Below, piece by piece: positions 1 to 64,000 of a DNA stretch of 64,000 nt (positions within the stretch are counted from its first letter, which is position 1; every line of letters starts with the position of its first letter). The position numbers were made by a program, and so were the translations under genes. A model generated the notes under the pieces. That model made no database searches. It saw only the letters and a list, made by a program, of their open reading frames with translations, and was not told the DNA's origin. Source of the stretch: Paenibacillus sp. (GTDB lineage: Bacteria > Bacillota > Bacilli > Paenibacillales > Paenibacillaceae); the NCBI GenBank assembly GCA_031254035.1, contig JAIRVF010000065.1:49581-113580 (forward strand). The letters run 5' to 3'.

Positions 1-441
1 GTATTAAGTTTTTGTTTAAATGAATTTTAATCTTGAACAATACTTTAAATCATAATCTCATCCTTCGTCAAGAGTCCTGGAGCAGACTTTAAGGATAAAT
101 TTTCCTGACTTCGTCATACGTTGAAAACGGGTATAAACGGGGGCCATTTTCTTCTTGAAAGGTGTATGTCTCGGCGTTATACTATACAAGTGTTTGAAAC
201 CATATGACAGAGGTGACATGAAAGATGGAAGGCGACCCGAGCCCGAAGCTGAGTCCAATTCAACACAACCGCATAGAACTGATATCAGCTAGCTGGCGTA
301 GGGAAGTTTTCGCTTTTGTCCACGGATTCCCCGTTTAATTCTCCCAAAACACGGCCGGTAATGCTGATTTCTTTCCTGTGCTTTAAATAAAGCTTTTCCC
401 TAATCATGCCTGGCATGAAGGGATGGAGGAGTGAAATCATA
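1..441. other. Left-edge region without a convincing gene
   Basis: No open frame here has both a ribosome binding site and a protein-like composition. The stretch precedes corA, so it probably carries that gene's promoter and leader. I looked for a magnesium (M-box) riboswitch and could not recognise its conserved core. Short hypothetical frames on the minus strand look like chance. Confidence 0.4.
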
Positions 442-1377
442 ATGAAAATCCGGTTGGTGAACGAGGGCGTGTTCAGCCCGATCGATGACATCCAAGCCAC
501 ACTATCTGCCCCACCTGCGGGATTCTACTGGATCGATGCGGATGTGGACGACCTTACCCTTTTGCAACCTTTATTTTCACTGCATGATTTGGCAGTTGAG
601 GACTGCTTGAGCGAAGAAGAACAACGTCCCAAGATCGAAATTTACGAGAACCATTATTTTATCGTTGTGAATTCCATCCGTTTTGATGACGAGGAAATTT
701 TCATGCGTACGCTTAACGTCTTTTTGGGACGCCATTTTATCATCACAGTAACCAAGCAGAAGATCAATGAGCTGCGCTCCTTGAAACCCATTTTATGGGA
801 GCAGGAAGTCAGTACTCCCGACCGATTTTTGTATCTGCTGATCGACTTGATTGTAGACAACTACTTTACGGTAGGCGACCGGATCGAAGCCAAGATCGAA
901 AAGCTCGAAGAAGACATTCTGATGCATACCAAAAAGTCTCATTTGAACGAAATTATCGGTCTACGCAGTGAGATTTTATGGCTGAAAAAAGTGTTGGGAC
1001 CACAAAAAGAATTAATTAACACCCTTAATAAAAGAGATCTTCGGCTCATTGATGACCAGCTGCAAAAATATTTCAGCGACATCTATGAAAATGCCGTTAA
1101 AATATCCGAAACTTTTGATACGTTCCGCGATTTGATGGGCAACCTTCGTGAAGCTTACCAATCCAGTATCGCCAACCGTGCCAATGACATCATGCGCGTG
1201 TTTACAGCCATCACAACAATATTCATGCCGCTCACCGTCATTACGGGAATTTATGGAATGAACTTTGACAATATGCCCGAAACACATTTTCAATACGGGT
1301 ATTTTGCCGTGATCGGGATCATGATCACCCTCGCCGTCAGCATGCTGCTGATCTTCCGGAAGAAAGACTGGCTTTAA
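442..1377 (+). CDS. corA: CorA-family magnesium/divalent cation transporter
   Basis: This 311-residue inner-membrane channel protein imports Mg2+ (some relatives carry Co2+ or Zn2+). A long, charged, helical cytoplasmic domain makes up about residues 1-245, followed by two C-terminal membrane helices. The family signature YGMNF lies at the end of the first helix, and the chain ends in the basic tail RKKDWL, as usual for CorA. The start at 442 is chosen because GGAGG lies 12 bases upstream. An in-frame ATG at 406 would add residues unlike the family and lacks a ribosome binding site. The gene stands alone, followed by a palindromic repeat and a convergent gene. The family assignment is firm; the exact ion is inferred. 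Confidence 0.93.
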   Translation: MKIRLVNEGVFSPIDDIQATLSAPPAGFYWIDADVDDLTLLQPLFSLHDLAVEDCLSEEEQRPKIEIYENHYFIVVNSIRFDDEEIFMRTLNVFLGRHFIITVTKQKINELRSLKPILWEQEVSTPDRFLYLLIDLIVDNYFTVGDRIEAKIEKLEEDILMHTKKSHLNEIIGLRSEILWLKKVLGPQKELINTLNKRDLRLIDDQLQKYFSDIYENAVKISETFDTFRDLMGNLREAYQSSIANRANDIMRVFTAITTIFMPLTVITGIYGMNFDNMPETHFQYGYFAVIGIMITLAVSMLLIFRKKDWL

Positions 1378-1395
1378 TAAAATATCCTCTTATAA

Positions 1396-1470
1396 AATAA
1401 CCCCACAAAGTGACGTGTGGCCTTTTGAAGCTTATTCCGATTACTTTGCGGGGACCCCGGAACTTTCTGA
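1396..1470 (+). repeat. Palindromic intergenic repeat, family A (short copy)
   Basis: The element is bounded by CCCCACAAAG at 1401-1410 and CTTTGCGGGG at 1444-1453, which are inverted complements with one mismatch. It can therefore fold into a hairpin in the 3' region of corA. A longer copy with the same ends and the same flanking bases (AATAA before, ACCCC after) lies at 43706-43845, also just downstream of a plus-strand gene. Confidence 0.7.
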
Positions 1471-1561
1471 TATCTTAAGAAAAGGACGAAGGTGTGCTTT
1501 GAAGGAAAAGCCCTATCGTCCTTTTGTTGTTATGCAAACGGGATCCGTCTAAACTAGACCT

Positions 1562-2566
1562 TTATCCTGCGTTCCTTCTGCTTTCGGCTTCCTTGCGGAA
1601 CCGAATCCGGATCAGGCGTAAACGTTCATACCGCACTTCCATGATAGGACCTGCCGCAGGCTCCTGACCGTAAACGCGATGCATCACTGGCTTCAGCAGC
1701 GCATCGCCCAGCTCTTCAAACGCTCTCCATATCTCCTCCTGCTCCGATTGCGGCATCTCCTGCAGCTCGGCAGCGATCAAACGCTCCACATCATAGCCGT
1801 CTTTTTCAAGCTGCTCTACCGATTCTACCAGTTCCCGCCTTGTCAGGCTGCTTTCCTGCTCCAGCTGTTCCAGCTTCTTACCTTCATGAATACCTCTTAG
1901 CAGCATTTGTTTGGTTCGGTATTTATCCAGATCATGCTTGTATTTCTGCTCCTTCTGCTTATAAACCCAAGCCTCATAGGTCTGCCCATCCAACTTGTCC
2001 TGAACCCAGTCCAGCGGAAAACTATGGCTGCGTTCCTGCCCTGCGGTTATTTCCAGCAGTTCTGCCCCATACTCTGCCGCCTTATTGTCTCCAACACCTG
2101 GCAGCTGGAGCAGCTCATCGGGCGTCACCGGAACGAAGGCGCTAATAAGCCGCAAAAGCCTGTTGGTTGCGATAAAGTAAGGTGCTTTCCGCTCCGCTGC
2201 TGCTTTTTTTCGGCGCCAGGCGCAAAGCTCATTGTAAAGCTCTTCGCGGTAGTTCATTTCACTGTAACAATATAGCTTTTGGACCGGCTGGCTTTTCCCC
2301 TTTTGCTCCTCCTCATCATGAAAAATGCCATCGATCAGCGGCCGGAAGCCTTCACCCAGCTTAACCGCAAGTCCATGACGGTAAATATGCAGCATTTCAT
2401 TCCAGGATCCGCCTTCATACCAGATATTCTCACAGGTTTCACCCTTTTGCCCCATATCTCTCCATCCCAGCTTCCAAACCCCCTCCTTTTCATCGATCCA
2501 TACTTCTGCCAAGGCTTCGTCCAATTCCTCTTCCTTGACCAGACGATTCATAAATACGGTTTGCAT
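1562..2566 (-). CDS. HRDC domain-containing protein
   Basis: This 334-residue protein carries an HRDC domain at about residues 111-173, including the typical segment LLQLPGVGDNKAAEYG. HRDC modules bind nucleic acid in RecQ-type helicases and RNase D, but no helicase or nuclease motif is present here. The N-terminal ~100 residues are uncharacterised. The C-terminal half (from about 195) is charged, and residues ~235-280 resemble the helix-turn-helix tail found in similar Bacilli proteins. AGGGAGG lies about 7 bases before the ATG. The transcript has its own promoter at 2666-2695 and an intrinsic terminator in the leader. A role in DNA or RNA metabolism is inference only. Confidence 0.75.
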   Translation of the reverse strand: MQTVFMNRLVKEEELDEALAEVWIDEKEGVWKLGWRDMGQKGETCENIWYEGGSWNEMLHIYRHGLAVKLGEGFRPLIDGIFHDEEEQKGKSQPVQKLYCYSEMNYREELYNELCAWRRKKAAAERKAPYFIATNRLLRLISAFVPVTPDELLQLPGVGDNKAAEYGAELLEITAGQERSHSFPLDWVQDKLDGQTYEAWVYKQKEQKYKHDLDKYRTKQMLLRGIHEGKKLEQLEQESSLTRRELVESVEQLEKDGYDVERLIAAELQEMPQSEQEEIWRAFEELGDALLKPVMHRVYGQEPAAGPIMEVRYERLRLIRIRFRKEAESRRNAG

Positions 2567-2602
2567 GCTTCTACCTCCCTATCAAATTCAGCACAACAAA
2601 AA

Positions 2603-2634
2603 AAGCACCCTTCTTGGCAACAAGAGAGGCGCTT
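2603..2634 (-). terminator. Leader terminator (candidate attenuator) upstream of the HRDC gene
   Basis: On the minus strand a hairpin (AAGCGCC...GGTGCTT, inner pairing CTCTTG/CAAGAAG) is followed by seven T residues. It sits between the promoter at 2666-2695 and the ribosome binding site of the HRDC gene. The gene can only be expressed by reading through it or by an internal promoter. Confidence 0.6.
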
Positions 2635-2665
2635 CCCCAAAACAAACATTATGCTGTTATTCCAA

Positions 2666-2695
2666 ATTATACCACACACAGTTAAACATTCTCAA
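2666..2695 (-). promoter_or_regulatory. SigA-type promoter for the HRDC gene
   Basis: On the minus strand TTGAGA (2695-2690) and TATAAT (2671-2666) are separated by 18 bases. The -10 is preceded by TGG, giving an extended -10 character. Transcription would start near 2658, about 90 bases before the coding start. Confidence 0.7.
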
Positions 2696-2833
2696 CGGTT
2701 TTAGTGAATGAAGCCTTATGGTAAGCTTCGCTTGCGGGACATTTTCAGGATCACAATGGATATTGCGGCAGCTACTGCTTTTTTGTTACTCTAAACATAA
2801 TATCAACTGGATAGCAAGGAGTGTTAACACATC

Positions 2834-3133
2834 ATGCCTCAGCATGGAGAATTGGATTTTTTGGCAGACAGCACAGAGCAAACCTCTACTAGGTTTGTCA
2901 CTTTTTTAGGCCCCTCTCTCAAGCGGTTTGATCTGGCCGTCACCACCACCGCCCTTTTCTACGGAAAAAGCCTGGTGGCAGATTTGCAACAGGGAATCAG
3001 CGCCGTCATTGGCCTCGATGATGTCGAGGAGCCAGGTTTTCTCGAATTTACTTTTAAGATTGGAGAACAAGAAGCGGGGGAACTGCGGGAATTTCTCCGT
3101 ATGGTCGTCGGCATGCCCTATTTTACGGACTAG
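2834..3133 (+). CDS. DUF3055-like small protein
   Basis: This 99-residue soluble protein matches my memory of the DUF3055 family of Bacilli: the segment TRFVTFLGPSLKRFDLAVTT, then FYGK and a C-terminal acidic helix EAGELREFL. Function is unknown in the family. AAGGAG lies about 12 bases before the ATG. No signal peptide or membrane segment is present. The gene is monocistronic, closed by the bidirectional hairpin at 3161-3202. Confidence 0.7.
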   Translation: MPQHGELDFLADSTEQTSTRFVTFLGPSLKRFDLAVTTTALFYGKSLVADLQQGISAVIGLDDVEEPGFLEFTFKIGEQEAGELREFLRMVVGMPYFTD

Positions 3134-3160
3134 ACATCGATTGATGACTCATGTGAACTT

Positions 3161-3202
3161 AAAAAACCAGTCAAACACAAAAACGTGCCTGACTGGTTTT
3201 TT
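3161..3202. terminator. Bidirectional intrinsic terminator
   Basis: A 13-bp perfect inverted repeat (AAAAAACCAGTCA at 3161-3173, TGACTGGTTTTTT at 3190-3202) gives a U tract on either strand. It serves both the DUF3055 gene and the convergent ROK kinase gene. Confidence 0.9.
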
Positions 3203-3229
3203 CGGTTTATAAGTTTATTTGTAAAAATC

Positions 3230-4105
3230 TTAAACCGCTGCTAGTGCCTTTTTAGCGAGGGCTAGCGCCCCGCACAATCCTGCATTGTCCCCAAGCTGCG
3301 GAGGTACGATATAGTCGGCGATGTTTTCTTTAATGGCAGGTACATAGCCGTTCAAAAGCTCCTGAAGCTTGGTATGGATCAGCGGGAACAACTGCAGTTG
3401 TTTCATAACGCCGCCACCCATCACGATCTTTTGCGGAGACAAAATCAGAATGTAGTTCATCAATGCCTGTGCGAGATAATAAGCTTCCATTTCCCATGCA
3501 GGATGATCCGGAGTCAGGTCAGCACCCGGAACCCCCCACCGTTTCGACAGAGAAGGACCTGCGGCTACCCCTTCAAGGCAATCGCTATGGTACGGGCAGA
3601 ACCCCTCAAACTTGTCCTCCGGATGACGGCGGACCAAGATATGTCCCATTTCAGGATGCGAAAGACCGTGAATCAACTCACCGCCAACGACTGCCCCGGC
3701 TCCGACACCGGTACCTACCGTAATATAAAGACAGCTGTCATACCCTTTGGCAGCCCCCCAAGTGTATTCTCCAAGCGCCGCCCCGTTCACGTCCGTATCA
3801 AATTCGATAGGAACCTGGAAATGCGAACCCAGATGCCCAACGATATCGAAATTACTCCAATAAGGCTTAGGTGTGGTTGTAATACGTCCGTATGTAGGAC
3901 TCCCTTTCACGGGATCAATGGGTCCAAATGAACCTACACCAATGGCTTCCACGCCTTTATTTTGAAAAAAGGAAACGACCTGTGCCATCGTTTCTTCAGG
4001 TGTTGTGGTCGGAAAGCTGATCCGTTCAAGTACGGTCCCGTCTTCCTTACCAATTCCGCATACAAATTTTGTTCCTCCGGCTTCAATTGCTCCCAGAATA
4101 CTCAT
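3230..4105 (-). CDS. ROK-family fructokinase
   Basis: This 291-residue cytoplasmic sugar kinase most likely phosphorylates fructose with ATP. The N-terminal phosphate-binding loop has EAGGTK (residues 8-13). GTGVGAG lies mid-protein. The ROK zinc cluster is read as the His/Cys set in HPEDKFEGFCPYHSDC. The active-site Asp is in FDTDVNGAAL. Length fits the ScrK/GmuE-type fructokinases of Bacilli. The start at 4105 has AGGAGGG about 8 bases upstream; a longer in-frame extension to 4201 has no such signal. No sugar transporter lies nearby, so the substrate is inferred from family resemblance. Confidence 0.88.
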   Translation of the reverse strand: MSILGAIEAGGTKFVCGIGKEDGTVLERISFPTTTPEETMAQVVSFFQNKGVEAIGVGSFGPIDPVKGSPTYGRITTTPKPYWSNFDIVGHLGSHFQVPIEFDTDVNGAALGEYTWGAAKGYDSCLYITVGTGVGAGAVVGGELIHGLSHPEMGHILVRRHPEDKFEGFCPYHSDCLEGVAAGPSLSKRWGVPGADLTPDHPAWEMEAYYLAQALMNYILILSPQKIVMGGGVMKQLQLFPLIHTKLQELLNGYVPAIKENIADYIVPPQLGDNAGLCGALALAKKALAAV

Positions 4106-4282
4106 GTTTGTAAACCCTCCTGCACCATTCTCATTGTCTGTTTCTTTATGAGATATCAAATATGTCCTATCCCTAACCACGGGCATTATAGCCCAGTTCA
4201 TTCCATAAAGTCAATTGAATCAAGTACAGGTTCGGCCAATGACCCGCAAGAATCCGCAAAATGCCGCATAATAACGCCAAAA

Positions 4283-4303
4283 GGGATGCCCAGACAGCAT
4301 CCC
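4283..4303 (-). terminator. Probable terminator after the exonuclease gene
   Basis: On the minus strand GGGATGC and GCATCCC form a 7-bp stem followed by TTTT. The U tract is short, so termination may be partial and allow some read-through into the ROK kinase gene. Confidence 0.5.
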
Positions 4304-4330
4304 CGGCAATTGGCCGTTCTTTGCTTTTGC

Positions 4331-5215
4331 TTACACAACTCCAAGCAAATTACAAAGACTTTTCATTTCAAGCTCTTCAAACTTCTCTGCAACGATTTGT
4401 CCATCAAGCGCCAACTCACAGATATCCAATTTGCAAGTTACTGGAACGCTGCAGTGGATCTCCGCCAGCTTGCGGGACAAATGCAGCATTTCAAGATCCG
4501 TTTCAATTTTGGTCCGGATACTCTTCGATAATTGATCCATATTGTCGAGAATGCCTTCCACCGAGCCATACTCCAGAACCAGCTTATGTGCTGTCTTCTC
4601 GCCTATACCACGGACTCCCGGATAATTATCACTGGCGTCACCCATTAAAGCTTTCATATCAATAATCTGACGTGGATGAAGCTGTCTCTCTTCATATAAA
4701 GACTCTGGTGTATAAACTTTATAATTGCCGTGACCCTTTTTCATAATAATAACCGTCGTCTGGTCACTGACAAGCTGCAGCAGGTCATGGTCGCCAGATA
4801 GAATCATGACATCCATGTTCTCGCTGAACTGCGCTGCCAGAGTTCCGATGCAATCATCGGCTTCATAACCAGCAGCGCCAATATTCGGTATCCCCATGCT
4901 TTCCACGACATCGCGGATCAGCGAAAATTGAGGCACCAGATCATCGGGCGCTTCCGGGCGGTTTCCCTTGTAGGCTGCAAACTGCTCCCCGCGGAACGTA
5001 GTTCCGCCAAGGTCCCAGCAGCAGATAACATGGCTTGGATCAAAATTCTGAACCGCATCCCAAAAATAACGTATAAACCCATATATCGCATTCGTCGGTA
5101 TGCCCGATTTCGTTCGGCGGATGTATCCGCTCGTTGCGGTCGCATAATATGCTCTGAACAACAAAGCCATTCCGTCAACCAACATGACGGATTGGCGTTT
5201 ATCACTAGGTATCAC
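4331..5215 (-). CDS. ypcP: 5'-3' exonuclease (YpcP-like, FEN family)
   Basis: This 294-residue nuclease corresponds to the 5'-3' exonuclease domain of DNA polymerase I, as a free protein. Acidic metal ligands are visible in LVDGMALLFRAYYA (N-terminus), GYEADDCIGTLA and ILSGDHDLLQLV. The helix-hairpin-helix DNA-binding part is MGDASDNYPGVRGIGEKTA. Such enzymes remove flaps and RNA primers. The start is a GTG at 5215 with AAGGGGAG upstream; a nearby ATG at 5222 is out of frame. B. subtilis YpcP has the same size and architecture. Confidence 0.88.
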   Translation of the reverse strand: MIPSDKRQSVMLVDGMALLFRAYYATATSGYIRRTKSGIPTNAIYGFIRYFWDAVQNFDPSHVICCWDLGGTTFRGEQFAAYKGNRPEAPDDLVPQFSLIRDVVESMGIPNIGAAGYEADDCIGTLAAQFSENMDVMILSGDHDLLQLVSDQTTVIIMKKGHGNYKVYTPESLYEERQLHPRQIIDMKALMGDASDNYPGVRGIGEKTAHKLVLEYGSVEGILDNMDQLSKSIRTKIETDLEMLHLSRKLAEIHCSVPVTCKLDICELALDGQIVAEKFEELEMKSLCNLLGVV

Positions 5216-5315
5216 TCTTCATTTCTCCCCTTGTCTGCGCGGGTTCCCTATTCAAGGGACGGCAGTTCTGCCTCTAGTATAACACAACTTCGGGGAGCAA
5301 TTGGGCGCTTTCCTG

Positions 5316-5675
5316 TTATCCCCAGACGGATTCAAACTGATCCTCTTTAAAACCAACCGTCACTTTGCTGCCGTCTGTTACAATCGGCCGTTTGATCAGC
5401 TTCCCGTTAGAGGCCAAAAGGTCGATCTGTTTTTGCTCATCCATACCGCCAAGCTTGTCTTTCAGCCCCAGTTCCTTGTACACCTCGCCACTTGTATTAA
5501 AAAATTTCTTCAGCGGAAGGCCGCTCAGCTTAACTAGCTCAGCCAGAACCTCCGGCTTGGGAGGCTCGTCGATCATATGATAAAGCTCCAGTTCATGTCC
5601 ATGGGACTGGAGCCATTTTACGGCATTGCGGCAAGTACCACATTTCGGATATTGGTAAACCTCTAGTTTGCTCAT
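5316..5675 (-). CDS. ArsC/Spx-fold thioredoxin-like protein (YusI type)
   Basis: This 119-residue protein has the ArsC-family fold, with the redox motif CGTC in KCGTCRNAVKW at residues 12-15 and the conserved KRPIV segment near residue 95. Family members include arsenate reductases and the transcription factor Spx. The sequence resembles the YusI/YffB branch, whose function is unclear. No arsenic resistance genes are nearby, so an arsenate reductase label would be unsafe. AGAGGA precedes the ATG. It lies 54 bases after the pseudouridine synthase gene and is probably co-transcribed with it. Confidence 0.82.
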   Translation of the reverse strand: MSKLEVYQYPKCGTCRNAVKWLQSHGHELELYHMIDEPPKPEVLAELVKLSGLPLKKFFNTSGEVYKELGLKDKLGGMDEQKQIDLLASNGKLIKRPIVTDGSKVTVGFKEDQFESVWG

Positions 5676-5729
5676 TGTGATTCCTCTCTTTGTCTTCTTT
5701 TCATCATTTTAGCCTTTGAAGATCCCTTT

Positions 5730-6731
5730 TCAAGATTTCAGGCGCTGCAGCAGTTGCTGCATGTCCTCGGGCAGCGGAGCCTCAAACGTCATCATCTGAT
5801 GAGTCGCCGGATGCTCGAAGGAAAGCTCGTAAGCATGCAGAGCCTGACGCGGGATGGCATGATCGAGTTGGATGATATTCCGCGCGGATTCCGGCAGCAT
5901 GTTTTGCATGGATTCAGCCTCTTGTTCCGAATCCATAGCCTCTGCAATCCCAGCGTAAACGGAGTGGCGGTACAACTTGTCACCGATCAGGGGACAGCCA
6001 ATGCTGGTCATGTGCACCCGAATTTGATGCGTTCTTCCGGTCTCCAACTTAAGCTTAACAAGCGATCCCTTCTTCCAGCTTTCAAGCACCTCGTATTTCG
6101 TGAGCGACGGATAGCCATCCGGCGTTACGATGCGGCGGTGGGGATCTTCAGGGTCCCGGTCGATTGGACCGTCAATCTCCCCTTGCTGCGGGTTTGGCGT
6201 TCCATGTACCAGCGCCAAATACTTCTTGTCAACGCGATTGCCGATCATCTGCTCGGAGATATGCTGATGCACATATGGATTTTTGGCAATCGCAAGCACG
6301 CCCGTCGTTTCCTGATCCAGACGGTGTACAGCACGGAAGCGATATGCTTCCCCTTTTTTAAGCCAATAATCCACAACCCCGTTTGCAAGCGTACCCGTGT
6401 AATGGCCATGCGTCGGATGAACGATCATACTCGCTTCTTTATTGACAATCAGAATATGCTCATCCTCATATAAAATCTCAAAAGGAATGGGCTGCGGCAA
6501 AATATCGTCAGACGTTTCCTTCTCCATCCGGATTTCCACTACATCCCCTGCTTGAACGTGAACGCTGATATACACTCTGCGGCCGTTCAAAGTAATGCCT
6601 TGCTCTGTCAGCTTCAGCCGGGACTGCAGCTTGCGTGAAACTTGCATGCGCCGAAACAGGATGGTCTTAAGCAGCCAGCCATCCTCCGCTTCGGGAACAA
6701 TATACGTTATAGGCGGATAGTAGGATGTCAT
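5730..6731 (-). CDS. RluA-family RNA pseudouridine synthase
   Basis: This 333-residue enzyme isomerises uridine in rRNA or tRNA. The catalytic motif is HRLDQETTGVLAIAKN, whose Asp is the nucleophile. GRTHQIRVHM and GCPLIGDKLYR are also typical of the RluA/RluD branch. A short S4-like N-terminal RNA-binding part precedes the catalytic domain. Its ATG overlaps the stop of the upstream adenosyltransferase gene by four bases (ATGA), so the two are translationally coupled. The exact target nucleotide cannot be told from sequence. Confidence 0.9.
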   Translation of the reverse strand: MTSYYPPITYIVPEAEDGWLLKTILFRRMQVSRKLQSRLKLTEQGITLNGRRVYISVHVQAGDVVEIRMEKETSDDILPQPIPFEILYEDEHILIVNKEASMIVHPTHGHYTGTLANGVVDYWLKKGEAYRFRAVHRLDQETTGVLAIAKNPYVHQHISEQMIGNRVDKKYLALVHGTPNPQQGEIDGPIDRDPEDPHRRIVTPDGYPSLTKYEVLESWKKGSLVKLKLETGRTHQIRVHMTSIGCPLIGDKLYRHSVYAGIAEAMDSEQEAESMQNMLPESARNIIQLDHAIPRQALHAYELSFEHPATHQMMTFEAPLPEDMQQLLQRLKS

Positions 6732-7297
6732 TTTTTGTTTCTAAACACCTTTGCGCTACGGATATATTCAATTTCCGGAGCTTGGCTGCGTACATTGGCT
6801 GTACGGGCAATGACAAAGAAATAGTCCGACAGGCGATTCAAATAGCGGCGCACTTCCGGATTGATATCCTTCACTTGAGCTAAAGTCACCACTCTCCGCT
6901 CAGCGCGGCGGCAGACGGTTCTGCATACATGCAGTGTCGACGATAGCAAGGTTCCTCCAGGTAAGATAAATCGCTCAATCTCCGGATTTCTTTCCTCATA
7001 TGCATCAATCCAATGTTCCAGCCGCTCCACCATTTCAGCGCCAACTTTGTATTTACTTTCACTTATTTTTACAAATGCAAGATCCGCCCCACAGTCAAAC
7101 AATTCATGCTGGATTTCCAGCATGTTTTCGCGCAGATCGGCAAAAACTTCATCCACCATAAGGCTGACAGCCTGCCCTACGTAACTGTTCAATTCATCGA
7201 TAGTGCCGTATGCCTCTACCTGATGGTCATCCTTAGATACGCGTCCGCCGATGACGGACGTTTGGCCTTCATCGCCTGTCCGGGTATATACTTTCAT
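6728..7297 (-). CDS. PduO-type cob(I)alamin adenosyltransferase
   Basis: This 189-residue enzyme transfers the adenosyl group from ATP to cob(I)alamin to make coenzyme B12. The N-terminal ATP-binding motif KVYTRTGDEGQTSVIGG is diagnostic, and the central segment with RRAERRVVTL supplies conserved Arg residues. The C-terminal LNRLSDYFFVIAR is the family signature. Length matches B. subtilis YvqK. GGGAGG lies about 8 bases upstream of the ATG. It lies 30 bases after the lipoprotein gene and overlaps the pseudouridine synthase gene. Confidence 0.93.
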   Translation of the reverse strand: MKVYTRTGDEGQTSVIGGRVSKDDHQVEAYGTIDELNSYVGQAVSLMVDEVFADLRENMLEIQHELFDCGADLAFVKISESKYKVGAEMVERLEHWIDAYEERNPEIERFILPGGTLLSSTLHVCRTVCRRAERRVVTLAQVKDINPEVRRYLNRLSDYFFVIARTANVRSQAPEIEYIRSAKVFRNKK

Positions 7298-7326
7298 AAT
7301 ATAAACCTCCCAATGTGAATTTGTTT

Positions 7327-7863
7327 TTATTCTGTCAGAGCCTTGATTGCTTTTACCGCGTTATCCACATGTTTCGATGAAACAGGAATCGTGACAAACA
7401 GCTTATCCGGCGTGTATTTCAAGTCCTGAAAAATCTTCATTTCTTTGACGGGAATGCCATACAAATGCTCCATATTGTCTACAGTTTTGTCTTCCTTCAC
7501 TTCTTGGCTGGCATAAACGCCATCATGATATTTTTTCGGGTCGAAATAGTCATCCAGTACAATATGGGCTCCCATCTTCCCGTAGTTTTCCATATCCCCC
7601 TCAGGCAAAATAAAAATATCATGCCCACCTGCGGCGTATTCAACCATCATCTTCTGCGGATTGTAAAGTGGACTGGCGATAACTTTGACCTTGATGTCAG
7701 AGCCAAGCTTATCCTGTAGCGTTTTCTCCAGCTGCTCAGACACCTGCGTCGGATCGGACTTATCGTCAATCATGAAAATAGACACTCCCGGCTTTTCGCT
7801 CCCGCAACCTGCAAGCATAAAAACTGTACAAATCATAAGCAATAGTTTACCGTATGTCTTCAA
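7327..7863 (-). CDS. Predicted lipoprotein of unknown function
   Basis: This 178-residue protein has a signal peptide with lipobox LAGC (Cys at about residue 20), so it should be anchored on the outer face of the membrane. The mature part contains alternating short strands (VKVKVIASPLYNP, HDIFILPEGD) that loosely recall one lobe of a solute-binding protein, but it is too short for a full one. The start is TTG at 7863 behind GAGGAGGAG. It is the first gene of a run with the adenosyltransferase. No family recognised. Confidence 0.75.
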   Translation of the reverse strand: MKTYGKLLLMICTVFMLAGCGSEKPGVSIFMIDDKSDPTQVSEQLEKTLQDKLGSDIKVKVIASPLYNPQKMMVEYAAGGHDIFILPEGDMENYGKMGAHIVLDDYFDPKKYHDGVYASQEVKEDKTVDNMEHLYGIPVKEMKIFQDLKYTPDKLFVTIPVSSKHVDNAVKAIKALTE

Positions 7864-7946
7864 TCTCTGCTCCTCCTCTGTTCTCCCATTAGGTTCAATA
7901 TATCACACCTCGAAGAGACAAAAAAGAAGCGCTCTCTCAAACAAAA

Positions 7947-8015
7947 ATCCCCCTCAGGCAGACAGTGTCGAATTCATCGCATGAACTCTTGCACCGCCGT
8001 GACCCTGAAGGGGAT
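7947..8015 (-). terminator. Branched terminator after the Spo0E-like gene
   Basis: The outer stem ATCCCC(T)TCAGG/CCTGAGGGGGAT encloses an internal inverted repeat around GAGTTCATGCGATGAATTC, and a T-rich tract follows on the minus strand. It is longer and more elaborate than an ordinary terminator. Confidence 0.75.
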
Positions 8016-8032
8016 TGTTCCAAGCCGGATGG

Positions 8033-8302
8033 CTACTCATGATTTTTCTTTTTGGGACATGATCTCATGTACTCGTTGATCTTCAAATCCAGCAGACTGC
8101 TGATTTCAATGACCACTTCCGAAGTAAAGGACTGTTCCTGCAAAAATATTTGTTCCATCTTGTTACGGAGCATCAGAATTTCATCTTCCAAGGAGACGTT
8201 CTTAATCGAATCCGTCGTTTTGGTTGACCAATCACCACGCTGATCGCCTTCGGCAATGAAGTCACCGCGATATGATGGCAAATCATATTCCGCACAAAAC
8301 AA
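8033..8302 (-). CDS. Spo0E-like aspartyl-phosphate phosphatase
   Basis: This 89-residue protein fits the Spo0E family, which removes phosphate from Spo0A and delays sporulation. Two helices are predicted, with EDEILMLRNKMEQIFLQE as the first and SSLLDLKINEYMR as the second. The latter matches the family motif SxxLDxxI, whose Asp is essential. The N-terminal ~35 residues are an extra polar extension. The start is TTG at 8302 with GGGAGGG about 8 bases upstream. Short length and divergence keep this below certainty. Confidence 0.8.
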   Translation of the reverse strand: MFCAEYDLPSYRGDFIAEGDQRGDWSTKTTDSIKNVSLEDEILMLRNKMEQIFLQEQSFTSEVVIEISSLLDLKINEYMRSCPKKKNHE

Positions 8303-8457
8303 AGGTTATCCCTCCCTGGTAAGTCTTTTCTTGCTCCTAAAGCAAAATTATAACATATAAATCCATAAAATAAAGTGAAAGATTTGTTAAATTATACTAG
8401 AAACAGAATAAAACTCAAAAAGAAGAACTAGGGCCAAAAACCCTAGTTCATGTAAGA

Positions 8458-9669
8458 TTATGATTCTTGTTTAAGTTTGTGTAGAAATTGCCCAATCCGG
8501 TCCAATGCCTCGGTTAATTGGGCTACGGAAGTCGCGTAAGAGCAGCGGAGGAAACCTTCGCCGCCTGCACCGAATGCCGTTCCCGGAACGGCAGCCACCC
8601 TTGCTTCTAGCAGCAGCCTTTGGGCGAACTCATCGGAGCTGAGCCCAGTAGACGCAATGCTTGGGAAGGCGTAAAATGCTCCTTTAGGCTCATGGCACTT
8701 GAGCCCAATCTCATGAAATCCTTGAACGACCAACCGCCGGCGTTGGTTGTACGATTCGATCATCCGATCTTTCTCTTCCATCCCGTTTCTGAGCGCTTCA
8801 AGGGCAGCAACCTGACCCATCACCGGAGCGCACATGATCGTATATTGATGGATTTTGAGCATGGCCGAAATAATTTCCGGGTGAGCGCAGACATATCCCA
8901 TTCGCCAGCCCGTCATCGCGAAGGCCTTGGAAAAACCGCTGGCGAGAATCGTACGGTCCTTCATCCCAGGGATTGATGCAAAGCTGACATGCTTTTGATC
9001 ATAGGTCAGTTCGGCATAGATTTCATCGGCAATGACGATGAGATCATGCTTTTCCACGACTTTTGCAATCGGCAGCCAATCTTCGTAGGTCATGATGGAC
9101 CCGGTCGGATTACTTGGATAACACAGAATCAACACCTTGGATTTCGGCGTGATTTTCGCTTCCAGCGATTCCGCCGTCAGCTTAAAATCATCCTTGGCAA
9201 AAGTCTCGATGCCTACGGGCACGCCGCCGCTGATCGAAGTGATCGGGGAATATGGCACATAACATGGCTCCGGAATCAGAATTTCGTCTCCTGGAACAAT
9301 AAGTGCACGCAAGGCCAGATCGATAGCTTCGCTGCCGCCAACCGTAACGATGATCTGGTCCTTCGGATCGTAAGCTACCTGAAAGCTGTCATGCAAATAA
9401 TCTGAAATCGCTTCTCGGAGTTCAATCATTCCCGCATTGGAAGTATATGCTGTCATTCCGCGCTCTAGGGAATAAACACAAGACTCTCGAACATGCCAGG
9501 GAGTCGTGAAATCGGGTTCGCCTACGCCGAGCGTGATGATATCTTTGCTGCCATTCGCCAGATCAAAAAACTTGCGTATTCCGGAAGGCGGCATATTTCG
9601 GACCAGTGGGGACAAGTAAGATTCCATCGATTTGTCTTGCTGCTGTTTGGTATCTTCATTCACGAACAT
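8458..9669 (-). CDS. alaT: PLP-dependent aminotransferase, alanine transaminase-like (AlaT/YugH type)
   Basis: This 403-residue class I/II aminotransferase holds its PLP lysine in SGFSKAFAMTGWRMGY. The phosphate-cup and substrate residues are in YPSNPTGSIM and IADEIYAELTY. The immediately upstream, co-directional Lrp-type regulator reproduces the alaR-alaT (yugG-yugH) pair of B. subtilis, where the enzyme makes alanine from pyruvate. AAGGAAG precedes the ATG. The specific substrate is inferred from context; aromatic or aspartate transaminases of this fold look similar. Confidence 0.82.
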   Translation of the reverse strand: MFVNEDTKQQQDKSMESYLSPLVRNMPPSGIRKFFDLANGSKDIITLGVGEPDFTTPWHVRESCVYSLERGMTAYTSNAGMIELREAISDYLHDSFQVAYDPKDQIIVTVGGSEAIDLALRALIVPGDEILIPEPCYVPYSPITSISGGVPVGIETFAKDDFKLTAESLEAKITPKSKVLILCYPSNPTGSIMTYEDWLPIAKVVEKHDLIVIADEIYAELTYDQKHVSFASIPGMKDRTILASGFSKAFAMTGWRMGYVCAHPEIISAMLKIHQYTIMCAPVMGQVAALEALRNGMEEKDRMIESYNQRRRLVVQGFHEIGLKCHEPKGAFYAFPSIASTGLSSDEFAQRLLLEARVAAVPGTAFGAGGEGFLRCSYATSVAQLTEALDRIGQFLHKLKQES

Positions 9670-9682
9670 GACACATCTTCCT

Positions 9683-10183
9683 TTACGGTGAGACTATGAG
9701 ACGATTATCTTCTTCACGGTCTTCAAAAATAATTCCATCTTGTTTATATTTTTTCAAAATAAAGTTGGTTTTCGTAGACAATACCGAATCAATCGGTGAG
9801 AGCTTCTCGGATACGAAATTCGCCACTTCTCTTAAGTTGCGGCCTTCCACTTCGACGAGCAAATCATAAGCTCCGGACATCAAATAAACGGATTTGACCT
9901 GCGGATATAAATAAATGCGCTCCGCAATTCCTTCAAAACCGCGTCCGCGTTCAGGGGTAATCTGTACCTCAATAAGCGCTGTAACCGTTTCTTCTTCAAT
10001 TTTGCTCCAGTTTATCACGGCCGCATATTTTACAATGACATGGTCCTCTTCAAGCTCGGCAATCGCCTCTTTCACTGCTTCCTCCTCAACACCGAGCAGT
10101 GTCGAGAGAAGTAGGGGAGACCGTCTCGCGTCCTCATTCAGTAGATCGAGGACTTTCAGTTTCAGTTCAGTCAGTTCTTTCAT
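9683..10183 (-). CDS. alaR: Lrp/AsnC-family transcriptional regulator (AlaR-like)
   Basis: This 166-residue regulator has an N-terminal winged helix (LKVLDLLNEDARRSP to LEEDHVIVKYAAVINW) and a C-terminal RAM ligand-binding domain with the typical segment VYLMSGAYDLLVEVEG. It ends 13 bases before the aminotransferase gene and very likely controls it in response to an amino acid. The start at 10183 has GGAGG 9 bases upstream. A longer frame to 10234 is rejected for lack of a ribosome binding site. Confidence 0.88.
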   Translation of the reverse strand: MKELTELKLKVLDLLNEDARRSPLLLSTLLGVEEEAVKEAIAELEEDHVIVKYAAVINWSKIEEETVTALIEVQITPERGRGFEGIAERIYLYPQVKSVYLMSGAYDLLVEVEGRNLREVANFVSEKLSPIDSVLSTKTNFILKKYKQDGIIFEDREEDNRLIVSP

Positions 10184-10220
10184 ATAGTATCCTCCAGCAT
10201 TGTTCCCGGGTTGCTTTATA

Positions 10221-10256
10221 TAGAGGTTGTTCAAAAAGTCCGCTTTTTGAACACGT
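10221..10256 (+). repeat. Intergenic repeat, family B (copy 1)
   Basis: The element reads GAGGTTGTTCAAAAAGTCCG, then CTTTTTGAACACG. The TTCAAAAAG/CTTTTTGAA parts form a stem. A second copy is at 11251-11284 and a 5' fragment at 20501-20516. Confidence 0.75.
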
Positions 10257-10330
10257 ACTTATAGCACATGTCATACCCGGGAAAGAGATTAATACTAATA
10301 TTACAATACTTTATGATGCATGCAAAGAAA

Positions 10331-10367
10331 AACCGTCTCTGCGGCGTGGGCCGAATTAGAGACGGTC
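10331..10367 (-). terminator. Terminator after the CotF-like gene
   Basis: On the minus strand GACCGTCTCT and AGAGACGG form a strong stem and TTTTTC follows. It closes the two-gene coat cluster. Confidence 0.85.
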
Positions 10368-10450
10368 AAATTGTGCCAAGATTTATTGTGAGCCCCCTTA
10401 GGTCATGGTTTTCGGGGCAATCATCATTGTACCTGCGCGTGAAGATCAGT

Positions 10451-10864
10451 TTACATATAATACGGATTTTGCTGCTGCTCTTGCTGTTTGGATGGAGTAT
10501 TTGCCATCTCCAAGCTTTGATTCATGCCCATGTTTTGATTCATGCTGCTTGTTTTTTGCTGCACGAATTGACGCGTTTGCTGCTGCGTATTCTGGGCATC
10601 CTTTAGTTGCTTGTCAAGATCCTGGCGAAGTGCCGAGGAAGAGGTAGAGTACATATTTAACTGGCTCATCAGATTGTACAGCTCTCCTTGCATCCGCAAT
10701 GTGTCGTCGGTAAGCTGCGTAAACATCTGACGTACCATTGGACAAGCAGATTCCGTCGTCGCTGTCGTGTATTCCCGAACCGTCCGTTTCAAATCAGCGA
10801 GGATGGTATAAAGCAAGTCCTCATCTTGCATAAATGCGGAATTGTTTTGATTTTGATTCATCAT
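10451..10864 (-). CDS. CotF-like spore coat protein
   Basis: This 137-residue protein is rich in Gln, Asn and Met, like coat proteins. The helical part (LLYTILADLKRTVREYTTA, ACPMVRQMFTQL, LYNLMSQLNMY) matches the CotF/YraG family, a ferritin-like four-helix fold assembled on the spore. The C-terminal tail is a Q/N/M-rich low-complexity stretch ending in NPYYM. The start at 10864 has AAAGGAGG 11 bases upstream. It lies 29 bases after a second small gene and is probably expressed with it in the mother cell. Confidence 0.82.
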   Translation of the reverse strand: MMNQNQNNSAFMQDEDLLYTILADLKRTVREYTTATTESACPMVRQMFTQLTDDTLRMQGELYNLMSQLNMYSTSSSALRQDLDKQLKDAQNTQQQTRQFVQQKTSSMNQNMGMNQSLEMANTPSKQQEQQQNPYYM

Positions 10865-10893
10865 GGATCGTCTTGCCTCCTTTAAATTTGATT

Positions 10894-11130
10894 TTATTGT
10901 TGGGGCTGGCTTGGAGCCATGGATTGATGCTGCTGCAGCGCCTGGATCAGCGTATCCATATGATGGTCTAAGGAGCTTATATACTGCTGGCATGCCTGCT
11001 TGATGGTCTGGTTTTGGGTCGTAGCAGCCGTTGCCGCACATTGTTTGATCAAGAGATCTTCGTTAGAAATCGAATCGACAATATATTCAAGTTCTTTGGA
11101 AGTAATGGCCTTCATTTGACCGGATTGCAT
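10894..11130 (-). CDS. Small spore-coat-associated protein
   Basis: This 78-residue protein is the likely partner of the CotF-like protein. It has two amphipathic helices (KELEYIVDSISNEDLLIKQC and QACQQYISSLDHHMDTLIQ) and a Q-rich tail. The first helices resemble the short half of CotF-type proteins, so it may supply the other half of the bundle. The start at 11130 has GAGGAGG about 10 bases upstream; in-frame ATGs further upstream lack a signal. No enzyme motif is present. Confidence 0.72.
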   Translation of the reverse strand: MQSGQMKAITSKELEYIVDSISNEDLLIKQCAATAATTQNQTIKQACQQYISSLDHHMDTLIQALQQHQSMAPSQPQQ

Positions 11131-11250
11131 AGTTGTTTTGCCTCCTCTGGGGATATTTAACTCAGGGATATTTAGCTCAGGCATATTATGTCCAAGGCGT
11201 TTTTTTCTATGTGCATGCCGATAAACCCCTTTTCTTCGACAAATACTAAT

Positions 11251-11284
11251 AAAGGTTGTTCAAAAAGTCCGACTTTGATCACGC
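11251..11284 (+). repeat. Intergenic repeat, family B (copy 2)
   Basis: AAAGGTTGTTCAAAAAGTCCGACTTTGATCACGC shares its first 20 bases with the copy at 10221. The pair brackets the two coat genes, one copy on each side. Confidence 0.75.
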
Positions 11285-11317
11285 ACTATTACAGGAATAC
11301 ACAAAAGGAGCGAGCGC

Positions 11318-12550
11318 ATGATGATCTTAACCAGTGGAAATCCTGCATGGCCTCATACACTGCATCCCCTCCCCCAATACCCTATACTAAACCGGGATCA
11401 AGGCTGCGATTGTCTCATTGTCGGCGGAGGTGTGAGCGGTGCCATCTTAACCTATGAGCTCGCGCGGCGAAACATCAAAACGGTAACGATCGAAAAAAGA
11501 AACATCGGAGGCGGAAGTACATCGGCCAATACCGGACTGCTGCAGATTCTAAATGATAAGACGCTCACTTCCATCATCCATACATTTGGTGAAGAAACCG
11601 GTGTCAAGTTTTACAAGCTGTGCGAACAAGCGATGCAGAAATTAACCTTGACCGTCAAAGGCCTTGATCCCGATCCGGAGTTCATTACCCGTCCCAGTCT
11701 GTATAATGCCAGTTATGAAGAAGACGTAAAAATGCTTCGAGAAGAATACGCCACTCTCCAGAAATACGGATTCAACGCCGAATTTTGGGATCAGGCGAAG
11801 ATTGAAAAACATATGCCCTTTTCGAAACCTGCCGCGCTCTATACCCAGGGAGATGCCGAAGTGAATCCCACTCGCTTGATCCATGCTCTCTTTCAAGCAG
11901 CAATCGGGCGCGGAGTACAGGTGTATGAGCATACCGAAGCCATTCATTTTGAATATGGCAAGCAAGGGGTGACCTGTACTACCCGTACCAACAAGATTCA
12001 CGCCAACCATGTTATTTTTACGACCGGATATGAAACCCAAGACATGAAAAAAGACAAAAATGCTATCCTTAAGATTTCTTACGCTATAATGACAAACCCG
12101 GTTCAAGACCTCTCGGATTGGCATGAGCATTGCCTGATCTGGGAAACGGCAAGACCGTATTTGTATTTCCGAACGACCCCAGATGGGCGGATTGTAGCAG
12201 GCGGCTTTGATGAAGAACCTCCTTCATCGGAGAAACGGGAAGCAAGATCCCTGCACTTAAGCGGATATTTACTGGATGAAATTCGGAAGCTCTTTCCACG
12301 TTACGAAGGCTTAAAAGCCGATTATCATTGGGCCGGTATCTTCGGTTCAATGCATGACGGACTGCCGATGATCGGCATGCATCCGGATTATCCGTACTGT
12401 TACTTTGTGGAGGCCTATGGCGGCAACGGGACGGTGTACTGCATGATGGCGGCGGATATGCTTGGGGATGTACTGACAGGTAAACAGCGTCCCGAGATGG
12501 AGATGTTCTCGCTTCAGCGCACCAGCAAACCGTCGCCGCCGAAGCCATAG
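11318..12550 (+). CDS. FAD-dependent oxidoreductase (DAO family)
   Basis: This 410-residue flavoprotein has a Rossmann FAD site, IVGGGVSGAILTYELA, near residue 34, followed by the acidic residue at the end of the second strand (TIEKRNIGGGSTSANTG). The middle and C-terminal parts (RIVAGGFDEEP, HWAGIFGSMHDGLPMIG, YGGNGTVYC) match D-amino-acid/glycine oxidase-like enzymes. AAAGGAGCGAGCGC precedes a double ATG. It stands alone between a family-B repeat and a convergent two-component system. The substrate is unknown. Confidence 0.85.
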   Translation: MMILTSGNPAWPHTLHPLPQYPILNRDQGCDCLIVGGGVSGAILTYELARRNIKTVTIEKRNIGGGSTSANTGLLQILNDKTLTSIIHTFGEETGVKFYKLCEQAMQKLTLTVKGLDPDPEFITRPSLYNASYEEDVKMLREEYATLQKYGFNAEFWDQAKIEKHMPFSKPAALYTQGDAEVNPTRLIHALFQAAIGRGVQVYEHTEAIHFEYGKQGVTCTTRTNKIHANHVIFTTGYETQDMKKDKNAILKISYAIMTNPVQDLSDWHEHCLIWETARPYLYFRTTPDGRIVAGGFDEEPPSSEKREARSLHLSGYLLDEIRKLFPRYEGLKADYHWAGIFGSMHDGLPMIGMHPDYPYCYFVEAYGGNGTVYCMMAADMLGDVLTGKQRPEMEMFSLQRTSKPSPPKP

Positions 12551-12653
12551 TTCCTCTTATTCAAACTCAAACTCCGAACAGCTCCCAGCTTAAAGTACGA
12601 CTCTTCGTGACGACGCTATACCTCCACAAAACTTCTAAATTATATAACCTCAA

Positions 12654-12688
12654 AAAAAGACGATGCCATTAACTGACATCGTCTTTTT
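12654..12688. terminator. Terminator overlapping the kinase stop codon
   Basis: AAAAAGACGATG (12654-12665) and CATCGTCTTTTT (12677-12688) pair perfectly, giving a U tract on either strand. The stem includes the last codons of the histidine kinase and can also serve the convergent oxidoreductase gene. Confidence 0.85.
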
Positions 12689-14108
12689 GAATGATTGGCA
12701 GGCGGATTTCAATCCGCGTTCCGTAATGAAGCTCGCTTGCAACCCTAATATCTCCCCCGTGGACCTCCACAATATCATGGGTGATCGCCATGCCGAGTCC
12801 CGAACCCTTATGCAGCTCGCCTGTGTTGGTACCCCGGTAATATCGGTCAAAGATCCGCTCAAGCTCTTCCTTCCGGATACCTTTGCCATTGTCTATGACA
12901 CAGATCCAAACGTCGAGGCCGCTTTTCTTAACCTCAACTTGGATTGCCACCTGTTCGTCGTTGTGGACAATCGCATTGTAAATCAAATTGCTGATTGCCC
13001 GGCGGATTAGAATTTCGTCCACATTCATTTTGATAACCTCGTCGCTGCAATGAAAATTGATATCTAAGTTCGCATACCGCGGATCATTAAGCGTATCGAT
13101 AACCACATTCCGGATGAGACTAACCATGTTGACGTATTTTTTACCCAGCGTCATTTTTTTATTTTTCAAACGGGTGGACAAATTCAGATCTTCGATTAGG
13201 TCTCTTAAGTAAAGCGACTTGCTTTCAATGATCTCCGCGTAGTCCCTCATTTCTTCGATCGAAAACTGGTAATCCTCATCCTTCATCATTTCCGCATAAC
13301 CTTGGATGGAGGCTAAAGGCGTTTTGATATCATGCGAAATATTTCCGATCCACTCTTCCTTCATCTGATCTAGATTTTTCCTTTCACGCTCGCTTGCTTG
13401 CAAATTCTGGGACAGAACATTGACATTATGAAACACGTCTTTGTAAATCCCTTTTGTCTCATAATGTACACGATAGTTTTTATGCGCCAGCTGTTTGATC
13501 CCGTTAATCAAGGCGTGAAGGGGCCGAGTCAGCTTTTTGCTAAAAATATAGGCGATGCAAAGCGCAACGAATCCATCAAGCGCAATCAGGATTAGGGTGC
13601 CTGTTTTGAACGTCTGTGCGATTACTCTTGAATCGTAAGTTAACACATTCCGCTGCAAACTGCGATCTTTGAAGCCGATCAGATAACTGTAGCGGTAACC
13701 AGACTCCATCTTTTCCCCAACAAAAACGATAGAGAGGGTTTCTGCCTCAAGATATTTATAAGTCTGGACGATATCTATGGGCGTATATTTCGTTTTAGCT
13801 CCTTCGGGTACATGGTAGCCATAAAGCTGCTTGCCATTCTCGTCCAACACTTGAATCCATGCCTGCTTGTGCTGCAATTCCTCTTTCCCACTGTCGGTAA
13901 TGGCAATCCCGGATGGAGAGACGATGATTTCACTTCCAAAAGAACGAGTAAAGGACTCCGCCGTATTATCTTCGTTATACAGCAGATCTCCTTTAGTATC
14001 CATTTGCCAAATATATAACCCGATTACCACCAAGATATTCATGATGATGACGATCACAACGATCAAAACAACGGATAACAAATATCGCCCTGTCAGCTTC
14101 CATTTCAT
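12669..14108 (-). CDS. Sensor histidine kinase (PhoR/EnvZ-type architecture)
   Basis: This 479-residue membrane kinase has helix 1 at residues 8-33, an extracytoplasmic sensor of about 135 residues, helix 2 at 170-190, a HAMP linker, then HisKA with His259 in GNISHDIKTPLASIQGY. The ATP lid contains NLIYNAIVHN, DNGKGI, RYYRG and GSGLGMAI. It starts 7 bases after the response regulator stop. Its large outside domain differs from the short loop of BceS-type intramembrane kinases that usually serve the nearby type of ABC transporter. The signal is unknown. Confidence 0.92.
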   Translation of the reverse strand: MKWKLTGRYLLSVVLIVVIVIIMNILVVIGLYIWQMDTKGDLLYNEDNTAESFTRSFGSEIIVSPSGIAITDSGKEELQHKQAWIQVLDENGKQLYGYHVPEGAKTKYTPIDIVQTYKYLEAETLSIVFVGEKMESGYRYSYLIGFKDRSLQRNVLTYDSRVIAQTFKTGTLILIALDGFVALCIAYIFSKKLTRPLHALINGIKQLAHKNYRVHYETKGIYKDVFHNVNVLSQNLQASERERKNLDQMKEEWIGNISHDIKTPLASIQGYAEMMKDEDYQFSIEEMRDYAEIIESKSLYLRDLIEDLNLSTRLKNKKMTLGKKYVNMVSLIRNVVIDTLNDPRYANLDINFHCSDEVIKMNVDEILIRRAISNLIYNAIVHNDEQVAIQVEVKKSGLDVWICVIDNGKGIRKEELERIFDRYYRGTNTGELHKGSGLGMAITHDIVEVHGGDIRVASELHYGTRIEIRLPIIQKDDVS

Positions 14109-14115
14109 CGACTAT

Positions 14116-14820
14116 TCATCCCTCTACTACAAGCTTGTATCCCAACCCCTTTACCGTAATCACATATCGCGGATTGGAAGGGTCCTCTTCGATTTTTTCC
14201 CTGAGCCGCCGGATATGTACCATCACCGTATTGTCGGATCCGAAAAATTCCTCACCCCATACCCGATCGTATAGGCTTTCTTTGCTGATGATCTGGTTTG
14301 GATGTTTAAGCAGATGTGTTAACAGCCCAAGCTCTTTCGGTTTGAGCTCGATCACTTCACCGTTTTTTCTAAGCTCAAATTTTTCCTCATTCAGCTCGAA
14401 AGGACCTGCCTTAATGATGCGTGACTGCGGTTCCTGCAGCTGTGAAACATCTGGTCTTCTGAACCGCGCCTTAATTCGGTAAGCAACTTCCTTCGGACTG
14501 AAAGGTTTGGTGATATAATCATCGCCGCCGATGGCGAATCCTAAAATTTTGTCAATCTCCTCGGTTTTGGCCGATAAAAAGAAAATCGGAACATTGGACA
14601 CATTGCGGATTTTCTTGCAGACATCATAACCTTCTCCATCCGGAAGCATGATATCCAGAATCACAATGTCGGGCTGCATCTCCTGAAATTGCGTCCAGCC
14701 ATCTGCAGCGGTCGAAGCGGTATAGACCTGATCGATCCCCTCTTTGATCAAAACAGTTTTCAGCAGCCGCAAAATATCCGCCTCATCATCTACGATAAGT
14801 ACCTTTTGATTCAGTGACAA
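14116..14820 (-). CDS. OmpR-family response regulator
   Basis: This 234-residue regulator has an N-terminal receiver (acidic pair DDE at the start, phospho-acceptor Asp in IVILDIMLPDGEG, Lys in DYITKPFSP) and a C-terminal winged helix (LKPKELGLLTHLLKHPNQ, VMVHIRRLREKIE, VKGLGYKL). The start is read as TTG at 14820 behind AAAGGAGG, with about 11 bases of spacing. It forms an operon with the kinase. The promoter must lie in the 136-base gap before it or further up the transporter/peptidase block. Confidence 0.93.
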   Translation of the reverse strand: MSLNQKVLIVDDEADILRLLKTVLIKEGIDQVYTASTAADGWTQFQEMQPDIVILDIMLPDGEGYDVCKKIRNVSNVPIFFLSAKTEEIDKILGFAIGGDDYITKPFSPKEVAYRIKARFRRPDVSQLQEPQSRIIKAGPFELNEEKFELRKNGEVIELKPKELGLLTHLLKHPNQIISKESLYDRVWGEEFFGSDNTVMVHIRRLREKIEEDPSNPRYVITVKGLGYKLVVEG

Positions 14821-14956
14821 AATGATTCCAACCTCCTTTCAAGCGGGTGGGGATATGGGAAATGCAGCCGAACCCAAGACCGCATAACCCGTAATCATTT
14901 TCCCACCCTGGATGTTTACTATAACAAGCGAAGACAAGATCCGAAAACGATTTTCC

Positions 14957-17152
14957 TTACTCTTGGGCGAATAATTTGGCCATCGGATTTGCTCTCTTTT
15001 TGTCCATTGTGACTTTCCCCGAACGGTTCATTTCATAATATTGGTAGTAATCGGAGGTGAAATTAAGAGCAGTCAATGCTTGCTCCCCAAACGGTTCAAC
15101 CATACTGTCCGCAAGTGCATCCCCATTCCAATAGAAATGAAGCAATAAACGGTTCTTGTTATATGGATGTTTGATCACATACGCGCCGGCACTGTCTTTC
15201 TTGATCATCATCTTTTTCCAATCCCAACCGATATTTCTGGATTTTTGAATGATGCCCGGCTTCAAAGCTTGGATGAGTCCGTTTGTTTCGGCGCTGCCTA
15301 TGACGATCACATTGCTATTTGCGAGCTCATTTGTCATTTTCTTCTTCAAGACCTGGCGTTCCGTTATAACCACAGGTTTTATCCCGGTAAACGATAATGT
15401 CGCCTCCAACTGATTCCTAATCATATCCTGCTGTTTTCTTGCCTTGGTTCCCGCCTTATCGCTCAGTACGATGGTAAGCGGTTCACCTGCATATACCTTG
15501 TCCATCATTCTGCTCATTGTTTCGTACGGAAGCCCTGGGACCTGGTTCATCGAAGCATGGTACAGCTCTTTGAACTGCTCACGGAATAATTCACTTTTTT
15601 CCGCTTCGCTCAATTGGTACTCAGGTTTTAGCACAAACTCCCGCTCATGCAGCGCTTTGTCCATTTCATCTCGCGTTTGCTTGCCAAGTGTATCCTCAAT
15701 CGTCTGCAAGAGTTCAGCAATCGTCACATTTCTATATTCATAACGTTTAAAATATTCCTTCATAAAGGCATCGAATTTTTCTTCACCGACCAAACGGTAT
15801 AACTGATAGATCGCTTGACGTCCTTTACCGTAGAAAACCGGATTCGCATTGTCCCCGACTTCATTGTTACTGGAAGCGATTGGTTCATCAAAAGAAGAAT
15901 CGTCGAATTGGATCGCCTTGAAGCCATTCATTGAATCTCCCAGTTTTTCCGCAAAATAAATCTTCGAGAAATCAGCGAAACCTTCGTCCAGGAATGATTC
16001 TGTTTCCGAATTGTTGCCGATTAAAGCATGGAACCATTGGTGAGCAATTTCATGCACAAAAGCATAGTCATTTGCAGCGTCGGCATTGCTTCCTTTCAAG
16101 CCCATTTGAATCACACGAGAAAATTCTACCGCTACACCCTCCACATATGACTCGGCGATGCGAAATTCGGGGTACGGATATCTCCCGTATTTTTCATTAA
16201 AAAACTGAATCGCTTTGAACGCTTGGTCGATGTACTGGTCAATGACCTTTTTCTTGCCTTGCGAATTGTCAAAATAATAATATTCAACCGTTAGACCACC
16301 GCGCGTAACACTCTCCACTTTATAATTAGGACTTGCAAAAAAGACAAATTCTCGCGTATTATTTGCCACCGTGGATACAATCTTGCGTCCGGCTTCCGTG
16401 TCCTTCTGAGTAGTAATCGTTCCCGGCATTAATACTTGATACTTGTCCGGTACGTTGAAATGAACTTCAAAATCCGAGGATGTGTAATAATCGGTTTCAA
16501 ACGTTGTGCTGTATGGCGTTTTGTTCCATTGATGTTTGGCTTCATCATAAACCGCCAGTACCGGGAACCAGTGCGCGCCATTAATGATGTCTTTATAATA
16601 TGACAAACGTTCGGATCCATACGGAATCTTCACATCAAAATCAAGCTGCAAGATTACCGACTCACCGGGTTTAAGTGCCTGGGAAAGTGTAACGGTCAAA
16701 GCCTGATTTTTATTTTCATAGGATAAGGATTGCGCGTTTGCCGTCACTTTTTTCATATCGATGCCACCAAGAAAAATATCCGGCGCAAGTTTAGGATTTT
16801 CTTTTTGAATTTCTTCATTCTTCCGCTTGAACATTTCTGCCTGGGTCGATTCTGAACGGTTGGCATCAGCAAAAGTATGGAATACTAGCTCATGCAGTGT
16901 ATCCTTGGTCGTATTACGGAACGTCATGGTTTCGCTGCCCTTGATATGCATGTTCTTCTCATCCAACCGGGCATTGATCTGGTATTGAATAGCCGTCTGC
17001 GTCTCTGCGTTGTCAACTGACTGTCCGGCTACGAATTCAGGCGCTGCCAGCGCGGGAACACCGCTAACGACTGGGCTTGATGCCAATGTTACAGCCACTG
17101 AGCAGGCGATTACCTTTGAGGTGATTGATTTGAAGGTTGTATGTTTGTTCAT
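14957..17152 (-). CDS. Secreted M1-family zinc metallopeptidase
   Basis: This 731-residue exported aminopeptidase-like enzyme has a signal peptide in residues 1-37 (cleavage near VPALAA). Zinc ligands are His367 and His371 of HEIAH and Glu390, with exactly 18 residues between HEIAH and that Glu, as in clan M1. The catalytic Tyr is probably in NPVFYGKGRQA. The usual GAMEN exopeptidase motif is replaced by GVAVEF, so N-terminal exopeptidase activity is not assured. It sits between yxeA and the response regulator, suggesting a role at the cell surface linked to the same signal. AGGAGA precedes the ATG. Confidence 0.88.
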   Translation of the reverse strand: MNKHTTFKSITSKVIACSVAVTLASSPVVSGVPALAAPEFVAGQSVDNAETQTAIQYQINARLDEKNMHIKGSETMTFRNTTKDTLHELVFHTFADANRSESTQAEMFKRKNEEIQKENPKLAPDIFLGGIDMKKVTANAQSLSYENKNQALTVTLSQALKPGESVILQLDFDVKIPYGSERLSYYKDIINGAHWFPVLAVYDEAKHQWNKTPYSTTFETDYYTSSDFEVHFNVPDKYQVLMPGTITTQKDTEAGRKIVSTVANNTREFVFFASPNYKVESVTRGGLTVEYYYFDNSQGKKKVIDQYIDQAFKAIQFFNEKYGRYPYPEFRIAESYVEGVAVEFSRVIQMGLKGSNADAANDYAFVHEIAHQWFHALIGNNSETESFLDEGFADFSKIYFAEKLGDSMNGFKAIQFDDSSFDEPIASSNNEVGDNANPVFYGKGRQAIYQLYRLVGEEKFDAFMKEYFKRYEYRNVTIAELLQTIEDTLGKQTRDEMDKALHEREFVLKPEYQLSEAEKSELFREQFKELYHASMNQVPGLPYETMSRMMDKVYAGEPLTIVLSDKAGTKARKQQDMIRNQLEATLSFTGIKPVVITERQVLKKKMTNELANSNVIVIGSAETNGLIQALKPGIIQKSRNIGWDWKKMMIKKDSAGAYVIKHPYNKNRLLLHFYWNGDALADSMVEPFGEQALTALNFTSDYYQYYEMNRSGKVTMDKKRANPMAKLFAQE

Positions 17153-17174
17153 TGGATTCTCTCCTATTCTATGT

Positions 17175-17257
17175 ATCGCTTCGGTTAGGATCGTTCTTCC
17201 GATCGCTGTTGTCTTTTCAGAACGATTCCGTCCCCTCCGCTACTCTCACTAATTATT
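17175..17257 (-). repeat. Intergenic repeat, family C (copy 1)
   Basis: The element contains GGATCGTTCTTCCGATCG, GAACGATTCCGT and CTCCGCTACT, and ends in CACTAATTATTA. The same blocks in the same order occur at 34612-34712. Internal inverted repeats can fold. Confidence 0.75.
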
Positions 17258-17293
17258 AAAGCCCTAATTATGATTTTGGCCTTCCATATCGCC

Positions 17294-17665
17294 TTACTTT
17301 CCGCGATCTTCCAGCTTCTGTTTCGTCTTCTCCGGCAGCTCGTTTGCCTGCACTTCCTGGTAGGAAGTTACTTTATCGTCCTTCAGGTATACCTGCAGAT
17401 AAGCTTGCTTGCGCAGATCTTTCTGCGCTGTAAAGGTGAAGGTTTTTTCTTTCCCGTCTTCATTGAAACCTTTCATCGTGTATTCGTAATAAGTGAAAAT
17501 TTCTCCGCTGTCGGATTTACCCTCTATTTCTTTACCGCTATCCTGGATCTGCACGTAATAACTATCGGCGCCAAGACGGTTGATGTTAACATTTTGGATA
17601 AAAACAATAAATCCGATTAGAACCACCAATATGATGCCCGCTCCAATTAAAAGTCCTTTTTTCAT
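17294..17665 (-). CDS. yxeA: YxeA-family protein
   Basis: This 123-residue protein has one N-terminal membrane helix or uncleaved signal (residues 4-24) and an outside domain with the family pattern YYVQIQDSG, YEYTMKGFNEDGKEK and LRKQAYLQVYLKDDKV. YxeA proteins are regularly encoded next to BceAB-type antimicrobial-peptide transporters (in B. subtilis, the yxdLM-yxeA operon), as here. Their molecular role is not established. GGGGAGG lies about 8 bases before the ATG. It follows the permease gene by 47 bases. Confidence 0.88.
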   Translation of the reverse strand: MKKGLLIGAGIILVVLIGFIVFIQNVNINRLGADSYYVQIQDSGKEIEGKSDSGEIFTYYEYTMKGFNEDGKEKTFTFTAQKDLRKQAYLQVYLKDDKVTSYQEVQANELPEKTKQKLEDRGK

Positions 17666-17712
17666 CGTTGTTCCTCCCCAATCTTATTTTCCTCTGTTGC
17701 ACTCTTCTGTGT

Positions 17713-19644
17713 TTATTTGATATTCGTAACAATTTTATAGTACGCATTGACGGTCAACGCATAATAGATCAAGTAGATACATGTGTAAACTCCTATGCAG
17801 ATGACTACCGGGATCACCAAATTAGTTTGCATCAAGTTGGACAATGCCGATAAAGCAACCGCGCAGTGGGCGATGCCGGCAATCAGCGGCAAGGCGAATA
17901 TAAAACCGACCTGTTTGGCGACCGTTTTGCGGATCTCCTTTTTGTTGACGCCGATTTTATGCAAAATCAAATACCGCTCTTTATCGGCACTCGCTTCCGT
18001 CAGCTGCTTAAAGTAAATGATGCTGCCTGTTGCAGCCAGAAAAACAAGCCCCAAAAATCCACCCATAAACATCATGAGTCCGAACGCTTCCATCCCCTTG
18101 GAATAGGTGTCATAGAAGCTTGAAAAACCTGCTTTGTCCGGTAAAGTCTTCTCCATGTCAGCAGTTAATGTTTTAGCCTTGTCCTGACCGGTGATGCCGT
18201 AGATTTCAAGCGTGTCCGTTTTGGCCAGTGGCTGCAATTTCCCGAATAACTCGTCACTGACGACAATAGTGGTATAGATGGCGCGTTGGTTTAAGACGTT
18301 ATATTTGTGCAATGCCTTAAAGGTCACCTGCTGCTTCTGCTGTTTGTCCTTTAATGTGATGGTCTTGCCGACATATTTAGGCGACATTCCTTCCATATAG
18401 GCTGGATCCAGCACAATAGCTTCATTTGCCTTAAGCGAGAGTTCCTCGCTTCTGTTCTGAACATCAGCCAGCTGATTGAAATCATGCGCAGGCAAAATGG
18501 TGAAGGCGATTTCCCCATCATGAAAGACAGATTCAAGACCGCCTATGTCTGCATTCATTTCAATAACCGGAACAGATAAATGATATCGAAGTTTGTGATC
18601 CGTCGATTTTGCGACCAAATCCCTGGCCTTCTGCACCGAACCACCATCTATGGCGATAAACATCATGCTGTTGGGATTGGCCATCTCGGCATTGCTGCGA
18701 TTATTGTAATAGAAGCTATAGGCTGTCCCGACAGCCGTCAACGTGGTTGCGCTAAGCACCGCAATAATCGTCAGCGTCCGGGCATTCCCTTTGATCCGAT
18801 ACAGGAGCTGGGAAGTGCCGATCATGTTCATCCCTTTCCAGTAGGCCTTTTTGCGGGTCCGGGATAATTTCAACAATGAGACGGTTAGAGTGCTGAAGAG
18901 AAAATAGGTTCCCAAGATGACCGTTAGCAAAATCACAAGCGGTGTCATCATATATCCTAACGTCGCCCATACCTTGGACTGAAGCAGATTCTGCAAAGCA
19001 AGCCAGTAACCGAATCCGATCAAGATCAGCGAGATCAGCGCTGTGATCCACGATGCCTTCGGCTCCCGCTCATGCTCCTGGTCGGCACGGAACAGCTCGA
19101 TTAATTTGAAACGGTAAATCAAACGGTAACCTTGGAATGAAGTGATCAGCGTAATGATCATAAATACAATCACCGTGTTCATCACTGCCGATAAAGATAT
19201 GGAAAAGTGGCTGAGCAATTCATATCCCATCACCTTCATCAGGATCATGACGAAAAACCGGCTGAGCACCGAGCCAAGCGCGATCCCGATAACAAGCGCC
19301 AATATGCCCATCAGAAAATTTTCATAAAATAACATGCGGCCGATCTGCTTTTTACGTACCCCGAGCAGGGAATACAAGCCGACTTCTTTTTTGCGTTTTC
19401 TGGTGAAAAATGAATTCGAATACCATATAAAAATGGCCACAAAAATCATGAGCGCAACCGACGCCCCGCTGAAGACCGAACTGATTTTTGGTGAACCGTC
19501 GGAAGCCGATTGGATCGTAGTATCGTATTTCAAAGAAACAAATGTGAAGTAGATCACGATACTGAAAATCATCGATGCAAAATATAAAAAATAATTCGTG
19601 AAGTTTTTCTTGATGTTTTTGCGCGCGATGTTAAACAATGTCAT
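17713..19644 (-). CDS. BceB/YxdM-type ABC transporter permease
   Basis: This 643-residue membrane protein has an FtsX-type layout. About ten helices are predicted: one at the start, clusters near residues 50-290, and three at the end. A ~200-residue outside domain lies between helices 7 and 8. This is the architecture of peptide-antibiotic sensing/detoxifying transporters such as BceB and YxdM. The start at 19644 has GGAGGTGA 6 bases upstream, inside the end of the ATPase gene, so the two genes overlap by 14 bases and are translationally coupled. The likely substrate is a cell-wall-active peptide, but this is inference. Confidence 0.9.
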   Translation of the reverse strand: MTLFNIARKNIKKNFTNYFLYFASMIFSIVIYFTFVSLKYDTTIQSASDGSPKISSVFSGASVALMIFVAIFIWYSNSFFTRKRKKEVGLYSLLGVRKKQIGRMLFYENFLMGILALVIGIALGSVLSRFFVMILMKVMGYELLSHFSISLSAVMNTVIVFMIITLITSFQGYRLIYRFKLIELFRADQEHEREPKASWITALISLILIGFGYWLALQNLLQSKVWATLGYMMTPLVILLTVILGTYFLFSTLTVSLLKLSRTRKKAYWKGMNMIGTSQLLYRIKGNARTLTIIAVLSATTLTAVGTAYSFYYNNRSNAEMANPNSMMFIAIDGGSVQKARDLVAKSTDHKLRYHLSVPVIEMNADIGGLESVFHDGEIAFTILPAHDFNQLADVQNRSEELSLKANEAIVLDPAYMEGMSPKYVGKTITLKDKQQKQQVTFKALHKYNVLNQRAIYTTIVVSDELFGKLQPLAKTDTLEIYGITGQDKAKTLTADMEKTLPDKAGFSSFYDTYSKGMEAFGLMMFMGGFLGLVFLAATGSIIYFKQLTEASADKERYLILHKIGVNKKEIRKTVAKQVGFIFALPLIAGIAHCAVALSALSNLMQTNLVIPVVICIGVYTCIYLIYYALTVNAYYKIVTNIK

Positions 19645-20398
19645 GATGCTCACCTCCGAGCTCTGCGAGAACCTCCAAAATTCTTTGGAAAAATGTTTTC
19701 CGCTCTGAGTTCATCTTGTGAATCTCTGTAAATAGCTCTCCATCTTTGATAAAAATGACACGATTGCAGTAGCTAGCCGCATACGCATCATGCGTTACCA
19801 TCATAATGGTCGATTGGTTGGTCTCGTTTAGACGGCTCAGACTCTCCAGCAGGCTGGTCGCCGACTTGGAATCGAGCGCTCCGGTCGGCTCGTCCGCCAG
19901 AATTAGGCTTGGATTGGTTACAATGGCGCGGGAAGCCGCCGTACGCTGCTTCTGTCCCCCGGAAATATGGTAGGGATATTTGTCCAGAATCTCCCGGATA
20001 CCGAATGTGTCGGCAATTTCGTTTACACGTTTCTCAATCTCTGCGGGAGGCACTTTGGATAAAGCAAGTGGAAGCAATATATTTTCTTTAACCGTAAGCG
20101 TGTCGAGCAAGTTATAATCCTGAAAAATGAACCCAAGCTTGTTCCGGCGGAAGTCCGACAGCTTTTCTTCATTCGTCCATGCGATCAATTCGCCGTCGAT
20201 GATCACTTCGCCCGAGGTCGGCGTATCGATGGTGGAGAAAATGTTCAATAGCGTGGATTTCCCCGCACCGGATGGACCCATAATCCCAACAAACTCGCCT
20301 TCCTGAATATTCAGGTTAATATCCTGTAGCGCCGTATATATATTTCCTTTCATACCAAACGTTTTAGTAACATCTACAGCTTGCAAAATAGTTTTCAT
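19631..20398 (-). CDS. BceA/YxdL-type ABC transporter ATPase
   Basis: This 255-residue ATPase has Walker [11 protein letters not shown]-loop [10 protein letters not shown], signature [11 protein letters not shown], Walker [13 protein letters not shown] and the switch His in MVTHDAYAA. It energises the permease encoded just downstream. AAGGAGA precedes the ATG by about 8 bases. The first gene of the six-gene minus-strand block. Confidence 0.93.
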
Positions 20399-20500
20399 TA
20401 GGTCAGTCTCCTTACATACACAAGTTAACGAACATAATGTTATGATAACGGGCGTACCTTACAGCATTTTAATCCCAACCTTACATAAACCTTAAAACAT

Positions 20501-20516
20501 AGAGGTTGTTCAAAAC
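20501..20516 (+). repeat. Fragment of intergenic repeat, family B
   Basis: AGAGGTTGTTCAAAAC matches the first 15 bases of the family-B copies at 10221 and 11251 and then diverges. It lies in the spacer between the ATPase gene promoter region and the MFS terminator. Confidence 0.5.
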
Positions 20517-20530
20517 CCTAACGTCAAAAA

Positions 20531-20564
20531 ACCCCCAGAGTCGCTTAAAGCGTACCCTGAGGGT
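20531..20564 (-). terminator. Terminator after the MFS gene
   Basis: On the minus strand ACCCTCAGGGTACGCTT pairs with AGCGACTCTGGGGGT, followed by TTTTTT. Confidence 0.8.
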
Positions 20565-20639
20565 TCATGCATTCTTCTTCATGGTTTTTTATGCGTTAAA
20601 TTTTGAAGCTTCCGATTAATATATCGCGTATTATGCCGA

Positions 20640-21866
20640 TTACTCGGTCTTCAGTAATTTTCGGACAAACATCCAACCGGCAATCGGCGCTGCCCCAAGA
20701 GCCAGCATTAGGATGGTAATGGTCATAGGCGTTTTACTTATACTGAGTACAATAATAAAAATAAGGGTGCCTACAAAGCGTCCTACCATCAGGCTAAGCT
20801 CACGCAGGACGACCAGCTCGACCCGCTTTTCCACCGTTTCAGGATTGGTTCCCATTATATCGAAACCAGAGGAAGTCATCGGCAAAATATACAGCGGCAT
20901 AAACACCGCAGTTCCAATCCCAAAGATCAGAAAGGTTCCATAACCTGTGTTCCACAGTAAAGGGATGATCACAATCCATAACAGCAGTGCTCCGGCAAAC
21001 ATGCCCGCATTTCTGAACCTTGGTTTATACCATTTTCCTGCAAGCCAGTATGTCAGTAACGATATCGCGGATGTAATCAACGTAAATTGTCCCAGCTTGG
21101 CTTCCTGTTTTGTCGCAACAAAAACCAGCAAACCGATCAGGAAAGCAAACACGCCTTCGCGTACTCCCTGCGTGATCAATCCGGGGGTCATAAGCCGCCA
21201 TGGACTTCCTTTGCTCCGCAGCTGCGTTATAGGCTCCATCCAGTGATAAGCGCCGCTACTTTTTCTTTTTTTGAGAAAAAAGCTGAATACGACGCAAAGC
21301 GCGTAAATGACAAGCGAGATGGTAAAAACAACCCGATACCCCTTATCACCCTTTAGCCAGGTAATGAGCAGCCCTGAAAACCAGGGCCCTATGATACCGG
21401 TAAACGAACTCAACAGTCCCACCCAGCCGTTAAACAGATCCCGATTTTTCCGGTCCGTCACTTCGAAATAAACAACGTTAAATGCAAGCCAGAACAAGCC
21501 AATCGCCAGTCCAAGCAGCAGACCCAGCGGCCAAATCCAATGAACAATATTCGAGCTGACCCATAAAACCAGGAGATAAAACACACCTGTTAGGACCACG
21601 CCTGCTCGCAAAGCATTCATTTTGTTGTATTGTTTCACCCACTTGCCGCCGATCCAAAAGGAGAGGCCAACAGCGATTTGCTGGGCGACGGAAAACCAGG
21701 CGATCATGGCGTAGTCCTGTTTGCTTTTCCATAAGTATACATGCAAAAAGGTACCGGACAGGGCCCCCGCCAGAACGAACAACCCATTAACGGCCAGCAA
21801 AAGTTGTGATTGGCGATCCAAATGTGCCGTCGTTTTCAGATAAGTCCCCCCTTTTATACCGGACAT
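20640..21866 (-). CDS. MFS-type membrane transporter (YqgE-like)
   Basis: This protein of about 408 residues has some twelve membrane helices (for example LLAVNGLFVLAGALSGTF, WPLGLLLGLAIGLFWLAFNV, MTITILMLALGAAPIAGWMF) and a short charged central loop, as in the major facilitator superfamily. It resembles uncharacterised Bacilli transporters such as YqgE; the substrate is unknown. The start is uncertain. An ATG at 21905 overlaps a TATAAT at 21918-21913 and has no ribosome binding site. The ATG at 21866 has a weak GGAG placed very close. A CTG at 21839 has the best signal, AAAGGGGGG, 5-6 bases upstream. Confidence 0.82.
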   Translation of the reverse strand: MSGIKGGTYLKTTAHLDRQSQLLLAVNGLFVLAGALSGTFLHVYLWKSKQDYAMIAWFSVAQQIAVGLSFWIGGKWVKQYNKMNALRAGVVLTGVFYLLVLWVSSNIVHWIWPLGLLLGLAIGLFWLAFNVVYFEVTDRKNRDLFNGWVGLLSSFTGIIGPWFSGLLITWLKGDKGYRVVFTISLVIYALCVVFSFFLKKRKSSGAYHWMEPITQLRSKGSPWRLMTPGLITQGVREGVFAFLIGLLVFVATKQEAKLGQFTLITSAISLLTYWLAGKWYKPRFRNAGMFAGALLLWIVIIPLLWNTGYGTFLIFGIGTAVFMPLYILPMTSSGFDIMGTNPETVEKRVELVVLRELSLMVGRFVGTLIFIIVLSISKTPMTITILMLALGAAPIAGWMFVRKLLKTE

Positions 21867-21936
21867 GCGCTCCGTCTTAACATGCCCCAAAGGAAAGGAA
21901 TTCATTGCAAAAATTATACTTTCTGATATGTGAAAA

Positions 21937-21954
21937 AAGACGCCGAAGCGTCTT
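21937..21954 (-). terminator. Terminator after the zinc-ribbon gene
   Basis: On the minus strand AAGACGC, TTCG loop, GCGTCTT, then T residues: a compact UUCG-capped terminator immediately after the stop codon. Confidence 0.88.
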
Positions 21955-22527
21955 TTAGGCCTTGTTTTGGCTCAGATGATCCACCATGCGCAGGCGATCT
22001 TCCTCAGTCAAATTGGATTCCACATGAAAGCAGCCTGTGCAAATATACATATTTAACCGGAAAGGCGGCTGAATGACCGGCCCTTTAAGGCTACTAAACT
22101 TCGCCGGAATAAAGCCCTGTTCAGTAACTTCCTGGGTTCCAGCCAGAACCATGTAATCGCGGCATTTTGGACATTCCGGCACTTCTTCCTGTTCATCCAA
22201 AATCTTTTCCACGCTCTCTTCATAATTCATCAGGTCATGGCTTTCCTCGAATTTATCCAATGTGCGGATGGAAGGAGGAAGTGGATGACTCATATCTTCC
22301 TGAGCCCAAAATGATTCGCCAGCTTCATCATCGGCATCGGCTGCATCTTCCGCATCTTCCCAATCCTCTTCGTCTCCTGCATCCTCTTCATCGCCAAGCT
22401 GTATATTCAACGAACGATATCCCTTCAGCTCATTCTGACAATAAGGACAGGTTTCTTCAGGTCCAATTTCTTCATCCCAGACGATTTCAGTCTGGCACCA
22501 CGGGCAAACGGTATGTTCCATTGCCAT
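21955..22527 (-). CDS. Acidic protein with two zinc-ribbon modules
   Basis: This 190-residue cytoplasmic protein has an N-terminal zinc ribbon (CPWC at residues 8-11, CPYC about 16 residues later), an extremely acidic linker (about residues 45-75, rich in D, E and A), and a second metal site of CPKC and CTGC near the C-terminus. No catalytic motif is seen. Two in-frame ATGs (22527 and 22521) follow GAGGAG; the second has the better spacing. It is preceded by a 26-codon gene whose stop overlaps its ribosome binding site region. Function unknown. Confidence 0.75.
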   Translation of the reverse strand: MAMEHTVCPWCQTEIVWDEEIGPEETCPYCQNELKGYRSLNIQLGDEEDAGDEEDWEDAEDAADADDEAGESFWAQEDMSHPLPPSIRTLDKFEESHDLMNYEESVEKILDEQEEVPECPKCRDYMVLAGTQEVTEQGFIPAKFSSLKGPVIQPPFRLNMYICTGCFHVESNLTEEDRLRMVDHLSQNKA

Positions 22528-22535
22528 TCATCTCC

Positions 22536-22616
22536 TCAATGTTTCATCAAATAAAAGACGCCAACCGTAAAAAATATAACGGCGACCAAAAATAAAACTC
22601 TAGGCAGATATTTCAT
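22536..22616 (-). CDS. 26-residue single-helix membrane peptide
   Basis: A 27-codon frame (ATG at 22616, TGA at 22538-22536) encodes a peptide starting MKYLPRVLFLVA and ending FYLMKH. It is one hydrophobic helix with Lys/Arg at the start and Lys/His at the end. GGGAGG lies 5 bases upstream of the ATG, a strong signal. The frame fits exactly between the DUF350 gene (24 bases before) and the zinc-ribbon gene (8 bases after), and its last bases help form the next ribosome binding site. It is therefore likely a real, coupled small gene. No family recognised. Confidence 0.7.
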   Translation of the reverse strand: MKYLPRVLFLVAVIFFTVGVFYLMKH

Positions 22617-22639
22617 GTTTTCCTCCCAGAAAAAAACTG

Positions 22640-23059
22640 TTAGAAAATGCAAGCTCCTATCACATAAGACAACGAAACCGAAAGCAACAGCGAAATGACC
22701 CCAATCGCGCGGTTGTCTTTCTTTATTTCCTCATCGACCGAAAATCCGGGTGTTAAAAACTCAAATAGTACATAAGCTGCAAACAACAAAATAAAACCGA
22801 AAGTTGCCCATTTCATCGTGTCGTAAATGGAGGTTTTCGCCTCGATGCTATATCTTAACACATTGCAAATAGCGAAAATTTTACCGCCGGTTGCCAGCGA
22901 AGCCGCGACATTTCCACGTCCGATCTCTTTCCAGAAATTATATCTGGCTACCAGCTCAAACAGGTACAAAAATACAATCAAGCCTACTATAGCTACCGAA
23001 AAATATCCGACCAGCATGCCCAGCGGGTGGGACAATAACTGATCAACCCAATTTTTCAT
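22640..23059 (-). CDS. DUF350 membrane protein (YshE-like)
   Basis: This 139-residue protein has four predicted membrane helices (about residues 15-35, 50-70, 82-100, 117-138) of the DUF350 type. In B. subtilis the DUF350 gene yshE directly follows mutSB, the same arrangement as here with a 43-base gap. Function is unknown. GGAGG lies 8 bases before the ATG at 23059; the longer in-frame start at 23092 has no signal. Confidence 0.82.
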   Translation of the reverse strand: MKNWVDQLLSHPLGMLVGYFSVAIVGLIVFLYLFELVARYNFWKEIGRGNVAASLATGGKIFAICNVLRYSIEAKTSIYDTMKWATFGFILLFAAYVLFEFLTPGFSVDEEIKKDNRAIGVISLLLSVSLSYVIGACIF

Positions 23060-23102
23060 TTTCCTGCCTCCTTCAAATCTGCCTATGGGCATATCCCGCT
23101 GG

Positions 23103-25466
23103 TTATTTCAGCTCTGCTACCGTAACGCCAGTTCCGCCCTCGCCGTAATTGCCTAGACGGAAACTTTTGATATGCTTATGTTTGTGCAGGTAATCTGTAA
23201 TACCCTTCCGCAGGATACCAGTTCCTTTGCCATGAATCAAATAAACCTGACCCAAATTGCCGAGGAATGCTTCGTCAATGAAGCGATCAACTTCAATCAG
23301 TGCCTCCTCCAGATTGGCACCGCGCAAATCCAGCTCGCTCCGGATATTCTCATCGCGCGTCCGTTTTACCGTCGTCGCCTGCCGTTGTGCCTGCTTGGCT
23401 GCAGCTTCATGAGATTGGACGAGCTCCAGATCGTCTAATCTAACCTTCATCTTCATAATTCCGAGCTGAACGACTGCTTCTTTCGAACCTGCCAGTTCAA
23501 CAACATGCCCTTTCTGGTTCAGGCTGTAGACCATAACCTCATCGCCTGCTTCAATTTTGCGTGGGGCTTTAGTTTTGCGTGCCTTCGTCTTTTGCCGCTG
23601 CTGTGGTTCAGCCTCGTCAAGCATCTTCCGGGCTGCTATCAGCTTATGCTCCTTGACGGAAGCACCTTCCTCCTTGGCAAGTTGACGCAGATCACTAATA
23701 ATTTCCTCCGCCTCGCGTCTTGCTTTCGCAATGACCTCCCGGGCTTCGGTCTGCGCCTTTTCGATCAGGCGGTCGCGCTGCTGCTCAAGTTTTTCAAGCT
23801 CCTGCTGGTGTTGGCTGCGCAGCTGCTCCATTTCCTGGCGGAGTTTTTCCGCCTGCTCCCGTTCCACTTCGGCTCCCAGCCGGTTTTCTTCAAGCGATGC
23901 GATCATATGCTCTACGCGCTGATCCTCTTCGGTTACTTCTCCGCGCGCGAATTCCAGAATTTTGTTCGGCAGTCCAAGCCGTTCTGCAATCGCAAACGCG
24001 TTGCTTCGGCCCGGCACGCCCACAAGCAGTCGGTACGTCGGACTTAATGTATTGACGTCAAATTCCATGCTGGCATTAATAACAGCCTTCCGTTCATATG
24101 CATATGCCTTCAATTCGCTATAATGCGTCGTAGCCACCATCCGGCAGCCTGTTTGATGGATATTCTCCAGAATGGCGATCGCTAGGGCCGAACCTTCAGC
24201 AGGATCGGTGCCGGCGCCAACCTCATCCAGCAGAACAAGGCTTTTGGGCGTCATGTTCTTCAAAATGCGGATGATGTTGGTCATATGACTGGAGAATGTA
24301 CTTAGGCTTTGCTCAATGCTCTGCTCATCGCCAATGTCGGCATAAATGGCATCAAATACGCAAAGCTGGCTGCCTTCCTCTGCCGGTACAAACAAACCAG
24401 ACATCGCCATTAGACTCAGGAGACCGATCGTTTTCAGCGTTACCGTTTTACCGCCGGTATTCGGACCCGTGACGATAATCGAAGTAGAGGAATTGCCGAG
24501 CTCCACATCGATCGGAACCACCTTGTCCATCTCAATAAGAGGATGTCGGCCTTTACGAAGCTTGAGGAAACCCCGGTCATTCATTTTCGGCATCGACGCC
24601 TTCATCACATGAGCCAAGCGGGCTTTGGCGAAAATAAAGTCAAGCTGTCCCACCAAGTCCAGATCATACAGCATCAAATCGGCCTGGTCCCCAACGAGAG
24701 CTGTCAGCTTCTGCAAAATAATTTCAATTTCGCGTTCTTCCTTCATACGCGTCTCGCGCAGCTTGTTGTTCATCGCCACAATCGATTCAGGCTCGATGAA
24801 CAAAGTTGCGCCGGAGCCGGACTGATCATGCACAATGCCCCCGAAATACGAACGGTATTCCGCTTTCACGGGAATGACGAACCGATCCCCTCGGATCGTA
24901 ACCAATTGATCTTGAAGCATCTTGGCTACGGAGGATGAACGGATCATATTATCCAACTTTTCGCGAATGCGCGCTTCTCCTCCACGGAGCTCTCTTCGGA
25001 TTTGCGCAAGTCCAGGGCTCGCGGAGTCCATAACTTCCGCTTCTTCCGAGATGCAAAACTTAATGGAATCCTCAAGCGATTTCTGTTCGGATATATTTTC
25101 GCTGATACCCATCAGCAGCTGCAACGGCTCATCTTCATTCATTTGGGAAATAAAACGTTTGATGCGTCTTGACCCGTACACTGTGTTACCAATAGCGAGC
25201 AATTCATGTGGGTTCAGCGTGCCGCCAATTTTCGCGCGTTTCAGGGCAGCTGACACATCGCTGATCCCTCCAAAAGAAGGCACTCCCTTTAGCCGGTCCA
25301 CAGTATACGCTTCATCGGTTGCCTGAAGCAGTCTTTTTACCAATTCAAGATCGGTTTCCGGCTGCAAGTTTTCCGTGATTTGCTTTCCCATGGAGGTTTG
25401 GGCGTAGCTGACACATTTATTTAAAATCTTGCGGTATTCCAGCGTATGCAAAATTTTGTCGTCCAA
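23103..25466 (-). CDS. mutS2: MutS2 (RqcU-type) ATPase with Smr domain
   Basis: This 787-residue MutS-family ATPase lacks the N-terminal mismatch-recognition domain. It has the core and clamp helices, Walker A GPNTGGKTV, Walker B VLLDEVGAGTDPAEGSAL, a long coiled coil at about residues 510-620, a KOW-like segment (GDEVMVYSLNQKGHV) and a C-terminal Smr domain (LDLRGANLEEA, LIHGKGTGILRKG). In B. subtilis the protein acts on collided ribosomes and has been linked to recombination. The start is taken as TTG at 25466 because the protein then begins MDDKILHTLEY, like its relatives, with AGAGGAG 11 bases upstream. An ATG at 25487 overlaps that signal. Confidence 0.92.
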   Translation of the reverse strand: MDDKILHTLEYRKILNKCVSYAQTSMGKQITENLQPETDLELVKRLLQATDEAYTVDRLKGVPSFGGISDVSAALKRAKIGGTLNPHELLAIGNTVYGSRRIKRFISQMNEDEPLQLLMGISENISEQKSLEDSIKFCISEEAEVMDSASPGLAQIRRELRGGEARIREKLDNMIRSSSVAKMLQDQLVTIRGDRFVIPVKAEYRSYFGGIVHDQSGSGATLFIEPESIVAMNNKLRETRMKEEREIEIILQKLTALVGDQADLMLYDLDLVGQLDFIFAKARLAHVMKASMPKMNDRGFLKLRKGRHPLIEMDKVVPIDVELGNSSTSIIVTGPNTGGKTVTLKTIGLLSLMAMSGLFVPAEEGSQLCVFDAIYADIGDEQSIEQSLSTFSSHMTNIIRILKNMTPKSLVLLDEVGAGTDPAEGSALAIAILENIHQTGCRMVATTHYSELKAYAYERKAVINASMEFDVNTLSPTYRLLVGVPGRSNAFAIAERLGLPNKILEFARGEVTEEDQRVEHMIASLEENRLGAEVEREQAEKLRQEMEQLRSQHQQELEKLEQQRDRLIEKAQTEAREVIAKARREAEEIISDLRQLAKEEGASVKEHKLIAARKMLDEAEPQQRQKTKARKTKAPRKIEAGDEVMVYSLNQKGHVVELAGSKEAVVQLGIMKMKVRLDDLELVQSHEAAAKQAQRQATTVKRTRDENIRSELDLRGANLEEALIEVDRFIDEAFLGNLGQVYLIHGKGTGILRKGITDYLHKHKHIKSFRLGNYGEGGTGVTVAELK

Positions 25467-25700
25467 GAATTCCACTACTCCTCTCATACATTACTTTTAT
25501 TATATACGAAATCGCCGAGGCTTCGCTATTTGCGAAAACAACTATAACAATTTTCCACTAAATCCGCCAAAGTCTAATACATAACATTTCATAAATTGAA
25601 TACAATAAACGTTGCATACAGAATCCATTTCATAATCAATGAACTAACGAATTATGAAATGATTCATCAACGTATCTTTCACCCAAAGGAGGCCAATGGC

Positions 25701-26060
25701 ATGCATTTTCTGGGTCATGTCGTACGATTTATCGTTTCCGCGATTGTGCTTATGGTTGTCGGCTGGATCGTTCCGCAGTTCTCCGTCGGTGGGTTCTGGA
25801 GCGCTCTATTATTGGCTCTGGTCATCGCTTTGTTTGGCTGGGCTATCGAAGGAATCTTCGGCAAGAGAGTCACGCCGTTCGGTCGGGGCATCGTCGGTTT
25901 CTTGATCAGCGCGCTGGTCATATACATCGCCCAATTTATTGTTGGTGGGGTTAGCGTCACCATCCTTGGTGCGGTGCTTGCCGCTCTCGTCATCGGGATC
26001 ATCGACCTGTTCATTCCGGTAGCGACGCCATTCGACGCAGGCAAAGAACACCGTAGATAA
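25701..26060 (+). CDS. Phage-holin superfamily IV-like membrane protein (YvlD type)
   Basis: This 119-residue, very hydrophobic protein has four membrane helices and the motif FGKRVTPFGRGIVGF between helices 2 and 3, as in chromosomal 4-TM proteins such as YvlD. Despite the family name these are not phage lysis proteins in most genomes, and no phage genes are nearby. The start at 25701 has AAAGGAGG 8 bases upstream. An in-frame upstream ATG at 25596 would add a non-hydrophobic, unrelated stretch. Function unknown. Confidence 0.83.
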   Translation: MHFLGHVVRFIVSAIVLMVVGWIVPQFSVGGFWSALLLALVIALFGWAIEGIFGKRVTPFGRGIVGFLISALVIYIAQFIVGGVSVTILGAVLAALVIGIIDLFIPVATPFDAGKEHRR

Positions 26061-26074
26061 CTCTTACAGATGAA

Positions 26075-26105
26075 ATACCCCCTATTCCCACGGAACAGGG
26101 GGTAT
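26075..26105. terminator. Terminator between convergent genes
   Basis: ATACCCCCTATTCC (26075-26088) and GGAACAGGGGGTAT (26092-26105) form a 14-bp stem with one mismatch and a CACG loop. Confidence 0.8.
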
Positions 26106-26125
26106 TTGTCGCTGCCTATGATGGA

Positions 26126-27268
26126 TCAGATGGAAGCAACCTTGCTTTCAAGTGAGTCTTTCAAAATCGCGTCGTTAGCCGTCACCACTTTATTTTTACC
26201 GGTCCGTTTCGCATAATAAAGAGCGCTGTCTGCTTTCCGGAACAAAGACTCTTTATCATCTCCCGGCTGATAGTCACATAAGCCGATGCTTACCGTTACC
26301 GGTCGGCCTTTCATATTTGAATACTCAACGATGGATATGCCTCTCCGCAGTTCTTCCGTAATCGATTGAGCTTCCGCCAAGCTTTTGTCCGCGAAAATAA
26401 CCGCAAATTCTTCCCCGCCATACCGCGCGGCGAAATCATTGGGCATCATAATCGCAGTGATCGTTGAGGCCACTTGTTTGAGCACAAGATCGCCTACCCA
26501 ATGTCCGTACGAGTCATTGACTTTTTTAAATCCGTCGATATCGATAATCGCTAGCTGCAGCGGCAAATGGTATTTTTCTGTATGTTCCAGCAGAGCGTCC
26601 AAATATTCATGAAATGTCTTATGGTTATAAAGCCCCGTCAAGGCATCCATTTTGAGCAGCTTGTCCGAAATGGTTTTCTCAACGAGCAGCTGCTGTTCGG
26701 AGTTCATCACCGTTCTCAAGTATCTGTAAAATTCCTTAACTCTAAACAAAATCACGTTTCCGATCATCAGGCTGACCGCAAACACGCTTTCGGTCTGGAT
26801 GAATTCTTGTATTGGCTTATGATAGAGCGAGCGTTCAATCAAAAAGTAGATCGGTATGTACGCCAGCATCGTAAATAAGCCAAACCCATAGAGCATCCTG
26901 CAGTCGAAATAAACTATGGATATCAAAACGGGAAGCAACAAGGCCATCTGCGCGCCATCCGCCGTCGGTTCGATAATAATATAAAATATACAGGACCATA
27001 AAAAAGCGCAGCCCGCAATGGCTTTTTTATGATGCTTTGGCCAATATCTCAGCCATAATTCGGTTATAACGAGCAGCAGCAACATTAAACCGTTCGAGCC
27101 TGCCGTTCGGACCCAAGAGCCCGCATCCTTTCCCGACGAACCCGGAAGGACTTCGCCTGACAGTAAAAAAACAGTTTGTGCCGCGAGAAACATCAGCATG
27201 ACGATCCAGAAGGCATTAAGAATTTTACGATGCCACCGGTCCTCCAAAATAACATTTTCCCTGTCCAT
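26126..27268 (-). CDS. Membrane-bound diguanylate cyclase
   Basis: This 380-residue protein makes cyclic di-GMP. Six predicted helices fill residues ~18-190. A GGDEF domain follows, with substrate motif DALTGLYNHKTF, the metal segment IDIDGFKKVNDSYGH and the active-site loop YGGEEFAVIF. All catalytic residues are present. The inhibitory I-site RxxD is absent (MPND at that position), so product feedback is not expected by the usual route. There is no PAS or other recognised soluble sensor. The gene is monocistronic. Confidence 0.92.
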   Translation of the reverse strand: MDRENVILEDRWHRKILNAFWIVMLMFLAAQTVFLLSGEVLPGSSGKDAGSWVRTAGSNGLMLLLLVITELWLRYWPKHHKKAIAGCAFLWSCIFYIIIEPTADGAQMALLLPVLISIVYFDCRMLYGFGLFTMLAYIPIYFLIERSLYHKPIQEFIQTESVFAVSLMIGNVILFRVKEFYRYLRTVMNSEQQLLVEKTISDKLLKMDALTGLYNHKTFHEYLDALLEHTEKYHLPLQLAIIDIDGFKKVNDSYGHWVGDLVLKQVASTITAIMMPNDFAARYGGEEFAVIFADKSLAEAQSITEELRRGISIVEYSNMKGRPVTVSIGLCDYQPGDDKESLFRKADSALYYAKRTGKNKVVTANDAILKDSLESKVASI

Positions 27269-27507
27269 TAAAAAGTCAATCCCCTACTCTAGGAAAGAAT
27301 AATCTTGCAATACAAAAAAAATAATATAAATTATGATTAATATTATATCTGAATGGAAAAATAAACACATCACTTCCTGGGTGTAATGGATTGACTAATG
27401 CAATGAGTTCACCAATTATTCAAAACAGGAATGCGCTACCCTTCCATTTTTGGGTTATGATGACTACTAGAATTGTCACAAAAAATTTACGTTTGAGGAG
27501 GATTACA

Positions 27508-27897
27508 TTGAAAAAGGCCATAGCTTTTGCTCTTTCCTGTATGCTTCTCCTGGTGCTTTCCGCTTGTGGAGGAGGAAAAAATGATGTTTCAACTGCAAGC
27601 AGCGGTGTCAGCGACACAGGCGTTACCCCTAGCGAGGAACTGATTATTAAAGCGAAGAACTTTGCTTTTGATAAACAAGAATATCATCTTAAAAAAGGGG
27701 TTCCCATCAAAATCACGCTCAAAAATGAAGATGGAATTCACGGCGTATTGATCCCAGGCCTTGAATTGAATCTGGACAACAATCAAAAATCCCAAGTGGT
27801 GACTCCGGACAAAGCTGGAACTTTTGAAATATCTTGCTCCGTTATGTGCGGTGCGGGACATTCGAACATGCTCGCCAAAGTGATTGTAGACGAATAA
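27508..27897 (+). CDS. Small CuA-type cupredoxin lipoprotein
   Basis: This 129-residue lipoprotein has the lipobox LSAC at residues 15-18. After a linker comes one cupredoxin domain resembling the copper-binding tail of cytochrome oxidase subunit II. The CuA ligand pattern is complete: His in EDGIHGVLIP and CSVMCGAGHSNM (C-x3-C-x3-H-x2-M). There are no membrane helices of a true subunit II and no oxidase genes nearby, so it may be a free electron carrier or copper chaperone. The start is TTG at 27508 behind GAGGAG with 7-base spacing; the frame upstream is not secretory. Confidence 0.85.
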   Translation: MKKAIAFALSCMLLLVLSACGGGKNDVSTASSGVSDTGVTPSEELIIKAKNFAFDKQEYHLKKGVPIKITLKNEDGIHGVLIPGLELNLDNNQKSQVVTPDKAGTFEISCSVMCGAGHSNMLAKVIVDE

Positions 27898-27909
27898 ACC
27901 ACACAAGCA

Positions 27910-27974
27910 ATCCCCCCACGGGTGACCCTGCAGAAACGTTATCATGAGTCCTGCTGGGTAGCCCGTGGGGGGAT
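27910..27974 (+). terminator. Long-stem terminator after the cupredoxin gene
   Basis: ATCCCCCCACGGG pairs with CCCGTGGGGGGAT, continuing as an inner stem (ACCCTGCAG/CTGCTGGGT) with an AT-rich loop, then TTTTATT. Overall shape recalls the element at 7947-8015. Confidence 0.85.
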
Positions 27975-27994
27975 TTTATTCTGTTCTACAGCAA

Positions 27995-30430
27995 TCAGTT
28001 TTGATCCTGTTCAATCAATTCGATCCATTCATTATATTCGTTTTGAAGCTTGGCATACTCGTCCTCAAGCTGGCTATGCTCTTCCCTGAGCTTTTCCGTA
28101 TTTTCCTTCTGAAGCTCAAGCTCCGCCTGAAGCAGTCGGTGCTGGTTGGCCATCAACTCGAAGTCATCGCCAACCTCCCTTAATTGGGCGGCCGCGCTCT
28201 CCTTTTCGCCCTGCAGCTTCCCCAGCTGTTCGTCGCTTGCTGCGATTTGGCGCTTCCATTCCTGAAGCTCATTCTGAAGCTCCTGCTCTTTGCTGTTCCA
28301 ATTCTGCTGGTGGCTCGTCATTTCCTCCAGCTTTTCCTGATAGGCCTGCAGCGCAAGCTCGCTGCTTTGCATGAACTCACGCTGTTCGTTTTCCCTGGTT
28401 GCGGCGTCATCCAGCATACGAGTCAGTTCTTGCACCTTCTGCAGCGCCTGATCTTTTTCCTCAAGCACCATCAGATACTCGATTTCGGTATCCTCCTGCT
28501 GGCGCTTCATTTCGCTGCCTTTCTGCTGAAGTTCATCATATTGCTTTTGCAAGCCTTGATATTGCTGCTTCAAATTGTCGTATTGTTGCAAGTGCTCCTG
28601 ATATAGCCGCTCGATGTCGCCATATCTCTGCCCGGATTCCTTGGCCTGCCGCTCGGCTTCCTCGCAAGCCAGCTCACGCTTCGCGAGCACTTCGCCAAGC
28701 TGCTCGACTTTCCGGCTGCTTTCGGCGATCTTGTTCAAAAGTTCCTCATATTCTTGTACATGCTGGTCATATTGATCCTTCAACACCTCATGCTGTTGAA
28801 GTGCTTCTCCATATTGCCGCTGCAGCTTCCGATACTGCTCTTCCTTTTCTTCCACAGACAGCTGAAGCTGCTTTTGATGGTTTTCCTTCTCTTGCATGGA
28901 TCGCTTAAGCTCCCCGATCCGCGCCTCGCCAGACTCGAGCTTGGCCTGTAAATCCTGCAGCTGCTGTTCCTTGGCTACAAGCTGCTCCTTCTGTTCTTCA
29001 ATGGAAAGTTCTTGAAGCTGCAACGTTTCATCCAGAACTTCTATTTTCTTGAGTTGTGAATCAATCAACTGCTGCTGCTCCTCCAGCTTGTGCTGCTGCT
29101 CTTCGGATATTTGTAGTAGGGAAGCGGTTTTCCGGGATTCTTTCTCCGCCTGCTCCTTCAATACGCTCAGCTCATCATGAAGCGCCTTCATGCCGGTTTC
29201 AAGCGTATCGTTCTGCTCCCCTGCTTCCAGAACGCGCAGCTCCAGCTCGCTGATTTCTTCCTTTTGTTTATCCACCTGACTTTGCCAAGAAGCAGCCTCC
29301 GAGGTGAGCTTCTCAATCTCCGCCTTCTGCTTCTGTGAAGAATCCCCATACTCCTCAAGCAGCTTCTGCATCCGGCGCTGTTCCTCCTCCGCATGGGCCG
29401 CTTCCTCTTTGAGATGATTGATCTGCACGTTCAGACGATTCTGCTGCTCCCTGAGCGTCTTCAATTCCGTCTGGGAAACTTCTTCTTTCTTCAGTGCAGC
29501 CTGATGCTGCTCCTGAAGTTTGGTATGAGCATTTGTCGCCAGTTGGAGCTCCTCTTGCAAACCACGAATCTTCCCTTGCAACTGGGAGCTACCACTGCGC
29601 AATTCGTACAGTTGCTTGTTTAATGCATCGACGCCTTCCTTATGTTTCTGCTCCGTTTCCTGCTGGGAAGTTTCGTATTTTACCTGGGATTCCCTAAGCA
29701 TGGCTTGATTCTTCTCATCCGTGCTTTTCAGAAGCTCCTGGTGTTTCTGCTGCACTGACTGAAGCGCCACCGCATGGCTTCGTTCCAGCTCCTGTATGGC
29801 AACTTTGTTCCGCGATTCAAGCTCCTGTAAAGCATTTTTATGCCGCGATTCAAGCGACTGCTTCTCACGCAGCAGCTGCTCGGCGGCCTGCTTCTCCTTC
29901 CGCTGCAGAGACTCTTTGGCTTCCTTTTCCTTCTTCAATAAGGCGCGGGCTTGTTCAAGCTCCTTCCCCATCGATTTTTGCGTTCTCTGAAGCTCTGCCG
30001 TATGCGAAGCTTTCGTTTCCTCCAACTGCTTCAGAAGCCCCGTTTTCTCGGCTTCCCACTGTTTCCGAAGCTCATCCTTCTCTTTGGTCCCTGCAAGATG
30101 CTCTTCCTGGAGCTTCGTAACCTTCTCCTGCTGTTCCGCGTGCGTAGCCTGAAGTTTCGAAAGCTCACTCCGCAACTCGCTTCTTTCGCCGGTCAACATT
30201 TTGACTTGGGCTTGAGCATCCTTAAGATGGACTGCTTCCTCAGCCATATGTACGGCAGTTAAAACGGCAAGCTTCATTACATCAAGCCTGGAATGGCTCT
30301 TTGAGATGGAAATCATGCGTTCATCCACATAGGCAGCAACCTTTTTCATATAGTCGGCACTGCTGCCTACCAATTTATAAGAAGTCCCGTAAATATCCAC
30401 GGTGACGCGTGTACGCTCAGGTGTAGTCAC
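27995..30430 (-). CDS. Giant ZapA-like cell division protein with long coiled coil
   Basis: This 811-residue protein begins with a ZapA domain at about residues 1-80: VTVDIYGTSYKLVGSSADYM, then YVDERMISISKSHSRLD and KLAVLTAVHMAEEAV. ZapA binds and bundles FtsZ at the division ring and is normally only 80-110 residues. Here some 725 further residues form an almost unbroken Q/E/K-rich coiled coil. No membrane segment or enzyme motif is seen. Its place directly after pheT matches zapA in B. subtilis, so it is the ortholog by position. The start is GTG at 30430, with AAGGAGGG 7 bases upstream; the ATG at 30448 lies before that signal. Confidence 0.88.
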   Translation of the reverse strand: MTTPERTRVTVDIYGTSYKLVGSSADYMKKVAAYVDERMISISKSHSRLDVMKLAVLTAVHMAEEAVHLKDAQAQVKMLTGERSELRSELSKLQATHAEQQEKVTKLQEEHLAGTKEKDELRKQWEAEKTGLLKQLEETKASHTAELQRTQKSMGKELEQARALLKKEKEAKESLQRKEKQAAEQLLREKQSLESRHKNALQELESRNKVAIQELERSHAVALQSVQQKHQELLKSTDEKNQAMLRESQVKYETSQQETEQKHKEGVDALNKQLYELRSGSSQLQGKIRGLQEELQLATNAHTKLQEQHQAALKKEEVSQTELKTLREQQNRLNVQINHLKEEAAHAEEEQRRMQKLLEEYGDSSQKQKAEIEKLTSEAASWQSQVDKQKEEISELELRVLEAGEQNDTLETGMKALHDELSVLKEQAEKESRKTASLLQISEEQQHKLEEQQQLIDSQLKKIEVLDETLQLQELSIEEQKEQLVAKEQQLQDLQAKLESGEARIGELKRSMQEKENHQKQLQLSVEEKEEQYRKLQRQYGEALQQHEVLKDQYDQHVQEYEELLNKIAESSRKVEQLGEVLAKRELACEEAERQAKESGQRYGDIERLYQEHLQQYDNLKQQYQGLQKQYDELQQKGSEMKRQQEDTEIEYLMVLEEKDQALQKVQELTRMLDDAATRENEQREFMQSSELALQAYQEKLEEMTSHQQNWNSKEQELQNELQEWKRQIAASDEQLGKLQGEKESAAAQLREVGDDFELMANQHRLLQAELELQKENTEKLREEHSQLEDEYAKLQNEYNEWIELIEQDQN

Positions 30431-30491
30431 AGTTGTGCCCTCCTTCATATGTGTGTTGATTCTAAGATGTCTGGTTACCTTTAGCAAAAAA

Positions 30492-30533
30492 AAGCCACAT
30501 CGAATCTGTATGTACATGGATTCGATGCAGCTT
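30492..30533 (-). terminator. Terminator after pheT
   Basis: On the minus strand AAGCTGCATCGAATC and GATTCGATGTGGCTT form a 15-bp stem with one or two mismatches and are followed by a run of T residues. It separates pheST from the zapA-like gene. Confidence 0.88.
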
Positions 30534-30546
30534 CATTTAATTCCTG

Positions 30547-32997
30547 CTATTTTCTCAATTCTGCATGAAAAGTTTGCTCAAGTCGGCTCACAACGGCTGC
30601 GTGAGCAGATGAAACCTCTTCATCCGTCAACGTGCGCTCGCTATGACGATATACCATGGAAATCGCAACGCTCTTCTTACCTTCGCCTAACTTGCTGCCC
30701 GTGAACACATCAAATACTTGTACAGACTGCAGCAATTCTCCAGCGGCTTCGCGAATAGCGGACAACATCGCTCCCACTTCCACGCTGTCGTCTACAACTA
30801 CCGCGATATCACGCTCAGAAGCTGGGAAACGCGGAAGTTCACGGTATTTGATCTCTTCACTCGCATGATCATAAAGCGGCTGAAGCAAAATTTCTGCTGT
30901 GTAAACATCGGCAAGACCGCGGTCCTGTTGAAGCTGCGGATGCACTTGTCCCAACGTGCCAAGGAGCTGCCGTTCGCCGCCCTCGCGGGTCAAGTATACG
31001 GAAGCCGAACGTCCCGGATGGAAGCCTTGCGGCTGGTTCGCCACATAGCTGATCGAGTCTTGCAGTCCAAGATATTCAAACAATGTCTCAAGGGCCCCCT
31101 TCAAGTCGAAGAAATCGACTGGCTCAGGTGTTTGATTCCATTGCTTTTGTCCACGGTTTCCGCACAGCAGCAGCGTCAGCACCGGAATTTCTTGCGGCTG
31201 GGCCGTCGGCTGCTCCTCTTGGCTGTAGAATACATTTCCGATCTCGAACACGGCAAGATCATTTTGCTTGCGGTTAGCATTATAAGCAACAACATCAAGC
31301 AGCTGAGGAATGATGCTCGTACGCAGTACACTGCGCTCCTCGCTCATCGGCATCGCGAGTTTGACTGCATGCGCTCCTTCGGTTAGTGCCGGGAATAGAG
31401 TGGTCTCATCAGGATGCGTAAAGGAGTAGCCAATGACTTCCTGCCATCCGCCATGCGTGAATAATTTCCGGAAGTCACGGCGCAAAGCCTGCGACTTCGT
31501 GTACGCCCCCGGCGTCGTTGGCCCTTCGATCGCAGTCGTCGGAATGTTGTCGTATCCGTATAAACGGGCGATCTCTTCGATAAGATCCACGTCTCTGGTA
31601 ATATCGCCGCGGCGCGAAGGCACCTTAACTTCTAAAATACCCTGCGCAGTATCCGCACAGCTGAAACGCAGACGGCTGAATATCGTCTTCACTTCAAGCA
31701 TCGAAAGATCCGTACCAAGGAAACGGTTCAGCTTATCAAAAGAAAGCACAATCACCTTGTCTTCCGTTTCAGCAGTTCCGGCTTCCACGATCCCCTTGTG
31801 AACCGCTCCTTCTGCATAACGGGAAATCAGTTCGGCCGCACGGTTCAGTGCAGGGATGACGGCACCCGGATCCACTTCTTTCTCAAAGCGCAGGCTCGCT
31901 TCAGAGCGAAGCCCCAGCTGTCTTGAAGTTTTACGTACAGTACCTCCGTCAAATTTGGCGGATTCCAGCAAAATATTTACCGTGCCGTCCGTCACTTCGG
32001 AGTTGAGTCCACCCATCACGCCAGCAAGCGCAACCGGCTTCACGCCATCGGTGATCAGCAGCATATGCGGCTCCAGCTTGCGTTCCTGTCCATCCAGCGT
32101 CACAAGAGTTTCGCCTTCCCTGGCAAGACGAACGTCAATAGCGCCATTCGTAAGCTGATCTGCATCAAATGCGTGCAGCGGCTGGCCATACTCCAACATG
32201 ACATAGTTGGTAATGTCGACGATGTTGCCGATTGGGCGCACGCCTGCAGCCATCAGACGATTCTGCATCCACTGCGGCGAAGGACCGATCTTCACACCGG
32301 TAATATATCTCGCAGCATAATGGCTGCATTGCTCCGGAGAGCTGATCTTCACAGAAATATGGCTATCTGCGGCATCACTAACTTCCACCAGTTCCTTCTC
32401 GGGGTTCGGCAGTTTAACGTCACGGCCGAGAATGGCCCCAACTTCATAAGCCGCGCCAGTCATGCTCAAACAATCAGAACGGTTCGGCGTCAGATCAAAT
32501 TCCAGCACCTGATCATCCAGACCCAGCACTTGACCGATCGGCGTTCCAATCTGCAAAGATTCCGGCAGCACCAGAATGCCTTCCTGCTGTTCTTTCGGCA
32601 GCAGCTTATCGTTTAAGCCCAACTCTTTGGCCGAGCAAATCATCCCTTGGGAAGCAACACCGCGGAGCTTGGCTTTTTTGATTTCCAATCCTCCCGGAAG
32701 CTTCGCACCTACAAGCGCCACTGGCACCTTTTGGCCGGCATCGACGTTTTTAGCACCGCATACGATTTGAAGTTCTTCCTCTTGTCCGGCATCAACGATG
32801 CACACATTCAGCTTATCTGCATCCGGATGCTTTTCCTTGCTCTTCACGTAGCCGACAACGACTTTCGTGACCCCTTTGTCGCGGTTTTCAATCTCATCGA
32901 TTTCGATTCCAGCACGCGTAATTTTCTCAGCAAGCTCCTCGGCCGCCACATTTTCAAGCGATACATAATCCGCTAACCATTCCGTTGATACTTTCAT
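30547..32997 (-). CDS. pheT: Phenylalanine-tRNA ligase beta subunit
   Basis: This 816-residue subunit forms the (alpha-beta)2 PheRS. In order: an N-terminal tRNA-binding OB fold (VVGYVKSKEKHPDADKLNVC), the B3/B4 editing region (MTGAAYEVGAILGRDVK, TPNRSDCLSMTG), the B5 domain, the catalytic-like core (YSFTHPDE), and the C-terminal RNP-type anticodon-binding domain (FPASERDIAVVVDD, VFDVFTGSKLGEGKKS). Full length is as expected. It lies 48 bases after pheS, with GGAAGGGA before the ATG, and is controlled by the same T-box. Confidence 0.97.
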   Translation of the reverse strand: MKVSTEWLADYVSLENVAAEELAEKITRAGIEIDEIENRDKGVTKVVVGYVKSKEKHPDADKLNVCIVDAGQEEELQIVCGAKNVDAGQKVPVALVGAKLPGGLEIKKAKLRGVASQGMICSAKELGLNDKLLPKEQQEGILVLPESLQIGTPIGQVLGLDDQVLEFDLTPNRSDCLSMTGAAYEVGAILGRDVKLPNPEKELVEVSDAADSHISVKISSPEQCSHYAARYITGVKIGPSPQWMQNRLMAAGVRPIGNIVDITNYVMLEYGQPLHAFDADQLTNGAIDVRLAREGETLVTLDGQERKLEPHMLLITDGVKPVALAGVMGGLNSEVTDGTVNILLESAKFDGGTVRKTSRQLGLRSEASLRFEKEVDPGAVIPALNRAAELISRYAEGAVHKGIVEAGTAETEDKVIVLSFDKLNRFLGTDLSMLEVKTIFSRLRFSCADTAQGILEVKVPSRRGDITRDVDLIEEIARLYGYDNIPTTAIEGPTTPGAYTKSQALRRDFRKLFTHGGWQEVIGYSFTHPDETTLFPALTEGAHAVKLAMPMSEERSVLRTSIIPQLLDVVAYNANRKQNDLAVFEIGNVFYSQEEQPTAQPQEIPVLTLLLCGNRGQKQWNQTPEPVDFFDLKGALETLFEYLGLQDSISYVANQPQGFHPGRSASVYLTREGGERQLLGTLGQVHPQLQQDRGLADVYTAEILLQPLYDHASEEIKYRELPRFPASERDIAVVVDDSVEVGAMLSAIREAAGELLQSVQVFDVFTGSKLGEGKKSVAISMVYRHSERTLTDEEVSSAHAAVVSRLEQTFHAELRK

Positions 32998-33045
32998 GCC
33001 GATCCCTTCCTTCTTTCCTTATTCGCTTACTTGCCACCTATCGTC

Positions 33046-34080
33046 TTACTTGCGGGCAAACTGCTTCAAAAATGCCATGTCACTGCTATAGAAATGACGA
33101 ATGTCGTCAATGCCGTATTTCAAAATTGCGATCCGCTCCACACCCATGCCGAATGCAAAGCCGCTGTATTTCTCCGGATCATAACCGCCCATTTCAAGCA
33201 CTTTCGGATGCACCATGCCGCAGCCCAAGATTTCCAGCCATCCCGTATGCTTGCATATCCGGCAGCCATCGCCGCCACATTTGACACAGGTAACATCTAC
33301 TTCCGCACTTGGCTCCGTGAACGGGAAGAAACTTGGACGAAGACGAATTTGAGTGCTCGGACCGAACATTTCCTGCATGAACTGAAGCAGCGTACCTTTC
33401 AGATCACTCATGCGGATATTTTCGCCGATGACCAAACCTTCAATTTGGTTGAACTGGAAGGAGTGCGTAGCGTCATCATCATCGCGGCGGTATACCTTAC
33501 CTGGGCAGATGATTTTGACGGGCACTTCGCCCTGCATTTTTTCCATGGTGCGGATTTGCATCGGAGAAGTTTGCGTCCGCATCAAAATTTCTTCCGTTAT
33601 ATAAAACGTATCCTGCATGTCTCGTGCCGGGTGGTTTTTCGGAAGGTTCAGCGCTTCGAAATTGTAATAATCCGTTTCCACTTCCGGGCCTTCAGCGATA
33701 TGATAGCCCATACCGATGAAAATTTCCTCCATTTCCTCGATCACCTTGTTCAGCGGGTGAATGCCGCCTTGCTCCATTTTGCGTCCAGGCAGCGTAACGT
33801 CGATTTTTTCCGCCTGCAGGCGTTTTTCGGTTTCTGCCTTTTGGAATGCTTCCTGCTTGGACTCGATCAATGCTTCGATCGCGCCACGCACTTCATTTGC
33901 CACCTGGCCGATTTTCGGACGTTCCTCCGCGCTCAGCGAGCCCATTCCCCGCAAAACTTCAGTCAGAGCACCTTTTTTACCCAAATATTTGACGCGCAGG
34001 TCGTTCAGCGTCTGTACACCTTTTACCCCATGCAGCTGGTCCAAGGCTTCCTGCCGCAGTGCTTCGAGTTTTTCCTTCAT
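33046..34080 (-). CDS. pheS: Phenylalanine-tRNA ligase alpha subunit
   Basis: This 344-residue catalytic subunit charges tRNA-Phe. It has the N-terminal coiled-coil arm (residues 1-85) and class II motifs, including motif 2 near [21 protein letters not shown] and motif 3 [17 protein letters not shown]. The specificity-pocket region near [10 protein letters not shown] is intact. The start at 34080 has GGAGG about 9 bases upstream. The open frame runs on to 34227 into the T-box, but that part is regulatory RNA. Confidence 0.97.
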
Positions 34081-34180
34081 CTCTTTCTGCCTCCTTCTTA
34101 AAATAAAACGTACCGCATATTCCGGACTTGCATGAAACGGACTAACCCGGACATTCAAGCCCCAAGCTTTGCAGAAAATA

Positions 34181-34460
34181 AAAAAGGCCTTTTCTCCCGA
34201 AAAGGGACGAAAAGACCGTGGTACCACCCTTGTTAGAACAACTTGCCGCTTGCTGCAGGCAAATAATGCTTGTTCTCACTTTGATCGCTGTAACGGAAGC
34301 GAGACCGGTATCCCCTACTGTCAAACCGGCAATTGCATTGCGGTCAGAGGTTCAGGGAACTGCTCCGGAGGGAATTTCGGCAGCCTGTTACTGTAGAAAC
34401 GCTCTCAATCGGCGGCGTCTCCTCCCTGTAAAGTGGCACTGCGTACTTGTCTCCATCATT
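34181..34460 (-). promoter_or_regulatory. T-box leader controlling pheST
   Basis: The minus strand carries the T-box sequence GGGTGGTACCACGG (34229-34216), followed by a terminator hairpin (GGTCTTTTC ... GAAAAGGCC, then TTTTTT, ending at 34181). Upstream, GGGAGGAGACGCC near 34438 opens the Stem I region. A TTC triplet in GAGCGTTTCTACAG (about 34400) is the candidate phenylalanine specifier. Uncharged tRNA-Phe binding would favour the antiterminator and switch on pheS-pheT. The T-box and terminator are plain; the specifier placement is my reading. Confidence 0.9.
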
Positions 34461-34611
34461 GCATTTGTTATTGTTGTTAATAACACATTATATAATGTGA
34501 TATTCATGTTGCACACTATTGTCAACTATTATAAGTAAAAATGACGACCCTGGCAAGTCATCCTGCGAGTTGCTCAGCTGCGTCTAATAGTTCTTGAAAC
34601 TGTGCTAGGTG

Positions 34612-34712
34612 ATCGCTGCGGTTACGGATCGTTCTTCCGATCGATGCCGCTTCGTAGGAATCGATTCCGTTCCCTTCGCTACTTTCGATTTTTTTCAAGC
34701 ACTAATTATTAT
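34612..34712 (-). repeat. Intergenic repeat, family C (copy 2)
   Basis: It shares with 17175-17257 the blocks CGGATCGTTCTTCCGATCG, GAATCGATTCCGT, CTTCGCTACT and the end CACTAATTATTA. GGAATCGATTCC is a perfect palindrome. The last bases include the stop codon of the ABC-F gene, so the element begins exactly at that gene's end. Confidence 0.75.
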
Positions 34713-36558
34713 GTTGATCCTTTTTCATATTATCCAACTGCTTCCGAAGCGCACGGATTTCGGCGATCCGCTCTTGACTGCCATCTGGATCCTCCATGCC
34801 CAATAGCCTTGAAATCTCCCATTCCAGTTCGAGCCTCTGCTTCTCCCGTTCTGGGTCCTCCTTTAGAACTCCGCCATGCCTTGTCAGGCGTTCCTCTTCT
34901 TCCTCTACGGAACCTTCGAACAGTTCTGGCTCTTTTTCAGGAGAAAGTGTCAGCAGACGGTTTGCGAGCTTGCGTACCAGCATGCGGTCATGCGACACCA
35001 CGAGCAACGCACCGGGATATGAGGCCAGCGCTTCCTCCACGACCTCGCGTGTTTGGATGTCCAGATAGTTCGTCGGCTCATCCAGCACAAGCAAATTAGC
35101 GCCGCTGAAATACAGCTGCACGAAGGCTGCACGGCATTTCTCGCCCATGCTCAGGTCACCGATCCGCTTAAACACGTCTTCCCTTGAGAAAAGGAAACAG
35201 CCCAGAAGCGTACGCGCATGCGTCTCCGTCATATCAGGCAAATGAAGCAAGCTGTCCAGCAATGTCTCCTCCTCTTTCAGGCTTTCGAGCTCCTGCGAGA
35301 AATAACCTACGTTCACGGCCGGATGTAACCATACATTCCCTCTGTCAGCCTCAAGCTCCCCAAGAACAAGCTTCAGGAGGGTGGATTTACCGCTTCCGTT
35401 TGGCCCTCTCACCGCAAGCCGGTCACCGCGGGACAACAACAGATCAAGCTCCTGAAACAGCTGCTTCTCTTCATAACCAAAACAGATCCGTTCCAGTCGT
35501 AAAAGGACTCGGGCCGCAAAACCTCCTTCTCCCAGCTGCATGTTGACCTTTGCCATGTCCTTTGGCTTCTGTACATTTTCCTTTTCAAGCCGTTCCAGTT
35601 CCTTTTGTTTGGCATGGTACCTGGATATATTTTTCTTCGCTTTCGCCTTGTAATAAGGAGTGGCGGCTTTGGTTTCGGTATTTTTATTGGCAGATCCCTC
35701 GGCGCGATGAAACCAATCCTGGTAATTGCGGATCGACTCCTCCAGCGCTTCCCGCATCTGCTTCTGCTTCTTGTAGAGCGCCTCTTGCTCCCTGAGTTCC
35801 CGCTCCTTCTCCCGTTTGTAATCCGAATAGCCGCCCTTGTATCTCTTCATTCCGCTGTCAGTCAATTCGCATATCCCTGTCGCAACATGATCCAGGAAGG
35901 TGCGGTCATGAGAAACAAAAAGCACGGTGCCTTCGTAGCCATTCAGCCATTCTTCGAGCCAGACTATGCTCTCTCCGTCGAGATGGTTCGTCGGCTCATC
36001 CAGCAACAGAAATGACGGGCGTTTGACGAGTAAAGCCGCGAGCCTGACTCTTGTTTTCTGCCCGCCACTTAGTTCGGCGAACGGAACCTGCCATAATTCT
36101 GTCCCGATGTTCAGCATGGTGAGCACCTTCTCAACCTCAATTTCCCATTGGAAACCATCCAGTTGTTCATAACGCTCTAGCGTTTGGCCGTACGCACTAA
36201 GCAGCTTATCGTCGATTGAGGGGGCCGCAAGCTCTTTTTCCAGCTGATTAAGTTTCTGTTTGACTTGCCACACCTCTCCGCTGTCATAGCCGGCCGCCAC
36301 ATGCGTCGCTAGGGACAGCAAGGAGTCGGAACTCTGCTTCATCATTCCCCATTGATCTAGCGGCAAGCCGCGTTCCACGGTTCCCACATCAGGCTCCAGC
36401 TGCCCGGTAAGCACCTTCAGCAGCGTCGTTTTTCCTGCCCCATTGGCGCCAAACAGAGCCAGTCTTTCTCCTTCATATATCTCAAAATCCACCTGTTCAA
36501 AAATGGTTTTCCCCTTAAATTCTTTTGCCAATTTTTTTGCCTTCACGATATTCATCAT
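34702..36558 (-). CDS. ABC-F ATPase, probable ribosome-protection (antibiotic resistance) type
   Basis: This 618-residue soluble protein has two ABC domains and no membrane part. Walker A sites are GANGAGKTT and GPNGSGKST, signatures LSGGQKTRVR and LSMGEKCRAA, Walker B LLLDEPTNHLD and LVLDEPTNYLD. A long, charged linker of about 100 residues joins them, and a C-terminal helical extension follows, as in Vga/VmlR-type proteins that displace antibiotics from the ribosome. The start is the double ATG at 36558/36555 after AAAGGGTG. The terminator and small frames upstream indicate drug-induced attenuation. Which drug is unknown; a housekeeping ABC-F remains possible. Confidence 0.87.
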   Translation of the reverse strand: MMNIVKAKKLAKEFKGKTIFEQVDFEIYEGERLALFGANGAGKTTLLKVLTGQLEPDVGTVERGLPLDQWGMMKQSSDSLLSLATHVAAGYDSGEVWQVKQKLNQLEKELAAPSIDDKLLSAYGQTLERYEQLDGFQWEIEVEKVLTMLNIGTELWQVPFAELSGGQKTRVRLAALLVKRPSFLLLDEPTNHLDGESIVWLEEWLNGYEGTVLFVSHDRTFLDHVATGICELTDSGMKRYKGGYSDYKREKERELREQEALYKKQKQMREALEESIRNYQDWFHRAEGSANKNTETKAATPYYKAKAKKNISRYHAKQKELERLEKENVQKPKDMAKVNMQLGEGGFAARVLLRLERICFGYEEKQLFQELDLLLSRGDRLAVRGPNGSGKSTLLKLVLGELEADRGNVWLHPAVNVGYFSQELESLKEEETLLDSLLHLPDMTETHARTLLGCFLFSREDVFKRIGDLSMGEKCRAAFVQLYFSGANLLVLDEPTNYLDIQTREVVEEALASYPGALLVVSHDRMLVRKLANRLLTLSPEKEPELFEGSVEEEEERLTRHGGVLKEDPEREKQRLELEWEISRLLGMEDPDGSQERIAEIRALRKQLDNMKKDQHNN

Positions 36559-36582
36559 ATATGCATCACCCTTTTGAGCAGA

Positions 36583-36610
36583 AATTGAAAAAACCGCAGG
36601 CAGAATGCCT
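36583..36610 (-). terminator. Attenuator terminator in the ABC-F leader
   Basis: On the minus strand CCGTAGGCA, TTC loop, TGCCTGCGG, then TTTTTT lie just before the ABC-F ribosome binding site. Located inside the leader, it would stop transcription unless overcome. Confidence 0.85.
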
Positions 36611-36674
36611 ACGGCAGGGAATCGAAATGAGATGATGCCTATGCTGAAAAAACGGACCCTCGAATCAATACGAC

Positions 36675-36761
36675 CTATGGGTACAAAAACCCAAGGTACT
36701 CCGCCAATGAACACATGAATACGCAAAAAAAAGCATTTTCGCATCCACGATCAAGGCCCAC
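36675..36761 (-). CDS. Candidate leader peptide of the ABC-F gene (28 codons)
   Basis: A GTG at 36761, only 4 bases after GGAGG (36770-36766), opens a 28-codon frame beginning MGLDRGCENAFF and ending EYLGFLYP, then TAG. It ends about 65 bases before the attenuator hairpin. ABC-F resistance genes are often induced when an antibiotic stalls a ribosome on such a frame. An alternative in another frame starts at the ATG near 36776 and runs 38 codons to 36665. Neither peptide matches a leader I can name, so only position and signals support this. Confidence 0.5.
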   Translation of the reverse strand: MGLDRGCENAFFCVFMCSLAEYLGFLYP

Positions 36762-37090
36762 GAGTCCTCCAAAATAGACATAGCAATCCTATTCCTCTTC
36801 CCTGCAACGCGCGCAGAGACTGCCTGTTTGCAACACTTTGATGTTGGCATGCAGATTAGAGAGAACAGTCATGTGTATCCATCGGATGTGTGGTTACCTC
36901 GTTTTCATTAGGATGTAATGCTTGATGCCATTTTAGCAAACTTTTCTGGAGATGGGAAGCCCGGGAATTGAAATCGGCGTACATCTCCGGGTGTACTTAA
37001 GCCAAATGAAAATCAATATCGGGACGGACTCGTATTTTACCAGCCATTGCTATTCTGTATTTAAACACTAATGATAAGGTGGTAAACAAA
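36762..37090. other. Divergent intergenic region, ABC-F leader and CcdC-like promoter region
   Basis: The minus strand holds the rest of the ABC-F leader, with inverted-repeat segments around 36790-36840 (GTTGCAAACAGG / GCGTTGCAGGG). A promoter for either direction could not be assigned with confidence. No further gene seen. Confidence 0.4.
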
Positions 37091-37546
37091 ATGAACAATT
37101 ATGCAAGTTATATCATTATTTTCATCCTAATCCTGTGGTTATCGGCACGAGAAAAAACGGTCAAACCGGGAACCATGTGGATCATGCCGCTTCTCTGGGC
37201 CTATATCATACTCCCTGCTATCCAATGGCAGACGGCCGGTTTCGCGACATTTGCTTTATTTGCCTTATGTTTGATTTTAGGATTGGCGCTTGGCGTAATA
37301 AGAGGTAAACTGGAAAAAATGCGTGTTCGTCAAGATGGCAGTATTTCCGTCCAGGGCTCATTCATCAGCATACTTATTTTTGTAGGTGTTTTAGCGCTTA
37401 GACTTGCTGCCGAGTATTGGGGAAAAACACATGCCCTCGTTAGTTTTGCAAATGCCCTGCTTTTCATCCCGCTCGGCTCGGTCTGTGCACGCCGCTACAT
37501 CATTTATCAGCGCTATCAGGCGTTGTTGAACCGGCGCAGCATGTAA
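37091..37546 (+). CDS. CcdC-like (DUF1453) membrane protein
   Basis: This 151-residue membrane protein has about five helices (YIIIFILILWL at the start, FATFALFALCLILGLALGV, FISILIFVGVLALRLAAEY) and a short loop KMRVRQDGSISVQGSF between the halves, as in the CcdC/DUF1453 group. The start at 37091 follows AAGGTGG with 7-base spacing. It lies 40 bases before the histidine kinase gene and probably forms an operon with the two-component system, as similar genes do in other Bacilli. Molecular function unknown. Confidence 0.75.
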   Translation: MNNYASYIIIFILILWLSAREKTVKPGTMWIMPLLWAYIILPAIQWQTAGFATFALFALCLILGLALGVIRGKLEKMRVRQDGSISVQGSFISILIFVGVLALRLAAEYWGKTHALVSFANALLFIPLGSVCARRYIIYQRYQALLNRRSM

Positions 37547-37585
37547 CAACTAATTCGCAAAAGTCCGGGGACAAAGGAGAAGTCC

Positions 37586-38806
37586 ATGAATACCGGCCAC
37601 GACGATAAAAAACAAAAAATCCTATCTGCACCCCGCCGCCCAAGAAGCATGCTGCTGAGCCTGCTCCTGGTCTATTCCATGATCCAAAGCTTAATCCACG
37701 CACCGCTTCACACGGTTCTGGCGAGCTCACTGTTAATTATCTTCTGCATATATCTACTGTGGTGGCCCAGAACTATTCAAGGATACGGGATGATTCTCGC
37801 AGCAGCTTCATTCGTCGGGATGGTCGCCTTTACTGTTTGGCTGGCATTCGGATTAAATGGAACGATTTATTCTGTGATTTTATTTCTGACCGGATGGGTG
37901 ACGTATAGGCTGCCCACCGTATATTCCGCCGAGTATACCGTGGCAACCGCAGCAAGTGCCGCAAGCATCCTGTTCTATGTCGAGCAGGATAGCCCTGAGT
38001 CGGTCTTGACTCAATGTTTGGGGCTTGCGGCAGTTTATCTGATCATATGGGGCAGCAAGGCCAGAAGAGAAACGCAGACGATGAAAGAGCGGCATCTTGC
38101 AGAGCTGACAGCCGCCCATCAGCAGCTTGAAAACGCATATGATCAGCTTCACCAGGCGCACCTGGAGCTAGCGAAGGCATCCGAAAGCTCGCTTCGGTAC
38201 GCAGTCATGGAAGAGAGAAGCCGAATCGCTGCGGATATTCATGACAGTGTCGGGCATGGACTGACCTCCGTGATCGTACAGCTGCAAGCTTTGCCCTATA
38301 TCATTCAGGCTTCTCCTGATGAAGCCAGATCAACACTCCGGAACGTAACCGAAATTACCCGCGGCTGTCTTCAGGACGTCAGGTCGGTCGTACACGAGAT
38401 GGGGCTTTCCCACCAGGACTCCAGCCTTCATGAACTGCGGAAGCTGACGCAAATCTTCAGCGAACAAAACGGGCTTTCGGTTTCTTTTTCCGCTGATGAT
38501 CTTGAAAAAATCGCACCCGAACACATCTATGTACTGTATCGGATCCTGCAGGAGGCCTTGACCAATATTTTGCGTCATGCAGAGGCCACAAGCGCCAGTG
38601 TCAACCTCACCGAGCAACAGGAGAATATCATCATGATTATTCGGGATAACGGTCAAGCTCAAGCTCCCATTACACCCGGCTTCGGACTTACCACCATGAA
38701 GGGTAGATGCGAAAAAGCCGGAGGCTCTATGTCCATTCGGCCTGTTCACCCCCAGGGTTTGGAACTTACGGTACAACTCCCACGACCTTCAAGCACAAAA
38801 AAATGA
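37586..38806 (+). CDS. NarL-group sensor histidine kinase
   Basis: This 406-residue kinase has about six membrane helices in residues 25-155 with almost no outside domain, then a coiled coil (ERHLAELTAAHQQLENAYDQ) and a HisKA_3 domain with the phospho-accepting His in RIAADIHDSVGHGLTSV. The ATPase part has EALTNILRHAEAT and GFGLTTMKGR. Architecture resembles DesK/YvfT sensors that read membrane state or peptides. It is coupled with the response regulator 15 bases downstream. Confidence 0.92.
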   Translation: MNTGHDDKKQKILSAPRRPRSMLLSLLLVYSMIQSLIHAPLHTVLASSLLIIFCIYLLWWPRTIQGYGMILAAASFVGMVAFTVWLAFGLNGTIYSVILFLTGWVTYRLPTVYSAEYTVATAASAASILFYVEQDSPESVLTQCLGLAAVYLIIWGSKARRETQTMKERHLAELTAAHQQLENAYDQLHQAHLELAKASESSLRYAVMEERSRIAADIHDSVGHGLTSVIVQLQALPYIIQASPDEARSTLRNVTEITRGCLQDVRSVVHEMGLSHQDSSLHELRKLTQIFSEQNGLSVSFSADDLEKIAPEHIYVLYRILQEALTNILRHAEATSASVNLTEQQENIIMIIRDNGQAQAPITPGFGLTTMKGRCEKAGGSMSIRPVHPQGLELTVQLPRPSSTKK

Positions 38807-38821
38807 GGTGGCTAAACATTT

Positions 38822-39493
38822 ATGCAACCTGAACGGATTCGCGTCATGATCGCGGATGATCAGCCCCTGATCCGTAATGGACTCGGGTTTATTATTAAGG
38901 TTCAAAAGGATATGGAATGGTGCGGGGAAGTCGGCAACGGTCATGACGCCGTCACATTAGCTCTCAAGGAGCGTCCTCATATTGTGCTCATGGATGTGCA
39001 AATGCCCGAGCTCGACGGTATTGATGCTACCCGCGAGCTTAAGCGGCTGTTGCCGGATTGCAAAGTGATCATTCTGACCACCTTCGATCTGGAGGAATAT
39101 GTGTATGAAGGCATTCGTGCCGGCGCCGTCGGATATCTACTGAAGGATGCTGAACCAGAAGAACTCTTGAGCTCGATCCGGGCAGCAAGACGCGGGGAAG
39201 CCATTTACCACACCACTGCTGCGGCGAAGATGATTTCAGAAGCGCTGTATCAGTCAGCACCACAAAAAATGCCGCAGAACAACCCTGCCAATCTGCCGGA
39301 TCCTTTGACCGATCGGGAGCTCGAAGTGCTCCAAGAGATGGCTTTCGGTCTCAAAAATGAGGACATTGCCGCTAAACTACATATCAGCGAAAGCACCGTC
39401 AAAACCCATGTTCACCGCATTTTGCAAAAAATAGGCGCTGAAGACCGGACGCAAGCCGTGGTCCTAGCTATCCGCAGCGGTTGGGTTAAGTAG
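38822..39493 (+). CDS. NarL/LuxR-family response regulator
   Basis: This 223-residue regulator has a receiver (IADDQPLIRNG, acceptor Asp in HIVLMDVQMPELDG, Lys in GYLLKDAEPEE) and a LuxR-type helix-turn-helix (LTDRELEVLQEMAFG, NEDIAAKLHISESTVKTHVHRIL). GAGGTGG precedes the ATG. The partner is the kinase just upstream. Targets are not evident; the upstream CcdC-like gene is a candidate. Confidence 0.94.
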   Translation: MQPERIRVMIADDQPLIRNGLGFIIKVQKDMEWCGEVGNGHDAVTLALKERPHIVLMDVQMPELDGIDATRELKRLLPDCKVIILTTFDLEEYVYEGIRAGAVGYLLKDAEPEELLSSIRAARRGEAIYHTTAAAKMISEALYQSAPQKMPQNNPANLPDPLTDRELEVLQEMAFGLKNEDIAAKLHISESTVKTHVHRILQKIGAEDRTQAVVLAIRSGWVK

Positions 39494-39568
39494 GTATTCT
39501 GGAAGGTCGCACCCACGCACCGCTCAAAACAACAAAACAGAAACACATCTTCCTATAAAAAAATATAG

Positions 39569-39597
39569 GCTCTGTCGGTTATCACCCGACGGAGTCT
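39569..39597 (+). terminator. Terminator after the response regulator
   Basis: GGCTCTGTCGG and CCGACGGAGTC pair, followed by TTTTC. The remaining spacer to 39728 is AT-rich and holds no other feature I can support. Confidence 0.85.
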
Positions 39598-39728
39598 TTT
39601 CATTTTGAATTGCGCACCAAGAATGTCCTCAAATCTTATCCAATCCTAGTCGTCGTAGCGCAACTTATGAATAATTAGTAATCATTAATCCAATAACTAT
39701 CACATTCAATCGATGAGGTGATGCTAAA

Positions 39729-40172
39729 GTGAAAAAATATATTCTGTTCCTCTTGTTGTTTGCTCTGTCTGGAAATATAAGCACCGCCGCGGCTCCACAG
39801 GTTTCAGAAGAAATCTTGCACGAAACTCAAGTGAAATTCAAGCCCATATATCCTGAAGTCCCCAAAACCTGGAGGGCTGTTACAAAAACTAATAAAACAT
39901 TCTATATTATCAGTTATTTTTCTTCAGACGATGATTTTATCTTAGGTCTTGTTGAACAGAATAGTGACGACAAAAAAATGGATAGTTCTAAGAGTCCTCC
40001 AACCGCAAGTACTTACACTTTAAATAGCATTACATATCATTACTATCCTTATGTTGATGAAACAAAAGGTGGTGCACTTTATTGGATAGATCATGGGATT
40101 TATTTTAATATGGACAGTCATAAATTAACGAAAGAAACGATGATCAAATTAGCTCAGACAATAAAAAAGTAA
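39729..40172 (+). CDS. Secreted protein of unknown function
   Basis: This 147-residue protein has a signal peptide (residues 1-22, cleavage after STAAA). The mature part is rich in Lys, Thr and Tyr, with strand-forming segments (TFYIISYF, YTLNSITYHYYPY, GALYWIDHGIYFNM). It looks like a small single-domain extracellular protein. The gene is AT-richer than its neighbours and flanked by repeats, suggesting later acquisition. The start is GTG at 39729 with GAGGTGA 7 bases upstream. No family recognised. Confidence 0.68.
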   Translation: MKKYILFLLLFALSGNISTAAAPQVSEEILHETQVKFKPIYPEVPKTWRAVTKTNKTFYIISYFSSDDDFILGLVEQNSDDKKMDSSKSPPTASTYTLNSITYHYYPYVDETKGGALYWIDHGIYFNMDSHKLTKETMIKLAQTIKK

Positions 40173-40175
40173 AAG

Positions 40176-40207
40176 AAACTGCTCATCGTTAAGATAAGGC
40201 AGTTCCT
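40176..40207 (+). terminator. Terminator of the secreted-protein gene
   Basis: GAAACTGC and GGCAGTTCC form a stem with an AT-rich loop, followed by TTTTTATTTTATTT. Confidence 0.7.
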
Positions 40208-40267
40208 TTTTATTTTATTTATATAAGTTGAACAAATGATTTTCAAGATGAAGGCTGTCGGGTGATT

Positions 40268-40459
40268 CTCTAACGAAACATGACATCGCTATTTGCAACA
40301 AAGATGGCTTTTCGAAATTCTAAACGAAACTGGGTATCGCTATTAAGCTAAATAAGTGCCGTCTAAGCTGGTTTTATCCTAAATAACGATCTGTAGTTTC
40401 GCTAGATTTAATTTGCTCTTGTTTTTGCGGCAATAGCGCTCTGTAGTTTCATTAGAGTT
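40268..40459. repeat. Cluster of four short inverted/direct repeats (family D)
   Basis: Two forward copies (CTCTAACGAAACATGACATCGCTATT near 40268 and CTAAACGAAACTGGGTATCGCTATT near 40319) are followed by two reversed copies (near 40382 and 40430, reading AACGATCTGTAGTTTCGCTAGA and AATAGCGCTCTGTAGTTTC). The whole is palindromic and could fold into one large structure. It fills the spacer before the tRNA pair. Confidence 0.75.
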
Positions 40460-40491
40460 TTCTACGGGAATCTTTTAAATTGAACATAAAA

Positions 40492-40514
40492 AAACCCTTG
40501 TCGCACAAGAGTTT
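40492..40514 (-). terminator. Terminator of the tRNA-Pro/tRNA-Gly unit
   Basis: On the minus strand AAACTCTTGT, GCG loop, ACAAGGGTTT, then TTTT. Confidence 0.85.
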
Positions 40515-40533
40515 CAGGTGATTCATATAACGA

Positions 40534-40604
40534 AGCGGGTGATGGGAATCGAACCCACGCTACCAGCTTGGAAGGCTGGAGTTCTACCATTGAACTACAC
40601 CCGC
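40534..40604 (-). tRNA. tRNA-Gly (anticodon TCC)
   Basis: The minus strand folds as a complete cloverleaf: acceptor GCGGGTG/CACCCGC, anticodon loop CTTCCAA with anticodon TCC, and T arm GTGGG TTCGATT CCCAT. CCA is not encoded. Its 3' 22 bases recur in the aberrant tRNA-Leu at 63516. Confidence 0.95.
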
Positions 40605-40614
40605 AAAACGAAGA

Positions 40615-40688
40615 TCGGGACGACACGATTTGAACATGCGACCCCCTGGTCCCAAACCAGGTGCTCTACCAAGCTGAGCTACGTCCCG
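40615..40688 (-). tRNA. tRNA-Pro (anticodon TGG)
   Basis: Acceptor CGGGACG/CGTCCCG, D arm GTAGCTCAGCTTGGTAGAGC and anticodon loop TTTGGGA (anticodon TGG) are intact. It is transcribed first, followed 10 bases later by tRNA-Gly. Confidence 0.96.
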
Positions 40689-40789
40689 CTGATACTCACA
40701 TCTTCAGACTAGCGAAGACAAGTAATAATATACCATGAGTACGCGGGATATGCAACTCTTTTTTTATTCTTGGGCGCATCATTACCTGG

Positions 40790-42892
40790 CTATTGGATCA
40801 AAAATGTCTTCTCGAAATCCGCCGGCAGGATCGGTTTGCTAAAGAAGTACCCCTGCCCCTCATGACAGCGCTGCTCTCTTAGGAAATGCAGCTGCTCTTC
40901 GTTTTCCACTCCCTCGGCCGTTACCTTTAGCTGCAAATGATGAGCCATCGAAGCGATCGTGGATACGATAGCTGCGTCGTTATGGTCACTCATCACTTCA
41001 TTAACAAAGGAACGATCGATTTTAAGCCGATCGATCGGCATATTTTTTAGATAGTGTAGAGAACTGTAGCCAGTTCCAAAATCATCAATGCTGATGGAAA
41101 CTCCCAGCTCTTTCAACCGCCGTAGCTGCTCAAAAGCCGTCTCCTTGTCAAAGGTCATGCTTTCGGTAATTTCAAGCTCGACGTACTTGGGATCCAGGCC
41201 GATTTCTTTAAGGATCTGATCAATCTGATCCGCCAGCCGTGTCTGGAGAAATTGGCGCATGGACAGGTTGATGGATACACAAATAGGCTTGTATCCCGCG
41301 TCCTGCCATTGTTTATTTTGCAAGCAGGCCGTTCGGAGCACCCACTCTCCCAGCGGGACGATCAGGCCGCTCTCTTCTGCCAGCGGAATGAACTCCAGTG
41401 GCGGAACGTTGCCACGTTTCGGATGCTCCCACCGGAGCAACGCTTCCATCCCTACAGTTTCGGTCGTTTCCAGATGAACCAGCGGCTGATACTCCAGATA
41501 AAATTCATTACGTTCTATCGCTTTGCGCAAGTCATTTTCCAACTTCAATCTTTCCTTGGCCTTTCGCAGCATCGCCGGAACAAAATGCCGCACATCCATG
41601 CCGTAATCCTTAGCTTGATGAACCGCTGTATCTGCATGCTGAACCAGCTGCTCCGCCGTATCTCCATCCTCCGGGAAAATCGCTATGCCTGCGCATAACG
41701 TGATGTGATAGTCGTAATCTTCGATCATAATAGGCTTATCGAACAGCTGCATCAGAATTCTGCTCCTATTCATTGCCGCTTCCGCGTCGGGAAGCGAAGG
41801 CATAATGAGAGCAAACTCATCGCCGCCCATGCTGAATACTTCCTCATGAGGAAGGGAATTCCGCTTCAAACGTTCTCCCACCAGCTGCAGTAGCTGGTCG
41901 CCTGCTTGGTGTCCAAGTGAATCATTGATATTTTTAAAGCGATTAATGTTAAACACGACGACCCCAGTCTTGCCGATGTCCTGCCTTTGCATTAGCTTAT
42001 CCAGTCTTTGGGTCAGACGGCGCTTGTTCGGAAGTCCCGTCATATCATCATGAAAAGCCAGGTAGTTCATCTTGGCCTCAATTCGCTGCTGCTCGCGGAA
42101 AGGGTCTTCAATCGTCAGCCGATACACGCCTTTTAGCATCAAGTAATAAGACAGTGCACAGGACAAATTACCCAGCAAATAATCGATATCGTAGATGCTG
42201 TCTGCATACAAGATCAGTCCTTGACCAATGACGGTGTAAATCATTGCCCGGATAATGATCAGGAGCGAAGGAGCCCTCTCCTTTCTACCGCGGTAGACAA
42301 TTAAAGCTATGCCACTCAGGCCAATGGCCATTATGCCTATTGCGGTCAGCTTCATAAGAGAATTGATCTGTCCATGGCTCGTGAGCGAAGGCAATATATG
42401 TCGCACCAGCGAAAATGCGGCAGCTGCGGATAAAGCGATGACGCCAGATACGATGAAAACGATCCTTTTATGGGCAACGGATACCATTAAATCCTTTAAC
42501 GTATAAATACACAATATTCCTGTCGTCAGGAACAGCTTCGATAGAACAAGCATCCATAAAGCGTCGCCCTGAGTCATAACATATCCGAAAAATGGCACGT
42601 CCATCAGGCTTATGGTATGCAGCATATCAAATACCGCCACACATAAAAACAAAGCTGCCGTATACAGTCTGTAGCGGGACAGCTTGTGTGAGAACAGAAG
42701 CCAGCCCTGGGCAAAGATAGCGAAGCTCACGGCCAAACAGCAGCTACCTAGCAAAACATAGATGGTTTTGAATGCATTTGTACCCAGTCCTTGAAAATAA
42801 AAAATGGACTCCGAAAATTGGACTGCGACAAAAATCAGCATTCCCCATAGGGCCGCATTGATCGTTCTTTTTTCCTCTACTCTTGTACGCAT
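40790..42892 (-). CDS. Membrane GGDEF-EAL cyclic di-GMP protein
   Basis: This 700-residue protein begins with about eight membrane helices (residues 12-265) that look like a MASE-type sensor. A GGDEF domain follows (DDMTGLPNKRRL, active loop MGGDEFAL) and then an EAL domain with the residues needed for phosphodiesterase action: MEALLRWEHP, SINLSMRQF, EITES, DDFGTGYSS and LKIDRSFV. Both catalytic sites look intact, so it could make or break cyclic di-GMP; the balance cannot be told from sequence. The GGDEF I-site is not of RxxD form. Confidence 0.93.
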   Translation of the reverse strand: MRTRVEEKRTINAALWGMLIFVAVQFSESIFYFQGLGTNAFKTIYVLLGSCCLAVSFAIFAQGWLLFSHKLSRYRLYTAALFLCVAVFDMLHTISLMDVPFFGYVMTQGDALWMLVLSKLFLTTGILCIYTLKDLMVSVAHKRIVFIVSGVIALSAAAAFSLVRHILPSLTSHGQINSLMKLTAIGIMAIGLSGIALIVYRGRKERAPSLLIIIRAMIYTVIGQGLILYADSIYDIDYLLGNLSCALSYYLMLKGVYRLTIEDPFREQQRIEAKMNYLAFHDDMTGLPNKRRLTQRLDKLMQRQDIGKTGVVVFNINRFKNINDSLGHQAGDQLLQLVGERLKRNSLPHEEVFSMGGDEFALIMPSLPDAEAAMNRSRILMQLFDKPIMIEDYDYHITLCAGIAIFPEDGDTAEQLVQHADTAVHQAKDYGMDVRHFVPAMLRKAKERLKLENDLRKAIERNEFYLEYQPLVHLETTETVGMEALLRWEHPKRGNVPPLEFIPLAEESGLIVPLGEWVLRTACLQNKQWQDAGYKPICVSINLSMRQFLQTRLADQIDQILKEIGLDPKYVELEITESMTFDKETAFEQLRRLKELGVSISIDDFGTGYSSLHYLKNMPIDRLKIDRSFVNEVMSDHNDAAIVSTIASMAHHLQLKVTAEGVENEEQLHFLREQRCHEGQGYFFSKPILPADFEKTFLIQ

Positions 42893-43100
42893 AAAGCCAT
42901 CTGACCCCCGGGTTATCCAAAAAATATGAAGATGGTTTCATGCTAAATAATTCAACATCTATGTCTTTTTTCCTGCTAGGACCAGATAATAATTTTACTT
43001 ACTTTGCCAACCTTCGACATAAACTACAAATTATAAATTGTTGAATCCTTTTTCCTGCTTATCCGTAAAATAAGGTATCAGATTAAAGGAGTGAACGTGG

Positions 43101-43424
43101 ATGATCATTACTACAACAGAGAACATAAATAACCATGAAGTTGTTGAGGTACTCGGGACCACTTTCGGCGTAGTCGTACGTGCAAGGGGGATCGGCGGAG
43201 ACATCATGGCTTCCCTGAAGGGTTTGGTTGGCGGCGAAGTCAAGCAGTACACACAGATGATTGAGGATGCACGTCGGCAGGCCATCGATCGGATGGTACA
43301 AAATGCTCATACCATGGGCGGAGACGCCATTGTTATGATGCGCTTCGATAGCGGGGATATCGGCAATAACATGAGCGAGATCGTCGCTTACGGTACTGTT
43401 GTAAGAACCCGACCTATCAGTTAA
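43101..43424 (+). CDS. YbjQ/UPF0145-family protein
   Basis: This 107-residue protein matches the YbjQ family: TTENINNHEVVEVLGTTFG at the start, then ARGIGGDIMASLKGLVGGE, and MGGDAIVMMRFDSG. Members form pentameric rings and are annotated as putative heavy-metal-binding, but no function is proven. AAAGGAG lies about 8 bases before the ATG. A small membrane-protein gene follows after 13 bases. Confidence 0.92.
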   Translation: MIITTTENINNHEVVEVLGTTFGVVVRARGIGGDIMASLKGLVGGEVKQYTQMIEDARRQAIDRMVQNAHTMGGDAIVMMRFDSGDIGNNMSEIVAYGTVVRTRPIS

Positions 43425-43437
43425 GCCGGGGGTTCTT

Positions 43438-43689
43438 ATGGGTACAATTATAACGATCATACTAATTTACGGTTCTCAGCTTGCCTTGTTTCTCCTACTG
43501 CTCTGGCTCAGTTGGCGCTACTTCGACCGCAGGTATCGCAGAAAAGATGAAGAAGCCAGCCACAAGGATCTCTTGAGTGGAAAATTCACGCCTACTTCCG
43601 AGATATTCGTGGATCCGCGCGACGGTCTCAAATACCAGGTTTACTACAATAAAGATACGGGGGAACGGGAATATGTCCTGATCAAATAA
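43438..43689 (+). CDS. Small single-helix membrane protein next to ybjQ
   Basis: This 83-residue protein has an N-terminal membrane helix (residues 3-24), a basic stretch RRYRRK and a soluble tail including FVDPRDGLKYQVYYNKDTGE. It lies 13 bases after the YbjQ-family gene and has GGGGG before the ATG, so the two are likely co-expressed; the tail may tether YbjQ to the membrane. No family recognised. Confidence 0.7.
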   Translation: MGTIITIILIYGSQLALFLLLLWLSWRYFDRRYRRKDEEASHKDLLSGKFTPTSEIFVDPRDGLKYQVYYNKDTGEREYVLIK

Positions 43690-43705
43690 TTTCCGTCCCA
43701 AATGA

Positions 43706-43845
43706 AATAACCCCACAAAGAGTATCGGAAAGAAGTCCGGGGCCTCTCAAAGATGGGCACTTTTGCGGAGCAAAAGTACTGAGTGGAGCCTATGCTTCGA
43801 TACGTATTCCAAATACTTTGCGGGGACCCCAGAAACTTATAAACT
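43706..43845 (+). repeat. Palindromic intergenic repeat, family A (long copy)
   Basis: Ends CCCCACAAAG (43711-43720) and CTTTGCGGGG (43816-43825) are the same as in the short copy at 1396-1470. It carries an extra internal hairpin, ACTTTTGCGGAGCAAAAGT (43759-43777). Both copies sit directly downstream of plus-strand genes. Confidence 0.75.
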
Positions 43846-43905
43846 CTATAATGTTGAAAGAGCTTGGACGCAGCGAATGCGTTCAAGCTCTTTTTTTACA
43901 GCCGT

Positions 43906-44865
43906 TTATTTAGTATCGAAATTAACTTCAGGCGTCGTTAGTTTATCGTAAAATTCCACGTATTTATCCTTATCCTTCGATGCACGCTGCGCCATGGCCG
44001 AACGCGGATGCTCATCCAAAGTTCCCGTGATCATGTAAGGAATCAGGTAGCCCCACTCTTCTTTTTCACGCAAAGGGATCATGTATCGTTCAATAATATC
44101 AAGCACCGGGCGCAAAGTATATTGGGTGTTTTTCAAATGCGTCACCAAAAGCTCCGTCGGGCAGTTGCCTGCTGCGCGTCCCATTCCGTATACGGAAGCA
44201 TCAAGCAGTTCCACGCCATGCTCTATAGCCGTTAGCGTATTGGAAAACGCCAACTGCATGTTGTTGTGCGTATGTACGCCAAGGCGTTTATTCGGCAGAT
44301 GGGTTTTGAATTTCTCTACTAAATATTCGATATCCTTGTGATCCAAGCTTCCATAGGAATCGACGATGTAGACGATATCAACCACGCTTTCCTGAATCAT
44401 TTCAAAAGCCTCAAGCAGCTCATTATCCATCACGTTGGACAAAGCCATAATGTTCAGTGTCGTCTCATATCCACGGTCATGGAAAGTTTGAATCAGATCA
44501 AGAGCCTTATCCACATCCTTGATATAGCAGGCTACGCGAATTAGATCAAGCATGCTTTCAGAACGCGGTAAAATGTCGTCCACATCCACGCGTCCGATAT
44601 CAACCAGAGCGGATAACTTGGTTTTACCCTTCTGAGGAATCACCTCACGCAGAAAATCATCGTTCAGAAAGCGCCATGGTCCGGTCTGATCGGCACCTTT
44701 CAGCAATTTCGGGGAGTTTTTATATCCGATTTCCATATAATCAACGCCAGCCTCATTCAGCCCGGCATACAAATTTTGTACAAATTCAACGCTAAAATCC
44801 CAATTATTTACGAGTCCACCGTCACGAATTGTACAATCCACGATTTTACAAGGGTTTGTCTTCAA
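43906..44865 (-). CDS. HMGL-like aldolase catalytic-domain protein
   Basis: This 319-residue protein is a TIM barrel of the DRE-TIM metallolyase group (4-hydroxy-2-oxovalerate aldolase, HMG-CoA lyase, isopropylmalate synthase). Visible residues are DCTIRDGG at the start (catalytic Arg and metal-binding Asp), the strand YMEIGYKNS and the metal-binding HTHNN. It lacks the regulatory or communication domain of the synthases. No acetaldehyde dehydrogenase or other pathway partner is nearby, so the substrate is open. The start is TTG at 44865 with AAGGAG upstream. Confidence 0.82.
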   Translation of the reverse strand: MKTNPCKIVDCTIRDGGLVNNWDFSVEFVQNLYAGLNEAGVDYMEIGYKNSPKLLKGADQTGPWRFLNDDFLREVIPQKGKTKLSALVDIGRVDVDDILPRSESMLDLIRVACYIKDVDKALDLIQTFHDRGYETTLNIMALSNVMDNELLEAFEMIQESVVDIVYIVDSYGSLDHKDIEYLVEKFKTHLPNKRLGVHTHNNMQLAFSNTLTAIEHGVELLDASVYGMGRAAGNCPTELLVTHLKNTQYTLRPVLDIIERYMIPLREKEEWGYLIPYMITGTLDEHPRSAMAQRASKDKDKYVEFYDKLTTPEVNFDTK

Positions 44866-45003
44866 TAAAAACTACTCCTTCCGACGTAAAATTTATTATT
44901 ACATCATACTTGACTGGCAGGGAAAAAGTAAAGATGAATATCCATTTATTCGCGGGTCCAAGCAATGTTCATCAATAATGCATATTTGGAAGTATGTTTT
45001 ATA

Positions 45004-45032
45004 TTGATGAAACTTAATCCTCATGTTATATT
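45004..45032 (+). promoter_or_regulatory. Promoter of the feo operon
   Basis: TTGATG (45004-45009) and TATATT (45027-45032) are separated by 17 bases. Transcription would start near 45039, just before the Fur box. Confidence 0.65.
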
Positions 45033-45044
45033 ACTAATGAGTAT

Positions 45045-45059
45045 TGAGATTGATTATCA
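45045..45059 (+). promoter_or_regulatory. Fur box upstream of feoA
   Basis: TGAGATTGATTATCA matches the 7-1-7 Fur consensus TGATAATnATTATCA at 12 of the 14 defined bases. It overlaps the start of transcription, so iron-loaded Fur would block the operon. Confidence 0.75.
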
Positions 45060-45080
45060 CTCTCTTTTGGAGGGATTCCC

Positions 45081-45320
45081 ATGAATCAGACAACACCACT
45101 ATTAAATTTACAGCCAGGAACAATAGGCTCTATATATGCAATTAAAGAAATGAATCCGATCCTCCGCCGGCGTTTATACGATTTGGGCGTACATGAAGGC
45201 TCCGTCGTCTCCATGAAGCAGCGCGGACCCTTTGGCGGCCCGGTAACCTTGGAATGCAATGGCCAGCTCCTTGGCATTCGTTTGAAGGAAGCAAGGGAAA
45301 TTGAGGTGTCGGTTTGTTGA
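45081..45320 (+). CDS. feoA: Ferrous iron transport protein A
   Basis: This 79-residue cytoplasmic protein has an SH3-like FeoA domain: LNLQPGTIGSI, then RRRLYDLGVHEGSVVSM and LGIRLKEAREIEV. It is thought to assist FeoB. TTTGGAGGG precedes the ATG. Its stop overlaps the TTG start of feoB. Confidence 0.93.
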   Translation: MNQTTPLLNLQPGTIGSIYAIKEMNPILRRRLYDLGVHEGSVVSMKQRGPFGGPVTLECNGQLLGIRLKEAREIEVSVC

Positions 45321-47326
45321 GTTCCTTCGCTCTGGTCGGCAATCCGAATACGGGTAAAACCTCTCTTTTTAATACGCTGACCACCTCCTATGAATATGTA
45401 GGAAACTGGGCCGGGGTCACCGTCGAGAAAAAAATTGGAGATTTAAAAAACGGCTGCGGCCATTTAGTTGATTTGCCGGGGATCTACTCCCTTCACCCGC
45501 TGTCCAAAGACGAAAGTGTTGCAGCGCAGTACTTAATGGAAGAAACACCTTCAGCACTGATCAATATTGTTGACGCTTCCCAATTGGAGCGGAACCTTGC
45601 GCTAAGCATTCAGCTGCTGGAATACGGACAGCCGATGATGCTGGGACTCAACATGATGGATGTGGCGAAGTCCCGAGGTATTCATGTCGATGCCCAGAAA
45701 CTCCAAATGATGCTCGGGGTTCCCGTCGTGCCGCTTGTGGCCCGGACGGGCAAAGGCAGCTCGGAAATTTTGGGAATGCTGCCGAAGATTCCAGAAAATT
45801 CCCCGAGCCAGATCAGGCTGGATTACGGGATCGCGGAAGCCGCGATTGTAGAAACGGAAAAGCTCCTGACTCCCGTTGCCGGTCTACCTGACCACCGCTG
45901 GGTAGCACTTCAGCTTCTTGCGCAAAATCCGGTTATTATTGAAGCTTTGGCCTCCAAGATCGATATGGGTGCCGTCGATAAAATCAGCAGCAGCTGCGAG
46001 GCGGAGCTGAGACAGGCGGGGCTTTCTTCTGCTCTTCCTGAATGGATCCGTTCCGTTCGGAACAGATTTATCGAGCAGCTCTGCGCTGCTACCATGGACC
46101 GCTCGTCCCAAAAGCCCCATAACCTGACGGAGCGCATGGACGCCATTTTGACCCATCGTTTTCTGGGCATACCGATTTTCCTAGCGTTCATGTTTTTGCT
46201 TTTTAAAGTTACGTTCGACTGGATTGGTACTCCCCTTTCGGATCTGATGGATGGCTTCATATCAGGCCCTCTCAGCGACGGAATTAATAAAGCGCTGGAC
46301 TTCGCGGGAGCTTCCTCCTTCACCCATGCTTTAATTGTGGACGGCATTGTGGCGGGTGTGGGCGGCGTGCTTGTGTTTATCCCGCAAATTTTTGTCCTGT
46401 TCCTCATCATTTCCTTTATCGAGGATTCAGGTTATATGGCACGTGTCAGTTTGCTGATGGACAGTGTCATGGAAGCGGTCGGACTGAACGGCAAAGCGTT
46501 CATTCCATTTATTATCGGATTTGGCTGCAATGTGCCAGCCGTCATGTCCGCACGCAGCATCGAACAGCCAAAGGATCGGCTGCTGACAACTCTGCTGATT
46601 CCGCTCATGTCCTGCTCGGCAAGACTCCCGGTATATGCGCTGTTCGCTGGTGTATTCTTCGAAAGCCACCAAGCGCTGGTGGTCCTATCTATGTATGTGC
46701 TAGGCATCGTTATGGCGCTCCTGCTCTGCAAGCTGTTTTCGACCTATTTATTGAAAAATGAATCATCGGTGTTTATCGTTGAGCTTCCACCTTACCGCCT
46801 GCCGCAAGGACGAAGCCTGATCCGGGGAACCTGGGAAAAAGGTAAAGGTTTTCTCCGTAAAGCCGGTACACTCATTCTTGGTGGTTCCGTATTGATCTGG
46901 TTTCTCTCGTACAGCGGACCCGGAGGCTTCGCCGTAGAGATGGATAACAGCTTCCTGGCCAAAATCGGCGGTCTGATGGCTCCATTGCTGGCACCGCTTG
47001 GCTTTGGAACCTGGCAGTCGGGCTCGTCGCTGCTAACCGGATTTTTGGCAAAGGAAATCGTTGTTTCGACTATGAACATTATTTATCACGTTCCTAATAT
47101 GGAAGGTTTGCAAGGGCAAATTGCTCATAGCTTTACGGGGTTGCAGGCACTTAGCTTTATGGCATTCGTTCTACTGTATACGCCTTGTCTGGCCACGATA
47201 GGCGTGATCCGCAAGGAAACCTCCTCCTGGCGCTGGACCATATTTTCGATCGGCTACGCCGTTGTGCTCGCATATCTTATTTCCCTGATCATTTATCAGG
47301 GTGGGCGTTTGCTGGGTCTGTCTTAG
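45317..47326 (+). CDS. feoB: Ferrous iron transporter B
   Basis: This 669-residue membrane protein imports Fe2+. The N-terminal G domain has G1 GNPNTGKTS, G3 DLPG and G4 NMMD. Next come a helical domain and about eight membrane helices with two Gate repeats, including the Cys segment GFGCNVPAVMSAR and PLMSCSARLPVY. The start is TTG at 45317 (or the adjacent TTG at 45314), overlapping the feoA stop, with GAGGTG upstream. Length is typical for Firmicutes. Confidence 0.95.
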   Translation: MSSFALVGNPNTGKTSLFNTLTTSYEYVGNWAGVTVEKKIGDLKNGCGHLVDLPGIYSLHPLSKDESVAAQYLMEETPSALINIVDASQLERNLALSIQLLEYGQPMMLGLNMMDVAKSRGIHVDAQKLQMMLGVPVVPLVARTGKGSSEILGMLPKIPENSPSQIRLDYGIAEAAIVETEKLLTPVAGLPDHRWVALQLLAQNPVIIEALASKIDMGAVDKISSSCEAELRQAGLSSALPEWIRSVRNRFIEQLCAATMDRSSQKPHNLTERMDAILTHRFLGIPIFLAFMFLLFKVTFDWIGTPLSDLMDGFISGPLSDGINKALDFAGASSFTHALIVDGIVAGVGGVLVFIPQIFVLFLIISFIEDSGYMARVSLLMDSVMEAVGLNGKAFIPFIIGFGCNVPAVMSARSIEQPKDRLLTTLLIPLMSCSARLPVYALFAGVFFESHQALVVLSMYVLGIVMALLLCKLFSTYLLKNESSVFIVELPPYRLPQGRSLIRGTWEKGKGFLRKAGTLILGGSVLIWFLSYSGPGGFAVEMDNSFLAKIGGLMAPLLAPLGFGTWQSGSSLLTGFLAKEIVVSTMNIIYHVPNMEGLQGQIAHSFTGLQALSFMAFVLLYTPCLATIGVIRKETSSWRWTIFSIGYAVVLAYLISLIIYQGGRLLGLS

Positions 47327-47362
47327 GCGGTCCTTGATCTCATAGAAACGGGGTGCATATCC

Positions 47363-47560
47363 ATGATTGATATTCTGATTGTCGGCCTCATCTTCGCCTA
47401 TGCGGCGTGGACTCTTTTTCGCCATGTGAAAAAAAGCAAAAAAGGCGCTTGCGCTTCCTGTGCTTTGAATAAATCCTGCAAAGCCGCCTGCTCCATACCG
47501 GATGCGACTATGCACCGTACTAAACCAACGGGGAGCAGCAATTCCGAGTTGCAACCATAA
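47363..47560 (+). CDS. FeoB-associated Cys-rich membrane protein
   Basis: This 65-residue protein has one N-terminal membrane helix (IDILIVGLIFAYAAWTLF), a basic stretch and a Cys cluster CASCALNKSCKAAC. It is the standard third gene of Firmicutes feo operons and may take the place of FeoC, though its role is unproven. It lies 36 bases after feoB. Confidence 0.88.
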   Translation: MIDILIVGLIFAYAAWTLFRHVKKSKKGACASCALNKSCKAACSIPDATMHRTKPTGSSNSELQP

Positions 47561-47615
47561 GACGATACGCATATATTGTTTCACTTCAAATTTCTAATGT
47601 CTTTAACCAAAGAAT

Positions 47616-47656
47616 CGGGCAGCCCCGGGTTTCGTGAGAAGCTCTGGAGCTGCCCG
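47616..47656 (+). terminator. Terminator of the feo operon
   Basis: CGGGCAGC and GCTGCCCG form an 8-bp stem with a 25-base loop and are followed by TTTT. Confidence 0.72.
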
Positions 47657-47667
47657 TTTTGCTATCG

Positions 47668-49215
47668 TTATTTCCCCGCTACTTCCTGCGCTAGAATCCA
47701 TTCGGTAATGGTGCGGACCATCACTCCTGTCGCTCCTTTCGGATTGACGCCTCGCTCTTTATTCAAAAAAGCCGTTCCCGCAATATCCAAGTGGATCCAA
47801 GGCAATCCTTCCGTAAAGGTTCCGATAAACAGTCCGGCTGTAATCGTTCCGCCCCGGGAACCCGTGCTGTTTTTGATGTCGGCCACATCGCTTTTGAGCA
47901 TATCCCAGAATTCCTTGTAGGCAGGCAGCGGCCACACCTTTTCTCCGGAACGTTTGGAAGCCAAAATAAACTCCTCCAGCATCACATCATCATTCGTAAC
48001 CGCGCCGGTAGCCACATCCCCCAGTGCTGACAATACCGCTCCTGTGAGCGTAGCGACATCAATCAACTTCACAGCTCCTTGCTGTCTTGCATAAGTCATG
48101 CCATCTGCGAGCACCACTCTGCCTTCCGCATCGGTGTTCAATATTTCAATGGTCCGCCCGCTGAAACTCCGGATAATGTCTCCCGGCTTAAAGGCGTTGC
48201 CTGCGGGCATATTTTCAGCCGTTGGAATGACCATCACGACATTGACGGCAGGCCTCAGGGCTCCCAAAGCATTCATAACTCCAAGGACAGTCGCAGCCCC
48301 ACCCATATCGCTGATCATTTCCTCCATCCCAACTCGCCGCTTGAGCGAGATGCCTCCCGTATCGAAGGTGATGCCTTTGCCCACAAGCCCGATGACATCG
48401 CCCCACTCCGTTTTGCCTTGGTACTTAATCACAATTAGACGCGGCGGGTGCACGCTGCCCTGACCGACGGCGATCAGACCTCCCATGCCCAGCTCCTTCA
48501 ACTCTTTTTCGCCCAGAACTGATGCTTCAAAACCATGCTTCTCGGCTACCTTTAGTGCCGCTCCAGCCAAATCTTCAGGCACGAGGAAATTGCCAGGCAG
48601 ATTGGTTAGGTCCCTTGCGAGACAAGTTGATTCGGCATATGCCCGGCCCCGCCCTATACCCTTCTCCCATTCCGGTACCTCAGCGGCGGCAGCCTGCCCT
48701 TCGCGGAGAAAGATCAGCTGCTCGATGCCCTGGAAGGAGGAACTATGCTTTTTGTATTGCTTGGGGCGATATGCCCCTAAAATCAAACCTTCTGTTAAGG
48801 CCTGGGCGGCAAGCGAAGCATCTTGCTCCACGGAAAAAGCGAGCAGCGGCGAGCTCAGCTCCCAAGCCAGTTTCTTCGCCCTCATTTTCATGGCCATCCT
48901 GGCCGCCTGCGCTGCAGCCACCCTCAATTCCTCCGAAGTTAAAGGACGCTCGCCAGCTCCCACAAAAATTACCGTCCGGTATTCTCCCCGCCCCTGCAGC
49001 GGAACGGCATAGGTTTGAAAGGGCTCTGCCTGAAACAAATGGCTTTCCATCAGCGGCAGCAACATCGAATTCCATACCTGACGCATGCTCCCACCCTGAA
49101 TACCCTGCGGTGATACCAATACAATAAATGCGTCAACATCATATTCTGCTACGCGCATCTCTTTATTCCACTCGATTGAAACCTGCATATATTCGGAACA
49201 GGAATGTCCATTCAT
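47668..49215 (-). CDS. pepA: Leucyl aminopeptidase (M17)
   Basis: This 515-residue cytoplasmic metallo-aminopeptidase removes N-terminal residues, leucine preferred. The C-terminal catalytic domain holds the two-metal site: GLVGKGITFDTGGISLK, ISDMGGAATVLG and the signature NTDAEGRVVLADG. The N-terminal macro-like domain (residues 1-170) is present, so the protein is full-length. AAAGGAAG precedes the ATG. It is monocistronic and convergent with the feo operon. Confidence 0.95.
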   Translation of the reverse strand: MNGHSCSEYMQVSIEWNKEMRVAEYDVDAFIVLVSPQGIQGGSMRQVWNSMLLPLMESHLFQAEPFQTYAVPLQGRGEYRTVIFVGAGERPLTSEELRVAAAQAARMAMKMRAKKLAWELSSPLLAFSVEQDASLAAQALTEGLILGAYRPKQYKKHSSSFQGIEQLIFLREGQAAAAEVPEWEKGIGRGRAYAESTCLARDLTNLPGNFLVPEDLAGAALKVAEKHGFEASVLGEKELKELGMGGLIAVGQGSVHPPRLIVIKYQGKTEWGDVIGLVGKGITFDTGGISLKRRVGMEEMISDMGGAATVLGVMNALGALRPAVNVVMVIPTAENMPAGNAFKPGDIIRSFSGRTIEILNTDAEGRVVLADGMTYARQQGAVKLIDVATLTGAVLSALGDVATGAVTNDDVMLEEFILASKRSGEKVWPLPAYKEFWDMLKSDVADIKNSTGSRGGTITAGLFIGTFTEGLPWIHLDIAGTAFLNKERGVNPKGATGVMVRTITEWILAQEVAGK

Positions 49216-49502
49216 CAGCTATCTTCCTTTGTTCATGAAGTTTTCGGACGATAATCATATATATTATTCCACACTTGTCCAATGCAACTCCTTAAATAGG
49301 TTTTTCCGCTTACATTTCCTTATAAACCCTTCGTCCAGATTCTTCTCTCCCATGAAGACAGTTCCCTTTTCTTTTCTTTAGTTCAACTTATATCATTTTT
49401 TAAAAGACATCCCTACGGCAATGATGTTAAATACTAACAATTTTCGATACCTTATACGATAATAAAAATATAAATAATGTCGAAGAAAAGAGGTTTGTAA
49501 CT
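49216..49502. other. Divergent intergenic region pepA / hscC
   Basis: AT-rich spacer that must hold promoters in both directions. TATACGATAATAAAAATATAA near 49451 could contain a -10 for the Hsp70 gene, but no matching -35 was convincing. No heat-shock CIRCE inverted repeat was seen. Confidence 0.4.
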
Positions 49503-51203
49503 GTGGCTAAAATCGGAATCGATCTGGGAACATCGAACAGCCTTGTCGCTTATTGGACAGAAAATGGTCCCGAAATAATTCCTAACTCACTGGGGAATCA
49601 TTTGACGCCTTCGGTCGTCAGTCTGGATGATAGCGGTGAAATTTTGGTGGGGCAAATTGCCAAAGAGAGATTGATTACGCATCCCCACCTCACCGTCTCG
49701 GCCTTCAAGCGGTATATGGGGACCGACAAGCAATACCAGCTTGGCAAATACATATTTACACCGGAGGATTTATCTTCCTTTGTGCTCCGATCATTAAAAG
49801 AAGATGCCGAAGCCCATCTTGGCGAAGAGATTGATGAAGCCGTCATCAGCGTCCCGGCATATTTCAATGATGCGCAGCGTAAATCTACCTTGCGTGCCGC
49901 GCTGCTTGCCGGACTGCATGTAGAGCGGCTGATCAGTGAGCCGACCGCAGCGGCCGTCTCCTACGGACTGCATCAATATGACTCGGAAACACGCTTCCTT
50001 GTTTTTGACTTGGGCGGCGGGACCTTTGACGTCTCCGTGCTTGAATTATTCGAAGGGATTATGCAGGTTCAGTCGATCGCCGGAGATAACTATCTGGGTG
50101 GGGAGGATTTTACCGAGCTGCTGATATCCCATTTTGCCCAGTCGCATAAAATCGATTTTTCCAATTTATCGAACAAAGCGCAATCCGCCTTGTTCAAACA
50201 GGCAGAGTTATGTAAGCTTGCGCTTGGAAATGGAAATGTTGGAGAGATGGTATTTACGCATGAAGACCAAACCTATCAAACAAGCGTGAACCGAACCCAA
50301 TATGAACAGCTTGCTGCCCAGCTTCTGCTGCGTTTGCGCAATCCTATTGAACGGGCACTTCGCGATGCCTCGCTAGCGCCACAGGATCTTGATGCCGTCA
50401 TCCTGATTGGCGGAGCTACGCGAATGCCTGTCATCAAAACCATCGTCAGCAAAATGTTCGGTCGGCTCCCCTACTCGCAGATCAATCCGGATGAAGCCGT
50501 GGCGCTTGGGGCAGCCATTCAAGTCGCGCTCAAAGAGCGGAATGCTGGCTTACAAGAAATCATTTTGACGGATGTATGCCCATTTACGTTGGGAACGGAT
50601 GTCTCCAGGCAGATGGGCGATGGAAGTTATAGTCACGGACATTTCGATCCAATTATTGAACGAAATACGCCGATCCCTGTAAGCAAAGTTAAGAGCTATG
50701 TGCCACTCCACGATCACCAGGAAATGATAAGTATAATCGTTTATCAAGGCGAAAGTCGAAAAGTCGAAAACAACATTAAAATCGGGGAAATTGATATTCC
50801 GATCCCAATTGCTAAGGCAGGAAGAGAATCTGTTCAAGTACGATACACCTATGACATCAATGGAGTTCTAGAAGTAGAGCTTACCGCCGAAAGCACAGGT
50901 CTGAAAAAATCGATGATCATCGAAAAAAATCCCGGCCAATCCACGCCCGAGCAAATCCAGGCAAGGCTTGAAGAGCTTAAGCATCTCAAAATTCATCCGC
51001 GGGACCGCAGCGAAAACCGCCTGCTTCTGGCCAGAGGCGAAAGGCTTTATGAGGAGTCGTTGAATGAAAGACGAGAATATATCACCGAGCTAATGATGGC
51101 ATTCGAGCAAGTTCTTGCGACTCAAAATGAACAGGAAATTAAGAAAAGAGCTGCCCAATTCAAACAGCAACTCGATTCCCTTGAAAGGTGGATGGAGTTT
51201 TAA
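49503..51203 (+). CDS. hscC: HscC-type Hsp70 chaperone
   Basis: This 566-residue Hsp70 has the full ATPase domain (phosphate loops GIDLGTSNSLVAYW and VFDLGGGTFDVSVLE, adenosine motif ILIGGATRMPVIK) and a substrate-binding beta domain. The C-terminal lid is short and there is no EEVD-like or acidic DnaK tail. Size and order match E. coli HscC rather than DnaK. The partner is the J-like protein whose ATG overlaps this stop (TAATG). The start is GTG at 49503 with AGAGG 9 bases upstream. Clients are unknown. Confidence 0.9.
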   Translation: MAKIGIDLGTSNSLVAYWTENGPEIIPNSLGNHLTPSVVSLDDSGEILVGQIAKERLITHPHLTVSAFKRYMGTDKQYQLGKYIFTPEDLSSFVLRSLKEDAEAHLGEEIDEAVISVPAYFNDAQRKSTLRAALLAGLHVERLISEPTAAAVSYGLHQYDSETRFLVFDLGGGTFDVSVLELFEGIMQVQSIAGDNYLGGEDFTELLISHFAQSHKIDFSNLSNKAQSALFKQAELCKLALGNGNVGEMVFTHEDQTYQTSVNRTQYEQLAAQLLLRLRNPIERALRDASLAPQDLDAVILIGGATRMPVIKTIVSKMFGRLPYSQINPDEAVALGAAIQVALKERNAGLQEIILTDVCPFTLGTDVSRQMGDGSYSHGHFDPIIERNTPIPVSKVKSYVPLHDHQEMISIIVYQGESRKVENNIKIGEIDIPIPIAKAGRESVQVRYTYDINGVLEVELTAESTGLKKSMIIEKNPGQSTPEQIQARLEELKHLKIHPRDRSENRLLLARGERLYEESLNERREYITELMMAFEQVLATQNEQEIKKRAAQFKQQLDSLERWMEF

Positions 51204-53230
51204 TGACGATTTGGGAACGGCTTGGCATCCGTCCAACCAATGACGTCAAAGCAATTAAACGTGCGTATGCCAAGCAGCTCAAAATCCACCATCCGGAGGA
51301 GGATCCGCAAGGATATCAGGCGCTGCGTGAAGCATTTGATGCAGCGTTATCGTTAGCCAAGCAGCAGGCTATCCGGGAAGAATCAGCTGCTGAAGCAGAA
51401 GATAAATTGCAATTGCATTCAGCAGAAGACACAGATCAGCAGTTTGCCCTGCCCAGATCGCCATTAGTTCACGGTCGCTCAACTGATGAGCTACAGTTTG
51501 GAGAGAACACGGAAACGTTAGTAACTCCCCCCAGACTACCATTATTCCAAGCAGATGAGCTCCTATGGGACGAGGACACGGAAACGCTAGTACCTCCTCC
51601 TAAATTGCCGCCGCATATGGATTTTGATCCTGATGATTCATCCCTAGGCAATCCCCGCACAACAGCGGATCTAATCGCAACGGTAACTGCCTTATACGAT
51701 CATTTCCCGTCGCGGATTTCACCTGATAAATGGATCGAGCTGCTGAACTCCGAAATGATGTGGAACGTCGAATATATGCTTGAGATCAGCAAGGATCTAT
51801 TTGTAGTTCTGCAAAACCGCAGATACCTTCCGGCTGAGATATGGAAGCTGTTCGAAAGCTTTTTCCACTGGGAAGAATACATGCGGGAATCACCTTTATT
51901 CGATCAGTACCGCGGGGTTCACTCTTTCTGGAGTTACTATCTCAGGCAGCTTCGAGAGCCGGGACTTGGTTATGAGTCTCTGCTTCAAGCCGGGGACATC
52001 GATATCGAGGCATTTTTAGCAAGCCGTGATCAGGGTTATGTAGCTTTAATTCAAAATGATCTTAAACAGGCGGAAAAACATTTAAAGCATGCTTATTCCC
52101 TTTTTCCTGCTGATCCTGACCTGCTTCGTCTACTTGGGGAATGTTATTTACGCTTGCGGGAGTATGAAAAAGCATTATCTTATTTCGATCAATTCGTCCT
52201 GCTGGTACCGGATGAATTGAATGCCTATTTGTACCGGGCGCGAATCTTCCATGATACCGGCCAATTCAGCCGCTCTTTGGAAGAATGCAAACTCATTACC
52301 TCGCGTTGCCTTGATCATTATGAGGCTTGGATCTTGTCCGGGCAAAACTACATCGGCCTTGGTGACCAAAGGCATGCTGAGGAAAGCTTTCAACATGCGC
52401 TGCAAATGGGCAAGCCTTCTTCTGAAGAACCTAAGCTCAAAAAGCCATTAAAAACCAGCAAGTTATTTTTCAAAAAACGCATCCTCGCGTTTATGCTCAT
52501 TTGGATCATCACCAGCATATTATTGCTCAGTTGTTATCATTATTATGGAAATTTAACAAACCTTATGAAGCCAGTTCCTGCTAGCAATGTACAAGCGCTA
52601 GAGCAGACCCAGGAACAAAATTATATTTCGCTAACCCTGTCTAAACTTAGGGATACGGGCATTGGCAAATACAAAACAGGTTTGGGCAAAGACGAAGATG
52701 CTTATGTGTATCAAAATCAGGCTTTTGCTTTTGTGCATTACGGGAAATACGGCGATGCAGACGCCAATGTTTATCTCGGGGAATTTGATGGGTATAACAT
52801 GATTGTATTGAACACAACCGGACTAGATTTGGAAAATATACAGCATAAAACGACCGTTCAAGGATACGTTCATCCAATAAATGCTGAACTACGGTCTGCC
52901 GTAACCGAAATGCTCCAGTGGAAGCCTGAACATCCGAAAGGGACTCCTGAAGCCGAACTCGAGTTATATTCGAAAAACTTGATAACACATTTTCAGTTTG
53001 GATCTAAAGTCAAGCCTCTAAAGCCGGAAATTCTCACAAAATATATCGAAGTCCGGGCTCCCATCAAAAATACAACCGCATATCGAAAGCTAATCGCCGG
53101 TTTCATTATCGTTGCACTAGCTTGGTTGTACAGCAGCTATATGCTCTTAACCGAACTCAGAAGAAATTATCGGATGATTCGCTATACAAAAGGAAAGGAA
53201 TCCAAAAATGATCCGCATACCATCGCATAA
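51203..53230 (+). CDS. Membrane-spanning J-like/TPR partner of HscC, with HPE instead of HPD
   Basis: This 675-residue protein starts with a J-like domain (residues 1-55: WERLGIRPTNDVKAIKRAYA), where the usual HPD is His30-Pro31-Glu32 (HHPEED). After an acidic, poorly ordered region with two similar ETLV-containing segments (about 85-145) come a helical part and TPR-like repeats (about 265-405). A membrane helix lies near 430-447, then ~180 residues outside, and a second helix near 625-645. Translation is coupled to hscC by a one-base overlap. E. coli HscC likewise has dedicated J partners (DjlB/DjlC). It probably anchors HscC at the membrane. Confidence 0.85.
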   Translation: MTIWERLGIRPTNDVKAIKRAYAKQLKIHHPEEDPQGYQALREAFDAALSLAKQQAIREESAAEAEDKLQLHSAEDTDQQFALPRSPLVHGRSTDELQFGENTETLVTPPRLPLFQADELLWDEDTETLVPPPKLPPHMDFDPDDSSLGNPRTTADLIATVTALYDHFPSRISPDKWIELLNSEMMWNVEYMLEISKDLFVVLQNRRYLPAEIWKLFESFFHWEEYMRESPLFDQYRGVHSFWSYYLRQLREPGLGYESLLQAGDIDIEAFLASRDQGYVALIQNDLKQAEKHLKHAYSLFPADPDLLRLLGECYLRLREYEKALSYFDQFVLLVPDELNAYLYRARIFHDTGQFSRSLEECKLITSRCLDHYEAWILSGQNYIGLGDQRHAEESFQHALQMGKPSSEEPKLKKPLKTSKLFFKKRILAFMLIWIITSILLLSCYHYYGNLTNLMKPVPASNVQALEQTQEQNYISLTLSKLRDTGIGKYKTGLGKDEDAYVYQNQAFAFVHYGKYGDADANVYLGEFDGYNMIVLNTTGLDLENIQHKTTVQGYVHPINAELRSAVTEMLQWKPEHPKGTPEAELELYSKNLITHFQFGSKVKPLKPEILTKYIEVRAPIKNTTAYRKLIAGFIIVALAWLYSSYMLLTELRRNYRMIRYTKGKESKNDPHTIA

Positions 53231-53384
53231 AAAAGCTGCCTTTTACGATGAAATGACATCTTCACTCTTTGCAGCGAGTCCGGTTTTTGTTGATGGCCTT
53301 TATAGCTATCAGGATATCTCTCTTTGTCCGAAGTCTGCGCTCGCCAACTGGATGCTGATATGGGGGATTTCCGATCCGATTCCG

Positions 53385-54218
53385 TTACCTATCAAGAAAA
53401 GCTGAGATGGCTTTTTTATAAGGGATATCGCTCCGAGTTCGATCAAATATCGAATAGGTTGTCCGTGATGCCACAACAGGTGCGTCAAGAGTATATCCGC
53501 AGTCGCCAAGATAAAAATGCTCGTACGGCAATACTTGGTAAACAGCCAATTCCGTTTTGATGTAATCGATTTGTTCCTTGTTGCTTTTCATAAGTGCAAT
53601 GGCGCCAGGAGAAGAAGGCCTTTTGATTGTCATGTTCACGTCCATATCGGCAAACTGCTGTGCCAACGGATACAGTTCTTTAATCGCTGCTTCTATGTTA
53701 TCAGAAGAAAGCTTGCTGCCATGCTTCAAATCCTTTTTGATCTTCTGCCATCTGGTATTCAGTTCCGTCAGGCAATCGAGATAATACTGCAGATGATCAA
53801 TTTCAAACAGCGCTTTATTCCGTGTGATGGCATTATCGGGATTACCGGGATACAAATCTGCCGCCTTTTTAAACAAATCATAGGCCACATCCATCTTATG
53901 GGCTTTAATGGCTTCATCCCCTTGGGCAATCAGCCGATTTGCCAAATCAATGATTTTTTTCGATTCATTCCGTTTGTACCTTGCATTTTCTTGACTCGGA
54001 TTCATTTCCAAAACCATATTATATATTTCCACCGCACGGCCATAACGCCCAGACCTCAGATCACTATCGGCATTTTCCATCGTCTTCTGCTCTTGAGCAT
54101 CATAAGCATTATGAGCATCTTGAGCATCATCCCCGCAGCCTGACATTACCAACAAAGTGCCTCCCATGAAAAAAGGCAAAATGATACTCGCCCACTTCTT
54201 CTTCCGGTTTTCCACCAA
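53385..54218 (-). CDS. TPR-containing lipoprotein next to the HscC locus
   Basis: This 277-residue lipoprotein has lipobox MSGC (Cys28). TPR-like helices follow (ADSDLRSGRYGRAVEIYNMV, AHKMDVAYDLFKKAADLYPG), then a helical region and a C-terminal part with VLPYEHFYLGDCGYTL. It would sit outside the membrane, the same side as the outer domain of the J-like protein encoded convergently 155 bases away. The start is TTG at 54218 with GGAAGG about 7 bases upstream. A remnant J-domain gene lies 70 bases upstream on the same strand, so it may once have been its operon partner. Function unknown. Confidence 0.78.
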   Translation of the reverse strand: MVENRKKKWASIILPFFMGGTLLVMSGCGDDAQDAHNAYDAQEQKTMENADSDLRSGRYGRAVEIYNMVLEMNPSQENARYKRNESKKIIDLANRLIAQGDEAIKAHKMDVAYDLFKKAADLYPGNPDNAITRNKALFEIDHLQYYLDCLTELNTRWQKIKKDLKHGSKLSSDNIEAAIKELYPLAQQFADMDVNMTIKRPSSPGAIALMKSNKEQIDYIKTELAVYQVLPYEHFYLGDCGYTLDAPVVASRTTYSIFDRTRSDIPYKKAISAFLDR

Positions 54219-54287
54219 TTGGGTCCTTCCTTTCTGTGTTGATGTAGGTAGGTTCTAATGCAGTTTTATTTTGATTGCTCTTCACGA

Positions 54288-54392
54288 TCAGATACCGATT
54301 TGATCTTCTGTTCTTAGCATTTTGGCATATGCCTTCCGAATTTGCGCAATATCATCGGTGGGATCAATATCGAAGATTGACCATATATTCAA
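54288..54392 (-). pseudogene. 5' remnant of a second HscC-partner J-domain gene
   Basis: A TTG at 54392, with GGTGGAG about 9 bases upstream, opens 34 codons reading MNIWSIFDIDPTDD, then AQIRKAYAKMLRTED, then a stop. This is clearly the first two helices of a J domain like that of the intact partner at 51203 (WERLGIRPTND, IKRAYAKQLK). It breaks off exactly before the HPD/HPE position. The ribosome binding site is still good, so a short peptide might be made. The 54219-54287 spacer to the lipoprotein gene holds nothing else. Confidence 0.7.
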
Positions 54393-54545
54393 ACGTAATC
54401 ACTCCACCAGCTAGAAATTTTTAGGCACTTCTGGTATTCTAATTCATTACACACTAAATATATATTATCGGTATTTCGCCTATTAAATTTTACCAAATTA
54501 GATTTATTGTCCCATTCAGCAGAAAATAAAATGGAGGAATTCCAA

Positions 54546-55229
54546 ATGAAGGCTTTATTAAATCATCCATGGAATATTAGCGAACAGGAAGCCATCCAGT
54601 TGCAGCAGGAACTAGCTCGGCAGGTGATCCATGAAGATTGCAAAACCCCAGTTCATTATGTCGCCGGCGTCGATGTGGCATACAGCAAATACAGCGGCAA
54701 TCTTGTCGCAGCAGTTGTCATTTTGAAATCAGATTCACTGGAACTTATCGAATCCGTAACCGTTGAAGATACTGAGCAATTCCCTTACGTTCCGGGACTA
54801 TTTTCATTTAGAGAGCTTCCGCCAGTGATCAAAGCTTTTGAGAAACTACAAATCACGCCCCAACTGGTCGTTTGCGATGGACAAGGCTTCGCTCATCCCA
54901 GACGTTTTGGACTCGCCAGCCATCTGGGCGTTCTTTTGGATATTCCTACGATTGGATGTGGTAAGACGAGGTTGTTAGGAGATTTTACGGAGCCTGATTT
55001 GAAACGGGGAGCTTATGCTTCGTTAATCGATCAAGGCGAGGTGATCGGGAGCGTGCTCAGGACTCAGGAAGGGATTAAACCTATTTTCGTCTCGGTCGGG
55101 CATCGCATTTCCTTGGCAACTGCACGTGAATGGGTCCTAAAACTCTCGCCGCACTACCGTCTGCCCGAAACAACACGCCAGGCGGATCATCTTGTAAAGA
55201 TGACGTTGGCGGGTAGGGGTATTAAATAA
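54546..55229 (+). CDS. nfi: Endonuclease V
   Basis: This 227-residue nuclease cuts near deoxyinosine and related lesions. Visible motifs are VAGVDVAYSK (metal-binding Asp), FPYVPGLFSFRELPP (wedge region), VVCDGQGFAHPRRFGLASHLG (second Asp) and the Lys segment IGCGKTRLLG. The start at 54546 has GGAGG 8 bases upstream; an in-frame ATG at 54507 lacks one. Length matches the family. Confidence 0.94.
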   Translation: MKALLNHPWNISEQEAIQLQQELARQVIHEDCKTPVHYVAGVDVAYSKYSGNLVAAVVILKSDSLELIESVTVEDTEQFPYVPGLFSFRELPPVIKAFEKLQITPQLVVCDGQGFAHPRRFGLASHLGVLLDIPTIGCGKTRLLGDFTEPDLKRGAYASLIDQGEVIGSVLRTQEGIKPIFVSVGHRISLATAREWVLKLSPHYRLPETTRQADHLVKMTLAGRGIK

Positions 55230-55360
55230 TATGAATCCTATCACCTTCTCAAACCGTAACTAATCTTTAAGGCTTAAATCCACTTCACTCTCAAAAAAGA
55301 GGATACAAGAAAGTCCCTATCCTAGCCCCCATCCTCTAAAAAAAGAAAGGCGTGAAAACA

Positions 55361-55636
55361 TTGAAAGATCAACGCCCAAGCGCTAAACAAGTTATGCTTA
55401 CGAATTATGACATTCACAACAAGGATTTTTCGACTGCTTTTAACGGATATAACAAGGATGAGGTTAATGATTTCTTGGATAAAATTGTGAAAGATTATGA
55501 AGCTTATAATAAGATCATACGGGATCTCGAAAATGAAATTAAACAGCTAAAAAAAGCATCTCGATCAGACCAGCTAGGTCTTGAAGAAAGGGTTCGCAAT
55601 CTGGAAATTCACTGTTGGGGTATGTCGAGAGGATAA
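55361..55636 (+). CDS. GpsB/DivIVA-like cell division protein
   Basis: This 91-residue protein has the DivIVA N-terminal domain (DFSTAFNGYNKDEVNDFLDKI), a short coiled coil (DLENEIKQLKKA) and a C-terminal segment RVRNLEIHCWG. The last corresponds to the C-terminal trimerisation part of GpsB (RLSNLEKHVFG), so GpsB is the best match. GpsB coordinates cell-wall synthesis between septum and side wall. The start is taken as TTG at 55361, with AAAGG 10 bases upstream; the GTG at 55352 is too close to it. Whether it is the only GpsB of the cell cannot be told. Confidence 0.82.
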   Translation: MKDQRPSAKQVMLTNYDIHNKDFSTAFNGYNKDEVNDFLDKIVKDYEAYNKIIRDLENEIKQLKKASRSDQLGLEERVRNLEIHCWGMSRG

Positions 55637-55655
55637 ACAGAATGAAAATTTAATG

Positions 55656-55685
55656 TTGACAAACATCTAGCTTTCACAGTATTAT
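55656..55685 (+). promoter_or_regulatory. SigA-type promoter of the methionine transport operon
   Basis: Perfect TTGACA (55656-55661) and TATTAT (55680-55685), 18 bases apart. Transcription would start about 25 bases before the riboswitch. Confidence 0.8.
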
Positions 55686-55715
55686 TTTCATCAATACATC
55701 ACAACTACATATTTA

Positions 55716-55824
55716 TCTTATCAAGAGCGACTGAGGGAATAGGCCCTATGACGTCCGGCAACCATACCATTTGCGTAAAGGTGCTAAATCCTACGGAATG
55801 ATTTTTCATTCTGAGAGATAAGAG
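55716..55824 (+). promoter_or_regulatory. SAM-I (S-box) riboswitch
   Basis: The conserved blocks appear in order: TCTTATCAAGAG (P1 5' side), ACTGAGGGA, GGCCCTATGA, CCGGCAACC, AAGGTGCTAAATCC and GAGAGATAAGAG (P1 3' side). High S-adenosylmethionine stabilises the fold and lets the terminator at 55843 form, shutting off metN-metI-metQ and the following dehydrogenase gene. Confidence 0.97.
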
Positions 55825-55842
55825 ATGACGATATGGTCATGT

Positions 55843-55874
55843 AACCTCTTTCTCTTAGAGAAAGAGGTTTTTTA
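55843..55874 (+). terminator. S-box expression-platform terminator
   Basis: AACCTCTTTCTC, TTA loop, GAGAAAGAGGTT: a perfect 12-bp stem followed by a T run. It lies 19 bases after the riboswitch core and before the metN ribosome binding site. Confidence 0.93.
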
Positions 55875-55917
55875 GTTTTCAGCAAGATATCAGCAAAAGG
55901 ATTCGGAGGTGTGCAAG

Positions 55918-56931
55918 ATGATTGAAATTCGTAATTTGGTCAAGGAATACCGCAGCAAAGCATCAACCGTCATCGGCGTAAACCATGTCTCTCTTGAGAT
56001 CAACAAAGGAGAGATTTACGGCATCATCGGTCGAAGCGGTGCGGGTAAAAGCTCGCTGCTGCGCTGTATCAACCTGCTTGAAGAGCCTACAACCGGCAGC
56101 ATCCTCATTGATGGGATCGACTTGACGAAGCTGCGGGGAGAAAGCTTAAGGCAGGCGAGACTGAAGATCGGCATGATCTTTCAGCATTTTCATCTTATCC
56201 GTTCCAAAACGGTATTCGAGAACATCGCGTTTGCGCTAAAGGCCAACAGAAAATCCAAAACTGAGATTGAGCCGCGCGTGATGGAGCTTTTGGACATGGT
56301 CGGTCTTGCCGATAAAAGGGATACATATCCCGCCCAATTAAGCGGCGGTCAGAAGCAAAGAGTTGGCATTGCCAGGGCGCTGGCGAATGAGCCGCATGTG
56401 CTGCTATGCGACGAAGCAACGTCTGCGCTTGATCCCGAAACGACCCAGTCGATCTTGGTGTTGCTGAAAAAAATCAATCGCGAGTTAAACCTCACGATCG
56501 TGCTGATCACGCATGAAATGGAGGTTGTAAAGGACATCTGCGACCGTATGGCGGTGATGCAAAACGGCCAGGTGGTCGAGGAAGGCGCGGTCTATGATAT
56601 CTTTTCCAATCCGCAGCATCCGATGACGCGATCGTTTATCAGCAGTCTATTTCAGTTTGAACTTCCGGAGCGGCTGGTCAAACATTGTAAAGGAACGATC
56701 GTTAAAATTCACTTCGTTGCGCCGCAGGCGGAAGAAGCGATCATCACCGACGTCATGAGGGCATATGAGGTCAAAACGAATATTTTACATGGCAAAATCG
56801 AATACATCCATGATCATCCGCTTGGCATTCTCATCCTGGAACTAAACGGAGAAGCCGACGAGGTGCGGCAAGCACTCGACTACATCAAGGAAAGAACCTA
56901 TCGACTGGAGGTCATTCATCATGCTGGTTGA
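55918..56931 (+). CDS. metN: Methionine ABC transporter ATPase
   Basis: This 337-residue ATPase has Walker A GRSGAGKSS, signature LSGGQKQRVG, Walker B VLLCDEATSALD and the switch His in ITHEMEV. The C-terminal NIL/ACT-like domain (ILHGKIEYIHDHPLGILILEL) senses methionine and inhibits transport. The start at 55918 has GGAGGTG 6 bases upstream. It overlaps metI by 11 bases. Confidence 0.96.
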   Translation: MIEIRNLVKEYRSKASTVIGVNHVSLEINKGEIYGIIGRSGAGKSSLLRCINLLEEPTTGSILIDGIDLTKLRGESLRQARLKIGMIFQHFHLIRSKTVFENIAFALKANRKSKTEIEPRVMELLDMVGLADKRDTYPAQLSGGQKQRVGIARALANEPHVLLCDEATSALDPETTQSILVLLKKINRELNLTIVLITHEMEVVKDICDRMAVMQNGQVVEEGAVYDIFSNPQHPMTRSFISSLFQFELPERLVKHCKGTIVKIHFVAPQAEEAIITDVMRAYEVKTNILHGKIEYIHDHPLGILILELNGEADEVRQALDYIKERTYRLEVIHHAG

Positions 56932-57586
56932 TTCGATCATCCAACTGCTGCCGGACCTCAGCAAAGCTTTTGTCCAGACGCTGCATATGGTTGGAATCTC
57001 ACTTTTTGTCGCCATAATCCTTGGTCTTCCTATTGGAATTCTATTGTTTGTTACAGATAAAGGGCTGTTTCTCGAACAGGTGTTCATCAAAAATGTGCTC
57101 GGATTCATCGTTAATATGATTCGCTCAGTTCCGTTTATCATTTTGCTGGTTACGCTGCTCCCAATCACCAAACTTATTGTCGGTTCAACGATTGGCCCAA
57201 CGGCGGCCTCGGTATCGTTATCGGTTGCGGCTATTCCGTTTTTTGCCCGCTTGGTTGAAACGGCGCTGCGCGAAATCGACAAGGGCGTGATCGAGGCGGC
57301 GATCTCCATCGGAGCTACACCGTGGATGATCATTAAGGACGTGCTTCTTCCTGAAGCAAAACCGGGCATCATTCAAGGCGTGAACATTACGGCGATCAGT
57401 CTGGTGGCGTATTCCGCAATGGCAGGAACCGTAGGCGGAGGCGGAATTGGCGACCTAGCGATTCGCTTCGGCTACTACCGATACGATAATACAGTTATGT
57501 TTACGACAGTGATCGTTCTGATCTGCCTTGTGCAATTCATTCAATATGGGGGAGATTTTATCGCAAAGAAAGTGGACAAGAGATAG
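56921..57586 (+). CDS. metI: Methionine ABC transporter permease
   Basis: This 221-residue membrane protein has five helices. The BPD-type coupling loop is AISIGATPWMIIKDVLLPEAKPG, which contacts MetN. VAYSAMAGTVGGGGIGDLAIRFGY is the typical C-terminal helix region. The ATG lies inside the end of metN, so the two are translationally coupled. Confidence 0.96.
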   Translation: MLVDSIIQLLPDLSKAFVQTLHMVGISLFVAIILGLPIGILLFVTDKGLFLEQVFIKNVLGFIVNMIRSVPFIILLVTLLPITKLIVGSTIGPTAASVSLSVAAIPFFARLVETALREIDKGVIEAAISIGATPWMIIKDVLLPEAKPGIIQGVNITAISLVAYSAMAGTVGGGGIGDLAIRFGYYRYDNTVMFTTVIVLICLVQFIQYGGDFIAKKVDKR

Positions 57587-57669
57587 CTTTTATATTACAT
57601 CGTTAAGTCGTTATTCAAAGTTTTTAATAGCTCACATCATTCAAAAAATCATCCTTGGAGGTTATCACT

Positions 57670-58482
57670 ATGAAAAAAACCCAACTATTCGTATATATTA
57701 TCTTTGTCATTATTCTACTTGCAGGCTGCGGCAGCAACAATGAATCCAGAAAGATCAAGATCGGAGCTACAGCAGGACCTTACAGCGATATGGCCACGAA
57801 AGCGATCAAACCAATTTTGGATAAAAAAGGTTATACCGTTGAGTTGGTGGAATTCGGAGATTATGTGCAGCCAAACCTGGCGCTGTCGAGTGGTGATTTG
57901 GACGCCAACCTGTTCCAGCACAAAATTTACATGGATAACTTTGCAAAGGAAAATAAAATCGAACTGTCCGACCTGATCTCAGTACCTACCGCTCCAATGG
58001 GAATTTACTCTTCCAAATTCAAATCCCTGGATGAAATTACCGAAGGCAGTACGGTAGCGATTGCGAATGATCCGACCAACCTGGCGCGCACACTCGGATT
58101 ACTGCAGGATGCCGGTCTCATTACCGTAAACAAAGATATTGACGCGCTGCGTGTATCCGAAAAAGACGTCAAAGATAATCCGAAACATCTCGTCCTGCAG
58201 CCCATTGAAGCCGCACAGCTCCCGCGGGCACTGGATAGCGCCGACCTCTCGCTTGTTCCCGGCAACTTTGCGATTGCCGCGCACTTGAATCTGCTAGATG
58301 CATTGAAGCTGGAAAATATGCCGGATGATTTCCGCAACCGCGTTGTCATCAATTCAGCCGATCAGGATAAACCGTTCGCCAAAGATTTGAAAGAAGCTGT
58401 AGAATCGCCTGAGTTCGAAAAAATAATCGATGAGCAGTTCGAAGGATTTGGTAAACCAGAATGGATGCTGAAAAGGAAGTGA
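57670..58482 (+). CDS. metQ: Methionine-binding lipoprotein
   Basis: This 270-residue NlpA-family binding protein has lipobox LLAGC (Cys20). The mature part shows the family pattern KIGATAGPYSDM, VELVEFGDYVQPNLALSSGDLDANLFQH and VAIANDPTNLARTL. It delivers methionine to MetNI at the outer membrane face. TTGGAGG lies 7 bases before the ATG. Confidence 0.95.
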   Translation: MKKTQLFVYIIFVIILLAGCGSNNESRKIKIGATAGPYSDMATKAIKPILDKKGYTVELVEFGDYVQPNLALSSGDLDANLFQHKIYMDNFAKENKIELSDLISVPTAPMGIYSSKFKSLDEITEGSTVAIANDPTNLARTLGLLQDAGLITVNKDIDALRVSEKDVKDNPKHLVLQPIEAAQLPRALDSADLSLVPGNFAIAAHLNLLDALKLENMPDDFRNRVVINSADQDKPFAKDLKEAVESPEFEKIIDEQFEGFGKPEWMLKRK

Positions 58483-58487
58483 ACACG

Positions 58488-59588
58488 ATGACCCAAAAAG
58501 AGCAACCCATTGTCGTTAGAGGTACACCGGCCGTTTATCACTCTGAGCCGGGGATTTTGAACAAGCTGGACAAGTTATTAGCATCGTACGCCTACCAGCG
58601 GGTGGTCGTCGTGCATGGCGATCGTTCTTTGGAGGCGGCGCAGCCTTATTGGCCTAAAGAAACGAATTTATCCTTACTGTATCTGCGCTATCATGGCGAG
58701 TGCACACCGCAAGAGGCAGATCGTATTGCCAGCTATGCGAAAACGGAACAAGCGGATGCCATCATCGGACTCGGCGGAGGTAAAGTCATGGATTTGGTGA
58801 AGGCTGCAGGCCATGCTTCGGGTCTAGATGCCATTCTTATACCGACCCTTGCTTCAAATTGTGCGGCCTGGACACCCCTGAGCGTGTTCTATAATGAAGC
58901 TGGGCAGTTCACGCATTATACCGTGTTCCCGAAAAGCACACTCCTGGTGCTGCTCGAACCACGGATCGCCTTATATGCGCCGGTCGAATATCTTCGGGCG
59001 GGTATCGCCGATACCCTAGCCAAATGGTACGAAGCGGACGTACTCATCCGCAACCTGAAACGCCGTCCTCCCGCTGTTCAGCTTGCGCATCTGGCAGCGC
59101 GTCAGTGCCAAACTTCGCTGCTGGAGCATGGTCGGCAGAGTCTTCTCGATGCGAAGCAGCTGCTGCTGTCCGATGCATTTGTCGAGATAGCCGAGACCAT
59201 CATCATGACAGGCGGCATCGTCGGCGGCTTCGGCGATCACCTCGGCCGGATTGCGGGAGCGCATTCGATCCATAATGGCCTGACAGCCGCACCGGCGACA
59301 CATCATTTGCTGCATGGCGACAAAGTCGCATACGGCATTCTCGTCCAGCTTCTATTGGAAGGAAACGCCGATGAAGTGAAACACCTGCTTCCATTCTATC
59401 GGGACTTGGGTCTACCATATAGGCTTCATGACCTCGGCTTATCTGCTGAAGATCACCAGGGACTGGAGAACATCGCAGCCCAAGCCACCTTGCCCCAGGA
59501 ATCTATACAACTGATGAGACTAGGCGGCGTAAGTGCAGATGAAGTATACGGAGCAATTGTGAAGCTGGAGGAAATTGTGCAGGTTTAG
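58488..59588 (+). CDS. Iron-containing alcohol dehydrogenase family protein in the methionine operon
   Basis: This 366-residue NAD(P)-dependent enzyme resembles glycerol dehydrogenase and E. coli HcxA (YbdH). The dinucleotide site is IIGLGGGKVMDLVKAAG. Metal ligands are Asp in AGIADTLAKWYEAD and His residues in AGAHSIHNGL and HLLHGDKVAYG. The start at 58488 follows AAAGGAAGTG, 5 bases after the metQ stop, so it belongs to the S-box operon. SAM control and the importer suggest it acts on a methionine-related hydroxy or keto acid, such as 2-hydroxy-4-methylthiobutanoate, but this is inference. Confidence 0.88.
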   Translation: MTQKEQPIVVRGTPAVYHSEPGILNKLDKLLASYAYQRVVVVHGDRSLEAAQPYWPKETNLSLLYLRYHGECTPQEADRIASYAKTEQADAIIGLGGGKVMDLVKAAGHASGLDAILIPTLASNCAAWTPLSVFYNEAGQFTHYTVFPKSTLLVLLEPRIALYAPVEYLRAGIADTLAKWYEADVLIRNLKRRPPAVQLAHLAARQCQTSLLEHGRQSLLDAKQLLLSDAFVEIAETIIMTGGIVGGFGDHLGRIAGAHSIHNGLTAAPATHHLLHGDKVAYGILVQLLLEGNADEVKHLLPFYRDLGLPYRLHDLGLSAEDHQGLENIAAQATLPQESIQLMRLGGVSADEVYGAIVKLEEIVQV

Positions 59589-59959
59589 GGGGCTGGGAGC
59601 GCCATTCGGAATTGTATTTTTCTGACTGACCTATGAAGAAATAGTGACCACGAACATAACAAACTTCTTTGGCTTGTTCGTTAGTATTGCAAACTCTCAT
59701 CAGAACTTACCATTCCTCATCTTCAGTAGCTATGTCTTTAAGACTTCAAATTGATTAACGCCTTAGACCCGCCAGTTGCTTGTGATAGTAACTGGACATG
59801 ATTGAAACACATAGAACTGGAGAGCGGCCATAATCCATCATTAACGCTCCGCAACCACCTTCAACTATGCCATATTAAGCAAGCATAAAAGAGTTGCAAT
59901 CATACGATTGCAACTCTTGAAACTAGGGATTAACCTTAGTAAGAACAAAGCGTGCTTGA
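59589..59959. other. Gap with gene remnants at the edge of an accessory patch
   Basis: No intact gene is seen. On the minus strand a short frame ends in SLKDIATEDEEW near 59712-59745, and another opens at an ATG near 59700 (MRVCNTNEQAKEVCYVRG) and decays near 59600, where the methionine operon begins. These look like broken ends of lost genes. Composition turns AT-rich here. Confidence 0.4.
59889..59919 (-). terminator. Terminator of the immunity-like gene at 59960
   Basis: AAGAGTTGCAATC and GATTGCAACTCTT form a perfect 13-bp stem with an ATAC loop, with TTTT following the stem on the minus strand. Confidence 0.75.
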
Positions 59960-60520
59960 CTATTCCCAGTTTGGAACACCAAATACAAAATTTCCTTCAT
60001 TATTCTTGTAGGCATCAAAATCTTCCCAAGCATTGAGTTGAAAATGAACCATTCCTACACCAACATAAAGAATTTCACTATTTCTAATTATCCAAGACAT
60101 TCCGTGTTCGACCTCCCAATCACAATGCAATTCAACTGTATAAGCAGTATCATTGCTTTTAGGTTTATCGATGTATATACAAAATGGTTCTATATAATAT
60201 AGAAGCTCATTAAATTCTTTTATTTCGGGTAACTCTTCTCCATAATAATCACAAAATTTAAGACAATATTGCCATGAAGATTCCAACAACTTGCAGGTAG
60301 TCTCTGGACTTAGATTATTAAAGTGTTTGGCACATTGTTCTGCATAAGATAAATCTACACCATCATTCATACGAACTGTTATTTGAGCAGGTTTAAATGG
60401 TGGTTCTACTATAACATCACAACCATTTTTATCATATTTTATTTCTTTAAAATTAGTTGATACAAACTCACCCAATTGGATGTCTGCGTCTTTTCCGGTA
60501 ATTTTTATCAATGGATCCAA
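59960..60520 (-). CDS. Uncharacterised protein, immunity-like (DUF6985-like?)
   Basis: This 186-residue soluble, acidic protein has a strand-rich N-terminal half (DVIVEPPFKPAQITVRMNDG) and a C-terminal half ending GNFVFGVPNWE, with the segment LHCDWEVEHGMSWIIRNSE. It recalls single-domain proteins such as DUF6985 found near polymorphic toxins, but the resemblance is weak. The start is TTG at 60520 with GAGGTG 5-6 bases upstream. The AT-rich composition differs from the core genes. No toxin gene is next to it. Function not established. Confidence 0.6.
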   Translation of the reverse strand: MDPLIKITGKDADIQLGEFVSTNFKEIKYDKNGCDVIVEPPFKPAQITVRMNDGVDLSYAEQCAKHFNNLSPETTCKLLESSWQYCLKFCDYYGEELPEIKEFNELLYYIEPFCIYIDKPKSNDTAYTVELHCDWEVEHGMSWIIRNSEILYVGVGMVHFQLNAWEDFDAYKNNEGNFVFGVPNWE

Positions 60521-60660
60521 AATAACACCTCATATTTAGATAATATAAATTTTGTTCCAAACATACTTCACGAAATGATTCAACTATCCTGCCTGTTAGT
60601 TAAGCAAAGAGCAGCCTACCTAAAAAGTAATTAATAATCCTTTATTACTGTAGTGTACCT

Positions 60661-61119
60661 CTATAGCAAGTAATACTGTATATATCTTTCTTTTATAGGT
60701 GTCCATTCGTCTTCAAGCAACTCAACCTGAAGCAATTCGGGTTTGTTCTCCAACTTGGTAATAAACAGCGCATAAAAGTCGCCGCCGGTTGGATAAGCAA
60801 ATAATCCATATCCTTTTTGAGATATTAATTTATTCACTTCTATTATTTTTTCTGGTAAAAATTCATATTCAAAATCACCTAGCTCCTCTAGTTCTTCTTG
60901 TGAAGCTAATTCGATATGGTGGTTGAATTCATAATCCAAAATATAGTTGACGATTTCCTGATACTGCTCGCCTTTGTAATCAACGTATAGAAATCTCTTT
61001 GTAGAAAATCCATATTTCAATATGCTCTCTTGTAAACCTGCCGACTCCGCTGCATCAAAAATGGCCTCTACATCTTTTCTATTTTCAAATATGAGCTCAA
61101 CGATACTTTCATCATTCAT
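60661..61119 (-). CDS. Uncharacterised protein, immunity-like
   Basis: This 152-residue acidic protein begins MNDESIVELIFENRKDVEAI, with a central FEYEFLPEKIIEVNKLISQ and a conserved-looking GYGLFAYPTGGDFYALFI. Acidic, single-domain, helix-strand proteins of this kind (possibly the DUF6630 group) are common among immunity genes. The start at 61119 has GGAGG 8 bases upstream and lies 19 bases after the preceding gene's stop, so the two form an operon. No enzyme motif is present. Confidence 0.62.
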   Translation of the reverse strand: MNDESIVELIFENRKDVEAIFDAAESAGLQESILKYGFSTKRFLYVDYKGEQYQEIVNYILDYEFNHHIELASQEELEELGDFEYEFLPEKIIEVNKLISQKGYGLFAYPTGGDFYALFITKLENKPELLQVELLEDEWTPIKERYIQYYLL

Positions 61120-61138
61120 GTTGGTTTCCTCCGCAATA

Positions 61139-62143
61139 TTATTGAAATAATTCCCCATGTCTATTAGGAATATAATCGGGATAGTTCTTACGATAAAAGT
61201 CATCCATTAGACGCAGCAAAGGGTCCCACTCCGGGTATGGTTCAGGGTCTTCAAACACCATCTTCGCTTCTGGGGTATTCATTAAGAAATCATCAAGGTG
61301 GTTAGGCACTGAAAGCCCCTTCTCTTTCCTTACATGCATCAAGAATAAAATTTCAAATGGATAAAATCCGTACCTAAAATCACCGAACTCACCCAGTTGT
61401 CCGATTTCAGAAGCCAAAATAGAATGATACAAAGACATCTTACCAATCAAATTTTCTATTTTTGCCGAATCAGGAGTTGACCATTGTTCCAATACTTCAC
61501 TGTAAATGTCCAGATCTTCAGGTATTAAACCGCTTCTTAGACCAGCTTCCTCAAATCTTTCTTTCACAGTGATATGTAACTTTTTATTAACTCCCATAAT
61601 AGTTTTATTTCTATATTGCAAGTATAGCTCTAGTAAAAACCAGGTATGTTTGTTATCGTCATTTGCATTCAATATATGTTCACCAAAATTTTCGACGATA
61701 AAGTCAAATAAAATGTTTTCCTCTTTCTCCCACCCAAATATCGTGAAATGAATTAAAGAGAAGATAACCTCCCTAAAAGAGTATTCTACCATCATCTTAG
61801 GGTAGCGAATTTTATAAAGATCTTGCCCCATACACTGATAGAATACGACCATTTGCATTTTTTTTAATTCATTTACTTTTCTTTCACCATTAATTAACAC
61901 ATCATTCTTCCATTTTGACAAGTAATATGACCCAATTGAGTCTATATCTATTAATAAAATATGATCCTTCTCTACAGCATTCAACTCAACAATATTCATG
62001 ATTTCACTTTTGTTCTCTTCATAATTTTCTTTGACATTCTCAAATTTGATTCCATTCACAAAATTTTTACTGTATCTTCTATACGCTATTTCTAGTTTTT
62101 TGGGGTTTAGAAATACATTTTCAAAACCAAGTGACTCTCTCAT
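61139..62143 (-). CDS. Uncharacterised protein, possible PoNi-like (DUF1910/1911) immunity protein
   Basis: This 334-residue, mostly helical soluble protein begins MRESLGFENVFLNPKKLEIA. The C-terminal half has GQLGEFGDFRYGFYPFEIL and DPLLRLMDDFYRKNYPDYIP. Layout and aromatic-rich C-terminus loosely recall PoNi immunity proteins, which neutralise PoNe DNase toxins. This is a weak, by-eye resemblance. AAGGGGAC lies 5 bases before the ATG. It is the first gene of a pair with the 60661 gene and is strongly AT-rich. Confidence 0.6.
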   Translation of the reverse strand: MRESLGFENVFLNPKKLEIAYRRYSKNFVNGIKFENVKENYEENKSEIMNIVELNAVEKDHILLIDIDSIGSYYLSKWKNDVLINGERKVNELKKMQMVVFYQCMGQDLYKIRYPKMMVEYSFREVIFSLIHFTIFGWEKEENILFDFIVENFGEHILNANDDNKHTWFLLELYLQYRNKTIMGVNKKLHITVKERFEEAGLRSGLIPEDLDIYSEVLEQWSTPDSAKIENLIGKMSLYHSILASEIGQLGEFGDFRYGFYPFEILFLMHVRKEKGLSVPNHLDDFLMNTPEAKMVFEDPEPYPEWDPLLRLMDDFYRKNYPDYIPNRHGELFQ

Positions 62144-62183
62144 TTTTGTCCCCTTCGATTAGATTATCTGAGAATTTTTTGTT

Positions 62184-62392
62184 TTAATGAACAACGGATA
62201 TTTTAAGTAATTCGCCGAGTTCCCCCAATTCTTTTATATTTTTTTAGCTACATCAACAGGAATATCCTTCATTAAAACAAAAGGAAGTTGTTTCGAGCCT
62301 TTTAGTAAATCTAATAGCCCTTTTCTTATATTAAAGACCTCTTGTATTTTCTTCAAATCAGTAGCCCCACCATTCCACAAAATGACATCTAC
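62184..62392 (-). pseudogene. Frameshifted remnant resembling an L7/L12-type C-terminal domain
   Basis: Minus-strand codons from 62392 read VDVILWNGGATDLKKIQEVF, then KGLLDLLKGSKQLP, then IPVDVAKK, ending at TAA 62236-62234. A one-base shift in the A-run at that point continues as IKELGELGELLKISVVH to a stop at 62184. The rhythm resembles the C-terminal domain of ribosomal protein L7/L12 and related small proteins. In-frame stops precede 62392 and no ribosome binding site is present, so this is a decayed 3' end. The rest of 62144-62534 holds only the terminator at 62448. Confidence 0.55.
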
Positions 62393-62447
62393 TTATCACA
62401 ATGTAGCACTTTTACACCATTCTGTTGTCGAAATCAACAAAAAAACA

Positions 62448-62471
62448 GGTCAATCATGGTAGTATTTGACC
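62448..62471 (-). terminator. Terminator of the DUF2569-like gene
   Basis: On the minus strand GGTCAA and TTGACC pair across a 12-base loop and TGTTTTTTTG follows. Confidence 0.65.
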
Positions 62472-62534
62472 ATAATCGGCCTGAACCGTCAGGTGAAGCT
62501 GAGGCCCACCGGTGAAAGGGAATCTTTCGAGCGA

Positions 62535-63095
62535 TTATTTTGGGGAATCTTCATCCGATGTTGACAGAATGTTTGGCCTATCATTTCGTTTCTGTGTTTG
62601 CCGGTAATTGGAAAGCGTGTTTTCCACTTGAACAGACATTTTAAAATAAGGAATCCATATTAAACATACACCAAGAGCTACACCAATTGACCAATATGAT
62701 GCTGTAATTTCTTCGCTAACAGCCTCAACAGTCGTTAAAAGCAAGCATGTCTTGATGATAGTACCTAGCAGATTCATACTATATAAAATGATCATTAAAC
62801 GCGGAACGATCGGCTTTTTTCGAAATAATTCAAATAGCACATAACAGCAATAGAGGATGATCAACCCCTCAAACACAGCATCGAAAGTCAAAATGGTCGT
62901 CCACTCAGCATCGTAAATTTCTCTGAACGACCTTGTCTCAAACCGTACAATCTCAGAGTCTGAGAACAATGCCGGCAGCGTTTTACCAAATAATTGTACC
63001 GCTACAAGGAACATCGAAATAAGCATTCCTACAAAAACGACATTCAGCCAGCCGCTAATCCCTCTTGGCCCATGAATGTTTCTATCCCATTCCAT
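62535..63095 (-). CDS. DUF2569-like four-helix membrane protein
   Basis: This 186-residue membrane protein opens with RGISGWLNVVFVGMLISMF, which fits the GGWL-type start of DUF2569 proteins. Further helices lie at about residues 80-100, 110-130 and 145-165, followed by a polar tail. The start at 63095 has GGAAGGGGA directly upstream; the in-frame ATG at 63158 has none. It is monocistronic. Function unknown. Confidence 0.72.
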   Translation of the reverse strand: MEWDRNIHGPRGISGWLNVVFVGMLISMFLVAVQLFGKTLPALFSDSEIVRFETRSFREIYDAEWTTILTFDAVFEGLIILYCCYVLFELFRKKPIVPRLMIILYSMNLLGTIIKTCLLLTTVEAVSEEITASYWSIGVALGVCLIWIPYFKMSVQVENTLSNYRQTQKRNDRPNILSTSDEDSPK

Positions 63096-63446
63096 TCCCC
63101 TTCCTGCCCGTTCGTGGTATCGTTTATGACTAGTGAAAAATGACCATATTTCTAACATTTAATGCTGGGATAACTGAAATACTTTTATGTACACACCTAA
63201 ATAACCTCCATTGTCATGGAGGCAACCATCTGGTACAAGTCATAACTTAAGAAACTTACTTTTAAATGTAACCATGTTCGATATTCATCCAAATTACTGT
63301 TGATAAGTAAAGTCTGGATCTAGGGAGCACACAAGGGAGGATCTGACGACCTAGAATAAAGGCGGAAGATGAAGTTATTTAGTAAGATTTCAAAAGCCTA
63401 CAACCAAATAATCTAGACTCTTAGAGATTGATTTTAATGTATCATG
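63096..63446. other. Spacer between the DUF2569-like gene and the tRNA operon
   Basis: AT-rich. It contains a 7-bp palindrome CCTCCATTGTCATGGAGG (63208-63225) without a U tract. I see no gene or recognisable mobile element. Confidence 0.4.
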
Positions 63447-63480
63447 CAAAAAAAACGCACTTACCAAGGCTAAGTGCGTT
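63447..63480 (-). terminator. Terminator of the tRNA operon
   Basis: On the minus strand AACGCACTTA, GCCTTGG loop, TAAGTGCGTT, then a run of T residues. It lies 36 bases after the aberrant tRNA-Leu. Confidence 0.88.
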
Positions 63481-63515
63481 TCTCAAATTATTTTATATAT
63501 TGGCTATCTGTAATA

Positions 63516-63595
63516 AGCGGGTGATGGGAATCGAACTCCCACGGCTTCCCTCACGATTCTGAGTCGCGCGCGTCTGCCAATTCCGCCATACCGGA
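63516..63595 (-). tRNA. Aberrant tRNA-Leu (anticodon CAG), apparent Leu/Gly chimera
   Basis: The D arm (GCGGAATTGGCAGACGC), anticodon arm (CGCGA CTCAGAA TCGTG, anticodon CAG) and long variable arm are those of tRNA-Leu. The 5' acceptor strand TCCGGTA does not pair with the 3' strand CACCCGC (three mismatches in seven). The T arm pairs only if its loop is stretched to nine bases. The last 22 bases are identical to the 3' end of the tRNA-Gly at 40534. It is probably not functional, or it marks a recombination or assembly joint. Confidence 0.75.
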
Positions 63596-63627
63596 TTGTG
63601 TGAATATTACTGCTAAGATAAATATGG

Positions 63628-63701
63628 CGCGCCCTAAGAGATTCGAACTCCTGGCCTTTTGATTCGTAGTCAAACGCTCTATCCAGCTGAGCTAAGGGCG
63701 C
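63628..63701 (-). tRNA. tRNA-Arg (anticodon ACG)
   Basis: Acceptor GCGCCCT/AGGGCGC, D arm TAGCTCAGCTGGATAGAGC, anticodon loop CTACGAA, T arm GGAGTTCGAATCTC. Complete; CCA not encoded. Confidence 0.96.
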
Positions 63702-63710
63702 ATATATTGG

Positions 63711-63782
63711 AGCGGACGACGGGAATCGAACCCGCGACCCTCGCCTTGGCAAGGCGATGCTCTACCGCTGAGCCACGTCCGC
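63711..63782 (-). tRNA. tRNA-Gly (anticodon GCC)
   Basis: Acceptor GCGGACG/CGTCCGC, anticodon loop TTGCCAA (anticodon GCC), T arm GCGGGTTCGATTCCCGT. Complete. Confidence 0.96.
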
Positions 63783-63799
63783 GGATGAAATAATACTGA

Positions 63800-63872
63800 T
63801 GAGCCATGAAGGACTCGAACCTTCGACACCCTGATTAAAAGTCAGGTGCTCTACCAACTGAGCTAATGGCTC
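63800..63872 (-). tRNA. tRNA-Lys (anticodon TTT)
   Basis: Acceptor GAGCCAT/ATGGCTC, anticodon loop CTTTTAA (anticodon TTT), T arm GAAGGTTCGAGTCCTTC. Complete. Confidence 0.96.
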
Positions 63873-63882
63873 ATAAAACTGA

Positions 63883-63964
63883 TGGAGGCTGATGGATTCG
63901 AACCACCGAACTCGTAGAGAGCAGATTTACAGTCTGCCGTGTTTAGCCACTTCACTAAGCCTCC
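63883..63964 (-). tRNA. tRNA-Tyr (anticodon GTA)
   Basis: Acceptor GGAGGCT/AGCCTCC, anticodon loop CTGTAAA (anticodon GTA), long variable arm typical of bacterial tRNA-Tyr. Complete. Confidence 0.95.
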
Positions 63965-63972
63965 ATATAAGG

Positions 63973-64000
63973 TGGCTCGGGACGGAATCGAACCGCCGAC
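63973..64000 (-). tRNA. tRNA-Phe, 3' part (cut by the window edge)
   Basis: The visible 3' end GTCGGCGGTTCGATTCCGTC followed by CCGAGCC and A matches bacterial tRNA-Phe, which has acceptor GGCTCGG. The rest lies beyond the window. Confidence 0.75.

Follow-up and report, generated by a model that had tools for sequence, protein, structure and literature searches.

The locus raises two questions: whether an 811-aa protein encoded directly after pheT in a Paenibacillus sp. genome (the window, 64,000 nucleotides of contig JAIRVF010000065.1) is a genuine ZapA, and what the long coiled coil that makes up most of it would do at the division ring. By its head, locus, copy number and terminal motif the protein is ZapA, and it is in size that it departs from the family. 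The head (Table 1) scores 46.7 bits against PF05164, above the curated Pfam cut-off of 23.8, so that the profile search called for by the first-pass annotation does find a ZapA domain; it also matches the NCBIfam ZapA model PRK14126 over residues 3–77 (E = 1.1e-16; 60.3 bits, below the equivalog cut-off of 80), and a profile built from the order's heads finds solved ZapA structures (2mmv at E = 2.4e-26, 1t3u and 1w2e at 5.7e-6, 3hnw at 2.7e-5). Here the order is what we take to be Paenibacillales, and the class Bacilli, in GTDB terms. Small size is usual for ZapA and not diagnostic; the 811 residues compare with 74–258 in the best frames of 134 same-class genomes outside the order. The C-terminal motif of other Bacilli ZapA is present, at the far end of the rod and not beside the head. 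FtsZ of the same genome begins MLEFD (start inferred) and thus carries the phenylalanine expected of the partner, Phe4 of FtsZ being the residue named for Gram-positives (PMC12216130). Neither the EzrA profile nor the ZapB profile matches the window protein at E up to 1, the rod included in the ZapB search, and matches of the rod to SMC and comparable coiled-coil models are weak, none coming near its cut-off. Pfam scans at E up to 0.001 returned no family for five of six full-length giants (the window protein was matched), and the heads of two of these silent giants, scanned alone, scored 53.5 and 67.7 bits; giant ZapA proteins may escape annotation, as full-length Pfam scans can miss the head.

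The surroundings of the gene are those of zapA. By Pfam matches the genes run pheS-pheT-zapA, with mutS2 and a DUF350 gene further on, in agreement with the placement directly after pheT and ahead of mutS2-yshE that had been read from the window; the interval between zapA and mutS2 is taken up by a GGDEF gene in the orientation of zapA and by cupredoxin/COX2-like and Phage_holin_4_2 genes in the opposite one (Pfam). A pheT match lies within 2.5 kb upstream of zapA in all 111 fetched loci of the order. The genome (157 contigs, 99.89% complete) holds one PF05164 match, so the search for a second, short zapA returned this gene alone and, together with the pheT synteny, upholds the view that the true ZapA was enlarged and not duplicated. 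A complete seven-base Shine-Dalgarno motif precedes the chosen zapA start in 72 of 100 fetched relatives, a count that is not independent, as starts there were picked partly via that motif.

Table 1. Features of the zapA locus, in positions of the 64,000-nucleotide window
Feature	Coordinates	Strand	Basis or remark
zapA ORF, 811 aa, TGA stop included	27995..30430	(-)	GTG start at 30430; PF05164 4e-12
ZapA head domain, residues 9-95	30146..30406	(-)	Pfam PF05164 4e-12
Proximal rod, hendecad-like (11/3), ~residues 157-288	29567..29962	(-)	sliding-window periodicity
33-bp (11-residue) tandem repeat, 2.2 copies, proximal rod	29783..29855	(-)	
Main heptad rod, ~residues 256-783	28082..29665	(-)	best period 3.48-3.52, windows 256-354 and beyond
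C-terminal tip HSQLEDEYAKLQNEYNEWIELIEQD, residues 785-809	28004..28078	(-)	resembles short-ZapA C-terminal end
Shine-Dalgarno AAGGAGG, 8 nt 5' of the zapA GTG	30439..30445	(-)	plus-strand CCTCCTT
pheT, directly upstream of zapA, synteny anchor	30547..32997	(-)	Pfam
pheS, start codon not settled	33046..34227	(-)	Pfam

Surveying ZapA length across relatives, as had been suggested, confirmed the giant form and showed that it is no peculiarity of one genome, long forms occurring throughout the order. Lengths derived from searches are those of open frames and hence upper bounds. ZapA matches occur in 99 of 100 genomes of the window's genus, with frames of at least 355 aa but for one (the exception, G063, and the 355-aa frame of G035 are both frame-broken); in 293 of 295 genomes of the family, with frames of 275–1616 aa among the matches listed; and in 145 of 149 genomes of the order, with frames of 129–1746 aa, a few clipped by contig ends. 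The class sample gave matches in 146 of 151 genomes, 12 of which belong to the order; of the 134 others, whose short frames are given above, three score under the cut-off. A second ZapA match was seen in two genomes, G062 (contamination 10%) and G114, among the matches listed. At 100 loci fetched from the order the ORFs themselves run from 123 to 1740 aa, and 97 are one unbroken frame, a number of them in single-contig genomes; the three frame-broken copies (G035, G047 and G063) were dropped from the protein analyses. Among the best 80 of 292 loci in a named collection, 78 titles name Paenibacillus, with examples in P. cookii (1024 aa), P. dendrobii (996 aa) and P. silagei (821 aa). On a PheT tree of 110 loci, long and short ZapA forms are interleaved, a 138-aa form for instance standing beside forms of 534–598 aa. 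Rod-bearing ZapA is thus a trait of the order and not of one genome.

Small rods also occur in two same-class genomes outside the order (G667, 241 aa; G699, 215 aa). Long frames that appeared outside the class or order among the matches listed (666 aa in G452 and G568; 248–354 aa in G445, G491, G529 and G617) proved to be stop-to-stop artefacts, their actual ORFs being 92–176 aa. Two of the best 80 named loci are titled Neobacillus or Bacillus and are probably misfiled.

The description of a ZapA domain followed by near-continuous coiled coil holds for the window protein: residues 96–811 contain no proline, and the strongest hydrophobic repeat is at 3.50 residues (power 29.7; the best of 1000 shuffles gave 11.7). 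Coiled coils rise 0.1485 nm per residue, at which the window's rod measures ~111 nm and that of the longest protein (1740 aa) ~249 nm; the earlier figure of roughly 100 nm is close to the ~110 nm computed here. Proline is also scarce in the order's rods generally, with 18 among the 68,822 rod residues of 95 proteins and none at all in 80 of these (rods of at least 60 residues were counted, which dropped three shorter-rod proteins of 98). With dN/dS of 0.08–0.26 in 11 close pairs, the rod is, on this codon-level measure, under purifying selection. Periodicity is uneven along the rod: of 83 rods, 50 show hendecad above heptad periodicity in their proximal third and three do so in their distal two thirds; a hendecad-to-heptad trend by deciles is present in the window's genus and in one other (g7), and absent in 25 long rods from other genera and families. 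Such an asymmetry would fit parallel dimers.

Rod length changes mostly in steps that preserve the coil. In 23 close pairs, with each protein used once and some pairs sharing ancestry, so that events are not fully independent, we counted 20 rod indels, of which 13 were multiples of 7 residues and five multiples of 11, the other two measuring 4 and 17 residues; if lengths were uniform, 18 or more of 20 would fall on multiples of 7 or 11 with P = 1.8e-10. The indels in steps of 11 are found at residues 194–384 and those in steps of 7 at residues 402–738. Some near relatives differ by 49–252 residues (G009 and G087 by 252, at 79% identity), and across all 121 pairs the aligner once broke a 49-residue difference into 26 and 23. 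Tandem arrays occur in 60 of 98 genes, and the periods of the array rows are multiples of 21 bp in 73 cases, multiples of 33 bp in 59 and neither in 42. These length changes are compatible both with slippage between repeats that are in phase and with selection for phase; steps mostly of 7 and 11, with gaps of up to 252 residues between near relatives, make a strict ruler unlikely.

The same observations invite the reading that the rod is a tolerated, largely neutral slippage expansion, the protein doing the ordinary job of a short ZapA and its length being of little consequence. The large differences between near relatives, the frequency of tandem arrays and the interleaving of long and short forms on the PheT tree all speak for it, and repeat slippage can yield multiples of 7 and 11 without selection. 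The low dN/dS, the near absence of proline and the phase-keeping indels, however, indicate that a continuous coil is constrained, and the window's own family has no frame below 275 aa among the matches listed; we regard neutral expansion as unlikely, if still a serious contender.

The far end of the rod carries the evidence on how it arose. The pattern ..EYAKLQ.EYNEWIELIEQ is kept across relatives, and this motif, located by an anchor of NEW, NDW or DEW, closes 96 of the 100 fetched ORFs (the other four are the three frame-broken copies, with NEW in another frame, and the 123-aa G353); in the named set NEW ends 76 of 80 loci. Counted from the anchor Asn, Leu −12, Leu −5 and Glu −2 are found in 96 of 96, while the constancy of the Trp is partly built in, tip alignments having been anchored on NEW/NDW/DEW. 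Against nine distant relatives the window protein is 47–68% identical in the head, 60–74% in the tip and 25–38% in the rod. The C-terminal consensus of 34 short ZapA proteins from other Bacillota is DEYFKLKEEYEELLKLLEEE, and the tip consensus over the same 20 positions, DEYAKLQTEYNEWIELIEQD, shares 10 identities with it, ungapped, with Trp where the short-ZapA consensus has Leu.

A position-specific scoring matrix (PSSM) built from 35 short-ZapA C-termini scores the tip highest of all windows from residue 86 on in 92 of 95 proteins and among the three highest in 94, and over the whole protein the tip leads in 90 of 95; G353, which has no tip anchor, and G122, whose ORF ends inside the scored window, were left out. 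In 11 further relatives the tip came first over the whole protein in eight, a window starting at residue 57–79 outscoring it in the other three (G379, G380 and G427). The mean tip score was 18.0, compared with a mean of −13.5 (sd 8.9, maximum 8.7) over 300 permutations of the columns within core and non-core classes. One permuted matrix nonetheless ranked the tip first in 95 of 96 proteins, and no 19-residue window from residue 96 on beats the tip in hydrophobicity in 90 of 108 proteins; rank is therefore the weaker sign, reflecting hydrophobicity in part, and the argument is carried by the absolute score and by a blind HMM search. For the latter, an HMM built from 32 tips was run against 101 class genomes. 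In the seven genomes of the order among them it found the ZapA end (E = 1.8e-9 to 1.1e-14). Outside the order it hit 30 genomes at 37 places, all weakly (E up to 1); 15 of these fall in zapA, themselves weak (E = 0.017–0.43), and 22 elsewhere. By rough expectation, not a calculated estimate, chance should put practically none of the 37 in zapA, given the tiny fraction of a genome that the gene occupies. As for the small rods outside the order, the C-terminal end is again the best-scoring PSSM window in G667 (12.7), which belongs to a different lineage within the class, and the best window of G699 (−1.2) is too weak to count.

The match between the tip and the C-terminal end of ordinary ZapA places the rod within ZapA's own C-terminal helix. 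The account of a coil following the ZapA domain is therefore right as to the rod and needs amending as to its origin, which was not simple appending, an ancestral-type C-terminus being kept at the tip. Several relatives also keep the canonical segment beside the head, so that partial duplication and clean insertion are equally likely origins, and the rod may be flanked by two copies of the segment.

In ordinary ZapA, four C-terminal helices form a bundle that holds together two head dimers, which bind FtsZ (PMC12216130; PMC12754632), and the tetramer is assumed to be highly rigid owing to this central four-helix bundle (PMC6917738). A dimeric ZapA coil mutant binds FtsZ filaments sparsely and does not complement (PMC12216130; PMC7246612). 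Carried over to the giant, this suggests an orthologous ZapA turned into a long-reach FtsZ cross-linker, with heads on FtsZ and tips joining two parallel dimers, a reading to which we give close to even weight. By analogy with the ZapA-FtsZ complex of Klebsiella, the head dimer would grip the N-termini of FtsZ; the rod would be a parallel, in-register dimer; and the hydrophobic tip would join two such dimers, like the C-terminal bundle of ordinary ZapA. The resulting dumbbell would hold FtsZ-binding heads up to ~2 × 110 nm apart here and up to ~2 × 250 nm apart in the longest form, so that ZapA might hold FtsZ filaments together over a large part of the Z ring, acting as a spacer and not a fixed ruler. 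That the terminal segment is kept at the end of a selected rod suggests a continuing role of the tip in joining dimers, and the asymmetry of the rod favours dimers that are parallel, in register and in contact at their tips; the variation in rod length speaks against a fixed ruler. The weakness of the rod asymmetry outside two genera slightly lowers the odds. FtsZ binding, tip association and localisation of giant ZapA we infer from sequence. Spacing or cross-linking of FtsZ by a rod-bearing ZapA, as the first-pass annotation proposed, is plausible on the same footing. A fuller version, a stretchable ZapA with two parallel rods set tip to tip on an ancestral-type bundle, heads tens of nm to ~500 nm apart and lineages retuning reach by heptads and hendecads, is offered tentatively, as possible and short of probable.

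The two dimers could instead lie antiparallel over their whole rods, each tip at its partner's head and heads ~110 nm apart, a contact that would conserve both ends. The short ZapA tetramer is itself antiparallel, with its C-terminal helices bundled (PMC12754632; PMC12216130), crystals of ZapA from E. coli and Klebsiella show its C-terminal tail overlapping the site of the FtsZ N-terminus (PMC12216130), and among distant relatives head and tip are indeed better conserved than rod. Full overlap would, on the other hand, pair unlike supercoils, hendecad-rich proximal thirds (50 of 83) against distal parts that are seldom so (3 of 83), an objection that is itself weak outside the two best-sampled genera; we think this arrangement rather unlikely. 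About as doubtful, and a shade more so, is docking of the tip on another divisome, membrane or nucleoid partner, which would link it to FtsZ as though ZapA and ZapB were one chain. E. coli ZapA does work with ZapB (PMC7246612), and the tip Trp that replaces the short-ZapA Leu lies within the anchor of 96 of 100 ORFs. Yet the tip resembles ZapA's own C-terminus, and the window protein has no ZapB match at E up to 1.

EzrA is a long helical FtsZ-associated protein of Bacilli, and its replacement by giant ZapA would be another role for the rod. The order's best EzrA match, over 119 genomes, reaches 71.9 bits, with 14 genomes over the Pfam cut-off, where elsewhere in the class EzrA reaches 664 bits among the matches listed, and the window's genome gave no EzrA match among the 10 of 31 candidates scored. 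Divergent EzrA-like proteins are nevertheless present in the order (61–75 bits; Pfam, NCBIfam), other same-class families with short ZapA, such as f123 and f124, likewise have no EzrA match among the matches listed, and the window protein itself matches no EzrA profile, which together make replacement very improbable. A fusion, frameshift or assembly artefact, the flaw looked for at the join among relatives, is effectively refuted: early-ending frames exist (G035, G047 and G063 among the 100 loci; L235, L238, L240 and L260 among the 80 named loci, or about five distinct copies with L260 and L235 taken as the same as G035 and G047), but the ORF is unbroken in 97 of 100, each in an assembly of its own and some in single-contig genomes, and the tip closes 96.

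These proteins bear on how a cross-linker's reach and stiffness shape the Z ring, as they offer a natural orthologue series with rods of ~12 to ~249 nm between the same two ends, many from close relatives; rod swaps among orthologues would make it testable how reach affects the width of the ring, its treadmilling and its constriction. The Z ring is ~80–100 nm wide (PMC12754632), less than one rod of the window's protein. If the cross-linker reading is true, the division ring would be tied over a hundred nm or more, and if reach is also retuned between lineages, head spacing would exceed the width of the Z ring in many species. We found long ZapA undescribed in the open literature searched by titles and the starts of abstracts, a search that left preprints and most subscription journals outside.

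Among known systems, synaptonemal-complex proteins form a coiled-coil ladder of similar dimension, ~100 nm wide, and are meiotic, eukaryotic and unrelated to ZapA (PMC8598163). SMC proteins have, like the giant, a coiled-coil arm between conserved ends and periodic working lengths (PMC5344682); the B. subtilis Smc arm has 344 aa (~47 nm) and natural arm lengths cluster (PMC5344682), whereas the ZapA rod spans more than an order of magnitude. EzrA and the giant are both long and helical, but the giant has a ZapA head and a rod and no EzrA match. The E. coli ZapA-ZapB pair likewise couples a ZapA head to further coiled coil at the Z ring; the giant differs in being one chain, without a ZapB match, and far longer. 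Solved ZapA proteins (2mmv; 1w2e and 1t3u from P. aeruginosa; those of E. coli and Klebsiella) have, like the giant, a ZapA head and a C-terminal helix. Short ZapA of Bacilli also shares the terminal motif, and short-ZapA loci of Bacillota often have pheT upstream; in other genomes of the class the motif directly follows the head, whereas in the giant ~745 residues come after the head and the motif stands at the far end.

When scanned at full length, the giant ZapA reading frames of five fetched loci (L146, L206, L164, L182 and L114) matched no Pfam family (hmmscan, E up to 0.001); the heads of L146 and L206, taken without the rod, scored 53.5 and 67.7 bits against Pfam. The coil probably triggers the composition filter in full-length scans, and for this reason annotation pipelines may label these giant proteins as hypothetical.

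In several relatives the zapA frame stops short of the conserved C-terminal tip, namely G035/L260 (P. macquariensis), G047/L235 (P. rhizosphaerae), G063, L238 and L240 (Paenibacillus sp. DMB20). The NEW motif that anchors the tip lies in a different frame from the zapA ORF in G035, G047 and G063. These early endings reflect either sequencing error within repeats or real decay.

The neighbours of zapA (window 23103-30430) are conserved in many relatives: among 120 loci searched to 8.5 kb downstream, a mutS2 match was found near zapA in 101, a holin-family gene in 91 and a COX2-like gene in 90. Paenibacillus-type zapA also occurs in L288 and L293, records titled Neobacillus mesonae MER 107 and Bacillus sp. 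FJAT-27264, which look misfiled.

Elsewhere in the class, two members of other families have independent small ZapA rods, in proteins of 241 aa in G667 (L218), where the far tip bears a canonical-like end, and 215 aa in G699 (L219).

EzrA-like proteins at three loci of the order
Locus and position	Strand	Feature
L078:1000-3690	-	additional TPM domain
L079:1066-2718	+	EzrA similarity
L081:1198-3279	-	EzrA similarity

As for EzrA itself, the order has divergent EzrA-like proteins (61-75 bits, covering EzrA positions 90-519), with a TPM domain in one of the three.
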